Below are positions 1-44,066 of a stretch of DNA of 44,066 nt, in pieces. Under the pieces are notes generated by a model, which saw only the letters and a list, made by a program, of their open reading frames with translations, was not told the origin of the DNA and searched no databases. Both the position numbers and the translations under genes were made by a program. Origin of the DNA: a virus. Position 1 is the stretch's first letter. Each line of letters opens with the position of its first letter. The stretch is taken from positions 1 through 44,066 of the IMG/VR virus record IMGVR_UViG_3300049157_000082; one strand, 5' to 3'.

Positions 1-127
1 CTCGGCCAGGTCGGCCTGGGCGAGCGCCACCGCGCGGCCATAGGTGTCCTGGAGGATCGCGCCCTTTTCGACCAGGTCGTTCAGCATGACCATGCGCGCG
101 GCGAAGCGTTCCTGCGGCGTGCGGGTC
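1..127. repeat. Terminal direct repeat, left copy (circular contig overlap)
   Basis: These 127 bases are identical to 43940-44066. The tape-measure reading frame continues in phase across the join (codon 1-3 corresponds to codon 43940-43942), so this is the overlap of a circularised contig and not a biological repeat. The length of 127 matches a common assembler k-mer size (inference). Confidence 0.95.
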
Positions 128-1329
128 GCATCGAACACCTCCTTGGCCTGGTCTTCGATCGTCTTCAGCCGCTCGACCAGGGCGGCCAGTTCGTTCTCGG
201 GCTTGCGGCCCGGGATCGGCGGCCCGCCGAGCGCCGTGCCGACGCCCGAGGGCGCCGGCGGCGGCACGCCGATGATCGGCGGCGGCAGGTTGCTGAGCGC
301 GCGCGCCCGGTTGATCTCGCGCTGCAATTCGAGCTCCCGCTCGAGTCCCTCGATGCGCGACTGCACCGCCTTTCGGGCCTGTTCGGTCACCCGCCCGCCG
401 GCCAGCCCCAGCGCGTCGTTGACCTTCTTGATCTCCGCCTGGATCTCAGCGATGCGGTCCGGCGCCCGGTCGATCAAGCCGATCCATTCGGCGAACTGCT
501 CGACCCAGGATACCAGGGTCGGCAGGCCGTCCAGCAGGCTCCGGCTCAGGCTCTCGATCTGCGGCGCCAGCCTGATGACCGCGCCGGTCACTTCACGGTC
601 GATGCTCTGGCCGAGCAGGGTCAGTTGGTCCTTGGCGCGCACCGCGCCGCGCAGCAGCTTGTCCCGGAAGGCCTTGGGCGCCTGGCGGGCCAGTTCGCGC
701 AGGCCGTCGGCGCCGCCGCGCAGGGTGTTGACCAGCGCCGCGCCCTCGCTGTCGAAGCCCTTGAAGCTGAGCCGCAGCTGCTCCTGCTCGCTCTCGGCCC
801 CGGCCACCGCGTCGGCGTAGTCGAACAGGATGTCGATCAGCCGGCGGGTCCGGCCCGTCGCGTCGCGCAGCGGGATGTTGTAGTCGATCAGCGTGTCCTT
901 GAGTTCGCCGGTGCCCTGGACCGCCTCGCCGACGCGCCGGCTGAAGCGCTGGATCGCGAGGTCGAAGGTCCGCTGCTCGACCCCCGTCTGCTTGGCGGCG
1001 AAGCGCAGCTCCTGCAGTTCGTCGGTCAGAAGCCCGACCTTGTCGGCGGTCTTGACGATCGAGTCGGCGGCGTCGATCGAGCGCTTGACCAGGAAGCCGA
1101 AGCCGGCCGTGCCGGCCAAGGTGCCGATCACAGAGCGCATGCCGACCGCCTTGCGCGCCATCCGGGCCATGCTGCGCGTGGTGCGCCGGAAGCTGCGCTG
1201 GACCCGGGCCAGCGCGCGGTTGATCCGCGCCGAGTTCGAGGTCACCGCCTTGGCGGCGCGTCGCATGTCGCCGGCGAAGATGCCGACGTTGGTGATGAAG
1301 TCCGCCGTGAGGCTGCCGATCGTCGCCAT
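1..1329 (-). CDS. Tape measure protein, N-terminal 443 codons (continues at 43939)
   Basis: This is the first part of a tail tape measure protein that crosses the contig ends. Joined to 43364-43939 it gives 634 residues. It starts at the ATG at 1329, one base from the stop of the upstream chaperone extension. The N-terminus (MATIGSLTADF) is followed by basic and helical stretches and a segment of the kind seen in lambda-type tape measures of alphaproteobacterial siphophages (GLLTDELQELRFAAKQTGVE). The protein is thought to fill the tail lumen and set tail length. By the usual rule of about 0.15 nm per residue, a tail near 95 nm is inferred. It lies after the tail chaperones and before the distal tail genes, the canonical position. 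Confidence 0.9.
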   Translation of the reverse strand, partial: MATIGSLTADFITNVGIFAGDMRRAAKAVTSNSARINRALARVQRSFRRTTRSMARMARKAVGMRSVIGTLAGTAGFGFLVKRSIDAADSIVKTADKVGLLTDELQELRFAAKQTGVEQRTFDLAIQRFSRRVGEAVQGTGELKDTLIDYNIPLRDATGRTRRLIDILFDYADAVAGAESEQEQLRLSFKGFDSEGAALVNTLRGGADGLRELARQAPKAFRDKLLRGAVRAKDQLTLLGQSIDREVTGAVIRLAPQIESLSRSLLDGLPTLVSWVEQFAEWIGLIDRAPDRIAEIQAEIKKVNDALGLAGGRVTEQARKAVQSRIEGLERELELQREINRARALSNLPPPIIGVPPPAPSGVGTALGGPPIPGRKPENELAALVERLKTIEDQAKEVFDATRTPQERFAARMVMLNDLVEKGAILQDTYGRAVALAQADLAE

Positions 1330-1647
1330 TCAGCCGACTCCCAGTTTGGCCATCACCGCCTTGACGTCGGCCTGCAGGGCCTCGTCCTTGCGGGCGCGCT
1401 CGATGAAGGGCATGAAGTCGCGCGGCGTGAAGGCCTTCTTGCGCTTGCCCCGGTGGATGTTGGCGAAGGTGCTGCAGACGATCGCCATGCGCAGGTCGGC
1501 GCGTTGGTCGCCCAGGCTTTCCAGGGTCGCGAAGGCCTGCCACTCGGTGAGCTCCCGGCTGCTGAGCGTCGCGGTCAGCTCCCCCACGGTCTTGCCGAGG
1601 GCGAGCGCCAGGCGGAACAGGAATCGCCGCTCAGGCCGGGCCTTCAG
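1330..1647 (-). CDS. Tail assembly chaperone extension (gpT-like, made by -1 frameshift)
   Basis: This open frame has no good start codon. It is in the -1 frame relative to the preceding chaperone and begins at a GGGAAAC heptamer (1653-1647). The readable part starts KLKARPERRF and encodes a basic helical domain like the lambda GpT / DUF4035 group of tail proteins, ending VMAKLGVG. In lambda and HK97 the long form, gpG fused to gpT, binds the tape measure during tail assembly. Here the fusion would have 146 + 105 = 251 residues. The stop at 1330 directly abuts the tape-measure ATG at 1329. The frameshift is inferred from motif, frame and gene order. Confidence 0.85.
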   Translation of the reverse strand: MKARPERRFLFRLALALGKTVGELTATLSSRELTEWQAFATLESLGDQRADLRMAIVCSTFANIHRGKRKKAFTPRDFMPFIERARKDEALQADVKAVMAKLGVG

Positions 1648-2084
1648 TTTCCCGCCAGGTCCTCGACGTCCTTCTTGCGCATGCCGTTCAGCAGCGCCGC
1701 CTTCTCGAACACGATGCCGACCGCGTCGAAGTTCTTGTCGAGCAGCCGCTTCAGGTCCTGCTCCTCGAACAGCGGCTTGCCGTCGCCGCCGATCGCGGTG
1801 TGGATCACCAGCAGCGCGATCACCTTCATGCTGCCGTCGACGTCGAACGCGCCCTTCCTGCGCAGCTTCTCGCAGCTCCGCTCGTAGACCAGCCGCTGGG
1901 CGCCGCTCATCGAGCGCACCCGCACCTTGCCGCCCCACTGCGGCACCTCGACGTCGTCGCTCGGCAGGTCTTCCGCCGCTAGGATCGCGTCGCGGCCCAG
2001 GGGCCCCACCTCGAGGTGGGGCCTGTTGGGACTCGCTTCGGCGTGCGGTTCGATCCGCGGGGCGGGCTTCGGGTTCCTGGCCAT
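1644..2084 (-). CDS. Tail assembly chaperone (gpG-like, short form)
   Basis: This 146-residue protein lies between the tail tube and tape-measure genes, the position of lambda gpG / HK97 gp13. The N-terminal 40 residues are rich in Pro and charge. The core (residues 45-146) matches the phage tail assembly chaperone type: GGKVRVRSMSGAQRLVYE, then helices. It ends EDLAGN just after the slippery GGGAAAC, so most ribosomes stop here and a minority continue into the extension at 1647-1330. The short form is known in lambda to coat the tape measure before tube assembly. Confidence 0.85.
   Translation of the reverse strand: MARNPKPAPRIEPHAEASPNRPHLEVGPLGRDAILAAEDLPSDDVEVPQWGGKVRVRSMSGAQRLVYERSCEKLRRKGAFDVDGSMKVIALLVIHTAIGGDGKPLFEEQDLKRLLDKNFDAVGIVFEKAALLNGMRKKDVEDLAGN
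1647..1653 (-). other. Programmed -1 ribosomal frameshift heptamer GGGAAAC
   Basis: On the minus strand the 0 frame reads GCG GGA AAC TGA, giving the X XXY YYZ heptamer G GGA AAC directly before the stop of the gpG-like gene. A -1 slip continues CTG AAG GCC into the gpT-like frame, which lacks its own start. This matches the conserved tail-gene frameshift of dsDNA phages. Confidence 0.88.
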
Positions 2085-2086
2085 GG

Positions 2087-2506
2087 CTAACTCTTGGTCT
2101 CGGCGCCGGTGATCTCGAGCGTGATCGAGGCGGTGACGACGGCGTCGACCGAGAGCGCGCGGCTGAACTCGAGCACGAAGGCCGAGAAGCTGAAAGTCGT
2201 GCTGCCGAGGTCGGTCAGCACGACCTGGAAGTTGCGCAGGGTCCGCGCCGCCCGGTCGCTGCGCAGGCCTTCCTGCTGCACGTTGGCCGGGTCGTAGATC
2301 ACCTCGAGCGTGACCTGGCCCTCGTCGGGCAGGCCCATGCGCTTCTCGCGCGCCGTGCTGTCCAGCGTGGTCACGTCGATCACCGCCGCCGAGCCGCTCG
2401 GCCCGTCGATCGAGGTGATCTGCCCGACCAGGGTGAAGACCTCCGGTCCGCCGCCGTCGCCGCGCTGCAGCTGTACCCCTTGGGATTCGATCGATGTCGT
2501 CGCCAT
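2087..2506 (-). CDS. Major tail tube protein
   Basis: The protein has 139 residues. It starts MATTSIESQG and has a beta-rich body with the segment ITSIDGPSGSAAVIDVTTLDSTAREKR split by short loops, followed by GQVTLEVIYDP, typical of HK97/lambda-type phage tail tube proteins (Phage_TTP family). It should form the stacked hexameric rings of the tail. It sits between the tail terminator and the tail chaperones, which is the expected order. Length is slightly short for the family but complete. Identification rests on the motif pattern and synteny. Confidence 0.85.
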   Translation of the reverse strand: MATTSIESQGVQLQRGDGGGPEVFTLVGQITSIDGPSGSAAVIDVTTLDSTAREKRMGLPDEGQVTLEVIYDPANVQQEGLRSDRAARTLRNFQVVLTDLGSTTFSFSAFVLEFSRALSVDAVVTASITLEITGAETKS

Positions 2507-2522
2507 GCTTCGTTCTCCTGGA

Positions 2523-2915
2523 TCAAGTCTCTTCGTGGGAGATCAGGTAGTCCTGGGTGACGCGCGAGACCTTGGGCTCGTCCTCGTGGATGTCCCGCTC
2601 GTCGTCCAGGCTCACCGCGCCGACCTGGGCCGCGCCCATGGGCCCGGCGTAGCCGTCGAGCGCCCGGCGCACCGCGGCGGCCAGCGCCTTGGCCTCGAGG
2701 TAGGTCTCGGCCCAGGAGTCGATCTGCATGCGCGGCCGCGCGCGGCCGGCAGGGCCGTCGACGCTGCGCAGGCGCTGGCCGCTGATGCGCTGGTAGGTGA
2801 GCGCCGGATAGGCTGTGTTCTGCGGCAGCACCAGCGGGGTCATGCGGGTGCCGATCAACGCGGCCACCGCCGGGTCGGCCAGCAGGAAGGCGTGCAGCCC
2901 GACTTCGAGGGTCAC
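2523..2915 (-). CDS. Tail terminator / tail completion protein (DUF3168)
   Basis: The 130-residue protein starts LHAFLLADPAVAALIG and contains PQNTAYPALTYQRIS, both characteristic of the DUF3168 tail completion family. These proteins cap the tail tube and join it to the head. Its start overlaps the stop of the HK97 gp10-like gene by 4 bp (ATGA), which indicates translational coupling. It lies directly before the tail tube gene. Confidence 0.88.
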   Translation of the reverse strand: MTLEVGLHAFLLADPAVAALIGTRMTPLVLPQNTAYPALTYQRISGQRLRSVDGPAGRARPRMQIDSWAETYLEAKALAAAVRRALDGYAGPMGAAQVGAVSLDDERDIHEDEPKVSRVTQDYLISHEET

Positions 2916-3370
2916 AGCCGCCGCCGGGTGCTGCGCCGGATCTTGCGAAAGGGCCCGGCCAGCTCGGCCGCGGTGCGCTCGATGTTGCGGCCGAGCTGCT
3001 GGCCCAGGCGCTCGAAGTAGAGCTTGGCCTGGGAGTCCAGGGCCGGCCGTACGAAGGGGAAGGCGCGCGCGTGGCGGCTGCCGAACTCGATCAGGTGGGC
3101 GATCCGCGAGAAGGGCTGCTCGAAGCCGAGGAAGATCACCCCGGCGAGGCGCAGGCGCCGCCGCGGCCCCCGCTTGCTGCGGCTCAGCTTGATCGAGTCG
3201 CGCAGGTCGCCCTGGTCGACCCGCACCAGGCGCTTGGCCTCGTCGCGCACCGGCCGGGCCGCGAACAGCATGGCCTTCTCGACTTGGTCTTGGGCGACCG
3301 CCCGCGGCATCCGCCGCAGCACCCGCGCCATCTCCTCGGCGCCGCGCAACTGGAACCGCTTCGGCGACAT
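2912..3370 (-). CDS. HK97 gp10-like head-tail joining protein
   Basis: The protein has 152 residues from the ATG at 3370. The open frame extends upstream, but the upstream ATG would overlap the neighbouring gene and the leader is not protein-like. The start chosen is coupled to the previous stop as TGATG. The body (FQLRGAEEMARVLRRMP, then VRDEAKRLVRVDQGDLRDSIK, HLIEFGSRH and FPFVRPALD) is a clear HK97-gp10 / tail component signature. It is thought to act at the head-tail interface or in tail assembly. The C-terminus is very basic. Confidence 0.88.
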   Translation of the reverse strand: MSPKRFQLRGAEEMARVLRRMPRAVAQDQVEKAMLFAARPVRDEAKRLVRVDQGDLRDSIKLSRSKRGPRRRLRLAGVIFLGFEQPFSRIAHLIEFGSRHARAFPFVRPALDSQAKLYFERLGQQLGRNIERTAAELAGPFRKIRRSTRRRL

Positions 3371-3588
3371 CAGTCTTTGCCGATATCGCTCATCGCGCGC
3401 CACCGTCGGCCAGGCGAGCGATATTGGATCCACCGTTCCATGAACGGTCCGATGTCGTAATCCGGAAGACTTACATGAAACCAGCGAAGGGGCACGACGC
3501 ACCAGTTGCATATGGTCAGGACCGGGATCAGTCCGTAGCGTATCCAAGGCGCGACCCGGATCTTGATCTTGAGATCTGCAGTTGCCAT
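3370..3588 (-). CDS. Small hypothetical protein in head-tail joining cluster
   Basis: The 72-residue protein is rich in aromatic residues, with a hydrophobic stretch (YGLIPVLTICNWCVVPL, about residues 18-34) that could be a membrane segment or a buried helix. I do not recognise a family. It is placed between the head-tail adaptor and the gp10-like gene, and its stop overlaps the next ATG (TGATG), which supports real translation. The region has somewhat lower GC than its neighbours, so it may be a later insertion in the cluster. Confidence 0.55.
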   Translation of the reverse strand: MATADLKIKIRVAPWIRYGLIPVLTICNWCVVPLRWFHVSLPDYDIGPFMERWIQYRSPGRRWRAMSDIGKD

Positions 3589-3611
3589 GTCGGTCCCTCG
3601 CTCTGGATGGA

Positions 3612-3953
3612 TCAGGCGACCCGCGCCAAGGCGGTGATCAGCAGCGCCTCGCGCCGGGCGAAGCGCCGGTCCTCCTCGGCCGCCTCGATGCCGTAGGTGT
3701 CGCCGTCGGGGATCGGGTAGATCACGCGCATCTCCCTGGTGATGTCGGCGCGGTAGCGGATCCGGAAGCGCGTGGTCTGCTCGGCGTTGACCTGCCGCGC
3801 CTCGAAGAACTCGCGCCCGCCGAGCGGCACCACCTCGGCCCAGACCGTCGCGAGGTCGGACCAGACCTCGATCGGCTCGCCCGAGGCATCCGGGGTCTTG
3901 ACCGCCAGCTGGATCGTGATCCGCCGGTCGAGGTCGCCGGCCTTCAGGGCCAT
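3612..3953 (-). CDS. Phage head-tail adaptor / head closure protein
   Basis: The 113-residue protein starts MALKAGDLDRRITIQ and has DASGEPIEVWSDLATVWAEV and GREFFEARQ followed by RFRIRYRADI. This is the Phage_H_T_join (SPP1 gp16-like) signature. These proteins form the ring that seals the connector and receives the tail. The start overlaps the stop of the head-tail connector as TGATG. The longer open frame upstream is only a shadow of that gene. Confidence 0.9.
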   Translation of the reverse strand: MALKAGDLDRRITIQLAVKTPDASGEPIEVWSDLATVWAEVVPLGGREFFEARQVNAEQTTRFRIRYRADITREMRVIYPIPDGDTYGIEAAEEDRRFARREALLITALARVA

Positions 3954-4546
3954 CAGAAGCTCCAGATCCGATAAGGCGCCAGGAGCGCGTCGACGCTCAT
4001 CGGGAACGCCGTGACGATGTTGCCGACGTTGACCGCCTCCCGGTTGCTGTACCAGTGGCCGATCATCAGCAGCATGGCCCAGCGGATCGGCTCCGGCACG
4101 TCCTGTGGGCTGGCGCCGTAGCCGGCGGTGAAGCTGACCGTGACCGACGCGGTGACCGCCTGCGCCTGGGGCCAGTCGAAGCCGAAGGCCGGCGTCAGGC
4201 GGCCGGGCGTCTCGGCGATGTCGACCCGGTATTCCGCCGGAGTCCAGGTCTGCGAGACACCGGCGGTGTCCAGGTAGGTGATCTGCTCGACCGACCGCAG
4301 GGGCGGCAGCGGCACCAGCAACGCGGCGTTCCGACGCGGCGGGAAGCCGTCCAGGGTCCAGTCCCACTGCTGGGTCATCAGCGCCCGCCCGAGCGGCGCG
4401 TCGCGCCCGTCGACCTGGCCGAGCGCCGCGGCGATCAGCGGCTCGATCACCGAGTCGTCGTCGGCATGCTCGACCCGCAGGTGGTTCTTGACCTGCTGCA
4501 GGGTCAAGGGTTCGAGCGTCGGTGCCGTGATCCGGGTCAGGCCCAT
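3953..4546 (-). CDS. Head-tail connector (gp6-like) protein
   Basis: The 197-residue protein opens EPLTLQQVKNHLRVEHADDDSVIEPLI in pieces and later has TAGYG and VPEPIRWAMLLMIGHWYSNRE. These are the hallmarks of the phage connector family of HK97 gp6 (PF05135 type). Proteins of this kind bind under the portal. Position just before the head closure gene agrees. The C-terminus (ALLAPYRIW) is also typical of the family. Confidence 0.9.
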   Translation of the reverse strand: MGLTRITAPTLEPLTLQQVKNHLRVEHADDDSVIEPLIAAALGQVDGRDAPLGRALMTQQWDWTLDGFPPRRNAALLVPLPPLRSVEQITYLDTAGVSQTWTPAEYRVDIAETPGRLTPAFGFDWPQAQAVTASVTVSFTAGYGASPQDVPEPIRWAMLLMIGHWYSNREAVNVGNIVTAFPMSVDALLAPYRIWSF

Positions 4547-4579
4547 CGGGCGCCTCCAGTTCGGGGGGTGCGGGGTCGG

Positions 4580-4882
4580 TCAGCCGACCACTTGGCGACG
4601 CCGCGCCCAGATCTCGGTGATGCCGACCGCTTGCACCAGGCCGCTGCCGGCCCATTCGACCGCGTGGCGTCCCGGCTTGACGAACGGCCAGTCGACGTGG
4701 AAGTTGCCCAGTGAATCGCGAACCAGTTCCGCGTCGGTCAGGTAGAGATAGCTGGTCGTCGTGCCGTCGGGTTCGGTGATCTTGAAGGTCACGCTGGTCG
4801 GGTCGGCCGGCGCGCCGGCGATGTCGGTGAAGGCGACCGGGATGCGCCGCAGGTCGCCGATGTCGTAGGCCACGGTGGTCAT
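4580..4882 (-). CDS. Hypothetical beta-sandwich-like structural protein
   Basis: The 100-residue protein has alternating hydrophobic residues and the segments PTSVTFKITEPDGTTTSY and KPGRHAVEWAGSG, which look like an immunoglobulin-type beta sandwich. I do not recognise a named family. The start overlaps the stop of the repeat protein by 4 bp (ATGA). Within the late operon, a virion surface or decoration role is plausible (inference). Confidence 0.6.
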   Translation of the reverse strand: MTTVAYDIGDLRRIPVAFTDIAGAPADPTSVTFKITEPDGTTTSYLYLTDAELVRDSLGNFHVDWPFVKPGRHAVEWAGSGLVQAVGITEIWARRRQVVG

Positions 4883-6522
4883 GGGCTCACCTCCGCGCCG
4901 GGTCCGCTGGTCGGACTCACGGCCGCGCCGGGTCCGCTCGTCAGACCTACGACGGCGTCGCCGGGTCGGAGCAGGCCCGTCACCGAGATCGACGGGGCCT
5001 GTCCGGCCAGCGCCAGCGCCCCGGCCGGCACCGGGATCATGAAGTTTCCGCTGAGCGCCACGGTCGGCGCGCGGCCCGCCAGCGCCAAGGCGGCCTCGGC
5101 CACCGGGATCGCGATGTTGGCGCTCAGGTCCGCCGTCGGCGCACGCCCGGCCAAGGCCAAGTCGGCCTTGGGCACCGGGATCGTCCGGTCTGCGCCGATC
5201 TGCGCGCTGGGCGCCCGGCCCGCCAGCACCAGGTTGCCCTTCGGAACGACGAGCGCGGAATCGCCGGTGACCGCGGCCGTGGGCGCCCGGCCCGCCAGCA
5301 CCAGGTCCGCCTTGGGCACCGGGATCGCGACGTCGAGATCGACCTGGACGCTCGGCTGCCGGCCCGCGAGCACCATGTCGGCCTTGGATACCGGGATGGT
5401 CCGGTCGGCGCCGATCTGCACGCTGGGCGCCCGACCGGCCAGCAACAGGTCGCCCTTGGGCACGGCGATCGCGGAGTCGCCGGTGACCTCGACCAGCGGC
5501 GCCCGGCCGGCCAGGGCCAGGTCGCCCTTCGGCACCGGGACAGTGACGTTGACGTCGAGCTGGACCGTCGGCTGCCGGCCCGCCAGCACCAGGTCGCCGT
5601 TCGGCACAGGGATCGTCGTGTCGGCGCCGATGCCGACCAGCGGGACCCGGCCGGCCAGGGCAAGGGCGCCTTTCGGCACCGGGATCGGGACGTCGGCGGT
5701 CACGTCCGCGGTCGGCGCCGGGCCGGTCAGGGTCAGGTCGCCTTTCGGCACCGTGATCGGCACGTTCGCGGTCAGGTCCGCGGCCGGCGCCTGGCCGGCC
5801 AGGGTCAGGTCCGCTTTCGGCAACGCGATGCCGATGTCGGTCTCGACCAGCGGCGCCCGACCGGCCAGGGCCAGGTCGGCCTTGGGCACCGCGATCGGCA
5901 CGTCGGCGGTCAGGTCGGCGGTCGGCAGTTGACCGGCCAGGCTCAGGTCGCCCTTCGGCACGATGATCGTGACGTCGCCGGCCGGCGCCTCGATCGGGGT
6001 GTCGATCACCAGGCTCGGCGTGATGCCGACGTCCGAGCCGCCGTGTGCCGGGCCCTGCAGAACGCAGACGATATAGAGCGTGCTGCTCGCCGCCGCCGCG
6101 TAGTCGGTCGCCCGGTTGACCGTCATGGTCTGGGTGCCGGCATTCATCGCGATCGACTGGCCGGTCAGCGAGGCGACCGTGTTGAAGGTCCCGCCCGAGG
6201 TGCGTTCGCAGATATGGGTCTCGGTCCAGGCAGTCCCGGCGCGCGCCGTGGTGACATTGAGCCGGACCACGTAGTCGCCGAGCGCGCCGGCGCCGCCTTC
6301 CCAGGTCGCCTTGTTCGGCTCCGGCAGCGCCGTATCGCTCTGGAAGGCGATGACCGCCGCGCTGCCGTTGTCGGGGTCCGCGGTGACCTCGCTCGAGCCC
6401 GGCGTGCCGCCGCTCAACATCTGCCGCGCGAAGGCGCCCGATCCAGCGCTGGCGCCGGAACAGCCGACGTTGAAGCCGTTGTCGGCGATGGTGTCTTCCT
6501 GCTGGAAGAGGAACGCGGCCAT
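4879..6522 (-). CDS. Repeat-containing structural protein with fourteen 24-residue repeats
   Basis: The protein has 547 residues. Residues 1-180 form a unique domain (GGSDVGITPSLVIDTP near its end) like structural proteins of other alphaproteobacterial siphophages. Residues about 183-518 are fourteen tandem copies of a 23-24 residue unit with consensus IPVPKADLALAGRAPTV plus a variable spacer. The C-terminal 29 residues are Gly/Pro-rich (TSGPGAAVS, TSGPGAEVS). The regular hydrophobic spacing suggests a beta-solenoid or extended beta structure. The start is coupled to the upstream stop as TGATG. A virion decoration or fibre role is inferred from the operon; no enzymatic motif is seen. Confidence 0.75.
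   Translation of the reverse strand: MAAFLFQQEDTIADNGFNVGCSGASAGSGAFARQMLSGGTPGSSEVTADPDNGSAAVIAFQSDTALPEPNKATWEGGAGALGDYVVRLNVTTARAGTAWTETHICERTSGGTFNTVASLTGQSIAMNAGTQTMTVNRATDYAAAASSTLYIVCVLQGPAHGGSDVGITPSLVIDTPIEAPAGDVTIIVPKGDLSLAGQLPTADLTADVPIAVPKADLALAGRAPLVETDIGIALPKADLTLAGQAPAADLTANVPITVPKGDLTLTGPAPTADVTADVPIPVPKGALALAGRVPLVGIGADTTIPVPNGDLVLAGRQPTVQLDVNVTVPVPKGDLALAGRAPLVEVTGDSAIAVPKGDLLLAGRAPSVQIGADRTIPVSKADMVLAGRQPSVQVDLDVAIPVPKADLVLAGRAPTAAVTGDSALVVPKGNLVLAGRAPSAQIGADRTIPVPKADLALAGRAPTADLSANIAIPVAEAALALAGRAPTVALSGNFMIPVPAGALALAGQAPSISVTGLLRPGDAVVGLTSGPGAAVSPTSGPGAEVSP
4969..5976 (-). repeat. Tandem coding repeat, 14 units of about 72 bp
   Basis: This is the DNA segment encoding the 14 repeats. 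Units are near 72 bp and diverged, with the conserved core VPKxDLxLAGRAP. Spacers alternate between charged (ADLTADV), Gly-rich (QIGADRT) and TGDS types, and units 8 and 11 resemble each other closely, which suggests past block duplications. Confidence 0.85.
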
Positions 6523-6911
6523 CAGCTACAGACCGGGCACTCGACCGCCGCCATGACCTTTTGCCTTATGCGCGCGAAGGTCTCGTCGTCCACGCCCTTG
6601 CCCCTTTTGACGATCGCACCGGGATAGCGCCGCTCGATCTCCGCCGGCGGGCCCGGGTCGAACATGAACAGCGGGCCGTCCTCCGAGGGCGCCGCGAAGC
6701 AGTAGTCGTGGCCGTAGGGACTCTGCGCGAACTTGAGCGGGCAGGAGACGATGGTCCGCACGGGCCGACCGTCGGGTCGCGGCCGGTCGTGGTACAGCAC
6801 CACCGCCAACAGTCCATCGTCGGGCGGACGTGAAAACGACCCCAGGAGATCGGGGCCGTTTTCGTATTCCCGGCCTTCGGTGTAGAAGGCCCGCCAGCCG
6901 ATGATCTTCAT
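6522..6911 (-). CDS. Hypothetical protein in late operon
   Basis: The 129-residue protein starts MKIIGWRAFYTEGREY. It has mixed alpha/beta character, a central VVLYHDRPRPDGRPVR segment and the C-terminal pair CPVC. No family is recognised. It is coupled at both ends: 4-bp overlap with the exported protein upstream and TGATG with the repeat protein downstream. Being in the structural operon it may be a minor virion component. Confidence 0.6.
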   Translation of the reverse strand: MKIIGWRAFYTEGREYENGPDLLGSFSRPPDDGLLAVVLYHDRPRPDGRPVRTIVSCPLKFAQSPYGHDYCFAAPSEDGPLFMFDPGPPAEIERRYPGAIVKRGKGVDDETFARIRQKVMAAVECPVCS

Positions 6912-7495
6912 GGCAGGGGGCAGCCCTCCAGGATCTTGTTGCGCAGCGCCGTGCCGCGGTTGTTGCGCGCCCGGTTGATCAGGGTGTCGTTTTTCGACAG
7001 CGGTATGCCGCGGGAGTCGCCCGACAGCACGGTGGCCTCCTGGCCGTTGTTCACCGGGTTGTCGAACGAGATTTCTGCCGCCGTTGTCGCGTCGCCATTG
7101 GTCACCAGGAACCAGTTGCCGAAGGTCGGCGCCGCGTCGTACTGGCCGATCAGGAGCTGGGCGCGCTCGCCCGCGTCCGGCTCGATCCAGCTCATCGAGA
7201 TGTTGTCGTAGGGTGCCGTGGCGTCGCGGTTATCGATCACCTCGCAGCAGGTGTGCATGCCCTCGCTCTCGTAGGACAGGAAGACGAAGACCAGGGTCTG
7301 GTCGAGCAGCCGCCGGTTCAGGCGCTTGCCAGCGCGCTGCCAGTTGAACACCCGGATGGTCAGGTCGCCTGGCGCGGAGAGCGTCGGGTCCTTGTAGGTC
7401 ACGCCGACACAGAGGCATTGCGCCGGGTCGAGCGAGCAATCGGCGGCCAGCGCGGGGCCGGCGAGCAGGGCGAGCAGGATCGCGAGCTTTTTCAT
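6908..7495 (-). CDS. Exported Cys-containing protein encoded in the structural operon
   Basis: The 195-residue protein begins with a clear Sec signal peptide: MKKLAILLALLAGPALA, with cleavage before ADCS. An ATG 12 bases upstream (7507) overlaps the GGAGG ribosome site, which sits 5 bases before the ATG at 7495, so I take 7495 as the start. The mature part has several Cys (CSLDPAQCLC, HTCCEV, EGCPLP), suggesting disulfides in the periplasm. No family is recognised. An exported protein among head and tail genes is unusual. It could act on the host envelope or in lysis, or be a virion protein that passes through the periplasm. Confidence 0.7.
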   Translation of the reverse strand: MKKLAILLALLAGPALAADCSLDPAQCLCVGVTYKDPTLSAPGDLTIRVFNWQRAGKRLNRRLLDQTLVFVFLSYESEGMHTCCEVIDNRDATAPYDNISMSWIEPDAGERAQLLIGQYDAAPTFGNWFLVTNGDATTAAEISFDNPVNNGQEATVLSGDSRGIPLSKNDTLINRARNNRGTALRNKILEGCPLP

Positions 7496-7555
7496 GGCTT
7501 CCTCCATTGCTTGAAGGCGCCCACGCTACGCCTGACGGACGGGATCCACATTGAT

Positions 7556-8017
7556 CTAGGTCAGCTCGAACACCCCGTTGACGTTGATCTGGGTGGTGAA
7601 TCGATTGGTGTCCGTGACGTTGAAGTTGCCCGTCGTGAGCGTCGAGTAGCACACCAGCTTGCGCCCCGAGGAGGCCGCCGCCGAGGCCCAGATCGCCTGG
7701 AACTGGATGTTCGAGCCGGAGGCCGGGATCGCGCCGCCGTTGGCCGACCAGAAGATGTCGGCGCAGTCGAAGCGCATCACCCCGGCGGAGGCCCCGGTCG
7801 ACCAGGTGTGGGCCGAGCAGGTCTTGCCCGACGTCGAGTAGCCGTTGCCCGAGACGATCTCGTTGTTGAGCTGGTTGTAGATCGACAGGGTGTTGGTGCC
7901 GACGTTCGCGGCCGGCGTGTGCAGCGTGGTGCGGAAGATGCCGGCGTCCAGGTCAAGGGTGCCGTCGGCCATGTAGCGCTTGAAGGTCTTGTAGAATTTC
8001 CAGGCTCCGGCCGCCAT
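7556..8017 (-). CDS. Hypothetical phage structural protein
   Basis: The 153-residue protein begins AAGAWKFYKTFKRYMADGTLDLD and is rich in Thr, Ser, Asn and Gly with beta-strand periodicity, ending NVNGVFELT. Similar proteins occur in tail or decoration modules of alphaproteobacterial siphophages, but I cannot name a function. A GGAGG site lies within the end of the preceding gene, about 9 bases upstream of the ATG, and the gap between the genes is a single base. Confidence 0.7.
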   Translation of the reverse strand: MAAGAWKFYKTFKRYMADGTLDLDAGIFRTTLHTPAANVGTNTLSIYNQLNNEIVSGNGYSTSGKTCSAHTWSTGASAGVMRFDCADIFWSANGGAIPASGSNIQFQAIWASAAASSGRKLVCYSTLTTGNFNVTDTNRFTTQINVNGVFELT

Positions 8018-8018
8018 G

Positions 8019-8297
8019 TCACTTGCCCTCCGCTTTCAGGGTGCCCGCCGGCACCGCGATGGTGACGTCGCCCGGCCCGCCCTGCGCGGCCAGGCCGGCG
8101 ACCAGTTCGGCGGCGACCGCGTCGATCGCCGCGATCGAGGCCTCGGCGCGCTTGACCTGCCCCGGCCAAACCTTCTTGGCGTCCGGGTGCCAGGGCCGCT
8201 CGGCCAGGCGCCGCTTGAAGGTCGCGAGCCGCGAGAGGTTGCGCCCGCGGGTCGCGATCATGTCGCGCGGGTCGCGGAAGATCTTGGCAACGTCCAT
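8019..8297 (-). CDS. Small hypothetical protein ending in a single repeat-like unit
   Basis: The 92-residue protein starts at the ATG coupled as TGATG to the DUF115 gene. The first 75 residues are helical and basic (MDVAKIFRDPRDMIATRGRN, then KVWPGQVKRAEASIAAIDAV). The tail DVTIAVPAGTLKAEG resembles one unit of the 24-residue repeat in the protein at 4879-6522. Function is unknown. The longer open frame upstream is a shadow of the DUF115 gene. Confidence 0.65.
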   Translation of the reverse strand: MDVAKIFRDPRDMIATRGRNLSRLATFKRRLAERPWHPDAKKVWPGQVKRAEASIAAIDAVAAELVAGLAAQGGPGDVTIAVPAGTLKAEGK

Positions 8298-9130
8298 CAG
8301 TCCGCCCCTTTCAGCTGCTGCTCGTGGATCCGCGAGCCGGTGCGCATCATGCCGGCGATCAGGCCGTCGCCGTGCACCTTGAGCTCGTAGTGGTCGCCCT
8401 CGTGGTAGACCAGGGCCTGGAAGTCGTAGGCCTGCTTGGCCATCCAGCCGGCGCAGAGGTAGGTTTCCGAGCCCGGCTGCGGGATCATCGGCACCAGGCG
8501 CTGGCCGTCGTTCTCCGGCTGCTCGTAGGCGTGGTGCCGGCCGTCCATGGCGCAGGAGTCGAGGCCGAAGATCTCCTGCCTGGGATAGCCCAGGTGCTTC
8601 ATCAGGGTGATCGCGGTCAGCGCCACGGTGCAGCCCGAGGAGATCATCAGGTAGTTGCCGAGGTAGTAGTCCTTGAGGATGTCGGCGACGTCGTGACCGG
8701 AGACGTGGATCACGGTGACGTCGAAGTCGCGCAGGGCCTCGAACAGGCTCGGGTGGCACTGCGAGGCAAGGAAGTATTTGCATGTCTCGATCGGCCGGGT
8801 GACGAAGCGCGCGTTGCAGGCCCGGGCGTCGACGATGACCTGGACCGAGGGCCGCACGTCGCGGTCCAGCAGCCAGTCGTGGGTCGCGTTCATCGCGACC
8901 ACCTTCTGGCCCTTCTGCCAGGCTTTCTCGAGCCGCGGGAAGTGGGTCTCGAGCGAGGGCCCGCCGGCCGCCAGGCTGACCGTCTTGCCGGCCTTCGGGT
9001 AGGGCCTGAGCTGGGGCAGCCCCCTCCGGATGTTCTCGGCGACCTGGTCGCGCACCTGCTCGGCCTCGACGTTCATGCCGCCGCCCAGCTCGACCGGCGG
9101 GCCGATGGCCGGGGTTTCAGCGTTCGACAT
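8297..9130 (-). CDS. DUF115 / MptE-like protein
   Basis: The 277-residue protein has SLAAGGPSLE (about residues 52-61), the GGPS motif of the DUF115 / 6-hydroxymethylpterin pyrophosphokinase MptE-like family. It continues VVAMNATHDWLLDRDVRPSVQVIVDAR, then FGLDSCAMDGRHHAYE. Family members include archaeal MptE and bacterial flagellin-glycosylation (Maf-type) proteins. Phage copies are often annotated this way without proven activity. It overlaps the methyltransferase upstream by 14 bp. I infer a nucleotide-sugar or pterin-like transfer that modifies a virion or surface glycan; this is uncertain. Confidence 0.78.
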   Translation of the reverse strand: MSNAETPAIGPPVELGGGMNVEAEQVRDQVAENIRRGLPQLRPYPKAGKTVSLAAGGPSLETHFPRLEKAWQKGQKVVAMNATHDWLLDRDVRPSVQVIVDARACNARFVTRPIETCKYFLASQCHPSLFEALRDFDVTVIHVSGHDVADILKDYYLGNYLMISSGCTVALTAITLMKHLGYPRQEIFGLDSCAMDGRHHAYEQPENDGQRLVPMIPQPGSETYLCAGWMAKQAYDFQALVYHEGDHYELKVHGDGLIAGMMRTGSRIHEQQLKGAD

Positions 9131-9719
9131 AGAACAACCCGTTCTTGATCAGGTCGCGCGCCTCGGTCAGCGTGCCGAACTCGGCCAGGCGGTCGCGCCA
9201 CCATTGGAACGGCATCACGGTCAGGTGCAGCGGCTCGCCGATCAGTCGCCCGAAGCCGTCCTGGATCAGGCAGATCTGGAAGAAGGCGCGGCGGCAGCGC
9301 GCCATGATCCGGTCGAGCACCAGCATGGTGTACTCCGGCGGGATGTGCTCCATCACGTCGACGCAGTAGCCGAAGTCGTAGTCGCCCGGCCAGTGGCCCC
9401 AAAGCGGCGCCTTGATCAGTTTGTCCGCCAGCTCGACCCGCGCCGCCGGATCGAGCCCGGCATCGGTCAGGTCGAGCAGGGTCACAGCGAGCCCAGCACT
9501 CCGGAGCGCCAGCCCGGCCCGCGCCGTGCCGCAGCCGAGCTCGATCACGCTGGCACCGGGCGCCGGCCGGGCGATCTCGAGGAAGGCCTCGACCAGGTCC
9601 TCGCCCGGCGAGCAGACGGCGTATTCCTCGTAGCCCCAGATCCGCTCATACTTGGCGGTCTCGGCCGCCGCCATAGGCGGCGCCCAGGCCGCCCGGCCGT
9701 TGCCCTCGGTCACGCTCAC
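9117..9719 (-). CDS. Class I SAM-dependent methyltransferase
   Basis: The 200-residue protein carries SAM motif I as VIELGCGTARAGLAL (about residues 77-91), an acidic motif II residue in VTLLDLTDA, and VDVMEHIPPEY as motif IV. The fold is that of small-molecule or glycan methyltransferases. There is no NPPY, so it is not a DNA adenine methyltransferase. It overlaps the head protein gene by 4 bp (ATGA) and the DUF115 gene by 14 bp, so the two probably act together, for example on a glycan. Confidence 0.82.
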   Translation of the reverse strand: MSVTEGNGRAAWAPPMAAAETAKYERIWGYEEYAVCSPGEDLVEAFLEIARPAPGASVIELGCGTARAGLALRSAGLAVTLLDLTDAGLDPAARVELADKLIKAPLWGHWPGDYDFGYCVDVMEHIPPEYTMLVLDRIMARCRRAFFQICLIQDGFGRLIGEPLHLTVMPFQWWRDRLAEFGTLTEARDLIKNGLFYVER

Positions 9720-10216
9720 GCCCCGAACAGCACGATGTCGTAGGTCACCGAGCCGCCGGCGCCGCCGTTGCCGATGCGCAGCAGGTCGGCGGTCGCGGCC
9801 GTGACCAGGTAGCCGGCGGCGGTCGGCGCGATCAGGGCGAGCGCGCCGCCCGGCCTCACCGTCACCGTGTGGGTCGCGCCGCCGACCCAGTCGATGAAGC
9901 CGTTGGTCGCGGCACCGCCGACGATCACGTCCTCCGGGTTGGCCGCCTCGGCGGCGACGAAGATGCCCTTGATTGCCGTGAACGTGAGCACCGCCCCGAA
10001 GGCGTCGAGCAGCACCCCGCTCAGGTCCAGGTCCTCGGTCGAGCTGGCACCCAGGGTGCGCCGGTCGTGGAACACCTTGCTGGCCTGGTTCAGGCCGCTG
10101 CCGTCGGCCAGGGCGAAGCGCTTCTCGAAGTTGAGCGGCACGCTGCCGGTCGCGAGATCCAGCGCCGAGGTCAGCAGCGAGACCGCGGTCACCTTGAGGG
10201 TCGATTCGAGCGGCAT
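9716..10216 (-). CDS. Hypothetical virion structural protein
   Basis: The 166-residue protein begins MPLESTLKVTAVSLLTSALDLATGSVPL in pieces and ends with TAATADLLRIGNGG and YDIVLFG. This beta-rich pattern, with VTVRPGGALALIAPTAAGY, is common in capsid-proximal proteins of alphaproteobacterial siphophages. A virion surface role is inferred from position after the capsid and from these features. Confidence 0.68.
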   Translation of the reverse strand: MPLESTLKVTAVSLLTSALDLATGSVPLNFEKRFALADGSGLNQASKVFHDRRTLGASSTEDLDLSGVLLDAFGAVLTFTAIKGIFVAAEAANPEDVIVGGAATNGFIDWVGGATHTVTVRPGGALALIAPTAAGYLVTAATADLLRIGNGGAGGSVTYDIVLFGA

Positions 10217-10241
10217 GGCCGGCTCCTTGGTTCGAGGTGGG

Positions 10242-10571
10242 TCAGCCGGCGGCTTCGACGTTGCGGCCGTCGGCGGCGGCCTTGGCGTCGGCCTTCTTCA
10301 GGCCGCTCTCGACCACGGCACCGGTGGCGTTCTCGATCACCGACCACTTGCCGCCGCCCTTGTGCTCGGCGGTGAAGGCCGCCGGGATCACCACCTCCGC
10401 CTCGCCCGCGGGCACGCCGATGGTCTCGGCCAGCCCCCTGTTCAGCCAGTGCCGGGCCGAGGACATGGATATCTCGCGGACGTCGCCGGCGCGGTATCTC
10501 GCCTCGATGTCGCCGTTGTGGTCGCGCACGATCCGGTCGGCGAGGAACTTGATCTTGATGCTTTGGGCCAT
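10242..10571 (-). CDS. Small hypothetical protein after the capsid gene
   Basis: The protein has 109 residues. The frame can extend to a TTG at 10586, but a GGGAG site lies about 8 bases before the ATG at 10571, which gives MAQSIKIKFLADRIV. A FLADRIVRDHNGDIEARYRAGDVREI segment is followed by a Gly/Lys-rich middle and WSVIENATGAVVESG. No named family. It may be a head minor protein by position. Confidence 0.65.
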   Translation of the reverse strand: MAQSIKIKFLADRIVRDHNGDIEARYRAGDVREISMSSARHWLNRGLAETIGVPAGEAEVVIPAAFTAEHKGGGKWSVIENATGAVVESGLKKADAKAAADGRNVEAAG

Positions 10572-10622
10572 CTCGGTTTCTCCCAAGAGACGGGCCCGGC
10601 GGACCGGGCCGTCGTTGTATGA

Positions 10623-11072
10623 TCAGGCGACGATCTCGACCACGCTGGCCAGATCATTGTTGCTGGCGGGGGCGTAGCGCGGACCGAAGCCGAAGACGTG
10701 ACCCGAGCCGTCCGAGGCCGCCGCGCCGACCGTCATGGTCAGGCGCAGGAAGCGGAAGCCGCCGTCGGTGTCGAGCTCGGCCGCCCGGCAGTTGATCAGC
10801 GCCTGGTCGCCGTCGTTGCTCGCCTTGACCAGCTGGGTGATCGCCTTGCCGGTGATGTCCTTGGTGCCCGTGCCGGCGGCGTCGGTCGCCTGCTCGAGCT
10901 TGCCGTCGAGGGTCGCGGCCACGCCGAGCACGCCGGCCGAGACGACGGCGAGGACCTGGTCGAACAGGGCCATGTCGACCCAGTCGGAGCTGATCGCGCC
11001 GACACCGAGCGCGTCGGGATCGACGGTGGCGACGAGCGCGGCGGCCTCGCTCGCGAGTTGGTTCTGCATCAT
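10623..11072 (-). CDS. Capsid-proximal structural protein (possible decoration protein)
   Basis: The 149-residue protein contains SSDWVDMALFDQVLAVVS, ATLDGKLEQATDAAGTGTKD and GFRFLRLTMTVG. This pattern recurs next to the capsid gene in many alphaproteobacterial siphophages. The function is not proven there; a head decoration or minor capsid role is inferred. An SD-like GAGGAG lies about 6 bases upstream of the start. Two GC hairpins separate it from the capsid gene. Confidence 0.72.
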   Translation of the reverse strand: MMQNQLASEAAALVATVDPDALGVGAISSDWVDMALFDQVLAVVSAGVLGVAATLDGKLEQATDAAGTGTKDITGKAITQLVKASNDGDQALINCRAAELDTDGGFRFLRLTMTVGAAASDGSGHVFGFGPRYAPASNNDLASVVEIVA

Positions 11073-11115
11073 GGTGTTGTCTCCTCGGAATGGGGCGGCG
11101 GGACGCCGGGGGAGA

Positions 11116-11157
11116 CGCCCCGCCGAGGGGCGGGAGCGGGCGCTGCTACGCCCGCTC
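11116..11157 (-). promoter_or_regulatory. Two GC hairpins spanning the capsid stop codon
   Basis: A 9-bp perfect inverted repeat (GAGCGGGCG, 6-base loop, CGCCCGCTC; 11134-11157) places the capsid stop codon (11146-11148) in its loop. A second 6-bp hairpin (11116-11132) follows. There is no U-tract, so neither is a classic terminator. They could stabilise the capsid mRNA 3' end or slow polymerase. Confidence 0.5.
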
Positions 11158-12594
11158 GGCCAGGGTGACGAAGGCCGACAGGGTGTTGCCGCCCTTGAAA
11201 CGCGCGACCGCCTTGGACCACCAGGGCTGGCCGGCCAGCCGCATGATGAAGCGGAAGGCCATCAGATCGAAGTCGAACCACAGGTGGATCGAGGTCTCCG
11301 CGCGGATTCCGCCGACCTTCTGGATCGCCAGGTACTGGCCCATCGACGCGAAGATGATGTCGCCGACGTCGCCCAGGGTCGAGCAAGCCTCGGTCGGCAC
11401 GATCGGCCGGCCCAGGATGGTGCCGAAGGGAGACTGGCTCAGCCCGCCCGGCGGCATGAAGACCGGTCGCGAATCGCCGGGGAAGTTCAGCCCGGTGAGC
11501 TGCGGCTCGATGTCCTGGTTGATCAGCCAGACCGCCGAGGTGCGCCAGCGGGCGAGCATGCGCGAATACATGTTGTTGATGTTCTCGAACACCACCGTGT
11601 CGGCCGTTTGGCCGCCTTCCTTGCCCACGGTGACCAGCGACGGCGAGTTCAGGATGCCGAGCGGCTGGCCGGCGCCTGTGCCGCTGATCAGCGCGTCGGT
11701 CACCCGGAAGTCCATCTTTTCCGGCGCCTTGCGGCGCAGGTACGAATCGAGCCCGGGCGCATCTTCCAGCAGTTCGGAGCTCACCGGCACCAACGCGGTC
11801 AGCTTGTTCAGCCGGATGCTGAGCTGCTCCAGCGCCAGCTTGGACTGGTTGAACTGGGCAGCCTCGTTCTCCCAGAAGGCCTGCACGCCGCCGGTGCCCT
11901 GCCAGGGCGTGGTCTCGTCTTTCGGCGCGGTCCAGGTGTTCGAAGAGGACTGCAGCAGGTCGGTGCGAGCGATCAGGCTCTCTTCGCCCATGACCGCTTG
12001 GGTGATCGCGGTGCGGAAGTCGGGCGGCACGGCGAAGCCGCCGTCCTCGCCGACACCTTCGGTGCCGAAGGTGGTCGGCGCGTTCTGGATCAGCCGCGGG
12101 TCGACCGCGCCGCCGTTGCGCGAGGCGGAGCGCACCGCGGCGGCGAAGTGGCCGAAGCTCTGCCAGCCCCAGCGCCCCTCGGTCTCGCGCCGGTTGCGAG
12201 GCTGCGCCGGGACGCGGCGGCGGCCCTGGTTCTGAGGGTCCTCCCCCTGCCCTGGCTCGCCGTCGCCGTCGTTGGGCTCCGCCGGGTCGGTCTGGCGGCC
12301 CAGCGAGCGACCCAATCGCGCGGTCTGGGCGACGATCCGTTCGCGCCGCTCCAGATCTTTCTCGGCCTTCTCGAAGTCGGCGAAGATCCGGTCGAGGTCG
12401 GCCTGCTCGTCCTCGGTGAAGTCGCGGCCTTCGGCTTCCGCCGTGGCCTTGATCGCCTCGGCCTCCTCGTTGAGGTCGAGCAGCCGCGTCTGCAGGTCTT
12501 CGATCGACAGCGCGTCGTTGCGGAACAGGAACGCCGCCGGGCCGATGTCTTCGAGCCAGCCCTGGAGCGCCACCGTCGAGGTCAGCGTCTTCAT
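11146..12594 (-). CDS. HK97-family major capsid protein
   Basis: The protein has 482 residues. Residues 28-95 form a charged coiled-coil delta (scaffold) domain (IEDLQTRLLDLNEEAEAIK), then a Gly/Asp-rich linker, then the HK97 fold: GGFAVPPDFRTAITQAV, ALVPVSSELLEDA, DALISGTGAGQPLGIL, WLINQDIEPQL and LGRPIVPTEACSTLGDVGDI. The upstream protease would remove the delta domain. The length, delta region included, is normal. No alternative Met exists before the delta domain, so the ATG at 12594 is kept. A small hairpin lies in the leader at 12622-12639. Confidence 0.95.
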   Translation of the reverse strand: MKTLTSTVALQGWLEDIGPAAFLFRNDALSIEDLQTRLLDLNEEAEAIKATAEAEGRDFTEDEQADLDRIFADFEKAEKDLERRERIVAQTARLGRSLGRQTDPAEPNDGDGEPGQGEDPQNQGRRRVPAQPRNRRETEGRWGWQSFGHFAAAVRSASRNGGAVDPRLIQNAPTTFGTEGVGEDGGFAVPPDFRTAITQAVMGEESLIARTDLLQSSSNTWTAPKDETTPWQGTGGVQAFWENEAAQFNQSKLALEQLSIRLNKLTALVPVSSELLEDAPGLDSYLRRKAPEKMDFRVTDALISGTGAGQPLGILNSPSLVTVGKEGGQTADTVVFENINNMYSRMLARWRTSAVWLINQDIEPQLTGLNFPGDSRPVFMPPGGLSQSPFGTILGRPIVPTEACSTLGDVGDIIFASMGQYLAIQKVGGIRAETSIHLWFDFDLMAFRFIMRLAGQPWWSKAVARFKGGNTLSAFVTLAERA

Positions 12595-12665
12595 GTCTCC
12601 ACCCTTTCTTGCTGTGGGAATGCCGCCTTATTGGGCGGCGACGTCCGCAGGGCTGTCCCCGCGAG

Positions 12666-13427
12666 TCAAAGGCTGCAGACCCGGCAGGGTCCGGCAGCGA
12701 AGATGTCGTGTTGTCGCTTGGTGTTCTTGGGCACCCGTCCGCGCTCGAACTCTTTTCGCAGATCGGTCAGTCCGGTCGGCCAGGTGTCCCGGGCCGGCGA
12801 GCGGTAGGTGGTCGGCCTGCCGCGGTAGGCCGTGACCTTCGCTTCCTTGCCCTCCGCCTTGGCATAGAGCGCCGGGCGTTCATACCAGAGCAGCCACCAC
12901 TCGCCGAGCTGCTGGCCGTAGCAGTCGTAGCAATCGGTCCGATAGGGGATGCGGATGTCGCGCTGCTCGTTGTGGCCGATGACATTCGGTAGCCCCCAGT
13001 TCCAGCGGCGCAGCGGGAAGTCGATCTCGACCCCGTCGATGTTGTCGTAGACCCCGCCGACACGGCCTTCCTCGTCGGCGCGCAACCCGACGTAGGACAC
13101 CACCCGATCGAACCGCTCGGTCTGTTTCAGCAGCCACGCGCGGTAGGGGAATATCTTCAGATACTTGGTGCACCAGCGCTGATGGAAGCTCGGCAGCGCC
13201 ATCTGCTTGTCGATCAGCCCGTCGAGCAGGATGTCGGCAGTGACCGGGATCAGCGGCTTGCCGAGCTGCTCGCCGAGCCAGCGCCAATGGGCGAACATCT
13301 CCGGCAGTTCGTTGCCCGCCGGCGTGCAAATCCAGATGTAGTTGCGCGGCTCCCGCCTGGTGAGCTCGAAGGCCATGGCCGTGCTATCCTTGCCGCCGGA
13401 CAGCAGGCCGACATGGAGATCTTTCAC
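12666..13427 (-). CDS. PP-loop ATPase of the PAPS reductase family
   Basis: The protein has 253 residues from a GTG at 13427 that overlaps the protease stop as GTGA. The P-loop LSGGKDSTAM is at residues 8-17. QRWCTKYLKIFPYRAWL, DCYDCYGQQLGEWWLLWYE and the terminal CRVC supply Cys residues that could hold a metal or react. The family (PAPS reductase / DndC / ThiI-like) adenylates or reduces sulfur- or nucleotide-linked substrates. It is inserted between the prohead protease and the capsid, an odd place for an enzyme. The target is unknown: sulfur transfer or nucleic-acid modification is possible. Confidence 0.82.
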   Translation of the reverse strand: MKDLHVGLLSGGKDSTAMAFELTRREPRNYIWICTPAGNELPEMFAHWRWLGEQLGKPLIPVTADILLDGLIDKQMALPSFHQRWCTKYLKIFPYRAWLLKQTERFDRVVSYVGLRADEEGRVGGVYDNIDGVEIDFPLRRWNWGLPNVIGHNEQRDIRIPYRTDCYDCYGQQLGEWWLLWYERPALYAKAEGKEAKVTAYRGRPTTYRSPARDTWPTGLTDLRKEFERGRVPKNTKRQHDIFAAGPCRVCSL

Positions 13428-14422
13428 TGCGCTTTCCGGCTGACATCGATTCGCCGGGCCTTGTGCTTCATGCGCACGAGCTGAAGTGTTCGGGCCCGCG
13501 CGGACTCCTCCGGTTCGTCGTAGTTGCAGCCGTCGCTCTCGGCGACCCGCTGCAGGCTGTCGGCCGAAACGTCCAGCGCCCGGGCGAAGCCTTCGAGCCG
13601 GTCGAGCGGCGGACAGTCGATCTCCTCGCGGAGGATCTGTCGCACGGTACTGACATCGATGCCGGCCTCGCTCGCCATCTCGGCGACGACGTCCTCCTCG
13701 CTGCGGTCTTCGGTAACCAGATCGGCGATCCGCTCGTTGAGCCTGCGCGCCAGGTTCTGGCCTGCGCGCGGCCGCAGCGTGGGCGCCTTGGCCAACGACT
13801 TCGGCACGTTCTTGTACTTCGAGAGGTCGAAGTGCGCCGCGATCAGCACCTCGTCGCTGATCGTGTCGGCGAAGCCCTGCTCGACCGCCTCCTTGGCGTC
13901 GAACCAGGTCTCGGCCAGCATCTGGGCGGCGATTGTTTCCTCGTCGCCGCCGGTGCGCGTGACGTAGGTGCCGCGGATCGAGCCGCTGATCTTGTCGAGC
14001 GAGTCGGCGATCTTGCGCAGCTCCGGGCCTGAGCCGAAGGCGAACGTCCAAGGCTCGTGGATCATCATCATGCCGTTGGCGGCGATCGCGATCTCGTCGC
14101 CGGCCATGGCGATCACCGACGCGATCGAGGCGGCGATGCCGTCGATCTGGACCACCTTGCGCGCCTTGTGGCGCTGCAGCTGATTGAAGATCGCGACACC
14201 GTCGAACACCGAGCCGCCCGGGCTGTTGACGAAGATATCGAGCTGCTTGACCGGGCCGAGGCCCTTCAGGTCCTTGGCGAATTGCTTGGCCGTGGTGCCG
14301 TCCCAGGGGTCGCCGATGGTGTCGAAGATGAAGATTTCGCCGACGTCGTCCTTCGCGGCCATGGAATAGCCGCGCTTGGCCGCCTTGCCCTTGGCCGGCC
14401 TGTTGGCATCGTTTCGGATCAT
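13424..14422 (-). CDS. ClpP-type prohead maturation protease with C-terminal HTH-like region
   Basis: The 332-residue protein has the ClpP fold. IFVNSPGGSVFDGVAIF (about residues 63-79) forms the oxyanion strand, GIAASIASVIAMAG carries the likely catalytic Ser, MMIHEPW the His, and AKEAVEQGFAD the acidic region. After residue 215 a basic region and a helix-rich segment (GIDVSTVRQILREEIDCPPLDRLEGFARAL in pieces) resemble an XRE-like HTH, as seen in some alphaproteobacterial phage proteases. It should cut the capsid delta domain and other head proteins. Confidence 0.92.
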   Translation of the reverse strand: MIRNDANRPAKGKAAKRGYSMAAKDDVGEIFIFDTIGDPWDGTTAKQFAKDLKGLGPVKQLDIFVNSPGGSVFDGVAIFNQLQRHKARKVVQIDGIAASIASVIAMAGDEIAIAANGMMMIHEPWTFAFGSGPELRKIADSLDKISGSIRGTYVTRTGGDEETIAAQMLAETWFDAKEAVEQGFADTISDEVLIAAHFDLSKYKNVPKSLAKAPTLRPRAGQNLARRLNERIADLVTEDRSEEDVVAEMASEAGIDVSTVRQILREEIDCPPLDRLEGFARALDVSADSLQRVAESDGCNYDEPEESARARTLQLVRMKHKARRIDVSRKAQ

Positions 14423-14429
14423 GGTTGCC

Positions 14430-15758
14430 TCACTCGTTCTCGACGATCCGCAGCGGTGGCTGCTCGCCGTCGTCGTCGTCTTCGAGGGCCTCGTCCGGCG
14501 GCGGGTCCGGCTCGAGCTCGGGCGGCTCTTCGCCGACCTTCTCCAGCGTGGTCATGTTCATCTGGACGGTCAGCTTGTCCCCGTCCGGCACGGTCTTGAG
14601 GCCGCGCCGCTTGCGCACCTCGTTGCGGCTCATGATGCCGGCGTTGACCAGCGTGCTGTCTGCCACGGCTTTCGCCTTCGCGTCGCCCTCGGCGAGCCAT
14701 TCCAGCGCGATCCGGGTGCGCAGGCCGCGCCGGTTGGCCGGCCGGAGCTTCTTCTCGGCCTCTTGCCGCTGCCGCTCGGCCCAGGGGGTCAGGCCGTCGC
14801 GCACGAACTCGATGCCCTGGTGCTCGATGTTGTTGTTGGTCGCGCGCAGCAGGTGGGCGATCTTGTGCGGCGGCACGCCGAAATAACGGCAGATCTCCTC
14901 GACCGTCAGGTGCCGGGTCTCGATGAACTGGGCCTTCTCGGGCTCGACCGCCTGCTGCTTCCACTTGAGCCCGCCGCCGAGCAGCAGCGGCCGGTGCGAG
15001 CGGGTCGGGCCCTTGTGCTGCTCGTCGAGCCGTTTGCTCAGATCGTCTATCTGCAGGGGCGTGAGATTCTGGTCGCTCTCCAGCACCGAGCCCATCTGCG
15101 CGCCGTTGCCGTAGAAAGCGGCGCCGAAGGTCTCGGCCGCGATGCTGTGGCCGAAGGCGCGCTCGGCCAGGCGCGCCAGGCGGTAGCCGGTCAGCCCGTC
15201 GATGCCCGGGCCGTGCAGGTGGTAGACGTCGCGCGCCGGCAGGATCGTGGCCGGGCCGGACTGGTTCCAGACCTTGTAGACCAGGCGCCCGTCGTCGTCG
15301 CGCTCCGGGTCGACCCGCTCGGGGTGCAGCGGCCAGAGCGCCACCGCCCGGCCCATCACGTCGCGTTCGATCTCGGCGTAGCCGTTGCCCCACAGCCCGG
15401 CGCAGAACAGCAGCGCCTCGCGGAACGAGAAGGCCGTGATCTCCGGGTTCGGGTCGACGTTCAGCAGCCTGTAGAGGTTGCTCGAAGGCTTCATCTCGCG
15501 GCTGCCGTCGGTCGCTTCCTCGAAGACCTCCCAGGTCGAGGAGGCCAGCGACTTGGAGATCACCGATAGGCACGCGAACACGGTCGATATCTGGATCGCG
15601 GTCTGCTCGGTGACCCGCACCCCGGCGATCTGCTGCGGCAGGAAGACGAAGCGCGTCTCGCCCGGCCGCCGGTCCGGCACGGTGAAACGGATGTTGAGCG
15701 GCAGGAAGCGGCGCGCCGCCGCGGCCATGAAGTTCCGCAGCGTGTAGCCGTCCGCCAT
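14430..15758 (-). CDS. HK97-family portal protein
   Basis: The 442-residue protein shows TAIQISTVFACLSVISKSLAS, GNGYAEIERD, LHPERVDPERD, LERDVYHLHG-like ARDVYHLHGPGIDG and EEICRYFGVPPHKIAHLL. These are hallmark segments of PF04860 phage portals. Twelve copies form the ring through which DNA enters. The C-terminus is long, Pro/Glu/Asp-rich and probably disordered. Order terminase-portal-protease-capsid is canonical apart from the inserted PP-loop gene. Confidence 0.95.
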   Translation of the reverse strand: MADGYTLRNFMAAAARRFLPLNIRFTVPDRRPGETRFVFLPQQIAGVRVTEQTAIQISTVFACLSVISKSLASSTWEVFEEATDGSREMKPSSNLYRLLNVDPNPEITAFSFREALLFCAGLWGNGYAEIERDVMGRAVALWPLHPERVDPERDDDGRLVYKVWNQSGPATILPARDVYHLHGPGIDGLTGYRLARLAERAFGHSIAAETFGAAFYGNGAQMGSVLESDQNLTPLQIDDLSKRLDEQHKGPTRSHRPLLLGGGLKWKQQAVEPEKAQFIETRHLTVEEICRYFGVPPHKIAHLLRATNNNIEHQGIEFVRDGLTPWAERQRQEAEKKLRPANRRGLRTRIALEWLAEGDAKAKAVADSTLVNAGIMSRNEVRKRRGLKTVPDGDKLTVQMNMTTLEKVGEEPPELEPDPPPDEALEDDDDGEQPPLRIVENE

Positions 15759-15768
15759 GCCTGGACTC

Positions 15769-17454
15769 CTAGAGCTGGACGATCTGCGGGGTGGGCGCGT
15801 CCTCGGCCGGCGCGATGGCCCGGCTGAGTCCGGTCACCAGCGCGACGATGCCGTCGATCCGCTCACGCGCCTTGGCCTTGTCCGGGGCGATGTTCTCGTT
15901 GGCGTCGGTCCGGATCACCGCATTGGACGCCATCCAGCGCAGCACCTTGTTGCCGCCGTGCACCAGGCCATGGCTGACCACCTGGGCCTCGAGGAACTTG
16001 CAGGCTTCCGACAGGCTGCGCGGGCCCTGGCGGACCTCGACCATTTCGAAGCCGTCCGACATCAGCTGGGTCGAGAGCTGGGTCGCGTTCCACGGATCGA
16101 AGCCGATCTCGCTCATCACGAAGCGTTCGCGCAGCGCGTTGATGTCGGCGCGGATCACGTCGTAGTCGACCACGTTGCCCTCGGTCGGCTTGATGAAGCC
16201 TTGCTTGGCCCAGACGTCGTAGGGCACCCGGTCGCGCTTGGCCCGCTGCGTGATCCGCTCCTCGGGCACCCAGAAATACGACAGCACGTACCAGGGCTCG
16301 TCCTGGTCCTCGTCGGGCGGGAAGCTCAGCTCGAGCGCCGAAATGTCGATCTTGCGCGAGAGGTCGAGCCCGCCGTAGCACTTGCGGCCTTCGAGGAAAC
16401 GCGCCAGATCTTCGTGGTTGAGCGCGCCGGCGCAGGCGTCCCAGTCGGTCATCGGCAGCCAGCGCACGGTCTGCTCGGTCCAGATGTCGAGGTGCAGCCG
16501 CTTGAAGGTGTTCTCGTAGGCCGGGATCTGCCGTGCCTTGGCGGCCTGCTTGCGGATGTAGTCGACCGACACGGTCTTGCCCAGCGAAGGGTTCGCGCGC
16601 GCCCACACCGCCGGGTCGCTGATGTCGGCCTCCCGGTCGGCGCCGAACAGCACCGGCAGGAACTCCGGATCCTCGATGATGCCGGCCAGCACCTTCTCCC
16701 CGTAGTCGTCGAACTCGTAGCACAGCGAGTGGATGTCGTCGCCCGCGGTGGTGATCAGGAACTCGAGCGGCTGCTCGCGGGCGCCGGTCGAGGTGTGCAG
16801 CACGTCGTAGAGCGCCCGGCTCTTCGAGGCGTGGATCTCGTCGCCGATCAGGCCGCTGGCGTTCAGGCCGTCCTTCGAGGCGGCCTCCGAGGACAGCACC
16901 TTGTAGACCGATCCGGTCTTGCCGACGACGATCGTCTTCTTGTAGGCCAGCGACTGCCGCGCCAGCTTCGGCGACCGCACCCGCATGGCCTTGGCCGCGT
17001 TGAAGGCGATCGCCGCCTGGTCAGTGTCGTTGGCGAAGGAATAGACCTCAGCGCCCGCTTCGTGGTCGGCGAAGGTCAGCATGAGGCCGACGCCGCCGGC
17101 AAGACCCGTCTTGCCGTTCTTGCGCGGTATCCGCACGTACACGATGCGAAACCGCCGGGTGTCGTCGGGCCGTTTCCAACCGAAGGCCAGCCGGATGCAG
17201 ACCTCCTGCCAGATATCCAGGTTGAACACCTGGCCGACCCAGCGGCCCTTGGTGTGGCGCAGGTAGCGCGGGAAGAAGGCGACCGCCCGTGCCGCCGCCA
17301 GCTCGTCGAAATAGTAACCTTCCGGTCCGCTGCGCTCGGCCCAGGCCGTCAGCGCGGCCGCGTGCTCGCGGGCATGGGCCTCGGCCATGGCGGCGATGGC
17401 CCGGTCGTCGGCTTCCTCAGTGGGTGGTTTCGCGCACGCCGAAGTAATCGTCAT
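15769..17454 (-). CDS. Terminase large subunit
   Basis: The protein has 561 residues from the ATG at 17454 (GGAGG about 12 bases upstream). An ATG at 17388 is an alternative that avoids overlap with the small subunit. The ATPase Walker A is IPRKNGKTGLAGG and Walker B is GLIGDEIH. The nuclease half has GGLDLSRKIDISALEL and GFDPWNATQL with its acidic residues. This is the Terminase_1 type of HK97-like phages. It packages DNA and cuts concatemers with the small subunit and the nearby HNH protein. Confidence 0.95.
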   Translation of the reverse strand: MTITSACAKPPTEEADDRAIAAMAEAHAREHAAALTAWAERSGPEGYYFDELAAARAVAFFPRYLRHTKGRWVGQVFNLDIWQEVCIRLAFGWKRPDDTRRFRIVYVRIPRKNGKTGLAGGVGLMLTFADHEAGAEVYSFANDTDQAAIAFNAAKAMRVRSPKLARQSLAYKKTIVVGKTGSVYKVLSSEAASKDGLNASGLIGDEIHASKSRALYDVLHTSTGAREQPLEFLITTAGDDIHSLCYEFDDYGEKVLAGIIEDPEFLPVLFGADREADISDPAVWARANPSLGKTVSVDYIRKQAAKARQIPAYENTFKRLHLDIWTEQTVRWLPMTDWDACAGALNHEDLARFLEGRKCYGGLDLSRKIDISALELSFPPDEDQDEPWYVLSYFWVPEERITQRAKRDRVPYDVWAKQGFIKPTEGNVVDYDVIRADINALRERFVMSEIGFDPWNATQLSTQLMSDGFEMVEVRQGPRSLSEACKFLEAQVVSHGLVHGGNKVLRWMASNAVIRTDANENIAPDKAKARERIDGIVALVTGLSRAIAPAEDAPTPQIVQL

Positions 17455-17962
17455 CGGTGAAGCGGTCCTCCGGCAGCTGCGGTTTGTCGGGGTCCTCCTG
17501 CTCGGGCCACTGCTCCGCGCCAGGCAGCGCCGGCTGGCTCGCATCGGCCAGGCTGGCGGCGACCCGCGGACGCGCCGCCGGGGTCAGGCCGAACTCCGCT
17601 GCGAGCTGGCGCAGCTCCTTGCGGGCGAACTCGGCGATGCGGACCTCCGGGCGCATGCGCACGATCCCGTCCTTGACGTAGACCTGGCCGTGCTTCTTGA
17701 CCGCGGCCGCCGCGAGGCGCCACTGGTCGTAGGCGCCGCAGAGCGCCTCGAAGGCGGTCAGGTCGATCGAACTCAGGATCCCGAGCTGTTCGAGTTCGCC
17801 GCCGATCCGGTCCCACAGCATCTTGCCGTAGCGGCCGAGGAAGACCGGCGCCTTGGGCGTTCCCGCCGTCCGCGGCCTCGGCTCCTGCTTGTTCAGCGGC
17901 CGCTTGCCGGGATTCCCAGCCAGTTCCTTGACCGCCGTCGGTTTCCGCCGCCTGCCCGCCAC
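17417..17962 (-). CDS. Terminase small subunit, P27 family
   Basis: The 181-residue protein starts at a GTG at 17962 with GAGGTGA 4 bases upstream. The open frame can be read from an ATG at 18010, but the family start is AGRRRKPTAVKELAGNPGKRPLN in pieces, which fits the GTG. P27 features are GNPGKRPL, then VFLGRYGKMLWDRIGGEL, EALCGAYDQW and MRPEVRIAEFARKELRQLAAEFGLTP in pieces. It recognises the packaging site. It overlaps the large subunit start by 38 bp if that gene starts at 17454. Confidence 0.93.
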   Translation of the reverse strand: MAGRRRKPTAVKELAGNPGKRPLNKQEPRPRTAGTPKAPVFLGRYGKMLWDRIGGELEQLGILSSIDLTAFEALCGAYDQWRLAAAAVKKHGQVYVKDGIVRMRPEVRIAEFARKELRQLAAEFGLTPAARPRVAASLADASQPALPGAEQWPEQEDPDKPQLPEDRFTDDDYFGVRETTH

Positions 17963-18058
17963 CGCGTCACCTCGTGATCGGCCGAAAAATATTTCCCATT
18001 TCGCGGCCACAAACGCAAAACGGGGGATACGGTCTGTGGACGGAGAGCTCTGAGGATT
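17963..18058 (-). other. Short AT-richer gap between HNH and small terminase (possible cos region)
   Basis: This 96-bp gap is clearly AT-richer than its neighbours (GCCGAAAAATATTTCCCAT type sequence on the plus strand) and carries no gene. In HK97-like phages with an HNH gene next to the terminase, cos lies in this area. That is the only reason to suspect it here; no cut site can be read. Confidence 0.3.
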
Positions 18059-18406
18059 TTACCCGCCCCTCCCGGCGCGGCCGAAGCCTCGGGTCCGGGC
18101 GGTGTGTCGGTCGTGACAGGTCTTGGACATGGAGCGAAGGTTGTCCCAGTCGAGGCGAAGGTCGGGACGTTCGGCGATCGGCACGATGTGGTCGACCACG
18201 GTCGCGGCGGTCACCCGCTTGGCGCCGGCTTCGCAGTCGTCACACTGGCACAGCGGGTCGGCGACCAGTTTACGTTTGCGCAGCTTCTGCCACGCCGTGT
18301 CGTAGAGCCGCTTGCTGGCGGATGGTCGCTTGCGGTCGGTCTCGCGCCGGAGATCCTTTAGGTCGCGCTGGCCGCGCGGCTTGTGGACCGGGGCGGCGCG
18401 CGGCAT
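18059..18406 (-). CDS. HNH endonuclease of the packaging module
   Basis: The 115-residue protein has CQCDDC, then TVVDHIVPIAERPDLRLDWDNL and SKTCHDRHTAR. This is the Cys4-type HNH with the central DHI and the NL...C..CH pattern. HNH proteins at this position are needed for cos cleavage with the terminase in HK97-like phages. An AGGTGA site is 4-5 bases before the ATG. It is probably the first gene of the late operon. Confidence 0.92.
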   Translation of the reverse strand: MPRAAPVHKPRGQRDLKDLRRETDRKRPSASKRLYDTAWQKLRKRKLVADPLCQCDDCEAGAKRVTAATVVDHIVPIAERPDLRLDWDNLRSMSKTCHDRHTARTRGFGRAGRGG

Positions 18407-18589
18407 CGGATCACCTGGTTATCACTAGGGGTGCCGCCGGGCTGCGTGCCTTTGGGGTCTGGGGCCGTGGCCGTCAGCCGGTTCCGCGGGTCGGTGGCCC
18501 GGCGGCGGCGTCCGCTCAGGGGATGGCGGGCGCGCTAAGTCGACAGGGGTTTGGGAAGGTCTGCTCGCGGATTTCTCGTGAGCGTGGCG
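18407..18589. other. Untranslated leader of the late operon
   Basis: No credible gene is seen on either strand here. On the minus strand it would be the transcribed leader between the late promoter at 18590-18619 and the HNH gene. It is GC-rich, with several short inverted repeats and no obvious terminator. Confidence 0.5.
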
Positions 18590-18629
18590 CTTATGCCCCG
18601 CTTGAGGTTGACCTGTCAAGGTTTTTTTT
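18590..18629 (-). promoter_or_regulatory. Candidate late promoter with TTGACA, A-tract and palindrome
   Basis: On the minus strand there is an A8 tract (18629-18622) resembling an UP element, then a perfect TTGACA (18619-18614), an 18-base spacer and CATAAG (18595-18590). The -35 is part of the 12-bp palindrome TTGACCTGTCAA (18608-18619). It overlaps the 3' end of the DUF6456-like gene and points at the HNH-terminase operon. Confidence 0.6.
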
Positions 18630-19376
18630 GCTGTTCTCGCGGTAGCCGAAGTGCAGGGCCAACTGGTCGAGCGCGCCGACCAGCAGCCACTTGGCGGCTT
18701 GCTCGCCCTCCTTGCCGTCGGGCAGGAAGTGGCAGAGCGCCGCGGCTTCCCTCAGCGTCAGTCCCTCGCCCAGCACCAGCAGCGTGACCCGCACGCTGTA
18801 GCAGCGCGGCGGCCCGACCGCGGCCAGCGCCCGCCCGACCTTCTGCATGGCCACGGCGGCGGCCTGGGACGGCAGCGCTCCCGGTCCCGGCCGGCTGTCC
18901 CCGAGTCGCTCCAGAGGCGCGGCGGCCAGGGTGCCCTTGGCGCCCCGCTCGAGCAGCTCCTGGAGCTCCCGCCCGGCGCGCTCCTCTGGCTTCTTGATAC
19001 GCCCGCAGCGGGCCAGGGCGGCCAGCGTGTCGTGCAGCTTGTGGGGATGCCCCAGCTTGCCGCGGGCGTCCTTCACCAGGGCGCCGTTGCGGCGCACGCC
19101 GTATGCCTTGGAGTCGCCGAACGGTCGTTTGGCGGCCCGCCAGTCGACCGTGTCAACCGCCGAGGCCTCGATCCGCGACCGCTTCTGCCTGGCCTGCTCC
19201 TTGACCGCCCGTTTGGTGGCTTTTAACGCCGCGCGCCGCTTGGCTTGCTCGGCAGCCACGCGTTCATCGCGCAAGTGCTGCCGGTAGGCCCGCAGGTGTG
19301 CCTTGTGGTCGCGACGATCCCAGGCCACCACGTGCGCTTTGTGATCAGGGCCTTTGCGCGCGCTTGGCTCGCTCAC
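18591..19376 (-). CDS. DUF6456-like protein, candidate late gene regulator
   Basis: The protein has 261 residues from a GTG at 19376 that overlaps the replication gene stop as GTGA; the open frame upstream is its shadow. The N-terminal 90 residues are very basic and helical (KRRAALKATKRAVKEQARQK). The C-terminal half (AGRELQELLERGAKGTL, then VGRALAAVGPPRCYSVRVTLLVL, and KWLLVGALDQLALHFGYR) resembles DUF6456, found in alphaproteobacterial HTH regulators. It is the last gene before the late promoter, the position of phage late regulators. That role is inferred. An A8 run near the end encodes NSKKNL. Confidence 0.6.
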   Translation of the reverse strand: MSEPSARKGPDHKAHVVAWDRRDHKAHLRAYRQHLRDERVAAEQAKRRAALKATKRAVKEQARQKRSRIEASAVDTVDWRAAKRPFGDSKAYGVRRNGALVKDARGKLGHPHKLHDTLAALARCGRIKKPEERAGRELQELLERGAKGTLAAAPLERLGDSRPGPGALPSQAAAVAMQKVGRALAAVGPPRCYSVRVTLLVLGEGLTLREAAALCHFLPDGKEGEQAAKWLLVGALDQLALHFGYRENSKKNLDRSTSSGA

Positions 19377-20197
19377 GAGGCGGCCTCCAGGTGGGCATCG
19401 TGCCGGTCGGCCTCGGCCTGGGCCTGGGCCAGCAAGTCTCCGCCGCGGCCGCCCTTGAGCAGCGCCATGGCCCGGGCCGTGATCTTGGCCTCTGTCGGCC
19501 CCTGAGCGTGCACCGTCTTGAGCGCCCACCACATGACCAGCTTGGCATGCGGCCAGGTGAGCGAAAGCTCGTTGGTCGCCCAGCGGTAGAGGTCGCTTTC
19601 CCAGCCGTCGATCTTGGCGTCGCTCCAACCCCGGTCGCGCCAGAACTCCCGCACGCCGCGCCAAGGCAGCGACCAGGGCGGCAGCGCCGCTGCCTTGCGC
19701 GGGCCGTCGGCGGCGCCCTCTGCGCCGGCGGCGGCGGCGGACCGCGCTGGGGTTTCAATAGGGGTTTCTATAGGGGTGGGTGCACCGGGTTCACCCTTTA
19801 GCGCACCAGGTTCACCCTTTCCGACCTCAAATTCACCCTTTGTGGGGTTCTTAAAGGGTGCAGGAGATTCACCCTTTTCCTTGAGCGCCCGGAGCTCCCG
19901 AAAGGTCGGGATCTTGCCGAACAGGCGGGCCGCCCGGTCGTAGTTGAGACGCCAGACCCGGGTCCGGCCGCGCCCGACCTGCTCGGTGGTCTCGACCAGC
20001 ACGCCCAACCTCTGGTAGGCCTTGACGTACTTCTGGACGGTCCGGTCGGTGGTGCCGCACAACAGCGCCGCCTTCTCGACCGAGATGCCGATCTGCTCGC
20101 CGTCGCTGTTGGTCTCGTTGGCATAGACGACGAGCACCATCCTCGACGTCAGGTCGAGGTTGAGCCGCATGACCGGCCCGACCCAGTCCCAGCTCAT
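19373..20197 (-). CDS. Replication initiator-like protein with N-terminal winged helix
   Basis: The protein has 274 residues from the ATG at 20197 (GAGGTG 7 bases upstream, 4-bp overlap with the gene before). Residues 10-95 form a winged helix (LDLTSRMVLVVYANETNSDG, KAALLCGTTDRTVQKYVKAY, LGVLVETTEQVGRGRTRVW). A Pro/Gly/Glu linker with KGE repeats (about residues 107-148) follows, then a helical C-terminal domain. The layout is like lambda O: DNA-binding N-terminus, internal origin, partner-binding C-terminus. No helicase or loader gene is recognised, so host factors are probably recruited. Confidence 0.72.
   Translation of the reverse strand: MSWDWVGPVMRLNLDLTSRMVLVVYANETNSDGEQIGISVEKAALLCGTTDRTVQKYVKAYQRLGVLVETTEQVGRGRTRVWRLNYDRAARLFGKIPTFRELRALKEKGESPAPFKNPTKGEFEVGKGEPGALKGEPGAPTPIETPIETPARSAAAAGAEGAADGPRKAAALPPWSLPWRGVREFWRDRGWSDAKIDGWESDLYRWATNELSLTWPHAKLVMWWALKTVHAQGPTEAKITARAMALLKGGRGGDLLAQAQAEADRHDAHLEAAS
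19790..19877 (-). repeat. Iteron array inside the replication gene (candidate origin)
   Basis: Four direct copies of AAAGGGTGAA (minus strand) lie at 19799-19790, 19820-19811, 19841-19832 and 19877-19868, spaced 21, 21 and 36 bp. An inverted AAAGGGTG copy is at 19853-19860. Next to them are two 12-bp repeats of GGGGTTTCWATA (19749-19772). The preceding codons all end in A although encoding four different residues, which points to selection on the DNA. Confidence 0.75.
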
Positions 20198-20916
20198 GGT
20201 CGCACCTCGCAAAGCAACTGCGCCCGAATCTCTGGGTACTCATCCTCATCTTCCCATTCTGGGGCTGAGGCCAATATTTCCAACACTTCGGCGGCGCAGG
20301 CTCTTGGATTGCAGGATATTTCACTACCGGTGAAACGGACGTTCCGGATGTTGTTTCGCGTGAACGCCCGGTCTCTGGCGCGGTCTCGCCGCGCCTGGGA
20401 TTTAGTACGCTCATGCCAGTCGTGGCCATCGCATTCGATCGCCAAGAGCGCCTTGTCGGATGTACTCTTGATGCAGAAATCTGATCTGTAGTTGAGGAAT
20501 TTCCATTGCGGGCTAATCTGGATCCCAGTCATTTGATTGATGGCCGGGAATAGACTGTCCGCAAGCAGTCGTTCTATAGGACTTTCACATAAGTTGATGA
20601 TTGTGCCGAGGGCTTGCAGGTAGCAAATTCTTTCGATTAGTTTTCGCGTGTACTTACTACTAGTCTTTTCAAGCCAGGTTTTCAAAGTTATTGGGTTTAC
20701 GGGCTGACCGACGTAGTAAAGGCCGGCTATTCCCCCTATTATCATCGCGTGTTCCTCGGAATATGGCGCTACTCCCCGCTCGTCTGTTATTGGAAAGCTG
20801 ATGGGTTGTTCGGCGTCGCGGCCGTAGCCGTCGAGCCAGGCGCCCACGACAGCGTCGTCGCTCAGGCGGACGAGCAGCGGCGCGCCATCTGACCTCTGTC
20901 TTCCGACATCTGTCAT
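20194..20916 (-). CDS. DUF559-like PD-(D/E)XK nuclease-type protein
   Basis: The 240-residue protein has SPIERLLADSLF, then DFCIKSTSDKALLAIECDGHDWHE and SQARRDRARDRAF and VRFTGSEI. This is the DUF559 / VSR-like endonuclease pattern, with acidic residues in DFCIK and IECDG. The first 45 residues are GC-rich like the phage, while most of the rest is distinctly AT-richer, a sign of separate origin. The start lies inside a repeat-like stretch (20889-20919). It is 4 bp from the adenine methyltransferase stop. A nuclease role is inferred from the family. Confidence 0.75.
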   Translation of the reverse strand: MTDVGRQRSDGAPLLVRLSDDAVVGAWLDGYGRDAEQPISFPITDERGVAPYSEEHAMIIGGIAGLYYVGQPVNPITLKTWLEKTSSKYTRKLIERICYLQALGTIINLCESPIERLLADSLFPAINQMTGIQISPQWKFLNYRSDFCIKSTSDKALLAIECDGHDWHERTKSQARRDRARDRAFTRNNIRNVRFTGSEISCNPRACAAEVLEILASAPEWEDEDEYPEIRAQLLCEVRP

Positions 20917-20919
20917 CTG
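20889..20919. repeat. Degenerate palindromic-repeat fragment at a gene start
   Basis: The stretch has CTCTGTCTTCCGACATCTGT and then CATCTG, built from the same words as the repeats at 35461-35540 and 21580-21649. It encodes the first residues (MTDVGRQRS) of the DUF559-like gene. Confidence 0.5.
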
Positions 20920-20920
20920 C

Positions 20921-21562
20921 CTAGGGCCCCCACGCCATCCTGCGCAATTCCGTCGCCTGCCAGTCCCACACGAACCACGCGAAGTTGTGGCGCGGGCCGC
21001 TGTCGCCGGCGCGCCGCTCGGCCCAGTAGGGCCGGCGCAGGCAGACGATCTTGAGCGCCAGCGGCATGATCTCGTAGAGCTCGCGCCAAGTCACCGCGCA
21101 GTCCCACTCGTTGCGCAGGAACATGGCGACCTGGCCGCCGACCGGGCGCATCAGGGCAAGCGCCTTGCAGACGAACTCCCGCGCCAAGAGCCCGCGCTCA
21201 CCATAGGGCGGGTTGGTCACGATCGCGCCGACCTCGCGGCCGCCCGGCGGCTCGCTCGCCCGCAGGAAGTCCAGCTGCACCCAATCGGAGAAGCCGCGGT
21301 CGACCAGGTCGGACGAGACCACGTCGAAGCGCTGGGCCAGCACCCGGGTCATGCGCCCGTCGCCGCAGGCCGGCTCCCAGATCGGCCCCCGCAGGTTGTA
21401 TCTGGCCATCAGCAGGCGGGTCACCCACTCCTCGGTCGAGTAGAAGTCCTTGTCGTTCCGCGCGTGGCCCGACTCGCCGAGCATCGGGTCGGCGCCGCCC
21501 TTGCGCGGGATCGCCAGCGGCGCCGGCGGCAGTGGCTCGAGCCCGGCAAAGAGGTCGCTCAT
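20921..21562 (-). CDS. Phage DNA adenine methyltransferase
   Basis: The 213-residue protein has SAM motif I as EPACGDGRM (about residues 63-71) and catalytic motif IV as NPPYGERG. The order I then IV and the sequence DFYSTEEWVTRLL near the start match N6-adenine methyltransferases found in phages of alphaproteobacteria. It probably protects phage DNA against restriction or marks it for regulation. It could also pair with the neighbouring DUF559-like nuclease. The leader GGAGCGTAGCG before the ATG is shared with the next gene upstream. Confidence 0.88.
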   Translation of the reverse strand: MSDLFAGLEPLPPAPLAIPRKGGADPMLGESGHARNDKDFYSTEEWVTRLLMARYNLRGPIWEPACGDGRMTRVLAQRFDVVSSDLVDRGFSDWVQLDFLRASEPPGGREVGAIVTNPPYGERGLLAREFVCKALALMRPVGGQVAMFLRNEWDCAVTWRELYEIMPLALKIVCLRRPYWAERRAGDSGPRHNFAWFVWDWQATELRRMAWGP

Positions 21563-21650
21563 CGCTACGCTCCGGAGGACAGAGGACAGGCATCAGGCAT
21601 CAGACGACGCGCTCCCTCTGATCCCTGATGCCTGATCCCTGTCATCTGCC
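21562..21650. repeat. Palindromic repeat B1 carrying a ribosome site
   Basis: The stretch pairs CAGAGGACAGGCATCAGGCA on one side with CTGATCCCTGATGCCTGATC on the other. Together with the adjoining CATCGCTACGCTCC it is closely similar to B2 (22112-22198). The shared part includes the start codon and SD of the downstream gene. Confidence 0.8.
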
Positions 21651-21652
21651 CC

Positions 21653-22111
21653 TCAGCCCGGATAGACCATGCAGTCGGCGCCCGACTTCCAGGCCTTGGT
21701 CGCCTTGCACCTGTCGCAGACCCGGTGGCCGGCGTCTTCCGAGCGGAACTCGGCGCGGCACATCAGGCATTTCCGGGCCTTGGCCGCCGGCCGTGCTTCC
21801 TCGCGCTCGGGCCGGTCTTGGCCGAGCAGGACGGCCTCGACTCGGTCGTGCAGGTTGCGGAACGGCGCGCTGTCGATCCGGCGGTCCCTGGCGCGGCCGG
21901 CGGCCTTGACGATCGAGGCGTTGCAGCGGCCGCCCATGAAGGCGGCGACGGCGCCGATCTTGGCGCCGCCGCGCTCGAGCATCAGCACGATCGCGAGGTT
22001 GCGCGCCCGGATCAGGCCGGTCTCCTTGCGCCGCCCGGCGACCGCCTCCCGGTCGTAGCCGGTCTCGGCGGCGACCGCGTCGAGCACTTGGTCGGGGGTG
22101 GGGCGGGGCAT
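21653..22111 (-). CDS. DnaA domain IV-like DNA-binding protein with C-terminal zinc ribbon
   Basis: The protein has 152 residues. Residues 8-80 (VAAETGYDREAVAGRR, then RARNLAIVLMLERGGAKIGAVAAFMGGRCNASIVKAAGR in pieces) follow the DnaA domain IV pattern, where the usual signature is IG..FGGRDHSTV. The C-terminus has CLMC and CDRC, a four-Cys zinc ribbon. It has no ATPase domain. It may bind DnaA-box-like sites or regulate phage replication or transcription. It lies between repeats B1 and B2 as a single-gene cassette. Confidence 0.75.
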   Translation of the reverse strand: MPRPTPDQVLDAVAAETGYDREAVAGRRKETGLIRARNLAIVLMLERGGAKIGAVAAFMGGRCNASIVKAAGRARDRRIDSAPFRNLHDRVEAVLLGQDRPEREEARPAAKARKCLMCRAEFRSEDAGHRVCDRCKATKAWKSGADCMVYPG

Positions 22112-22198
22112 CGCTACGCTCCAGAGGACAGAAGACAGGGATCAGGTATCAGATACCGCGCGCCTTCTGATCCCTGATCCCTGATCCCCGATGCCTGG
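22112..22198. repeat. Palindromic repeat B2
   Basis: Second B copy: CATCGCTACGCTCC, then AGAGGACAGAAGACAGGGAT and the facing run TCTGATCCCTGATCCCTGAT. The leader half matches B1 with a few changes. Its other half is translated as the C-terminal tail of the gene at 22114-22401. Confidence 0.8.
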
Positions 22199-22401
22199 AG
22201 CTCCCGCTCGAGCGCGTCGAACTCGTCGGCCAAGTGGTCGGGCAGGATGTCGAGGTGGCGGTCGAGGCGGACCACGGCCAGGAAGCGGTCGACCGCGACC
22301 GCGGCCGCCAAGCAGGCCGGGTCGACATAGACCGGCATGGGCCCCTTGGCGCGCGGCGTGCCGAGCCGGGTGTCCTCGATCGCGGGGCCGGGCCGGCTCA
22401 T
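22114..22401 (-). CDS. Small hypothetical protein with repeat-derived C-terminal tail
   Basis: The protein has 95 residues from the ATG at 22401, coupled as ATGA to the DUF1643 stop. The core (PVYVDPACLAAAVAVDRFLA, then LDRHLDILPDHLADEFDALE) is helical and acidic. From about residue 71 the protein is encoded by repeat B2 and reads SGIRDQGSEG..., a sequence produced by the repeat and not by a conserved domain. I do not recognise a family. The native stop was probably replaced when the repeat inserted. Confidence 0.6.
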   Translation of the reverse strand: MSRPGPAIEDTRLGTPRAKGPMPVYVDPACLAAAVAVDRFLAVVRLDRHLDILPDHLADEFDALERELQASGIRDQGSEGARYLIPDPCLLSSGA

Positions 22402-22904
22402 GCCGCCCGTCCCGCCCGATACCATATCGGCTTCAGGTCGCTGGGCAGATAGAGCGGGTGTTCCGGATGGCCGCTCGCGGTCAGGCGGATTATGTGAACC
22501 GGCCCGATGTCGGCGAGGAAGTCCAGTACCTTCGGGCCGCGCCATATCGCGGCCGGGTGTGCGCCCCATGCGGCGACGACCAGGTCGGCCTCCTGGGCGG
22601 TGCGCGCCAGCCAAAGGTCGTTATCGGGGCCTCTGCGGCTGTCCGTGTGTTTCATTAGCACGGCCGGGTCGCTGCCGCGGAGCGCGAAGAGGTTGACTTG
22701 CATCACGCCGCCGTAACGCCAGCTTCTGGCGAAGTTGATGCAGCGCCGCGACGTCGGGTCGTTGGCGGTCTCATCGGCGGTCGAGGGGTTCAGCATGACG
22801 AAGGCGGCGAGCGGCAGCCGGACGTCCCAGATCCGCGAGAGCCGGTAGCGATAGGTGCGGCACGGCGAGAAGACCGCGTCGGAATTCATGAAGAGGTCGC
22901 CCAT
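22398..22904 (-). CDS. DUF1643 family protein
   Basis: The 168-residue protein has YRYRLSRIWD, FVMLNPSTADETANDPTSRRC, VNLFALRGSDPAVLM and VVAAWGAHP, the full DUF1643 signature. The biochemical role of the family is unknown; it is common in phages and mobile elements. The start at 22904 is coupled to the upstream stop as TAATG. An ATG at 22889 is possible but uncoupled. Confidence 0.9.
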   Translation of the reverse strand: MGDLFMNSDAVFSPCRTYRYRLSRIWDVRLPLAAFVMLNPSTADETANDPTSRRCINFARSWRYGGVMQVNLFALRGSDPAVLMKHTDSRRGPDNDLWLARTAQEADLVVAAWGAHPAAIWRGPKVLDFLADIGPVHIIRLTASGHPEHPLYLPSDLKPIWYRAGRAA

Positions 22905-23110
22905 TAAAATCTTACCCCGCTGCGCTGCTCGCGCAGGCCGAGGGCGATGATCAGCCCGTCCAGGTCCGCCGCGCCGTTGCTCCAGTTCTCGCGCTGGTCC
23001 GGCAGCAACAAGCCCCAGTGGCGGGCGCAGAGCGGGATCCGACCGCCGACCCGGTCCCGGTGGCAGCCGAGCGCCGGGCACTCCTGCTCGAGGGTTGCCG
23101 GCGCGCTCAT
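22904..23110 (-). CDS. Small zinc-finger-like protein
   Basis: The 68-residue protein has CPALGCHRD and PLCARHW, a compact Cys/His cluster like a small treble-clef or zinc ribbon, followed by a short acidic helix. A GGAG site is 8 bases before the ATG. It is coupled by ATGA to the gene before and by TAATG to DUF1643. Family and function are unknown. Confidence 0.65.
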   Translation of the reverse strand: MSAPATLEQECPALGCHRDRVGGRIPLCARHWGLLLPDQRENWSNGAADLDGLIIALGLREQRSGVRF

Positions 23111-23250
23111 TGCGGGAACTCCAAGTGTCGGCGGCCGTCCAGCTTGTTGCCGGCTCGTTTCTTGCCGATTTTGCCCGCGACCCGCGCCCGGATCGGGTTC
23201 CAGGTCGCGCCGCGCGTGCCCGGCCGATGGGTCCACTCGATGCTCGTCAC
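23107..23250 (-). pseudogene. DUF5131 (phage Gp37/Gp68) remnant, ends joined by internal deletion
   Basis: The 47-codon frame starts at a GTG with AAGGAG 8 bases upstream. It begins TSIEWTHRPGTRGATWNPI, the N-terminus of DUF5131 (Gp37/Gp68) proteins, and then changes directly to GKKRAGNKLDGRRHLEFPQ, like the C-terminal end of the same family. The roughly 200 residues between, including the Cys cluster, are gone while the frame stayed open. It is still coupled (ATGA) to the next gene, so it may be kept as a coupling leader or be a minimal peptide. Confidence 0.7.
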
Positions 23251-23270
23251 GCTTCGCGCTCCTTGCCATA

Positions 23271-23314
23271 GGACAGAGGTCCCTGATCCCTGATGCCTGG
23301 CCTCTGCTCATCTG
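23271..23314. repeat. Palindromic repeat B3 (half copy)
   Basis: The segment GTCCCTGATCCCTGATGCCT with flanking GGACAGAG and CTCATCTG matches one arm of B1 and B2 without the facing arm. It fills the gap before the DUF5131 remnant and overlaps the end of the next gene. Confidence 0.7.
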
Positions 23315-23481
23315 GTCATCTCCTCGACCGCCTGCTCCCAGCTCTCCCCCGGCCGGCTGTAGCGGGTCAGCAGCACCAGGCGCGGGGTCGGCGCGGGCTG
23401 CAGGTCGGCGGCCCAGGCCCAGCCTCGGGCGAACAGCTCGCGCAGGCGGCAGCGCGGCGCGGCGCGCAGCAGCCGGGCCAT
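23308..23481 (-). CDS. Small basic hypothetical protein
   Basis: The 57-residue protein starts at an ATG coupled to the preceding stop as TGATG. It is basic at the start (MARLLRAAPRCRLRELF) and ends PGESWEQAVEEMTR. No family is recognised. Coupling is the main support for translation. Confidence 0.5.
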   Translation of the reverse strand: MARLLRAAPRCRLRELFARGWAWAADLQPAPTPRLVLLTRYSRPGESWEQAVEEMTR

Positions 23482-23753
23482 CAGCCGCGCCCCGCCGCGG
23501 CGCGCCACAGCGACCAGGCGGCGACCGGCGGCAGCGCGACGATCAGCGCCACGCCGATCACGACGAAGGTCAGCCCGAGCAGCGCGAGCACCAGCCACAG
23601 CGGGTATTCCGACCGCCGGAGAGTCTCCGCTTCCGGCGTGGCCCCGGCCCACTCGACCTTGTCGCGCGCCCCCTCGAACGCCCGCCGCGCGCGCCGCTGC
23701 ACCGCCTCGAGGCTGCGCGGGAACGCGACGACGGCGCGGTCGGGCCGGATCAC
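23481..23753 (-). CDS. Small membrane protein
   Basis: The 90-residue protein starts at a GTG (GAGG 9 bases upstream, within the end of the DUF2303 gene). It has a basic N-terminal helix and one long hydrophobic segment (YPLWLVLALLGLTFVVIGVA in part, about residues 50-80) that could form one or two membrane passes. Function is unknown. Confidence 0.6.
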   Translation of the reverse strand: MIRPDRAVVAFPRSLEAVQRRARRAFEGARDKVEWAGATPEAETLRRSEYPLWLVLALLGLTFVVIGVALIVALPPVAAWSLWRAAAGRG

Positions 23754-23757
23754 GTCC

Positions 23758-24765
23758 CTAGGCCTCGGGCAGGCCGTAGAACAGCGGCAGGCCGGTCTCG
23801 GTCTTGGCCAGTTCGCAGGCCTCCTGGAAGGCCGCGTCGAACACCACCTCGTGGCGGTAGAGCTGGTAGAACCAGGTGATCGAGCCGGCGCCCAACCGGT
23901 AGCGCAGGCGCACCGCGATGCGGTAGAAGCCGCCGGCGCGGAACACCGGGATGCCGATCAGGAACATGTTCGGCACCTTGATCGGCAGGCCCTGGCTGTC
24001 GGCGTGCTCCTCGACGAACTGGACCTGGGTCTCGCCGCTGTCGAGGTTGACCGCGTTCTTGACCTGGTGGCTGGCGTGCACCCCCAGGCCGCGGCTCAGC
24101 TCGACCAGCTTGCTCGGGGTCGCGAAGTTGCCGCCGAGCAGGGCGGCGTAGTCGGCCAGGATCTCGAGCGCCGTCTTGGGGCCGAAGTCGCCGCCCCTGG
24201 CGCGCGCGTCGATCGTGCCCATGAGGGCGTCGTCGGGCACGACCACGTCCGAGATGCGGTCCTCCAGGAAGGCCGCGAAGTCGGCCTGGCTCATGGGCTC
24301 GGCATTCATCTTCCGCCAAGCCAGCCATTCCTCGGAGAGCGGGAAGTCGTGCTGTGCGCGGTGCCGGCAGAAGGCCGCGTCGTCGTTTTCGGGACCGGCC
24401 GGGTGATAGTCGAGTACGCTGACCAATTTGGGCGATCCCCGGTTGGCGACCGCGAACAGCGCCGACGTGTCGTTCTGGAAACGCTTCGCGTGATCGATCA
24501 GGGACGAGAGATAGTGCATCACCGCCGTGCCGCTGCGCCGCTCCGGCGCGGTCTGGTAGGGTTCGAGGAACTCCTTGATGCCGTGGATCTTGAGCCCGGA
24601 GGCCGTGACCAGCACGTTGGCGCTCTCCTCGCCGTGCTTCAGTTCGACCACTTCGGGCTTCATGTGCTTGCCGACGATGTCGGCGACGGCCTTGGTCTCG
24701 GTGTCGCGCGGCGCCGGCGGCATGCGTCCGCTGCCGGCGTTCGGTGTGTCTTCGGTCTTTGCCAT
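23758..24765 (-). CDS. DUF2303 (YfdQ-like) protein
   Basis: The 335-residue protein has IHGIKEFLEPYQTAPERRSG, HAKRFQNDTSALFAV, LVSVLDYH, RHRAQHDFPLSEEWLAWRK and FLEDRISDV, the classic DUF2303/YfdQ pattern. The family lies in early regions of temperate phages; its function is unknown. AAGGAG is 6 bases before the ATG. It works in a pair with the small gene just upstream, as often seen next to DUF2303. Confidence 0.9.
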   Translation of the reverse strand: MAKTEDTPNAGSGRMPPAPRDTETKAVADIVGKHMKPEVVELKHGEESANVLVTASGLKIHGIKEFLEPYQTAPERRSGTAVMHYLSSLIDHAKRFQNDTSALFAVANRGSPKLVSVLDYHPAGPENDDAAFCRHRAQHDFPLSEEWLAWRKMNAEPMSQADFAAFLEDRISDVVVPDDALMGTIDARARGGDFGPKTALEILADYAALLGGNFATPSKLVELSRGLGVHASHQVKNAVNLDSGETQVQFVEEHADSQGLPIKVPNMFLIGIPVFRAGGFYRIAVRLRYRLGAGSITWFYQLYRHEVVFDAAFQEACELAKTETGLPLFYGLPEA

Positions 24766-24789
24766 TACGGCTCCTTTCGGTTCGGGTTG

Positions 24790-25170
24790 CTAGGCGTCGC
24801 GCAGGCCGAACAACTGCCCCTGTTTGGGATTGTTCGGGGTGAAATAGTGCTCGCCGGTGCACCAGGCGACGGTGCGACCGCGCGGCTTGTCCGGCAGCTT
24901 CAGCTTGGTGTTGGCGACGATCTCGAACACGCCGTCCTTGAGCGCGAAGCTCAGCTCCAGGCTCAGCTTCGCCTTGGGCTCGCCGCCGTAGTCGATCACG
25001 AAGTTGCTGAGCGTCGCCGCGATCTCGCGCAGGCTGTCCGAGAGGTCGGCGTTGAGCGTCCCGTCCTCGAGCATGCGCACCATGGCATCGAAGCTGCGCG
25101 CCGCCGGCGGCAGGCCGCCGCCGTCCGCGGCCGGCTTGTCTTCCGGGGGCGCTGTTTTGTCGGCCATCAT
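24790..25170 (-). CDS. Hypothetical protein paired with DUF2303
   Basis: The protein has 126 residues: MMADKTAPPEDKPAADGG, a helical centre (SDSLREIAATLSNFVIDYGG), a beta-rich part and the ending WCTGEHYFTPNNPKQGQLFG. Family unknown. An AAAGGA site is near the tandem ATGs. Position directly before DUF2303 suggests a joint role. Confidence 0.65.
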   Translation of the reverse strand: MMADKTAPPEDKPAADGGGLPPAARSFDAMVRMLEDGTLNADLSDSLREIAATLSNFVIDYGGEPKAKLSLELSFALKDGVFEIVANTKLKLPDKPRGRTVAWCTGEHYFTPNNPKQGQLFGLRDA

Positions 25171-25199
25171 CTCACATCCTTTCCGATCTTGGTCATGCG

Positions 25200-25577
25200 T
25201 TAGCCTCCCTCATCCTGAGCCTGTCGAAGGATCCTGTGGATCCGGTTGCGGCAGGCCTGGGCGTTGCGGCCGGGCAGGCGGGCGACGGTCTCGCGGCCCG
25301 GCTCCCGGCCCCACCAGGCCAGCAACACGCTGTCCTCGATCGCCGTCCACTCGCGCCGCGGACCCAGCTTGGCCCGGCCCCGGCCGGGGTTTTGCCGTTT
25401 CATCGTTTCACGTGGAACACTTCGCCGCCCCCGCCCGTGGCCACGCTTCCAGCGCCGCCACTCGGCCGAGCCGCGCTTGTAGAGGCAGGCCCCGAGGCCG
25501 AGGCCCCGGGCACCGGCGCACATGCCGGTCAGCTCGGCCCAGTGGCCCGGGTCGGTGGCGTGAAGCTTGGCGGTCAT
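25200..25577 (-). CDS. Small SANT/Myb-like HTH protein
   Basis: The open frame has 125 residues. The C-terminal 50 (RREWTAIEDSVLLAWWG, then TVARLPGRNAQACRNRIHRI) look like a SANT/Myb-type or phage HTH domain. The last residues LRQAQDEGG are encoded by repeat D1. The N-terminal part is low in complexity and no SD is seen at 25577, so an ATG at 25403 (67 residues, MKRQNPGRG) may be the true start. A parS-like site lies directly before that ATG. Confidence 0.5.
   Translation of the reverse strand: MTAKLHATDPGHWAELTGMCAGARGLGLGACLYKRGSAEWRRWKRGHGRGRRSVPRETMKRQNPGRGRAKLGPRREWTAIEDSVLLAWWGREPGRETVARLPGRNAQACRNRIHRILRQAQDEGG
25208..25230. repeat. Repeat D1 (widespread REP-like word)
   Basis: Minus-strand core CTTCGACAGGCTCAGGATGA, an element widespread in bacterial genomes. 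It gives the HTH protein its QAQDEGG end. A second identical copy is at 30693-30715. Confidence 0.85.
25404..25419 (-). promoter_or_regulatory. parS-like ParB-binding site
   Basis: The minus strand reads TGTTCCACGTGAAACG, 15 of 16 matches to the bacterial chromosomal parS consensus TGTTNCACGTGAAACA. The inner 14 bp GTTYCACGTGRAAC is fully conserved. No parA or parB gene is present, so only the host ParB could bind. Confidence 0.7.
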
Positions 25578-25598
25578 GGCACGGACGGAAAAAGGGGA

Positions 25599-25680
25599 AG
25601 GTTCACCACAGAGGCACAGAGGACGCCGAGGACGAAAAAGTTCCGTTCCTCTGTGACCTCTGTGCCTCTGTGGTGAACCT
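25599..25680. repeat. Palindromic repeat A1 (82 bp, 24-bp perfect arms)
   Basis: The arms at 25599-25622 and 25657-25680 are perfect inverted copies containing TTCACCACAGAGGCACAGAG. They could form a long hairpin. The word is a widespread bacterial intergenic repeat. It lies 12 bp from the 3' end of the tRNA. Confidence 0.9.
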
Positions 25681-25692
25681 GTTGGTTCACGT

Positions 25693-25767
25693 TGGTAGCG
25701 AGGGCGGGACTCGAACCCGCGACCTTCTGGTTATGAGCCAGACGAGCTGCCGCTGCTCCACCTCGCG
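25693..25767 (-). tRNA. tRNA-Met(CAT), initiator-type
   Basis: The gene has 75 nt with an encoded CCA. The anticodon loop is CTCATAA. Acceptor positions 2-7 pair perfectly with 66-71, but C1 faces U72, the mismatch typical of bacterial initiator tRNA. D-stem GAGC/GCTC has the A11:U24 pair of initiators. The anticodon stem is TCTGG/CCAGA, lacking one of the three G:C pairs of E. coli tRNA-fMet; relaxed versions occur in alphaproteobacteria. T-arm is CGGGTTCGAGTCCCG. It begins on the base after the stop of the small HTH gene, so the two are probably co-transcribed. Confidence 0.9.
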
Positions 25768-25938
25768 TCATCGTTTCGTCGCTTTCTTGCGCCGGCGCCG
25801 GGCCTTGGTCGGTTTCTCGATGCGTTGCACCAGCCGGTAAACGGTGGTCCCGGAATGCCCAAGCGACGCGGCGCGCCGCTCGATCGAGATCGTCGCGCCG
25901 TCGCGCAGGCTCGCGCGTTCCAGGGCGCGCGGGGTCAT
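25768..25938 (-). CDS. Small HTH-like protein
   Basis: The 56-residue protein starts at the base right after the exonuclease stop. RRAASLGHSGTTVYRLVQRI (about residues 22-41) looks like a helix-turn-helix, and the C-terminus is a Lys/Arg tail (KARRRRKKATKR). Similar short HTH proteins occur in phage early regions. The stop abuts the tRNA. Confidence 0.6.
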   Translation of the reverse strand: MTPRALERASLRDGATISIERRAASLGHSGTTVYRLVQRIEKPTKARRRRKKATKR

Positions 25939-26514
25939 TTATGCATGCTCCTGTGCTCGAAGTTCAAAGAACACACGCTTGCAAGCCTGTACGTCGACGA
26001 AGGCGTCGTGGGCGCCTTTCAGATCCTCACCGAAGAAGTGATTGATGCATTCTGATAGCCGCGGCCATTTGTATTCGCCTTCGCGGTAGCCCGGGATAGC
26101 GCAAATCGGCGTGGCGGCGTGCATCGTGCAATAGCTCTTGGCGGCTGCAAGATGCTTGTTGATGCCTGGCCTGCGGTTGCGTCTGGCAGCCGTGTCCAAG
26201 ATCGCCAAGTCGAATTCGATGTGATGGGCGACAAATAGCTCGGCACGGGTAGCAAGCGCGACGAAGCACTGCAATGCAAACGCTGGTTTCACACCAACCC
26301 GCGCCGCCAATTCGTCCGTGATTCCATGGATCCGGCTGGCTAAGCCGGGAATTGGAACGCCGGGGTCGACTATCAGGCTGAATTTGTTCCGCTCGATTCC
26401 GTCGTCGTCGGACAGTATAGCCGCGAGTTGGACGAGGTGCGGCTGTGATTCGTGATCAGGAGTCCTATCGAATATAGGCAGCCCCGTTGTCTCCGTGTCG
26501 AAGAATAGGATCAT
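25939..26514 (-). CDS. DEDDh 3'-5' exonuclease (DnaQ-like)
   Basis: The 191-residue protein has Exo I DTETTG (Asp6, Glu8), SRIHGITDE, Exo II HHIEFDLAILD (Asp about 102) and Exo III GAHDAFVDV (His about 169, Asp about 174). This is the DnaQ/epsilon-type exonuclease, acting on 3' DNA or RNA ends. It is distinctly AT-richer than its neighbours and lies with the tRNA and the small HTH gene between two copies of repeat A. The start has AAGGA about 9 bases upstream. Confidence 0.9.
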   Translation of the reverse strand: MILFFDTETTGLPIFDRTPDHESQPHLVQLAAILSDDDGIERNKFSLIVDPGVPIPGLASRIHGITDELAARVGVKPAFALQCFVALATRAELFVAHHIEFDLAILDTAARRNRRPGINKHLAAAKSYCTMHAATPICAIPGYREGEYKWPRLSECINHFFGEDLKGAHDAFVDVQACKRVFFELRAQEHA

Positions 26515-26554
26515 TCCGCCGCATCCTTTAACATCTGAACCTGATATTTTCTTG

Positions 26555-26588
26555 TCCTCGGCGTCCTCTGTGCCTCTGTGGTGAACCT
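26555..26588. repeat. Repeat A3 (half copy)
   Basis: One arm of the A element, containing CTCTGTGCCTCTGTGGTGAA, in the same direction as the right arm of A1 (25657-25680). There is no facing arm. Confidence 0.85.
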
Positions 26589-26594
26589 TGTCGT

Positions 26595-26837
26595 TCATGC
26601 CGCCGTCTCCAGTTCGCGCAGCTCGCAGAAGTCGTTCGGCGCCACCTTGCCGTTGGTGACCCACCAGATCAGCTCGAGCTGCCACTTGCGCGGCAGGCGC
26701 CCGGCCTCCCAGGTCTGCACGGTCTGCTGGTTGATCTGGCGGGTCTCGCCGAACAGCCGCAGGGTGGCGGCGCTGAGGTTCTCGGCCAGCTGCCACTGGG
26801 CGATCTCGCGTTCCCGGCGCCAGGCTTTCAGCTTCAT
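26595..26837 (-). CDS. Cro-like XRE regulator
   Basis: The 80-residue protein is a short HTH: MKLKAWRREREIAQWQLAEN, then RLFGETRQINQQTVQTWEAGRLP in pieces. It is the first gene of the leftward early operon, directly under the operator-promoter at 26928-26957, the place of Cro or an early repressor. It probably binds the 19-bp operators, shared with the XRE proteins at 26987 and 27922. Confidence 0.78.
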   Translation of the reverse strand: MKLKAWRREREIAQWQLAENLSAATLRLFGETRQINQQTVQTWEAGRLPRKWQLELIWWVTNGKVAPNDFCELRELETAA

Positions 26838-26927
26838 GGCGCGGGCCGCTTCATGCCGCTGTGTTTCGCTTCGCTCGAAAACAACATTTTGTGGTTATTC
26901 CCGTTCGGCTCACATGATGTGGTAATG

Positions 26928-26957
26928 CGTTAACACCGAAACCGTGTTATCGTCAAG
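26928..26957 (-). promoter_or_regulatory. Leftward early promoter with embedded operator
   Basis: Minus strand: CGC-TTGACG (26956-26951) with TTAACG 17 bases on. The spacer holds the 19-bp operator TAACAC-N7-GTGTTA (26931-26949). Arrangement is the same as at 27864-27892. It would drive the Cro-like gene and the early leftward operon. Confidence 0.75.
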
Positions 26958-26986
26958 CGCTTTTTCGCCGAGGAGATCCGTTTTCC

Positions 26987-27508
26987 GTGTACCCCAGCGC
27001 CGCGCCTGACGAGAACACCGGGTTTGCGCGGCGGCCGATGAAACGCCATGCTCGTCCGGTGGCCGTTCCCGTCAAACTGCAGAACCGCTTGCGCCTGTTG
27101 CGCGAGGCCCGCGGCCTGAGCCAGGCCGAGCTCGGCGCCAAGGTCGGCCGCTCCCAGCAGCAGATCGACCGGCTCGAGGAGCCTGGCTATGGCCTGCGCG
27201 CGGGCCAGGTCACGGCGCTGGCCGCGGCCCTGGACGTCCATCCCTTCGCGCTGCTGCTGCCCGAGCACCTCTGGCCCGACCCGCACGGCGGCGGCGGCGC
27301 GACCCTGGACCGCGACCTCCTCGCCCTGGTGATCACCGAGTCCGAGCGCTTCTTCGAGCTCGAGAACGTCGCCTTGGCGCCGGCCAAGAAGGCGGAGCTG
27401 TACCTGGCCGTGCACGACTGGATGGCGAAACAGGGCGCCGCCGACGCCGCCACCGCGCGTGCCGACATCGCCGAGGCCCACACGATGATGCGGGTCCTGA
27501 TCGCCTGA
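26987..27508 (+). CDS. XRE-family transcription regulator
   Basis: The protein has 173 residues from a GTG at 26987 with GAGGAG 11 bases upstream; an ATG at 27038 is possible but has no SD. The HTH is LQNRLRLLREARGLSQAELG, then VGRSQQQIDRLEE (about residues 31-66), the second helix being typical XRE. The remainder is helical. It diverges from the leftward promoter and probably acts as one of the lysogeny regulators. Its own promoter is not obvious. Confidence 0.82.
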   Translation: MYPSAAPDENTGFARRPMKRHARPVAVPVKLQNRLRLLREARGLSQAELGAKVGRSQQQIDRLEEPGYGLRAGQVTALAAALDVHPFALLLPEHLWPDPHGGGGATLDRDLLALVITESERFFELENVALAPAKKAELYLAVHDWMAKQGAADAATARADIAEAHTMMRVLIA

Positions 27509-27546
27509 CCCCCTACATTTGGCGGTAGCATTTTCCGCTTGATCGG

Positions 27547-27566
27547 CCTAGGCGCTTGCGCCTAGG
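27547..27566. terminator. Hairpin after the XRE gene
   Basis: Perfect 9-bp inverted repeat CCTAGGCGC-TT-GCGCCTAGG, 39 bases after the XRE stop. A weak T-rich run (GTTGGTTGTTTT) begins about 20 bases later, so a rho-independent terminator is possible but not classic. Confidence 0.4.
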
Positions 27567-27617
27567 ATCGGTTACCGTTGGTTGTTTTGGGGGCCGCGGG
27601 TGAACCGGAGATGTATC

Positions 27618-27830
27618 ATGGCCCCCTGTCCCACCGATCCCGAATCCCGATACGCGCTGCGCCGCCGGATCCGCCGCCTGCTCGCCGCCGGCCGCCCCCA
27701 ACGCCGCCTGCGCCCACTCGACCTGCTGCTTTTAACCGCCCTCGCCGGCCACCTGCTCGGCGACACCCTGGTCGGCCTGCACGCCGGCCCCGGCCGGACC
27801 TGCGAACCCGCCGCGTTTCATCGCCGCTGA
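27618..27830 (+). CDS. Small hypothetical protein
   Basis: The 70-residue protein starts at an ATG with GGAG 8 bases upstream. It has a basic first half (RYALRRRIRRLLAAGRPQRR) and a hydrophobic stretch (LDLLLLTALAGHLLGDTLVG) that might anchor in the membrane. No family is recognised. It lies between the two XRE genes. Confidence 0.45.
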   Translation: MAPCPTDPESRYALRRRIRRLLAAGRPQRRLRPLDLLLLTALAGHLLGDTLVGLHAGPGRTCEPAAFHRR

Positions 27831-27863
27831 CCCGGCCCGCCGATTCCCAGTGTAATTCGCCGC

Positions 27864-27892
27864 TTGACCTTAACACGAAAACCGTGTTAAGC
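27864..27892 (+). promoter_or_regulatory. Rightward promoter with embedded operator
   Basis: CGC-TTGACC (27864-27869), 17-base spacer with operator TAACAC-N7-GTGTTA (27871-27889), then TTAAGC. Start of transcription would be near 27899, just ahead of the XRE gene at 27922. Same layout as the leftward promoter. Confidence 0.75.
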
Positions 27893-27921
27893 CTGCCTCA
27901 CAACTTATCAGTGAGGCCACC

Positions 27922-28305
27922 ATGACCGACAATCCCGACCCCATCGACCGCCAAGTCGGCGCCAACCTGCGCGCCCTGCGCATCGAGCGCGGGCTGAGCC
28001 AGACCGATCTCGGCAGGGCGGTCGGCGTCACCTTCCAGCAGATCCAGAAGTACGAGAACAGCGGCAATCGGATCTCGGCCAGCCGGATGTACCACATCGC
28101 GGTGTTCCTCAAGATCTCGCCCATGGCGCTGTTCCGGGGCGTCGAGACGCCGGGCGACGCGCCGGCCCACGACGACCGCCGCACGGTCCGCGCGATCGCC
28201 AGCCTGCGCCGGATCAGCGACCCCAGGGTGCGCGCCAGCACGGCCGCCCTGATCAACGAGCTGGCCAAGCTCGACCAGCACCAAACGGCGGCGGCGGCGA
28301 GATGA
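27922..28305 (+). CDS. XRE-family phage repressor
   Basis: The 127-residue protein has VGANLRALRIERGLSQTDLG, then VTFQQIQKYENSGNRISASR (about residues 12-55), the common alphaproteobacterial XRE pattern. The C-terminal part is helical. An operator lies in its own promoter, so it should be autoregulated. No RecA-cleavage (S24) domain is present, hence induction is probably not by classical LexA-like self-cleavage. It heads the rightward operon that ends with the integrase. Confidence 0.85.
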   Translation: MTDNPDPIDRQVGANLRALRIERGLSQTDLGRAVGVTFQQIQKYENSGNRISASRMYHIAVFLKISPMALFRGVETPGDAPAHDDRRTVRAIASLRRISDPRVRASTAALINELAKLDQHQTAAAAR

Positions 28306-28312
28306 ACAACCG

Positions 28313-28392
28313 GGTTCACCACAGAGGCGCAGAGGACGCCGAGAATAAACCGATGTTGTTCCTCGGTGTCCTCTGCGGCTCTGCGGTGAACC
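28313..28392. repeat. Palindromic repeat A2
   Basis: The arms at 28313-28343 and 28362-28392 match at 28 of 31 positions and contain GGTTCACCACAGAGGCGCAG. It is a diverged full copy of element A, sitting just after the repressor stop. Confidence 0.88.
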
Positions 28393-28422
28393 TTCCTTTC
28401 CCTTCCGAGGTGAGGTAGCGCG

Positions 28423-28743
28423 ATGCTCTCCATGGCGATCCGCTGGCTGCTGGACCGGCCCAAGCCGTCCGACGAGCGCATGCTGGCCGACTGCTTCGGC
28501 TGGTGCTCGGAGGCCATGGCACCGCACTACGACCGGGTCGCCGCGGTCTGGCAGGGCGCGCCGCTCCGGCCCGGCGACCACCTCTACCACGTGCTCAAGA
28601 ACTGCCTGACCGAGTGGATCCGGCTCGACGCCCAGCGCGCCATGAAGGCGGTCACCGCCCTGGTCGCGCTGCTGCTGCTCGCCATGCTCCTGCGCGAACT
28701 GGTGCCGGCGCTGCGGCGGGCGCTCGGGAGGGCGGCGCGATGA
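28423..28743 (+). CDS. Small membrane protein
   Basis: The 106-residue protein has GAGGTGAGG about 7 bases before the ATG. The soluble N-terminal part (CFGWCSEAMAPHYDRVAAVW) precedes one membrane segment (AVTALVALLLLAMLL, about residues 76-90). Function unknown. Confidence 0.6.
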   Translation: MLSMAIRWLLDRPKPSDERMLADCFGWCSEAMAPHYDRVAAVWQGAPLRPGDHLYHVLKNCLTEWIRLDAQRAMKAVTALVALLLLAMLLRELVPALRRALGRAAR

Positions 28744-28982
28744 TTGAATTCAAGAAAGAAATATATGGGGCGGAAGTCGCGACGATCGTCGAAAACGAAG
28801 ACGAGATACTTGAAGTCTTAAGGCGGAGCGATGGCAAGTTTGACCTCACTGTTCACTGCCGCCGGCCTAAGACTGGTAGGTGGGATGATCTGACTGTCGT
28901 CTTGGAGCCGAGACACTTCAAGGATCTTGGCGATATCGCAGGTCAGAGGTCGAAATCTGATGGTGTGAGGGTTGAACCATGA
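28740..28982 (+). CDS. Small AT-richer hypothetical protein
   Basis: The 80-residue protein overlaps neighbours by ATGA at both ends. The sequence (IEFKKEIYGAEVATIVENED, then WDDLTVVLEPRHF) is mixed alpha/beta. No family is recognised. Codons are clearly AT-richer than in the rest of the phage, which suggests a recent gain. Confidence 0.6.
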   Translation: MIEFKKEIYGAEVATIVENEDEILEVLRRSDGKFDLTVHCRRPKTGRWDDLTVVLEPRHFKDLGDIAGQRSKSDGVRVEP

Positions 28983-29362
28983 TTGCTGTCTCGCAGGACG
29001 CCGAGAATGCGCTCGACATGTTGTTCGAACGTCATCCCGGCATAGAGCGGAAGATTGGGGAAGCGTTGCGTCTCGGCGAGAATTGGGTCAACGAGATTTG
29101 GCGTGAGGATCAGGTGCCCGGTTGGGATCGGCTTTATCGTGTGATCAGCAATGATGACAGCTTCGGAACGGCGAATCGCCTGGCTCGTCTTCCACTCAGT
29201 AGTACCGAGTCGACGCTGGTCGCGCTAGTCCTTGCCTGCTGCGATTATGCCGAACAGGCTTCGAACCTCGCGCCCAATTTCTATCGCCGCTGGCAGAATT
29301 TGGACGACCGCCAACGCGCGGTCGCCTTTGCCATACTGAACACGCCTTGGAGGTCCGGATGA
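28979..29362 (+). CDS. AT-richer hypothetical protein
   Basis: The 127-residue, mainly helical protein (QDAENALDMLFERHPGIERK, LVALVLACCDYAEQASNLAP) has no known family. It is coupled by ATGA to the genes on both sides. Like the preceding gene it is AT-richer, and the two probably arrived together. Confidence 0.6.
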   Translation: MIAVSQDAENALDMLFERHPGIERKIGEALRLGENWVNEIWREDQVPGWDRLYRVISNDDSFGTANRLARLPLSSTESTLVALVLACCDYAEQASNLAPNFYRRWQNLDDRQRAVAFAILNTPWRSG

Positions 29363-29727
29363 TGCGCAGCGCGATGACCGGCAGCCTCGCGATCCTGAAC
29401 GTCGGCGCGGGCGACACCAAGCTGACCTTCGACCGCAAGCGGCCGGAGGAGGTCAAGCGGGCGGCCGCGGCGGTCCAGGACATGTTGAAGCGCGGCTTCG
29501 CGATCCTGGTCCGGGTCGGCACCCGCAAGGGCGAGCCGCTCTATCAGCGGGTCAAGGCCTTCGACCCGAAGACCGCCGAATACATCATCGTGGGAGCACC
29601 GGACGATGCCGAAGTCGAAACACCGCCGAAAGGGCCGCAACCGCGGCGGCGCGCAGGGACGAAACCGCGCCGTCTCAAGGCCGACGACGCCGACGCGATC
29701 GCCGTCTCCCGATCCGCTGGCGGATGA
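29359..29727 (+). CDS. Conserved phage hypothetical protein
   Basis: The 122-residue protein has GGAGGT before ATGATG (either Met is possible). SLAILNVGAGDTKLTFDRKR, then AVQDMLKRGFAILV and FDPKTAEYIIVG form an alpha/beta domain seen in temperate phages of alphaproteobacteria. The last 40 residues are Lys/Arg/Pro-rich and overlap the start of the next gene out of frame. Confidence 0.65.
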   Translation: MMRSAMTGSLAILNVGAGDTKLTFDRKRPEEVKRAAAAVQDMLKRGFAILVRVGTRKGEPLYQRVKAFDPKTAEYIIVGAPDDAEVETPPKGPQPRRRAGTKPRRLKADDADAIAVSRSAGG

Positions 29728-30442
29728 CGGGCGGCTCAGGATGCTTGACGCCGTGGACAACTTTGCCGGGCTGCGCCGCGCCCTCGGACACGTAGCCGAG
29801 CGGGACGCGCAATGGGCTGGCGTGCCCATGCCGCTCGACGATCTGGAGCTGACGGTCGAGCCGAATTTTCCGGGTGCCGCCGCCTTGATGGAGATCAGCG
29901 GCGCCAGGATCCGTGGTTCCCAAGGCGAGATGCCCGCCGGAGTCAAGCTGCGCAATAGCTTTTGGTCCAAGAAGTGGCGCACCGAGATCATCGTCTGGGA
30001 GGAGGACGGCAAGATCATGTGGGGTCCCGGCACCGCCGCGCACGGCCTGGACTTCGCGATCTATACCCTCGCCGCCTCGGTGGCCTGGGGCATCGAGCAG
30101 GAGGCGCGCGCGCTGCAGTTGCTCGGCACCTTGGTCAGGCACCACATATTCAAGCAGTATCTGCTGACCGGCATGTTCATGGAGCGCAGCGCGCGTAGCG
30201 GGCTGACCTACATGTTCAGGAAGCTTCGACCGACGGTCGCGCTGTCGCAGAGCAGCGGAAGGTTCCGGATCCTGGCCGCGCTCTGCCTGCATCCGATCGG
30301 CTATTATCACGGCTCCTGGGGCGGCGCCATGTGTCCGACCGACGACGTGATCGCCCACCTGATGCTGATGCGCGGCGACGAGGTCATGTTCTGGCGGCGC
30401 TCGAGTCAGCATCCGCCCTATCGCCACGAGGCCGGGCTGTGA
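29606..30442 (+). CDS. Hypothetical protein with basic N-terminus
   Basis: The protein has 278 residues if it starts at the ATG at 29606 (GGAG 10 bases upstream). It would then overlap the previous gene by 122 bp. An ATG at 29741 is the alternative. The N-terminus is highly basic (MPKSKHRRKGRNRGG), and the rest mixed, with WGPGTAAHGLDFAIYTLAAS and a terminal RSSQHPPYRHEAGL. No family is recognised. Confidence 0.6.
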   Translation: MPKSKHRRKGRNRGGAQGRNRAVSRPTTPTRSPSPDPLADDGRLRMLDAVDNFAGLRRALGHVAERDAQWAGVPMPLDDLELTVEPNFPGAAALMEISGARIRGSQGEMPAGVKLRNSFWSKKWRTEIIVWEEDGKIMWGPGTAAHGLDFAIYTLAASVAWGIEQEARALQLLGTLVRHHIFKQYLLTGMFMERSARSGLTYMFRKLRPTVALSQSSGRFRILAALCLHPIGYYHGSWGGAMCPTDDVIAHLMLMRGDEVMFWRRSSQHPPYRHEAGL

Positions 30443-30819
30443 CCGCCGCCGGCTTCGACCCCCAGGCCCCCGCCGTCGAGCGCCAGCTTGAGCGCCGGGC
30501 GCTCGAGCTGCGGGTGCTGGCCGCGGCGGTCCGCTTGGCGATGGACCCGCACCTGGCCGACAACTACGACGAGCTGATCGAAGAGGTCGACCGCATGGTC
30601 GCCTACGACGCCGCGAGTCGCGCGCTCCCCGGCGCGGCCGCCGGCCCGTCCGCGGGACGCCCCTCGCCCGCGGGCGGGGCGGCGGAGTCAGCCCTTCGAC
30701 AGGCTCAGGATGAGGGTCAGAGGACGGACGTCAGACTGGCGGTCGACGGCGACCGCCCAGCCGCCGGCCGCTGTCCGGCCTGCGGCTGGTTCCTGGCCGC
30801 AACCAGAAAAAGGAGATGA
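30439..30819 (+). CDS. Zinc-finger protein interrupted by repeat D2
   Basis: The 126-residue protein starts at a GTG that overlaps the previous stop as GTGA. The N-terminal half is helical (QLERRALELRVLAAAVRLAM). Repeat D2 (30693-30715) adds SALRQAQDEGQ in frame within the linker. A CPACGW zinc motif is near the C-terminus. Family unknown; the repeat must be tolerated in the linker. Confidence 0.6.
   Translation: MTAAGFDPQAPAVERQLERRALELRVLAAAVRLAMDPHLADNYDELIEEVDRMVAYDAASRALPGAAAGPSAGRPSPAGGAAESALRQAQDEGQRTDVRLAVDGDRPAAGRCPACGWFLAATRKRR
30693..30715. repeat. Repeat D2
   Basis: Core CTTCGACAGGCTCAGGATGA, identical to D1 (25208-25230) and read through in frame by the surrounding gene. Confidence 0.85.
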
Positions 30820-31244
30820 CCGTGCCGAGATATATTGTCCTTCCCTTGCTGGCCGCCCTGGCGTTGAGCGCATGTGAACGAGATGCCAAGGTCGCCTCTT
30901 ACAACCTGTCCGTTGCCGCCGACCAGTTCGAGATCGACCGCCGCATCGTGTTCTACAACGGCATCACGAGCGACTACATGCTCGTGATCGAGGGCCGGTG
31001 CTCGATCGAGGACCAAGGGAACCAGCTGGAGGTTACCTGCAAACTGGGCGAAGAGGAATTCAAGAAGCACTTCCTGGGCCTGTCCGACAACGTGACCTAT
31101 TTTGCCGAACAGATCGCCATGGCGGACGTCAGCGTCTACCATCACAGGATCATATTCAAACCTCAGTCCATCCTGCCCGATGTCGACTTCCGTGGCAGCG
31201 CCGCGGAGATCGGCGAAGCCGTCACGCCGGATGACGATGACTGA
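30816..31244 (+). CDS. Beta-sandwich lipoprotein
   Basis: The 142-residue protein has a lipoprotein signal (LLAALALSAC, Cys at about 20). The mature part VASYNLSVAADQFEIDRRIV, then YNGITSDYMLVIEGRCSIED and HFLGLSDNVTYFAEQ matches the beta-sandwich lipoprotein group found in temperate phages of proteobacteria. Envelope-located and possibly involved in superinfection exclusion (inference). Coupled by ATGA to the zinc-finger gene. Confidence 0.8.
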   Translation: MTVPRYIVLPLLAALALSACERDAKVASYNLSVAADQFEIDRRIVFYNGITSDYMLVIEGRCSIEDQGNQLEVTCKLGEEEFKKHFLGLSDNVTYFAEQIAMADVSVYHHRIIFKPQSILPDVDFRGSAAEIGEAVTPDDDD

Positions 31245-31953
31245 CCGCCCCGCCCTGTTCCAAGGCCCGATGGTCCGTGCCCTGTTGGACGGTCGCAAGA
31301 CGATGACAAGGCGGCTGGCGTGGCGGGAGATCGCGGTCGGCGCATCGACCGAAGACGCTACGGGCGAGTATCCTGGGTCCTTGGCGCCGAACCGACTGCC
31401 GCTCAGCGTGCCCACGGTCTGGCAGAAGGTCGAACCGGGCGACCGTCTGTGGGTGCGGGAGAATTGGTACGGCGAGTTCTGGAATCCTGAGGATATCGAC
31501 GGCCTCCCGCGCGAGCACTGGGACACACCACGCGTCGAGAGGACCGCCGATCTCTGTTCGAAGCCTTGGTATCAGGCCGACGAGCAGGCTAGGGATCAGC
31601 GGTTCGCATTCGTGCCGGAAGGTCAATGGGCGCCCTCGATCCACATGCCCCGCTGGGCCTCCCGCCTCACCCTCGTCGTGACCGAGGCGAAGCTGGAGCG
31701 GTTGCGGGAGATCAGCGAGGCGGATGCCATAGCTGAAGGCATCGACCGCAATCCTGTCCAGCATGGAACTTGGATCGCTTATCCTGAGCGATCTTCCGGT
31801 GCCGGGTGGGCAGATCCGCGGATGTCTTTCGGCTCCCTTTGGCGGACTCTTCACACCGAGCCAGGCAACCGTTGGGAGGACAACCCCATGGTCGTCGCCG
31901 TCACCTTCACGGTCCACAGGGTCAATATCGACAAGATGGAGCAGGCGGCATGA
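31237..31953 (+). CDS. ASCH-like phage protein
   Basis: The 238-residue protein has FQGPMVRALLDGRKTMTRRL, then VEPGDRLWVRENWYGEFWNP, SIHMPRWASRLTL and LRGISEADAIAEGI-like LREISEADAIAEGI. This is the ASCH-type phage protein, a PUA-like fold thought to bind RNA or modified DNA. An in-frame ATG at 31231 is also possible. It overlaps the lipoprotein stop by a few bases. Confidence 0.82.
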   Translation: MTDRPALFQGPMVRALLDGRKTMTRRLAWREIAVGASTEDATGEYPGSLAPNRLPLSVPTVWQKVEPGDRLWVRENWYGEFWNPEDIDGLPREHWDTPRVERTADLCSKPWYQADEQARDQRFAFVPEGQWAPSIHMPRWASRLTLVVTEAKLERLREISEADAIAEGIDRNPVQHGTWIAYPERSSGAGWADPRMSFGSLWRTLHTEPGNRWEDNPMVVAVTFTVHRVNIDKMEQAA

Positions 31954-32504
31954 GTGAACAACTGCCTGAGGGATACAAGGTCGGCAAGTGCGACTGGTGC
32001 GAAGACGAGGGCAACGTCTTCGAGGACAACGGTCTTTGTGACGGCTGCGATTCGGATGTGGTCTATTGCACCATCTGTGAATGCCAGGTTCACGTCGATA
32101 ACACATGCCGTCACGTCTTCAGAGACAGCGATTTCGAGTGGACGGGCTCCGGCGCTTACGAGCCGAGCGACGGTGTCAAGGCCTCGTTCTTCAAACTGCT
32201 CGACCTGATGCCGGACAGTTTCGCACATGATCTCCAGGCGGCTATCGAGTCCGAACGGTTCCACACATGGTTCATCGCGCCCCTGATCGGTGATGGCGTC
32301 GTGTTGGAATTGTACGGAATGCCACGACCAGACGGGAAACCCGTGCGGCGCTCGTGGGGCGACGCGCTGATCGAGATTGGCGAAGGCGAGAGCGGCGAAG
32401 TGACGGCGGAGGGATATAGCTGGATTGCCAGCCTCTACAACGATCGCACCCCGGATGCGAACAGCAGGACCGTCGCATGGCTCGATGAATGGATAGCCTC
32501 ATGA
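31950..32504 (+). CDS. Cys-rich hypothetical protein
   Basis: The 184-residue protein has an N-terminal cluster CDWCEDEG, CDGCDSDVVYCTICECQ (residues 14-48) fit for two zinc sites, then an acidic alpha/beta part. No family is recognised. ATGA overlap at both ends. Confidence 0.6.
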   Translation: MSEQLPEGYKVGKCDWCEDEGNVFEDNGLCDGCDSDVVYCTICECQVHVDNTCRHVFRDSDFEWTGSGAYEPSDGVKASFFKLLDLMPDSFAHDLQAAIESERFHTWFIAPLIGDGVVLELYGMPRPDGKPVRRSWGDALIEIGEGESGEVTAEGYSWIASLYNDRTPDANSRTVAWLDEWIAS

Positions 32505-32656
32505 CCAAGCTTCCCCAAGACGAATGGAGATCGATTGAAGAGCCTCATGAGTTCCTCGGTAGTGTAAGGGGCGACAGCTGTATGCTTTGTCTTCGTTGCA
32601 AGGACCATCCTATACATCAGCCCGAACCCGTGGCCCCACCAAAGGACGAGAGATGA
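32501..32656 (+). CDS. Very small zinc-knuckle-like protein
   Basis: The 51-residue protein, too short for usual gene callers, has CMLCLRCKDHPIH, a plausible zinc knuckle. It starts with an ATGA overlap with the previous stop and ends 3 bases before the next ATG. It is supported mainly by this tight packing. Confidence 0.5.
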   Translation: MTKLPQDEWRSIEEPHEFLGSVRGDSCMLCLRCKDHPIHQPEPVAPPKDER

Positions 32657-32659
32657 CCG

Positions 32660-32998
32660 ATGGCTGACCTTGTCGGCACCTGCCCGAAAGATTTCTGGTT
32701 CGACTGGATCGCGGAGGGCGATGCCGCAGGAGATCCGGCGACTGAAGCGGAATATGGTTGGTACACGCTGCACAGCTATCGGAATCTTGCACGTCCGGGC
32801 GATCGCTTCTATGTCGTCGCGCATGGCAAGTTGCGTGGCTGGGCCCCGGTGGTCAGGTTTGAAGGCGGCGCCATCATTCGGCGGGGCGGTGCCGTCGCGT
32901 GCACCATAGACCAGCCGGTGCCCGGCTTTCGCGGGCTCAGGAAGAGATGGTGGGATCGATCGATCGAGTTGCCTTTCCCGGATTGGAGAATTCCATGA
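32660..32998 (+). CDS. Conserved phage EVE/ASCH-like protein
   Basis: The 112-residue protein has CPKDFWFDWIAEGDAAG, PGDRFYVVAHGKLRGWAPVV and IIRRGGAVACTI and RKRWWDRSIELPFPDW. The pattern recurs in alphaproteobacterial phages and resembles PUA-like EVE/ASCH folds that bind modified bases. Function not proven. Confidence 0.7.
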   Translation: MADLVGTCPKDFWFDWIAEGDAAGDPATEAEYGWYTLHSYRNLARPGDRFYVVAHGKLRGWAPVVRFEGGAIIRRGGAVACTIDQPVPGFRGLRKRWWDRSIELPFPDWRIP

Positions 32999-33363
32999 CC
33001 GCCTGGCCCCTCACCATGGACCAGTGCGCCGCCCGGCTGCACGTCAGCCGGCGGAAGCTGCAGGATTTGATCAAGGTTCACGAACACTATAGGCTGGCCG
33101 GCAGGCGCAAGCTGTTCAGCGAGGCGGATTTCAACCGGCTATTGGAGGCCCTGCCGTGTCCTACCGACTGCACCCGCCGGGCACCCGCGGCGGCAACAAG
33201 GTCTTCTACGCCACGTTCAGCGTCGGCGGCCGGCGCCGCGAGGTCAGCACGAAGACGCGAGACCGAGGCCTCGCTGAACGATTTGCGGCGCGCTTCGAAC
33301 GGCTGCTCTACGAACGTGACCTCCTTGGCGCGGGCCCGCCGCGGACGCTCGGCCAAGCCATAG
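32995..33363 (+). CDS. Excisionase-like HTH protein
   Basis: The 122-residue protein starts as ATGA. MDQCAARLHVSRRKLQDLIK, then GRRKLFSEADFNRLLEAL is a MerR/HTH_17-type domain like phage excisionases. After about residue 55 the frame runs 208 bp inside the integrase gene and reads low-complexity Ser/Arg/Ala, so the tail is probably tolerated and not functional. It should direct excision with the integrase. Confidence 0.75.
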   Translation: MTAWPLTMDQCAARLHVSRRKLQDLIKVHEHYRLAGRRKLFSEADFNRLLEALPCPTDCTRRAPAAATRSSTPRSASAAGAARSARRRETEASLNDLRRASNGCSTNVTSLARARRGRSAKP

Positions 33364-34115
33364 AGGCCTATGTCGCCTTCCGCCGGCCGGGCGCCAACGA
33401 CCGCCGCTACCTGGACCTCCTGAAGCGCTGGGCCGGCCGCCGGCCGCTCGCGGAGATCGGCCAAGCCGACTTCGACCGGGCGGCCCAGGCGCTCTACCCG
33501 GGCCGCGCGCCCGAGACCTGGAACCGCCAGGTCTACACGCCCCTTCAGGCCGTGCTCGGCCACGCCGGCGTCACGCTCCGGCTCAGGCGCCCGAGGCAGC
33601 GCCGGCCGCGCAACCGCGCCGTCGAGCGCGCCACCGCCGAGCTGCTGATCGCCACCGCCGGGGACGCGCGGACCGGCGACCCGGAGCTCGCGGCCCTTCT
33701 GGCGGTCCTGTTCTTCACCGGCTGCCGGATCTCCGAGGCGGTCGCGCTGACCTGGGACCGGGTCGACCTGGCCGGCCGGCGGGTCCGCTTCGACCTCGCC
33801 AAGAACGACCGCGACCACTGGCGCCCCCTGCACGATCGCGCCTTCACGGCCCTGGCGGGCCTGCCACGGGGCGGCCGCGTCTTCCGCTGGCGCACGACCT
33901 CGGGCCCGCGCAAGCCGCTCAGCGCCCTCACCCGGCGCCTGGGGGTGCACTTCACGCCGCACATGGCGCGGCACAGCTTCGCGACCTGGCTGGCCGACGC
34001 CGGCGCCGGCCTCAAGGACGTCATGGACGCCGGCGGCTGGAGCGACCACAAGAGCGTGCTGAGGTACACGGGCGGCGATGTCGAGCGGGTGCGGCGGGCC
34101 GTGGATCGGTTGTGA
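33156..34115 (+). CDS. int: Tyrosine-type site-specific integrase
   Basis: The protein has 319 residues from a GTG at 33156 (GGAGG 7 bases upstream). An N-terminal AP2-like part (FYATFSVGGRRREVSTKTR) and a core-binding SAM-like domain precede the catalytic domain: Arg in TGCRISEAVALTWDRVD, Lys in DLAKNDRDHW, HxxR in HMARHSFATWLADAGA, the GGWSD box, and Tyr in VLRYTG. It integrates the phage at a tRNA-Thr gene, given the attP 340 bp downstream. Confidence 0.95.
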   Translation: MSYRLHPPGTRGGNKVFYATFSVGGRRREVSTKTRDRGLAERFAARFERLLYERDLLGAGPPRTLGQAIEAYVAFRRPGANDRRYLDLLKRWAGRRPLAEIGQADFDRAAQALYPGRAPETWNRQVYTPLQAVLGHAGVTLRLRRPRQRRPRNRAVERATAELLIATAGDARTGDPELAALLAVLFFTGCRISEAVALTWDRVDLAGRRVRFDLAKNDRDHWRPLHDRAFTALAGLPRGGRVFRWRTTSGPRKPLSALTRRLGVHFTPHMARHSFATWLADAGAGLKDVMDAGGWSDHKSVLRYTGGDVERVRRAVDRL

Positions 34116-34140
34116 CGGTGTTGGTTGACGCATTCACGGT

Positions 34141-34219
34141 GAGTTGTCCTGTAGTTGGAGCTTCCCGGTCACGCCGGGGGTAAAGCCTGAATAACCAATA
34201 GGGCTTGGCGGGACAACTC
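34141..34219 (+). ncRNA. Possible structured RNA or integrase arm region
   Basis: GAGTTGTCC (34141-34149) pairs with GGACAACTC (34211-34219). Inside are hairpins CCCGG/CCGGG (34164-34178) and AAGCC/GGCTT (34183-34206), giving a three-way junction of 79 nt. No known family is recognised. The inverted 9-mers might instead be integrase arm sites. Confidence 0.4.
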
Positions 34220-34252
34220 TCCGAGAATGCGCCCATCAAGGGGAAGCCGACC

Positions 34253-34426
34253 ATGTTGAACTATACCCGCCCGGGTCGCTGCCACCTGATCGTCCGGTGG
34301 CCCGACTGCTACGTGACGTTCTGGGTGCCATGGTTCGATAGCCGGTGGAAATGGCGGTTCCACTGGTCTCGCGGTTTCGACCCTGCCGGGTCGCCCGATT
34401 CCGCCGGGAAACCGCGGGAGCCATGA
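34253..34426 (+). CDS. Small Trp-rich hypothetical protein
   Basis: The 57-residue protein (HLIVRWPDCYVTFWVPWFDS) has seven Trp. It has a weak GGGGAA site. No family is known; gene reality is uncertain. It lies between the integrase and attP. Confidence 0.4.
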   Translation: MLNYTRPGRCHLIVRWPDCYVTFWVPWFDSRWKWRFHWSRGFDPAGSPDSAGKPREP

Positions 34427-34452
34427 CCAGCCCTTTGATATGTCACGCTTTC

Positions 34453-34504
34453 CGCACCCTTGGTAAGGGTGGGGTCGTAAGTTCGATTCTTACCGGCGGC
34501 ACCA
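34453..34504 (+). other. attP core: 3' part of a tRNA-Thr(GGT) gene
   Basis: The stretch has an anticodon arm CACCC-TTGGTAA-GGGTG (anticodon GGT), a T-arm GTAAG-TTCGATT-CTTAC, acceptor strand CGGCGGC, then ACCA. The 5' half of the tRNA is absent. This is the classic identity block of integrases that use a tRNA gene: after integration, the host tRNA-Thr is rebuilt. Confidence 0.92.
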
Positions 34505-34706
34505 TCTTTGTCCTTGTTTATCAAGCGCTTGGGCGTAGGCGCCGAATCGGCCGTTCGGCAGCAAATAGCAGAACAAGGCATGAACCGGCAGGAGTTGGTG
34601 CGGGAAAAACGCGGGGAAACGTTCGCGGCTTGTTCACGTTGGAAGGCCCACCATGGGGACGCTCGTCGGTCGACGCGCGTAGCACTCGAGGAAGGGAGAC
34701 TCTGTC
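34505..34706. other. Gap after attP
   Basis: No credible gene is seen. It starts AT-richer directly after the tRNA end. It would be one prophage end after integration and may hold integrase arm sites, but I see no clear direct repeats. Confidence 0.4.
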
Positions 34707-35072
34707 ATGGAAGGTTTTTTTGTTCTGCTGGTCCTGGCCGGCACGGTGGTCTACGTGCTGCCGGCCGTGGTCGCCTTCGCGCGCGGGCACACCTGGGCCT
34801 GGCCGATCACCGCGCTCAACCTGCTGCTGGGCTGGTCGCTGCTCGGCTGGGTCGCCGCCCTGGTCTGGGCCGCGTCGCCCTTCGAGCGCCGGCCCGAGGC
34901 GGCGTCCGCGCCCGCGCCGGAAATGGCGACCGCGCCTTGCACCGCCTGCGGCGAGGCCATCGGCACCACCTGGCTGAAATGCCCGAGGTGCGGGGCCCGG
35001 CTCGGCCGCGACTGGGCCGACGAACGGCCGGTGGTGCACCTGGCCGAGTTCGACGGCGGCCGCTCGGCATAA
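34707..35072 (+). CDS. Superinfection immunity family membrane protein with zinc ribbon
   Basis: The 121-residue protein has two membrane segments (FFVLLVLAGTVVYVLPAVVA and ITALNLLLGWSLLGWVAALV). WAWPITALNLLLGWSLLGW is the signature of the superinfection immunity (T4 Imm-like) family. A C-terminal zinc ribbon CTACGE and CPRCGA follows. It lies alone on the plus strand next to attP, an accessory place. It probably blocks DNA entry by related phages (family knowledge). Confidence 0.82.
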   Translation: MEGFFVLLVLAGTVVYVLPAVVAFARGHTWAWPITALNLLLGWSLLGWVAALVWAASPFERRPEAASAPAPEMATAPCTACGEAIGTTWLKCPRCGARLGRDWADERPVVHLAEFDGGRSA

Positions 35073-35103
35073 AAAGAAGCCGCCCCGCTCGAAGCGGGAC
35101 GGC
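35071..35103 (-). terminator. Rho-independent terminator of the lysis genes
   Basis: On the minus strand a GC stem (GCCG-CCCGCT, loop, AGCGGG-CGGC, one bulge) is followed by TTCTTTTT. It lies 39 bp after the stop of the lipoprotein gene at 35142. Confidence 0.8.
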
Positions 35104-35141
35104 CAGTCGGGCGGGGCGTCGTGCTCGGGTCGGCGGCGGCC

Positions 35142-35426
35142 TCAGTCCGGCAGCGGCTGCGGCAGGGTGATCACGTCGGCGTTGGCGTTGCAGATCGTCT
35201 TCCAGGCCGCGGCGGCCGCCGCGCTCTGGCCGTAGCGGCGCTGTACGGCGCCGATCGTGGCGAGGTTGCAGAGCACGAACTCGGCGTTCACCAGGAGCTC
35301 GTCCATGGCCTGGGCGCCCTTCTCGGATATCAGGTCCCGGGCCGCGTCGCCGTAGGTGGTGAGGCCGCAGCCGCTCAGCAGCATGAGGGCGCCGAGGGCT
35401 GGGGCGAGTAATTTTATGGTTCGCAT
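35142..35426 (-). CDS. Small lipoprotein, possible Rz1-like
   Basis: The 94-residue protein has a lipoprotein signal (LGALMLLSGC, Cys about 20). The mature part is helical (YGDAARDLISEKGAQAMDEL) and ends Pro-rich. Location after the holin-like gene suggests an Rz1-like spanin component, but the sequence is not diagnostic. No Rz partner is seen. Confidence 0.6.
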   Translation of the reverse strand: MRTIKLLAPALGALMLLSGCGLTTYGDAARDLISEKGAQAMDELLVNAEFVLCNLATIGAVQRRYGQSAAAAAAWKTICNANADVITLPQPLPD

Positions 35427-35460
35427 GTGGTTTCCTTCCTGGTTCAGGCGGGGGGTCGCG

Positions 35461-35540
35461 GATGACAGATGTCGGGTGTCAGATGTCGGATGTCAGAGCA
35501 GAGTTGTTGTCTGACATCTGACATCTGACATCCGACATCG
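35461..35540. repeat. Palindromic repeat C
   Basis: Arms of about 30 bp, with GATGTCGGGTGTCAGATGTC facing CTGACATCTGACATCTGACA, differ at 2 positions. It sits between the lipoprotein and holin-like genes and is made of repeated (G)ATGTC(A/G) words. Confidence 0.85.
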
Positions 35541-35543
35541 GCC

Positions 35544-35735
35544 TCACCGGCTCAGGAACCAGCCGAACGCGGTGCCGAGCAGGGCCGGCGCCGACAGCAC
35601 GACGATCGCGACCACGCCGCTCCACTTGTCGGTCTTGGAACGGATCGCCTTGACGTCGCCCTTGATCTCGGTGACGTCGGCCTCCATGGCGTCGACCCGC
35701 GCCTTGAGGGCGGCGATCTCGATGCTGTCGCTCAT
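35544..35735 (-). CDS. XhlA-like holin-associated protein
   Basis: The 63-residue protein has a coiled coil (IAALKARVDAMEADVTEIKG) followed by one membrane segment (VVAIVVLSAPALLGTAFGWF). This is the architecture of haemolysin XhlA / holin-associated phage proteins. It is coupled by ATGA to the exported protein before it. A lysis role is inferred. Confidence 0.72.
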   Translation of the reverse strand: MSDSIEIAALKARVDAMEADVTEIKGDVKAIRSKTDKWSGVVAIVVLSAPALLGTAFGWFLSR

Positions 35736-36034
35736 CGGGCCGCCTCCTCGCCCTCGTCGGCCAGCTCGCGCCAGCCGGTGCCGGTGGCGAGCATGCAGGC
35801 CCGGCCGTCGGCCAGCACCACGATCAGGCTCCAATCCAGGTCGTCCGGGTTGTCGAGCCGCTCGAGCAAGGCGCCGGAGTCGAGCGCGGCGAAGGCGCCG
35901 AGCCGTTCGCCGTGGCCCTCGGCCAGCCAGGCGCGGAGCACCTCGGCCGGCCAGCAGTTGAGCTCGGCCGCCGCCGGCGATGTGAGAAAGGCCATAGCGG
36001 CGAGGGTTGCAATGTGTTTGAGTGCTGGCGCCAT
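35732..36034 (-). CDS. Exported protein of the lysis cluster
   Basis: The 100-residue protein has a signal peptide (HIATLAAMAFLTSPAAA, cleavage before ELNC). The mature part, NCWPAEVLRAWLAEGHGERL..., has no muramidase or amidase motif. Coupled with the XhlA-like gene. Function unknown. Confidence 0.62.
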   Translation of the reverse strand: MAPALKHIATLAAMAFLTSPAAAELNCWPAEVLRAWLAEGHGERLGAFAALDSGALLERLDNPDDLDWSLIVVLADGRACMLATGTGWRELADEGEEAAR

Positions 36035-36135
36035 GGTTGCAGCTCCTGTAAGCTGTGGCTGTGGAAGTCCCCGGCCGTCGTGTGGAGCGTCGGTCGGGGG
36101 CGCTTGTCAAAATAACACGATGATGGAGGAGGACT
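36035..36135. promoter_or_regulatory. Divergent intergenic region with TTGACA and a half operator
   Basis: On the minus strand there is TTGACA (36110-36105), but the -10 is poor. CGCTTGTC (36101-36108) plus TAACAC (36113-36118) resembles a half copy of the 19-bp operators. Weak evidence. Confidence 0.35.
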
Positions 36136-36774
36136 ATGTATCGTTACCTCATTTTGGTGCTGGCTTCGGTTTTCTTTTCACATCTTGCGAACGCTCAAAC
36201 CGGCCCCTACGGCGAGGTGCGTGGCGGCGTTGCGTTTCTTGACGATGCCGACCTGGATGACGGCAGTGGCATCGATATTGTCTCGACTTTCGATGCCGGC
36301 TATTTGATCGCGGGGGCCGGCGGCTATGCCCATGGCAGCGGGTTCCGGGGCGAACTGGAGTTGGCCTATCGCGAGAACGGGAACGACGAGCTTGAATTTC
36401 GGTTGCCCGGCCCGGACGTGACATTCGATGCCGAGGGTGATACGTCGGCTTTCACAGCCATGGCTAACGGCTATTATGATATCGATATCGGCGTGCCAGC
36501 ACTTCGACCTTATGTCGGCTTCGGGGTTGGATTGGCGGTGGTCGATACCGAGCTGTCCGTACAAGGGATCAAACTCGTTGACGACAGCGACACGGTGTTT
36601 GCCTACCAAGCCCTGGCCGGAGCCGCCTTTCACATCACGCCCAATATCGCGACGACGGTTGGCTACGCCTACCTCGCGACCACAGACCCCAAGTTCAAGG
36701 TCGAGGGCGGCGGTTCGGTCGATGCCGAATACGCCAGTCACAACGTCATGGTCGGACTTCGGTATACTTTTTGA
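36136..36774 (+). CDS. Outer-membrane beta-barrel protein (Lom/OmpA-like)
   Basis: The 212-residue protein has a signal peptide (MYRYLILVLASVFFSHLANA), then TGPYGEVRGGVAFLDDADLD, RPYVGFGVGLAVVD, TTVGYAYLATTDPKF and the terminal GLRYTF with a C-terminal Phe, all typical of eight-strand barrels. GGAGG lies 4-8 bases before the ATG. It is AT-richer and opposite in strand to its neighbours. Like lambda Lom, it should be made by the lysogen and change the cell surface. Confidence 0.85.
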   Translation: MYRYLILVLASVFFSHLANAQTGPYGEVRGGVAFLDDADLDDGSGIDIVSTFDAGYLIAGAGGYAHGSGFRGELELAYRENGNDELEFRLPGPDVTFDAEGDTSAFTAMANGYYDIDIGVPALRPYVGFGVGLAVVDTELSVQGIKLVDDSDTVFAYQALAGAAFHITPNIATTVGYAYLATTDPKFKVEGGGSVDAEYASHNVMVGLRYTF

Positions 36775-36862
36775 TCCCGGCATGATGCCTACGGCGTTCG
36801 TGAGAGCGACCGCCGTAGGCGCTTGGGATGTCCGTTTCGGTGGTGATCCGGTCGAGGTGAGA

Positions 36863-37465
36863 ATGACGAAGATCTTCGGAATCGGGCTTTCGAAGACAGG
36901 CACGACGAGCCTGTGTCACGCTTTGCGGATCCTCGGCTATTCGACCGTCGATTTCCCGCGCACCATCGCGGCGATCCGCAAGCACGACGCGGCGACGGAC
37001 ACATCGGTATCTGTCCAGTTCGAGCGTCTCGACCGTTTGTACCCAGGCAGCAAGTTCATCTACACGATCCGCGACCTGGAGGCCTGGCTGCGATCCTGCG
37101 AACGCTACTGGGAGCTCAACCTGCGGACCATCGAGCGGCAGGCGACCGTGATCGAGGTGTTCACCAAGCTCTACGGCTCGAACCTCTTCGAGCGCCGCCG
37201 CTTTGCGGAAGCCTACGTCCGGCACGAGCGCCGTGTGCTCGATTACTTCGCTGATCGTCCGCACGATCTCCAGATACTCGATATCTGTGGCAACCCCGAC
37301 TGGTCGGACCTCTGCGCGTTCCTCGATGACCCGCACCCGGAGGTAGGCTTCCCGCGGAGCAACACCTTCCGGCAGGCGGTCTGCAGGGCCCGGCGCCAGA
37401 GGATTTGGAAGGCGGTCAGGCCGGTGGTGCCCAAGTTCATCCGGCCCCTGGTCAAGCCGTCATAG
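36863..37465 (+). CDS. Sulfotransferase-like protein
   Basis: The 200-residue protein has FGIGLSKTGTTSLCHALRIL (residues 5-24), with the 5'-phosphosulfate-binding loop of PAPS-dependent sulfotransferases. FIYTIRDLEAWLRSCERYW is the second phosphate-binding segment (RD..W..S). It probably adds sulfate to a host polysaccharide or lipid. GAGGTGAG precedes the ATG. Its stop codon directly abuts the facing stop of the fibre gene. Confidence 0.87.
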   Translation: MTKIFGIGLSKTGTTSLCHALRILGYSTVDFPRTIAAIRKHDAATDTSVSVQFERLDRLYPGSKFIYTIRDLEAWLRSCERYWELNLRTIERQATVIEVFTKLYGSNLFERRRFAEAYVRHERRVLDYFADRPHDLQILDICGNPDWSDLCAFLDDPHPEVGFPRSNTFRQAVCRARRQRIWKAVRPVVPKFIRPLVKPS

Positions 37466-38419
37466 CGCCGCCCGCACCACCCAGCGCCAGTTGCCCGTCG
37501 TGATGTCTACGAACAGGTTGGGCGCGGCCGTGTTGCAGACGCGGAACCCGAAGTTCGGCGTCCGGATCGTGATGTTGGTGGCGTCCTGGAACAGCGACAG
37601 GCCGCGGTCCGAGGTGTCGTGGTTGTCGCTGCTCATGATGACTTCCTCGCCGACCAGGAAGTTGTGTTCCGCCGTGTTGTTGCGCAGCGCGACCTGGATC
37701 GAGCTCGCCTTGACGCCGAGCGAGTGGGCCAGCACGAGCTCGGCGTCCAGCGTCACCGTCTGCTCCGCGCTCTCGAAGGTGATGCGGTGGTCGACGGCAT
37801 GCCACGCTGTGCCGTCGCACACCAGCTTGAGCCGGTCGAATCGGCTCGGCAGGTTGACCACGTTGCGGGCGCCGCCGGGCGCGTTGATCAGCTCCGCGGC
37901 GTTGCCGTCGACGGTCAGCAGGTTGGTGTCGCCGCTGGTCTTGACCACCGTGATCTCGAAGCCGTCGCCGGCGGTCGCGGCGGCCGGCAGGTCGACCGCG
38001 AAACCGCCCGAGCCGGTGTTGGCCCGGACCGTCTTGCCGATGTCGGCCAGGGCGACCGTGTAGGCCGCGACCTTCGAGAGCGTGCCGCGGTAGGGGATCT
38101 CGATCCCGTCTTTTTGAAGGCCGCCGGTGAAATTCGCCAGCGCCGTCCAGGTGTTGGCCCGGTCGAGCAGCAGCGTCCCCTGCTCGTAGAGCCGCCATAC
38201 GGTGCCGACCAGGGACGCGACGTTGACCCAGGCTGTGTTCGCCAGGTTGCGGATCTTGAGGATGTTGGTGGTCGTGTCGAACCATGGCTGGAACTGGTAG
38301 GTCAGGCTCGGCGCCGTGGCGCCGGACGACGAGGAGGCCAGCGCCTGCAGGGCCGAGTTGATGTCGGCGCGGACCGTCGCCCCGCTGCCGTTGGCGACGA
38401 CGAAATCGTTCTGGCTCAT
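37460..38419 (-). CDS. Tail fibre / spike protein
   Basis: The 319-residue protein starts MSQNDFVVANGSGATVRADI, then LQALASSSSGATAP and QPWFDTTTNILKIRN, the usual opening of tail fibre proteins in alphaproteobacterial phages. The rest is beta-rich without a lyase motif. It should attach below the tail tip and bind the host. It is the last gene of the late operon. Confidence 0.85.
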   Translation of the reverse strand: MSQNDFVVANGSGATVRADINSALQALASSSSGATAPSLTYQFQPWFDTTTNILKIRNLANTAWVNVASLVGTVWRLYEQGTLLLDRANTWTALANFTGGLQKDGIEIPYRGTLSKVAAYTVALADIGKTVRANTGSGGFAVDLPAAATAGDGFEITVVKTSGDTNLLTVDGNAAELINAPGGARNVVNLPSRFDRLKLVCDGTAWHAVDHRITFESAEQTVTLDAELVLAHSLGVKASSIQVALRNNTAEHNFLVGEEVIMSSDNHDTSDRGLSLFQDATNITIRTPNFGFRVCNTAAPNLFVDITTGNWRWVVRAAL

Positions 38420-38754
38420 GTCGGCCGCCTTTTCCCACCCGGCATGCGGCCCTCGATGCTGGTGTCGTAGTGATCAAGCCAGTCGAGCGTCTCCTGTGGC
38501 AGCTCCACGGTCTCCGAGATCTTCGCGAAGCCGAGCGCTATGGCGCGAACGGCGTCCGGCTCCTCGAGCGCGTCCTGGCCGCCGGCCGGCGGCAGGGCGA
38601 CGAAGGTCGCGCCGTCCCAGCGGTAGCGGCCGGGCTCGAGATCGCAGCCGTCCGGCACCGCGACCTGGTAACCCCTTGTCTTCCAGGTCTTCGGGCCGGC
38701 TTCCGTGAAGCCCACGAGGACTTGGTTCTTGTCGAGTCGTGCGAGCGTCGGCAT
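38416..38754 (-). CDS. Fibre-associated hypothetical protein
   Basis: The 112-residue protein contains LVGFTEAGPKTWKTRGYQVA and CDLEPGRYRWDGATFVAL, resembling small proteins next to tail fibres in related phages. It may be a fibre assembly helper or connector. 4-bp overlap with the fibre gene. Confidence 0.62.
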   Translation of the reverse strand: MPTLARLDKNQVLVGFTEAGPKTWKTRGYQVAVPDGCDLEPGRYRWDGATFVALPPAGGQDALEEPDAVRAIALGFAKISETVELPQETLDWLDHYDTSIEGRMPGGKRRPT

Positions 38755-38755
38755 G

Positions 38756-41692
38756 TCAGGCCGCCTCCGATGCGGTGATCTCCAGGGTCGATATCTCGAT
38801 GTTGTAGGCCGGGTCGTCGACCGCGAGCCGGGCCTCGAAACGGAAGGCGCCGGCTTCGAACTCGGCGACGTCCAGGCGCTCCCACGGGCCCCAGACCGGC
38901 GAGCCGGCCGGGTCGTCGGCGGTCCGCGAGACGAACACCACGGCATCGCCGGTGATCCCCGCCTGGTTGCCGTCGACGTCCTCCCAGCTGTCCATGAGCG
39001 CCGTGCGGTCGTCCCACAGGTCGGTCTTGTTGAAGACCACCACGTCGATCATGGACTCGAGCCGCACGGTGTTGCCGGCGCGCAGGTCGAGCACGGCCGA
39101 GAAGCCGTAGGTGCCGCTGGTGAAGGTGCCGCCGAAGTCGTCCAGGTCCGGCACCAGGTCGAAGTCGGCGATCGCGTCGAACTGGCCGACGCCGTCGAGC
39201 TTGAGCTTGCCGGCGACCCCGACCGTGTTGCCGTGGCTGCCGGCGAAGGCCGGCTGCTCGACCAGCTGGCCGACCTGGGCGACCGCGAGGATCGAGGCGC
39301 CGGCCGTGGTCACGGTCGCGAATCCCAGGCTCGGCGTGCCCGAGCCGTCGATCGCCTTCATCAGGTAGCTGCCGGCCTTCAGGGGCAACACGGCGATCGT
39401 CTCGTTGCCCTGGAAGGGATCGCCGATCGACACCGACTGCTCCCACTGGGCCCCGGTCGCCAGCGGCGTGTGGCGGAACACGATCTTGCCGCCGACCCGC
39501 ACGTCCAGGTCCGGGTGCAGATCCCAGCGGATCAGGGCGAGCTGGGACACCGCGCTGATCGTCACCCCGGTCGGGGTCGCCGGCGGCGCCGGCAGGCCGA
39601 AGATCTCGAAGCCGGGGGTCTGGGCGTAGGCGCTCGCCACCTCGAGGCTGTTGATCATGCGCACCCGGAAGTCGTAGATGCCCGGGTCCAGGTCGAGCAC
39701 GTCGACCGCCAGCTGGTCCGCGGTGACCCGGCCGCCGGGCAGCCAGTCGGACGCGGCCGCGAGCTTGAAGTCGAGCTCGTAGCGCTTGGCGAAGGCGTCG
39801 GCCGCGGCCGCCCAGCTGACCGCCGCCTTGACCTTCACGCCGCCGCCGTCGCGGCCCTGATAGAGCTGCTCGACCACGATCGGCGCGCCCGGCGGGTCCG
39901 GGTCGAGCGCGCTGGGCACGCTCGAGTCCGGCGCCAGGTCCCGGGCCGTCTCCTCGCCGCTGTTCCAGTCGTAGACCGCCGCCGCGGTCTCGCGCAGCAC
40001 CGCGTCGATCACCAGGGCCGGGCCCCCGCCGGCGCCGTCCTGCTCCGCGAAGCTCCAGTTCTCGACCTCGAACAGCTTGCCGCTCCAGCCGTACTTGGCG
40101 TTGTCGATCGGCACCGTGTCGCCGGCGACCAGCTGCAGGGCGGTCAGCTTGAAGCGGGCCTGGAAGGTGATCTGCTGCCGGTTGGTCTCCAGCTCGATCT
40201 TGGCGATGCGCTGCGCGGTCGAGGGCGACTGGGTGAAGGGCAGCTCGATGTCGCCCCAGCGGCGCTCGCCGTTGTCCTGTGCCTGGTAGAGCGCGTTGGT
40301 GACCACCGGGAAGTCGTCTTCGGTCCAGTCGGCGTCGGGGCCCACATATGTGCCCTTAACCGCGTTGAACAGGTCGCGCCGCTTGTGGCGCCACTGGATG
40401 GTGATCGGCCCGGCGAGGTCCGACTCGTCGAGCGTCGGCGCCGTCGGCGCCCGCCACGCGCCGGCGAAGATGCGCCACTGGCCGCCCGAGTTGACCACCC
40501 GGCCGGCCATGGATCCGACGAAGCCGCGCAGCACGCCTTCCCGCTCGGTCGCCGTGTCGTATTCGCCGTCGCAGGTATAGCGCAGCTCCGAGACCGCTGT
40601 GAGGGTATGGTCGCCGGTCCCGGCGTCGGTCAAGGCGATCGCCGCGCCGGCCCGGGCGTCGGCCAGATCGACGGCCAGTTGCCAGCGCGACAGGCCGTCG
40701 CGGATCACGTAGTAGTCGGTGGCGGCGAGCAGCGGCGCCGGCGGGGTGCCGCTCGAGCTGATCCGCGCGACCATGCCGCGGTAGAGGCGGAAGCGGCTGT
40801 CGGGATCCGCGCCCGTGAGGCTGTCGCCGGCGACGTCCGCGGTCACCTGGACCGAGCGGCTCGCGACCGCCACCTGCTCGTCGCAGACGTTGGCCGCCGC
40901 GATCACCTCGGCGTCGTCGATCTCGCCGGCCGCCGCGCCGAAGCCGTACTTGGCGTCGAGCAGGAAGTCGCGGATCACCAGCGCCGGGTTGTTGCTCCAC
41001 AGGGTCGCGCCGATCCTCGGGTCGAACAGCTTCCTGCCGCGGATCACCTCGGTCGGATTCGGGATGCCGTTGGGATAGACCGTCTGGTTCCAGCCGAAGC
41101 GGTAGTAGACGTAGGCGTGCTCCCGGGCCCGGTGCTCCGCGGTCCAGAGCGTTCCCGGGAAGTCCGGATCCAGCTCCGCCTGGATCGCCAGCATCCGCGG
41201 GTCCGCGACCTGGTCGGGCCCGCCGAGCAGCTTGCGGCAGGCGAAGGTCTGGCGCTCGTCGAACGGCAGCGGGTGGAAGCTGCTCCCGGACAGGAATTCC
41301 GAATAGCGGCCGCCGGCGGCGATCAGGAAGTCGTCGGCGCCGCCGAAGGGGGCGAGCGGCACCGCCTCGTCGTTGAGGAAGGTCTTGACGAAGCCGTCGA
41401 TCTCGTGCCCGGCGAAGTCGACCGCCATGTGCAGGTAGTGGTTCCGGATCACGCCGACCGACTCGCCCTCGCCGGGCTCCGGCTGCGGGCTGAAGGTGGT
41501 GTGCATGAAGAACACCACGCCGCCCATCAGTCGCTCGCCGTAGACGACATGGCGCGGCGAGGCCGCCTGGTTGATCGTGCGGGTCAGGCCGGGCGATTCG
41601 ATCCGCTTCGGCTTCTTCGCCAGCGCGCTGATCGCGCGGGTGATGATGAAGCTCACGACGAGCTGCGCGACGAAGGGGATGGCGGCCGGCAT
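38756..41692 (-). CDS. Tail tip attachment protein, gpJ-like
   Basis: The 978-residue protein has a hydrophobic start (PFVAQLVVSFIITRAISALA), then RTINQAASPRHVVYGERLMG, a phage-tail_3 domain in the middle (TITIQWRHKRRDLFNAVKGT-like segments), then fibronectin-type regions (PPGAPIVVEQLYQGRDGGGV, PATPTGVTISAVSQLALIRW). This is the host-specificity / central fibre protein at the tail tip. The C-terminal 250 residues are beta-rich and probably variable. Confidence 0.9.
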   Translation of the reverse strand: MPAAIPFVAQLVVSFIITRAISALAKKPKRIESPGLTRTINQAASPRHVVYGERLMGGVVFFMHTTFSPQPEPGEGESVGVIRNHYLHMAVDFAGHEIDGFVKTFLNDEAVPLAPFGGADDFLIAAGGRYSEFLSGSSFHPLPFDERQTFACRKLLGGPDQVADPRMLAIQAELDPDFPGTLWTAEHRAREHAYVYYRFGWNQTVYPNGIPNPTEVIRGRKLFDPRIGATLWSNNPALVIRDFLLDAKYGFGAAAGEIDDAEVIAAANVCDEQVAVASRSVQVTADVAGDSLTGADPDSRFRLYRGMVARISSSGTPPAPLLAATDYYVIRDGLSRWQLAVDLADARAGAAIALTDAGTGDHTLTAVSELRYTCDGEYDTATEREGVLRGFVGSMAGRVVNSGGQWRIFAGAWRAPTAPTLDESDLAGPITIQWRHKRRDLFNAVKGTYVGPDADWTEDDFPVVTNALYQAQDNGERRWGDIELPFTQSPSTAQRIAKIELETNRQQITFQARFKLTALQLVAGDTVPIDNAKYGWSGKLFEVENWSFAEQDGAGGGPALVIDAVLRETAAAVYDWNSGEETARDLAPDSSVPSALDPDPPGAPIVVEQLYQGRDGGGVKVKAAVSWAAAADAFAKRYELDFKLAAASDWLPGGRVTADQLAVDVLDLDPGIYDFRVRMINSLEVASAYAQTPGFEIFGLPAPPATPTGVTISAVSQLALIRWDLHPDLDVRVGGKIVFRHTPLATGAQWEQSVSIGDPFQGNETIAVLPLKAGSYLMKAIDGSGTPSLGFATVTTAGASILAVAQVGQLVEQPAFAGSHGNTVGVAGKLKLDGVGQFDAIADFDLVPDLDDFGGTFTSGTYGFSAVLDLRAGNTVRLESMIDVVVFNKTDLWDDRTALMDSWEDVDGNQAGITGDAVVFVSRTADDPAGSPVWGPWERLDVAEFEAGAFRFEARLAVDDPAYNIEISTLEITASEAA

Positions 41693-42136
41693 TCAGACCT
41701 TCCAGGCCCGGGTGGCGCGCGCGAGCTCCACGAAGCTCAGTCCGAGGTTGCCGGGCGCGGCGGCCAGCGACCCGATGCAGATGCCGAGCAGCTCGGGCCA
41801 GGCCGGCAGAATCGGGATCGCCGGCCGCAGCACCACCAGGTCGCCCCGTCCGGCGGCCTTGGGATCGATTTCCGGCCAGCCGTTGCGCTTGGCCATGCCG
41901 GCCGCCAGGCTTTCCAGGGACCCGCCCCGCGCCTTGATCAGGCGCCGCGCGCCCTTGACGTCGCGGTAGCGGCCGCGCAGTTTCGCCGCGGTGTCGCGGC
42001 CGGTCATCGCGGCGATGACGTCGGCGGCGAACAGGCAGCAGTCGTGCCGGCCCCAGTCCAGCGGCCGGTGGCGCGCGGCCTCGATAGCCTGGTTCATCAG
42101 GCGGGGCCAGTCCTCCCGCCGACGCGCCGGCCGCAC
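41693..42136 (-). CDS. NlpC/P60-like tail protein (DUF6950)
   Basis: The 147-residue protein starts at a GTG coupled to the previous stop as TAGTG (first residues RPARRREDWPRL); an ATG at 42097 is a shorter option. WGRHDCCLFAADVIAAMTG bears the catalytic Cys, and GRGDLVVL and GICIG follow. This is the DUF6950/NlpC-like family of siphophage tails, thought to cut peptidoglycan during DNA entry. A His is not obvious at the usual place. Confidence 0.82.
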   Translation of the reverse strand: MRPARRREDWPRLMNQAIEAARHRPLDWGRHDCCLFAADVIAAMTGRDTAAKLRGRYRDVKGARRLIKARGGSLESLAAGMAKRNGWPEIDPKAAGRGDLVVLRPAIPILPAWPELLGICIGSLAAAPGNLGLSFVELARATRAWKV

Positions 42137-42756
42137 TAGCTGCGGCCTTCGCTCAGAGTCGGCGGCGGACCGACCGGGCCGAACAGCCTGAAGCCGCCGC
42201 CGACGCCCCAGAAGACCTCCTTGTTCTCGAGCCCGGCGACGTACTGGAAGGCCTCGTCGTCGGGATAGTCGATCTTCTGGTCCTCGGCCGTGATCCGGCG
42301 CTCCGAGCCGCTCAGCAGGTCGACGAGCTTGCTCTCGACCGTGAGGTCCAGCGTCGCCGTGGCGCCCTGGTCGGTCGTCACCATGTTGTCCATCCGGTCC
42401 GAGGTCAGCAGCAGCGGATCCGGGATGATCGCGCCGGCGTCGTCGAAGAAGGCGAGCCAGGTCCGCGCCGGCCGGTTCTGGTACTGCGCCTGGGCGGCCA
42501 GGGCGACGGTCGCCGCGTCGATCCCGCTCAGTCCCAGGGTCCGCCCGACCGCGCGGATTTCCGTGGTCTCGCCGATCGGCCCGCCGCGCCCGAGCCGCCC
42601 GGCCCCGGTGAAGGTTTCGCCCATCCACACCAGATCGCCGACGCCCGACCAGAAGCGCGCCGTCGCCGTGTCGAACTCGAGCTCGACCAGGAGCGCCACC
42701 TTGACCAGGCGCTTGCCGATTTCCGCCAGCACCGGCGCCGTGAGGCCGGATCTCAT
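42136..42756 (-). CDS. Distal tail protein (DUF2163-like)
   Basis: The 206-residue protein starts LTAPVLAEIGKRLVKVALLV and has FDTATARFWSGVGDLVWMGE, TWLAFFDDAGAIIPDPLLL and TVESKLVDLLSGSERRITAE, the pattern of distal minor tail proteins next to NlpC and gpJ genes. Coupled at both ends. Exact role unknown. Confidence 0.78.
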   Translation of the reverse strand: MRSGLTAPVLAEIGKRLVKVALLVELEFDTATARFWSGVGDLVWMGETFTGAGRLGRGGPIGETTEIRAVGRTLGLSGIDAATVALAAQAQYQNRPARTWLAFFDDAGAIIPDPLLLTSDRMDNMVTTDQGATATLDLTVESKLVDLLSGSERRITAEDQKIDYPDDEAFQYVAGLENKEVFWGVGGGFRLFGPVGPPPTLSEGRS

Positions 42757-43367
42757 ATCGCCTCGCGGGCGCTGATCGCGACGTCGTAGAAGCCGCCCGG
42801 GCGTTGCTGCCAGGGCGGGCTGTCGTCGGCGAGGCGGAACACGCCCTTGCAGTCGCTGGTGACCACGGCGGCGCCGTCGGCCGGGCTTTCCCGCAGACGG
42901 GGCCAGATGTCGATCGAGGCCAGCCCGCCGGCGTCGGCGTCGGCGTCGACCAGGACCTTGTGGAGCCGCTGGGTGGCCCCGCTGCCGACCTGGAGATAGT
43001 CGCCGGCCAAGAGCACGCCGGGCGCGGACGCGGTCCAGCCCCTGGTGGCGAGCTCGTTGCCGGTCTGGGCGGCGCCGTCGACCACCGGCGCGCCCGCGGG
43101 TGTGCCCCTCGGCACCCGCGCGCCCGTGTCGCCAAGCAGGAAGCTGCCGAAGCGGCCCTGCAGCGAGGCCAGGGCGGTGATGATCGGTTCCGCAGCACGG
43201 CCCTGCATGGAGGGATAGGCCGCCTCGAGGCGCCAGAGCTGGCCCTGGTGCTGGAACACCTGCTCCTGGCCGGTCCAGGGCGAGGTGGCCACGCCGACGA
43301 TGTTCTCGGGGATCACCTGGAGCGATTGAAAGCTCTCGTCCGGCAGGGTGATGGGGTAGACGATCAT
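42753..43367 (-). CDS. Distal tail structural protein
   Basis: The 204-residue protein has IVYPITLPDESFQSLQVIPE, EQVFQHQGQLWRLEAAYPSM and ALASLQGRFGSFLLGDTGAR. This is the minor tail family that follows the tape measure in alphaproteobacterial siphophages. It overlaps the tape-measure stop by 4 bp (ATGA). Confidence 0.8.
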   Translation of the reverse strand: MIVYPITLPDESFQSLQVIPENIVGVATSPWTGQEQVFQHQGQLWRLEAAYPSMQGRAAEPIITALASLQGRFGSFLLGDTGARVPRGTPAGAPVVDGAAQTGNELATRGWTASAPGVLLAGDYLQVGSGATQRLHKVLVDADADAGGLASIDIWPRLRESPADGAAVVTSDCKGVFRLADDSPPWQQRPGGFYDVAISAREAI

Positions 43368-44066
43368 CCGCGCAGGCTCTTGGTGAAGCGGCCGCCGCGC
43401 CGGGCCCGGTCGTCGACCGCCGCGACCGCCCGGTTCTCGATCGAGCCGTTGACCTGGGCCACGAGCCGCTCGAGCCGCGCGACCGCCTCGACCGACGCGC
43501 CGCGCATGTCCACCTGGAACACGTTGGACGGACCGACTGCGATCGGTTCGATGCGGCCTATACCAGGCGGCACGAAGATCTCCGGGCCGCCCTCGCCGAC
43601 CAGGGTTGGCTGGCCGCCGAACACCGGCCCGCCGAACTGTCGCGCCGGTATCGTCTGCGCCGCCCGGAAGCTGCCCGGCGCCGGTCCGGAGCCGCCCTCG
43701 AACTGGCCGCCGCCGCCGAACAGGCTGAGCACGCCGCTCGCGATCTGGCGCAGCAGGCTGCCGCCGGTGCCGTTTTCGCCGCCGGCTGCCGCGTTGACCT
43801 CGATCTGCTTGCGCAGGATCGCGCCGAGCGCGTTCAGCGCCACGTTGGCCAGGTCCTTCCAGCTGCGGATCTGGCCCTGCAGCGCGTCGGCCGCCAGCTC
43901 GCCGACCGCCTTGGTCAGCTGGTCGGTGGTCTCGGTCGCCTCGGCCAGGTCGGCCTGGGCGAGCGCCACCGCGCGGCCATAGGTGTCCTGGAGGATCGCG
44001 CCCTTTTCGACCAGGTCGTTCAGCATGACCATGCGCGCGGCGAAGCGTTCCTGCGGCGTGCGGGTC
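43364..44066 (-). CDS. Tape measure protein, C-terminal part (joins 1..1329)
   Basis: Together with 1-1329 it forms the 634-residue tape measure; bases 43940-44066 repeat 1-127. This part has KDLANVALNALGAILRKQIE, a Gly-rich section (RQFGGPVFGGQPTLVGEGGP) and the end FTKSLRG, usual for lambda-type tape measures. Confidence 0.9.
   Translation of the reverse strand, partial: TRTPQERFAARMVMLNDLVEKGAILQDTYGRAVALAQADLAEATETTDQLTKAVGELAADALQGQIRSWKDLANVALNALGAILRKQIEVNAAAGGENGTGGSLLRQIASGVLSLFGGGGQFEGGSGPAPGSFRAAQTIPARQFGGPVFGGQPTLVGEGGPEIFVPPGIGRIEPIAVGPSNVFQVDMRGASVEAVARLERLVAQVNGSIENRAVAAVDDRARRGGRFTKSLRG
43940..44066. repeat. Terminal direct repeat, right copy
   Basis: Identical to 1-127; see the left copy. 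It supports a circular molecule of 43,939 bp. Confidence 0.95.

What the first reader, a model, noticed from the sequence alone, without database searches (positions are those of the whole stretch)
25693..25767. Phage-borne initiator-type tRNA-fMet
Phage tRNAs for Met are usually elongators. Here the C1xU72 mismatch, A11:U24 pair and encoded CCA point to an initiator. It could boost initiation during late gene expression or resist a host nuclease that cuts the host initiator.
Basis: partly seen in the sequence, partly recalled or inferred. Interest (0 to 1): 0.72.

Follow-up and report, generated by a model that had tools for sequence, protein, structure and literature searches.

The report
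Phage-carried start tRNA (tRNA-fMet)
This temperate bacterial virus carries its own copy of the special transfer RNA that starts every bacterial protein, and the copy has a swapped base pair that sampled Proteobacteria lack but many other phages share, which may help the virus keep protein synthesis starting during infection.

Summary
A complete tRNA(CAU) gene lies at exactly 25693-25767, on the minus strand, in a 44-kb IMG/VR record with a 127-bp exact end repeat (complete temperate phage genome). It carries the formylation determinants C1xU72, G2:C71, C3:G70 and A11:U24, plus A73 and an encoded CCA, and resembles host initiators (about 82%) more than elongators. In fetched viral loci, related CAU tRNAs have a mismatched 1:72 pair in 101/135 cases, against 9/308 non-CAU phage tRNAs. 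The initiator reading is therefore supported.

The U29:A41 motif gives 91 hits in viral contigs but 42 in 257 Gb of bacterial genomes (largely Patescibacteria and prophages).

Phage-borne tRNA-fMet genes are already annotated, for example in Sinorhizobium phiLM21-like prophages. The kind is known; the phage-enriched pair-swapped variant seems undescribed. Most likely it is a working extra initiator. Whether it counters anticodon-loop nucleases such as VapC is plausible but untested. tRNA-dependent lysogeny found no support.

The parts
25693..25767 (-). initiator-type tRNA(CAU), 75 nt including encoded CCA; C1xU72, G2:C71, C3:G70, A11:U24, U29:A41, G30:C40, G31:C39, 7-nt D-loop
   Evidence: ARAGORN, Rfam RF00005 63.5 bits, direct reading, comparison
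25768..25938 (-). 56-aa ORF whose TGA stop abuts nucleotide 1 of the tRNA; probably co-transcribed; no family match
   Evidence: the ORF listing; Pfam none
25599..25680 (.). long imperfect palindrome (34-nt arms) 12-13 nt downstream of the tRNA 3' end; possible terminator, processing barrier or mobile repeat
   Evidence: fold -63.9 kcal/mol, z -9.9; repeats
25939..26796 (-). exonuclease (RNase_T / DNA polymerase exonuclease subunit-like), next annotated gene upstream of the tRNA; true start uncertain
   Evidence: PHROG 192 E 8e-34; PF00929
23758..24765 (-). DUF2303 protein downstream of the tRNA, early-type region
   Evidence: PF10065 E 1e-46; phrog_210
33156..34115 (+). tyrosine integrase (temperate phage)
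   Evidence: phrog_1 E 4e-43; PF00589
27922..28305 (+). HTH repressor-type regulator
   Evidence: PF01381; phrog_8/3/4
15769..17544 (-). terminase large subunit
   Evidence: phrog_9 E 7e-166

Best explanation
The gene encodes a functional phage-borne initiator tRNA (tRNA-fMet). Inferred steps: it is transcribed within the minus-strand early-type operon. RNase P cuts directly after the stop codon of the 56-aa ORF, and the CCA is already encoded. Host MetRS charges it (CAU anticodon, A73) and host Fmt formylates it (unpaired 1:72, G2:C71, C3:G70, A11:U24). IF2 and the 30S P-site then use it for initiation. It adds to, or backs up, the host initiator pool during infection. The U:A pair at 29:41 keeps a weak pair where alphaproteobacterial hosts have A:U, so the ribosome probably still accepts it. 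Shown: the gene, its sequence features and its relatives. Not shown: expression, charging, formylation, benefit.
For: Intact cloverleaf with all acceptor and D-stem formylation determinants as listed in PMC7949028. About 61-64 of 77 aligned positions match host initiators, against 50 of 77 to 58 of 81 for elongator-type CAU tRNAs; the difference lies in the 5' half and anticodon arm. BLAST against E. coli genomes matches tRNA-Met genes at 84% in 5,375 of 5,426, median 4 places per genome, the number expected for initiator genes. In initiator-like phage CAU tRNAs the 1:72 pair is mismatched in 101/135 and G:C/C:G in 3/135; in non-CAU tRNAs of the same loci it is mismatched in 9/308. The mismatch is kept as many different base combinations (C:A, T:T, A:A, C:T, A:C), which points to selection for an unpaired end. 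Initiator-like tRNAs recur in diverse phages and in alphaproteobacterial prophages, where a complete separate host initiator coexists in the five genomes read.
Against: The 3GC motif is incomplete (U29:A41). The 3' third (T-arm, U72) looks as much like an elongator as an initiator (23-25/33 against 27-29/33-35). No promoter was found, and no expression data exist. The closest relatives by terminase or DUF2303 lack a tRNA in the stretches held, so the gene is dispensable in the wider lineage.
Confidence: 0.72

Rival explanations
1. It is an initiator whose altered anticodon stem (U29:A41) escapes a host anticodon-loop nuclease (VapC type) or another factor that recognises the host initiator stem-loop, so initiation continues when the host initiator is cut. 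(A special case of the best explanation, not exclusive with it.)
For: VapCs of Shigella and Salmonella cut tRNA-fMet between A38 and C39 (PMC4105405). BoVapC1, from the alphaproteobacterium Bosea, cleaves E. coli tRNA-fMet and extra metZWV copies partly rescue growth (PMC8522696). The phage stem differs from the host at 29:41 in both alpha (A:U) and gamma/beta (G:C) hosts, and U29:A41 recurs in Xanthomonas, Rhodobacter and Caulobacter phages. A phage anti-tRNase role has been proposed generally (PMC10264068).
Against: Loop CUCAUAA and the cut site A38/C39 are unchanged. PMC10264068 reports that phages generally avoid encoding tRNA-fMet where the nuclease cuts it. Other phage initiators keep G:C or A:U at 29:41. 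No nuclease test exists, and the host is unknown.
Confidence: 0.3
2. tRNA-dependent lysogeny: the phage integrates into and destroys the host initiator gene and supplies its own copy so that lysogens survive.
For: The phage is temperate with a tyrosine integrase, and this mechanism exists in actinobacteriophages (PMC10865867).
Against: No host-initiator segment beyond chance length lies beside the integrase (9 nt upstream, 78/200 shuffles as good; 7 nt downstream), although true cores can be only 8-10 bp. The tRNA lies 7.4 kb from the integrase. In five alphaproteobacterial genomes carrying a phage-type copy, a complete host initiator is present, though those are other phages. phiLM21-like prophages also do not show this behaviour (PMC12429752).
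Confidence: 0.08
3. It is an elongator tRNA-Met or an Ile2 (lysidine) tRNA with a chance acceptor mismatch.
For: CAU anticodon; elongator-like T-arm and 3' end.
Against: A11:U24, C1xU72, GG/CC next to the loop and the initiator-type 5' half; poorer match to elongators overall. Mismatch at 1:72 is rare in non-CAU phage tRNAs (9/308).
Confidence: 0.07
4. It is a captured host gene without benefit, decaying.
For: Two-thirds 3GC and an unusual 1:72 pair could be read as drift; relatives without a tRNA exist.
Against: All stems pair and CCA is intact; acceptor and T-stem pairs change in compensating fashion across relatives with the same stem-loop. The variant stem is shared by many phages.
Confidence: 0.1

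Closest known systems
tRNA-fMet(CAU) genes in Sinorhizobium meliloti phiLM21-like prophages (PMC12429752)
   Same: single initiator-type tRNA in a temperate phage with a tyrosine integrase
   Different: their sequences were not compared here; the host tRNA is rebuilt on integration there, whereas the attachment site here is unknown
Initiator-like tRNAs beside the terminase genes of Xanthomonas phage Elanor, Pseudomonas phage PaMx74, Stenotrophomonas phage vB_Sm_QDWS359 and Janthinobacterium phage Donnerlittchen
   Same: 80-88% identity; initiator 5' half and unpaired or weak 1:72; Elanor also has U29:A41
   Different: different phage family and neighbours (ribonucleotide reductase/terminase); not a shared locus
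Host chromosomal tRNA-fMet of Alphaproteobacteria and Gammaproteobacteria
   Same: formylation determinants, CAU loop CUCAUAA, encoded CCA
   Different: hosts have A29:U41 or G29:C41, mostly a 9-nt D-loop and C1xA72 where read in full; the phage has U29:A41, a 7-nt D-loop and C1xU72

Membership tests
bacterial initiator tRNA (tRNA-fMet) | mismatch or weak pair at 1:72 | tested here: met
   C1xU72
bacterial initiator tRNA (tRNA-fMet) | A11:U24 (purine:pyrimidine) | tested here: met
   D-stem GAGC/GCUC
bacterial initiator tRNA (tRNA-fMet) | G2:C71 and C3:G70 | tested here: met
   acceptor CGCGAGG/CCUCGCU
bacterial initiator tRNA (tRNA-fMet) | three G:C pairs 29:41, 30:40, 31:39 | tested here: inconclusive
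   two of three; 29:41 is U:A. Alphaproteobacterial host initiators also lack G:C there (A:U), so strict 3GC is not a necessary feature
bacterial initiator tRNA (tRNA-fMet) | CAU anticodon in loop CUCAUAA, A73 | tested here: met
bacterial initiator tRNA (tRNA-fMet) | formylation and P-site initiation | not testable with these tools
   needs biochemistry
tRNA-dependent lysogeny | attB inside the host gene of the same isotype, not rebuilt on integration | tested here: inconclusive
   no attP-initiator match beyond chance; attB unknown
phage anti-tRNase tRNA | resistance to the nuclease that cuts the host tRNA | not testable with these tools
   anticodon loop unchanged; stem pair 29:41 differs from hosts

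The most novel reading that the evidence does not exclude
Phages of many lineages share a specially altered initiator tRNA with a swapped 29:41 pair that the ribosome accepts but a host defence aimed at the initiator stem-loop does not recognise. This would be a general counter-defence that protects translation initiation.
Probability: 0.2. Interest if true: 0.8.

Novelty: new variant of a known kind. Interest (0 to 1): 0.42.

Why it matters
Phage tRNAs are usually discussed as codon supplements, which cannot explain an initiator. A recurring phage initiator whose stem differs from the sampled proteobacterial hosts gives a clean test of whether phages defend or boost translation initiation. 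It also shows which departures from the 3GC rule nature may tolerate.

Tried and rejected
Exact search for the first 47 bases in IMG/VR: no hit. Relatives by DUF2303 and terminase: few, and none with a tRNA in the stretches held. attP scan for initiator segments beside the integrase: chance level; a single hit GGTTGAAATCC at 33126 lies in apparent coding sequence just before the integrase and is one of 12 where 13 are expected. Host assignment: the terminase matches mostly Firmicute-type phages at under 50% and the tail protein matches Roseobacter phages at about 31%, so the host stays open; Alphaproteobacteria is only a guess. The sampled genomes for the 29:41 survey include one centre per class chosen because it held the phage-type copy, so those two are not independent. 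The literature search covers open-licence papers only.

Full report
What is there. The window is an IMG/VR virus record of 44,066 bases whose first and last 127 bases are identical, the mark of a complete assembled genome. It codes for terminase, portal, head protease, major head protein and tail proteins, a tyrosine integrase and a repressor-type regulator, so it is a temperate tailed phage. Its only tRNA lies at 25693-25767 on the minus strand and scores 63.5 bits against Rfam tRNA.

Is it an initiator? The determinants of formylation listed in PMC7949028 are present: an unpaired 1:72 (here C:U), G2:C71, C3:G70, A11:U24. A73 and CCA follow. It aligns with host initiators of five alphaproteobacteria and one Nitrosomonadales MAG at 61-64 of 77 columns, and with elongator-type CAU tRNAs at 50 of 77 to 58 of 81, the difference lying in the 5' half and anticodon arm. 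In E. coli genomes the match is to tRNA-Met genes at 84% with a median of four places per genome. As a control, initiator-like CAU tRNAs from fetched viral loci have a mismatched 1:72 in 101 of 135 distinct sequences, while non-CAU tRNAs of the same loci do so in 9 of 308. The D-stem type was part of the search pattern, so only the 1:72 comparison is independent. Many different mismatches occur, which suggests selection for an open end rather than inheritance of one mismatch. CCA alone is weak evidence: 208 of 308 non-CAU tRNAs carry it too; PMC5143459 reports that initiators encode it most often among the ordinary classes.

The anticodon stem is UCUGG/CCAGA, so 29:41 is U:A and the 3GC motif is reduced to two pairs. 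In a sample of 190 alphaproteobacterial genomes, 103 had a match to a pattern neutral at 29:41; every listed copy had A29:U41 except the phage-type copy in G005. In 94 genomes of the class of G007, 81 matched; all listed copies had G29:C41 except one A:U (G410) and the phage-type copy in G007. G005 and G007 were chosen as centres because they hold such copies, so the independent samples contain none. The pattern fixed to U29:A41 gave 91 stretches in viral contigs and 42 in the 257-Gb bacterial genome collection. About half of those 42 are Patescibacteria, where it is the only matching copy in the genomes searched and so probably their own. Several others are alphaproteobacterial contigs; in L105, L116 and L143 the tRNA lies within about 2-4 kb of a terminase gene, in L127 near a tail gene, in L123 near phage replication and repressor genes, so these are prophages. 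A complete host initiator with A29:U41 exists in each of these five genomes. The same U29:A41 appears in Xanthomonas phage Elanor, Rhodobacter phage RcXuper and Caulobacter phages. Other phage initiators have G:C or A:U there, so the variant is phage-enriched, not universal.

Context and likely working. The tRNA starts directly after the TGA of a 56-aa ORF, downstream of an exonuclease gene and upstream of DUF2303 genes, a non-structural, early-type region. No promoter was found. The simplest reading is co-transcription and excision by RNase P. A 34-nt-arm palindrome lies 12-13 nt beyond the CCA and may shield or end the transcript. Host enzymes would charge and formylate the tRNA. The 29:41 pair is contacted by the ribosome mainly from the minor groove (own knowledge); swapping A:U for U:A changes little there, so acceptance is likely in alphaproteobacterial hosts. 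This is inference.

Why carry it? Extra supply, or a backup when the host initiator is destroyed. VapC toxins of several bacteria cut tRNA-fMet at A38/C39 (PMC4105405); a VapC from the alphaproteobacterium Bosea cuts E. coli tRNA-fMet, and extra initiator genes partly rescue growth (PMC8522696). That shows dosage alone could help. Whether U29:A41 adds resistance is unknown; the loop and cut site are unchanged, and PMC10264068 found that phages tend to avoid encoding tRNA-fMet where a host VapC targets it. tRNA-dependent lysogeny (PMC10865867) was considered: no match beyond chance between the integrase flanks and host initiators, and the host gene is intact in the five lysogens with related tRNAs, though these are other phages.

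Novelty. Phage-borne tRNA-fMet is known (PMC12429752; annotated in QDWS359). The variant with the swapped stem pair and its enrichment in phages was not found described in the open-licence papers searched; that search is limited. The finding is real and of moderate interest.

Noticed in passing
25599-25680, 26548-26597, 28303-28407: Dispersed palindromic repeat (GGTTCACCACAGAGGCACAGAGG...) in three places of this phage, giving spurious 'HHRGTE' ORFs; its core has only 4 exact hits in IMG/VR.
   Followed up: partly
L096 2501-2575; L097 2501-2576: Xanthomonas phage Elanor and Pseudomonas phage PaMx74 carry initiator-like tRNAs not annotated in their records, beside the terminase gene; PMC11236537 quotes that Mesyanzhinovviridae (Elanor's family) lack tRNAs.
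   Followed up: partly
26930-26949 and 27870-27889: Two near-identical palindromes TTAACACxGAAACCGTGTTA upstream of two HTH-type genes, likely operators of the lysogeny switch.
   Followed up: no
36428-37465: Sulfotransferase-domain protein (PF17784, E 2e-27) in a phage genome.
   Followed up: no
20194-20916 and 20921-21562: MTES_1575-type endonuclease-like gene next to a DNA methyltransferase, possibly a restriction-modification pair.
   Followed up: no
L104, L109, L115, L131, L138, L142, L119: Patescibacteria genomes have U29:A41 in their only matching initiator copy, so these bacteria depart from the 3GC rule natively.
   Followed up: partly
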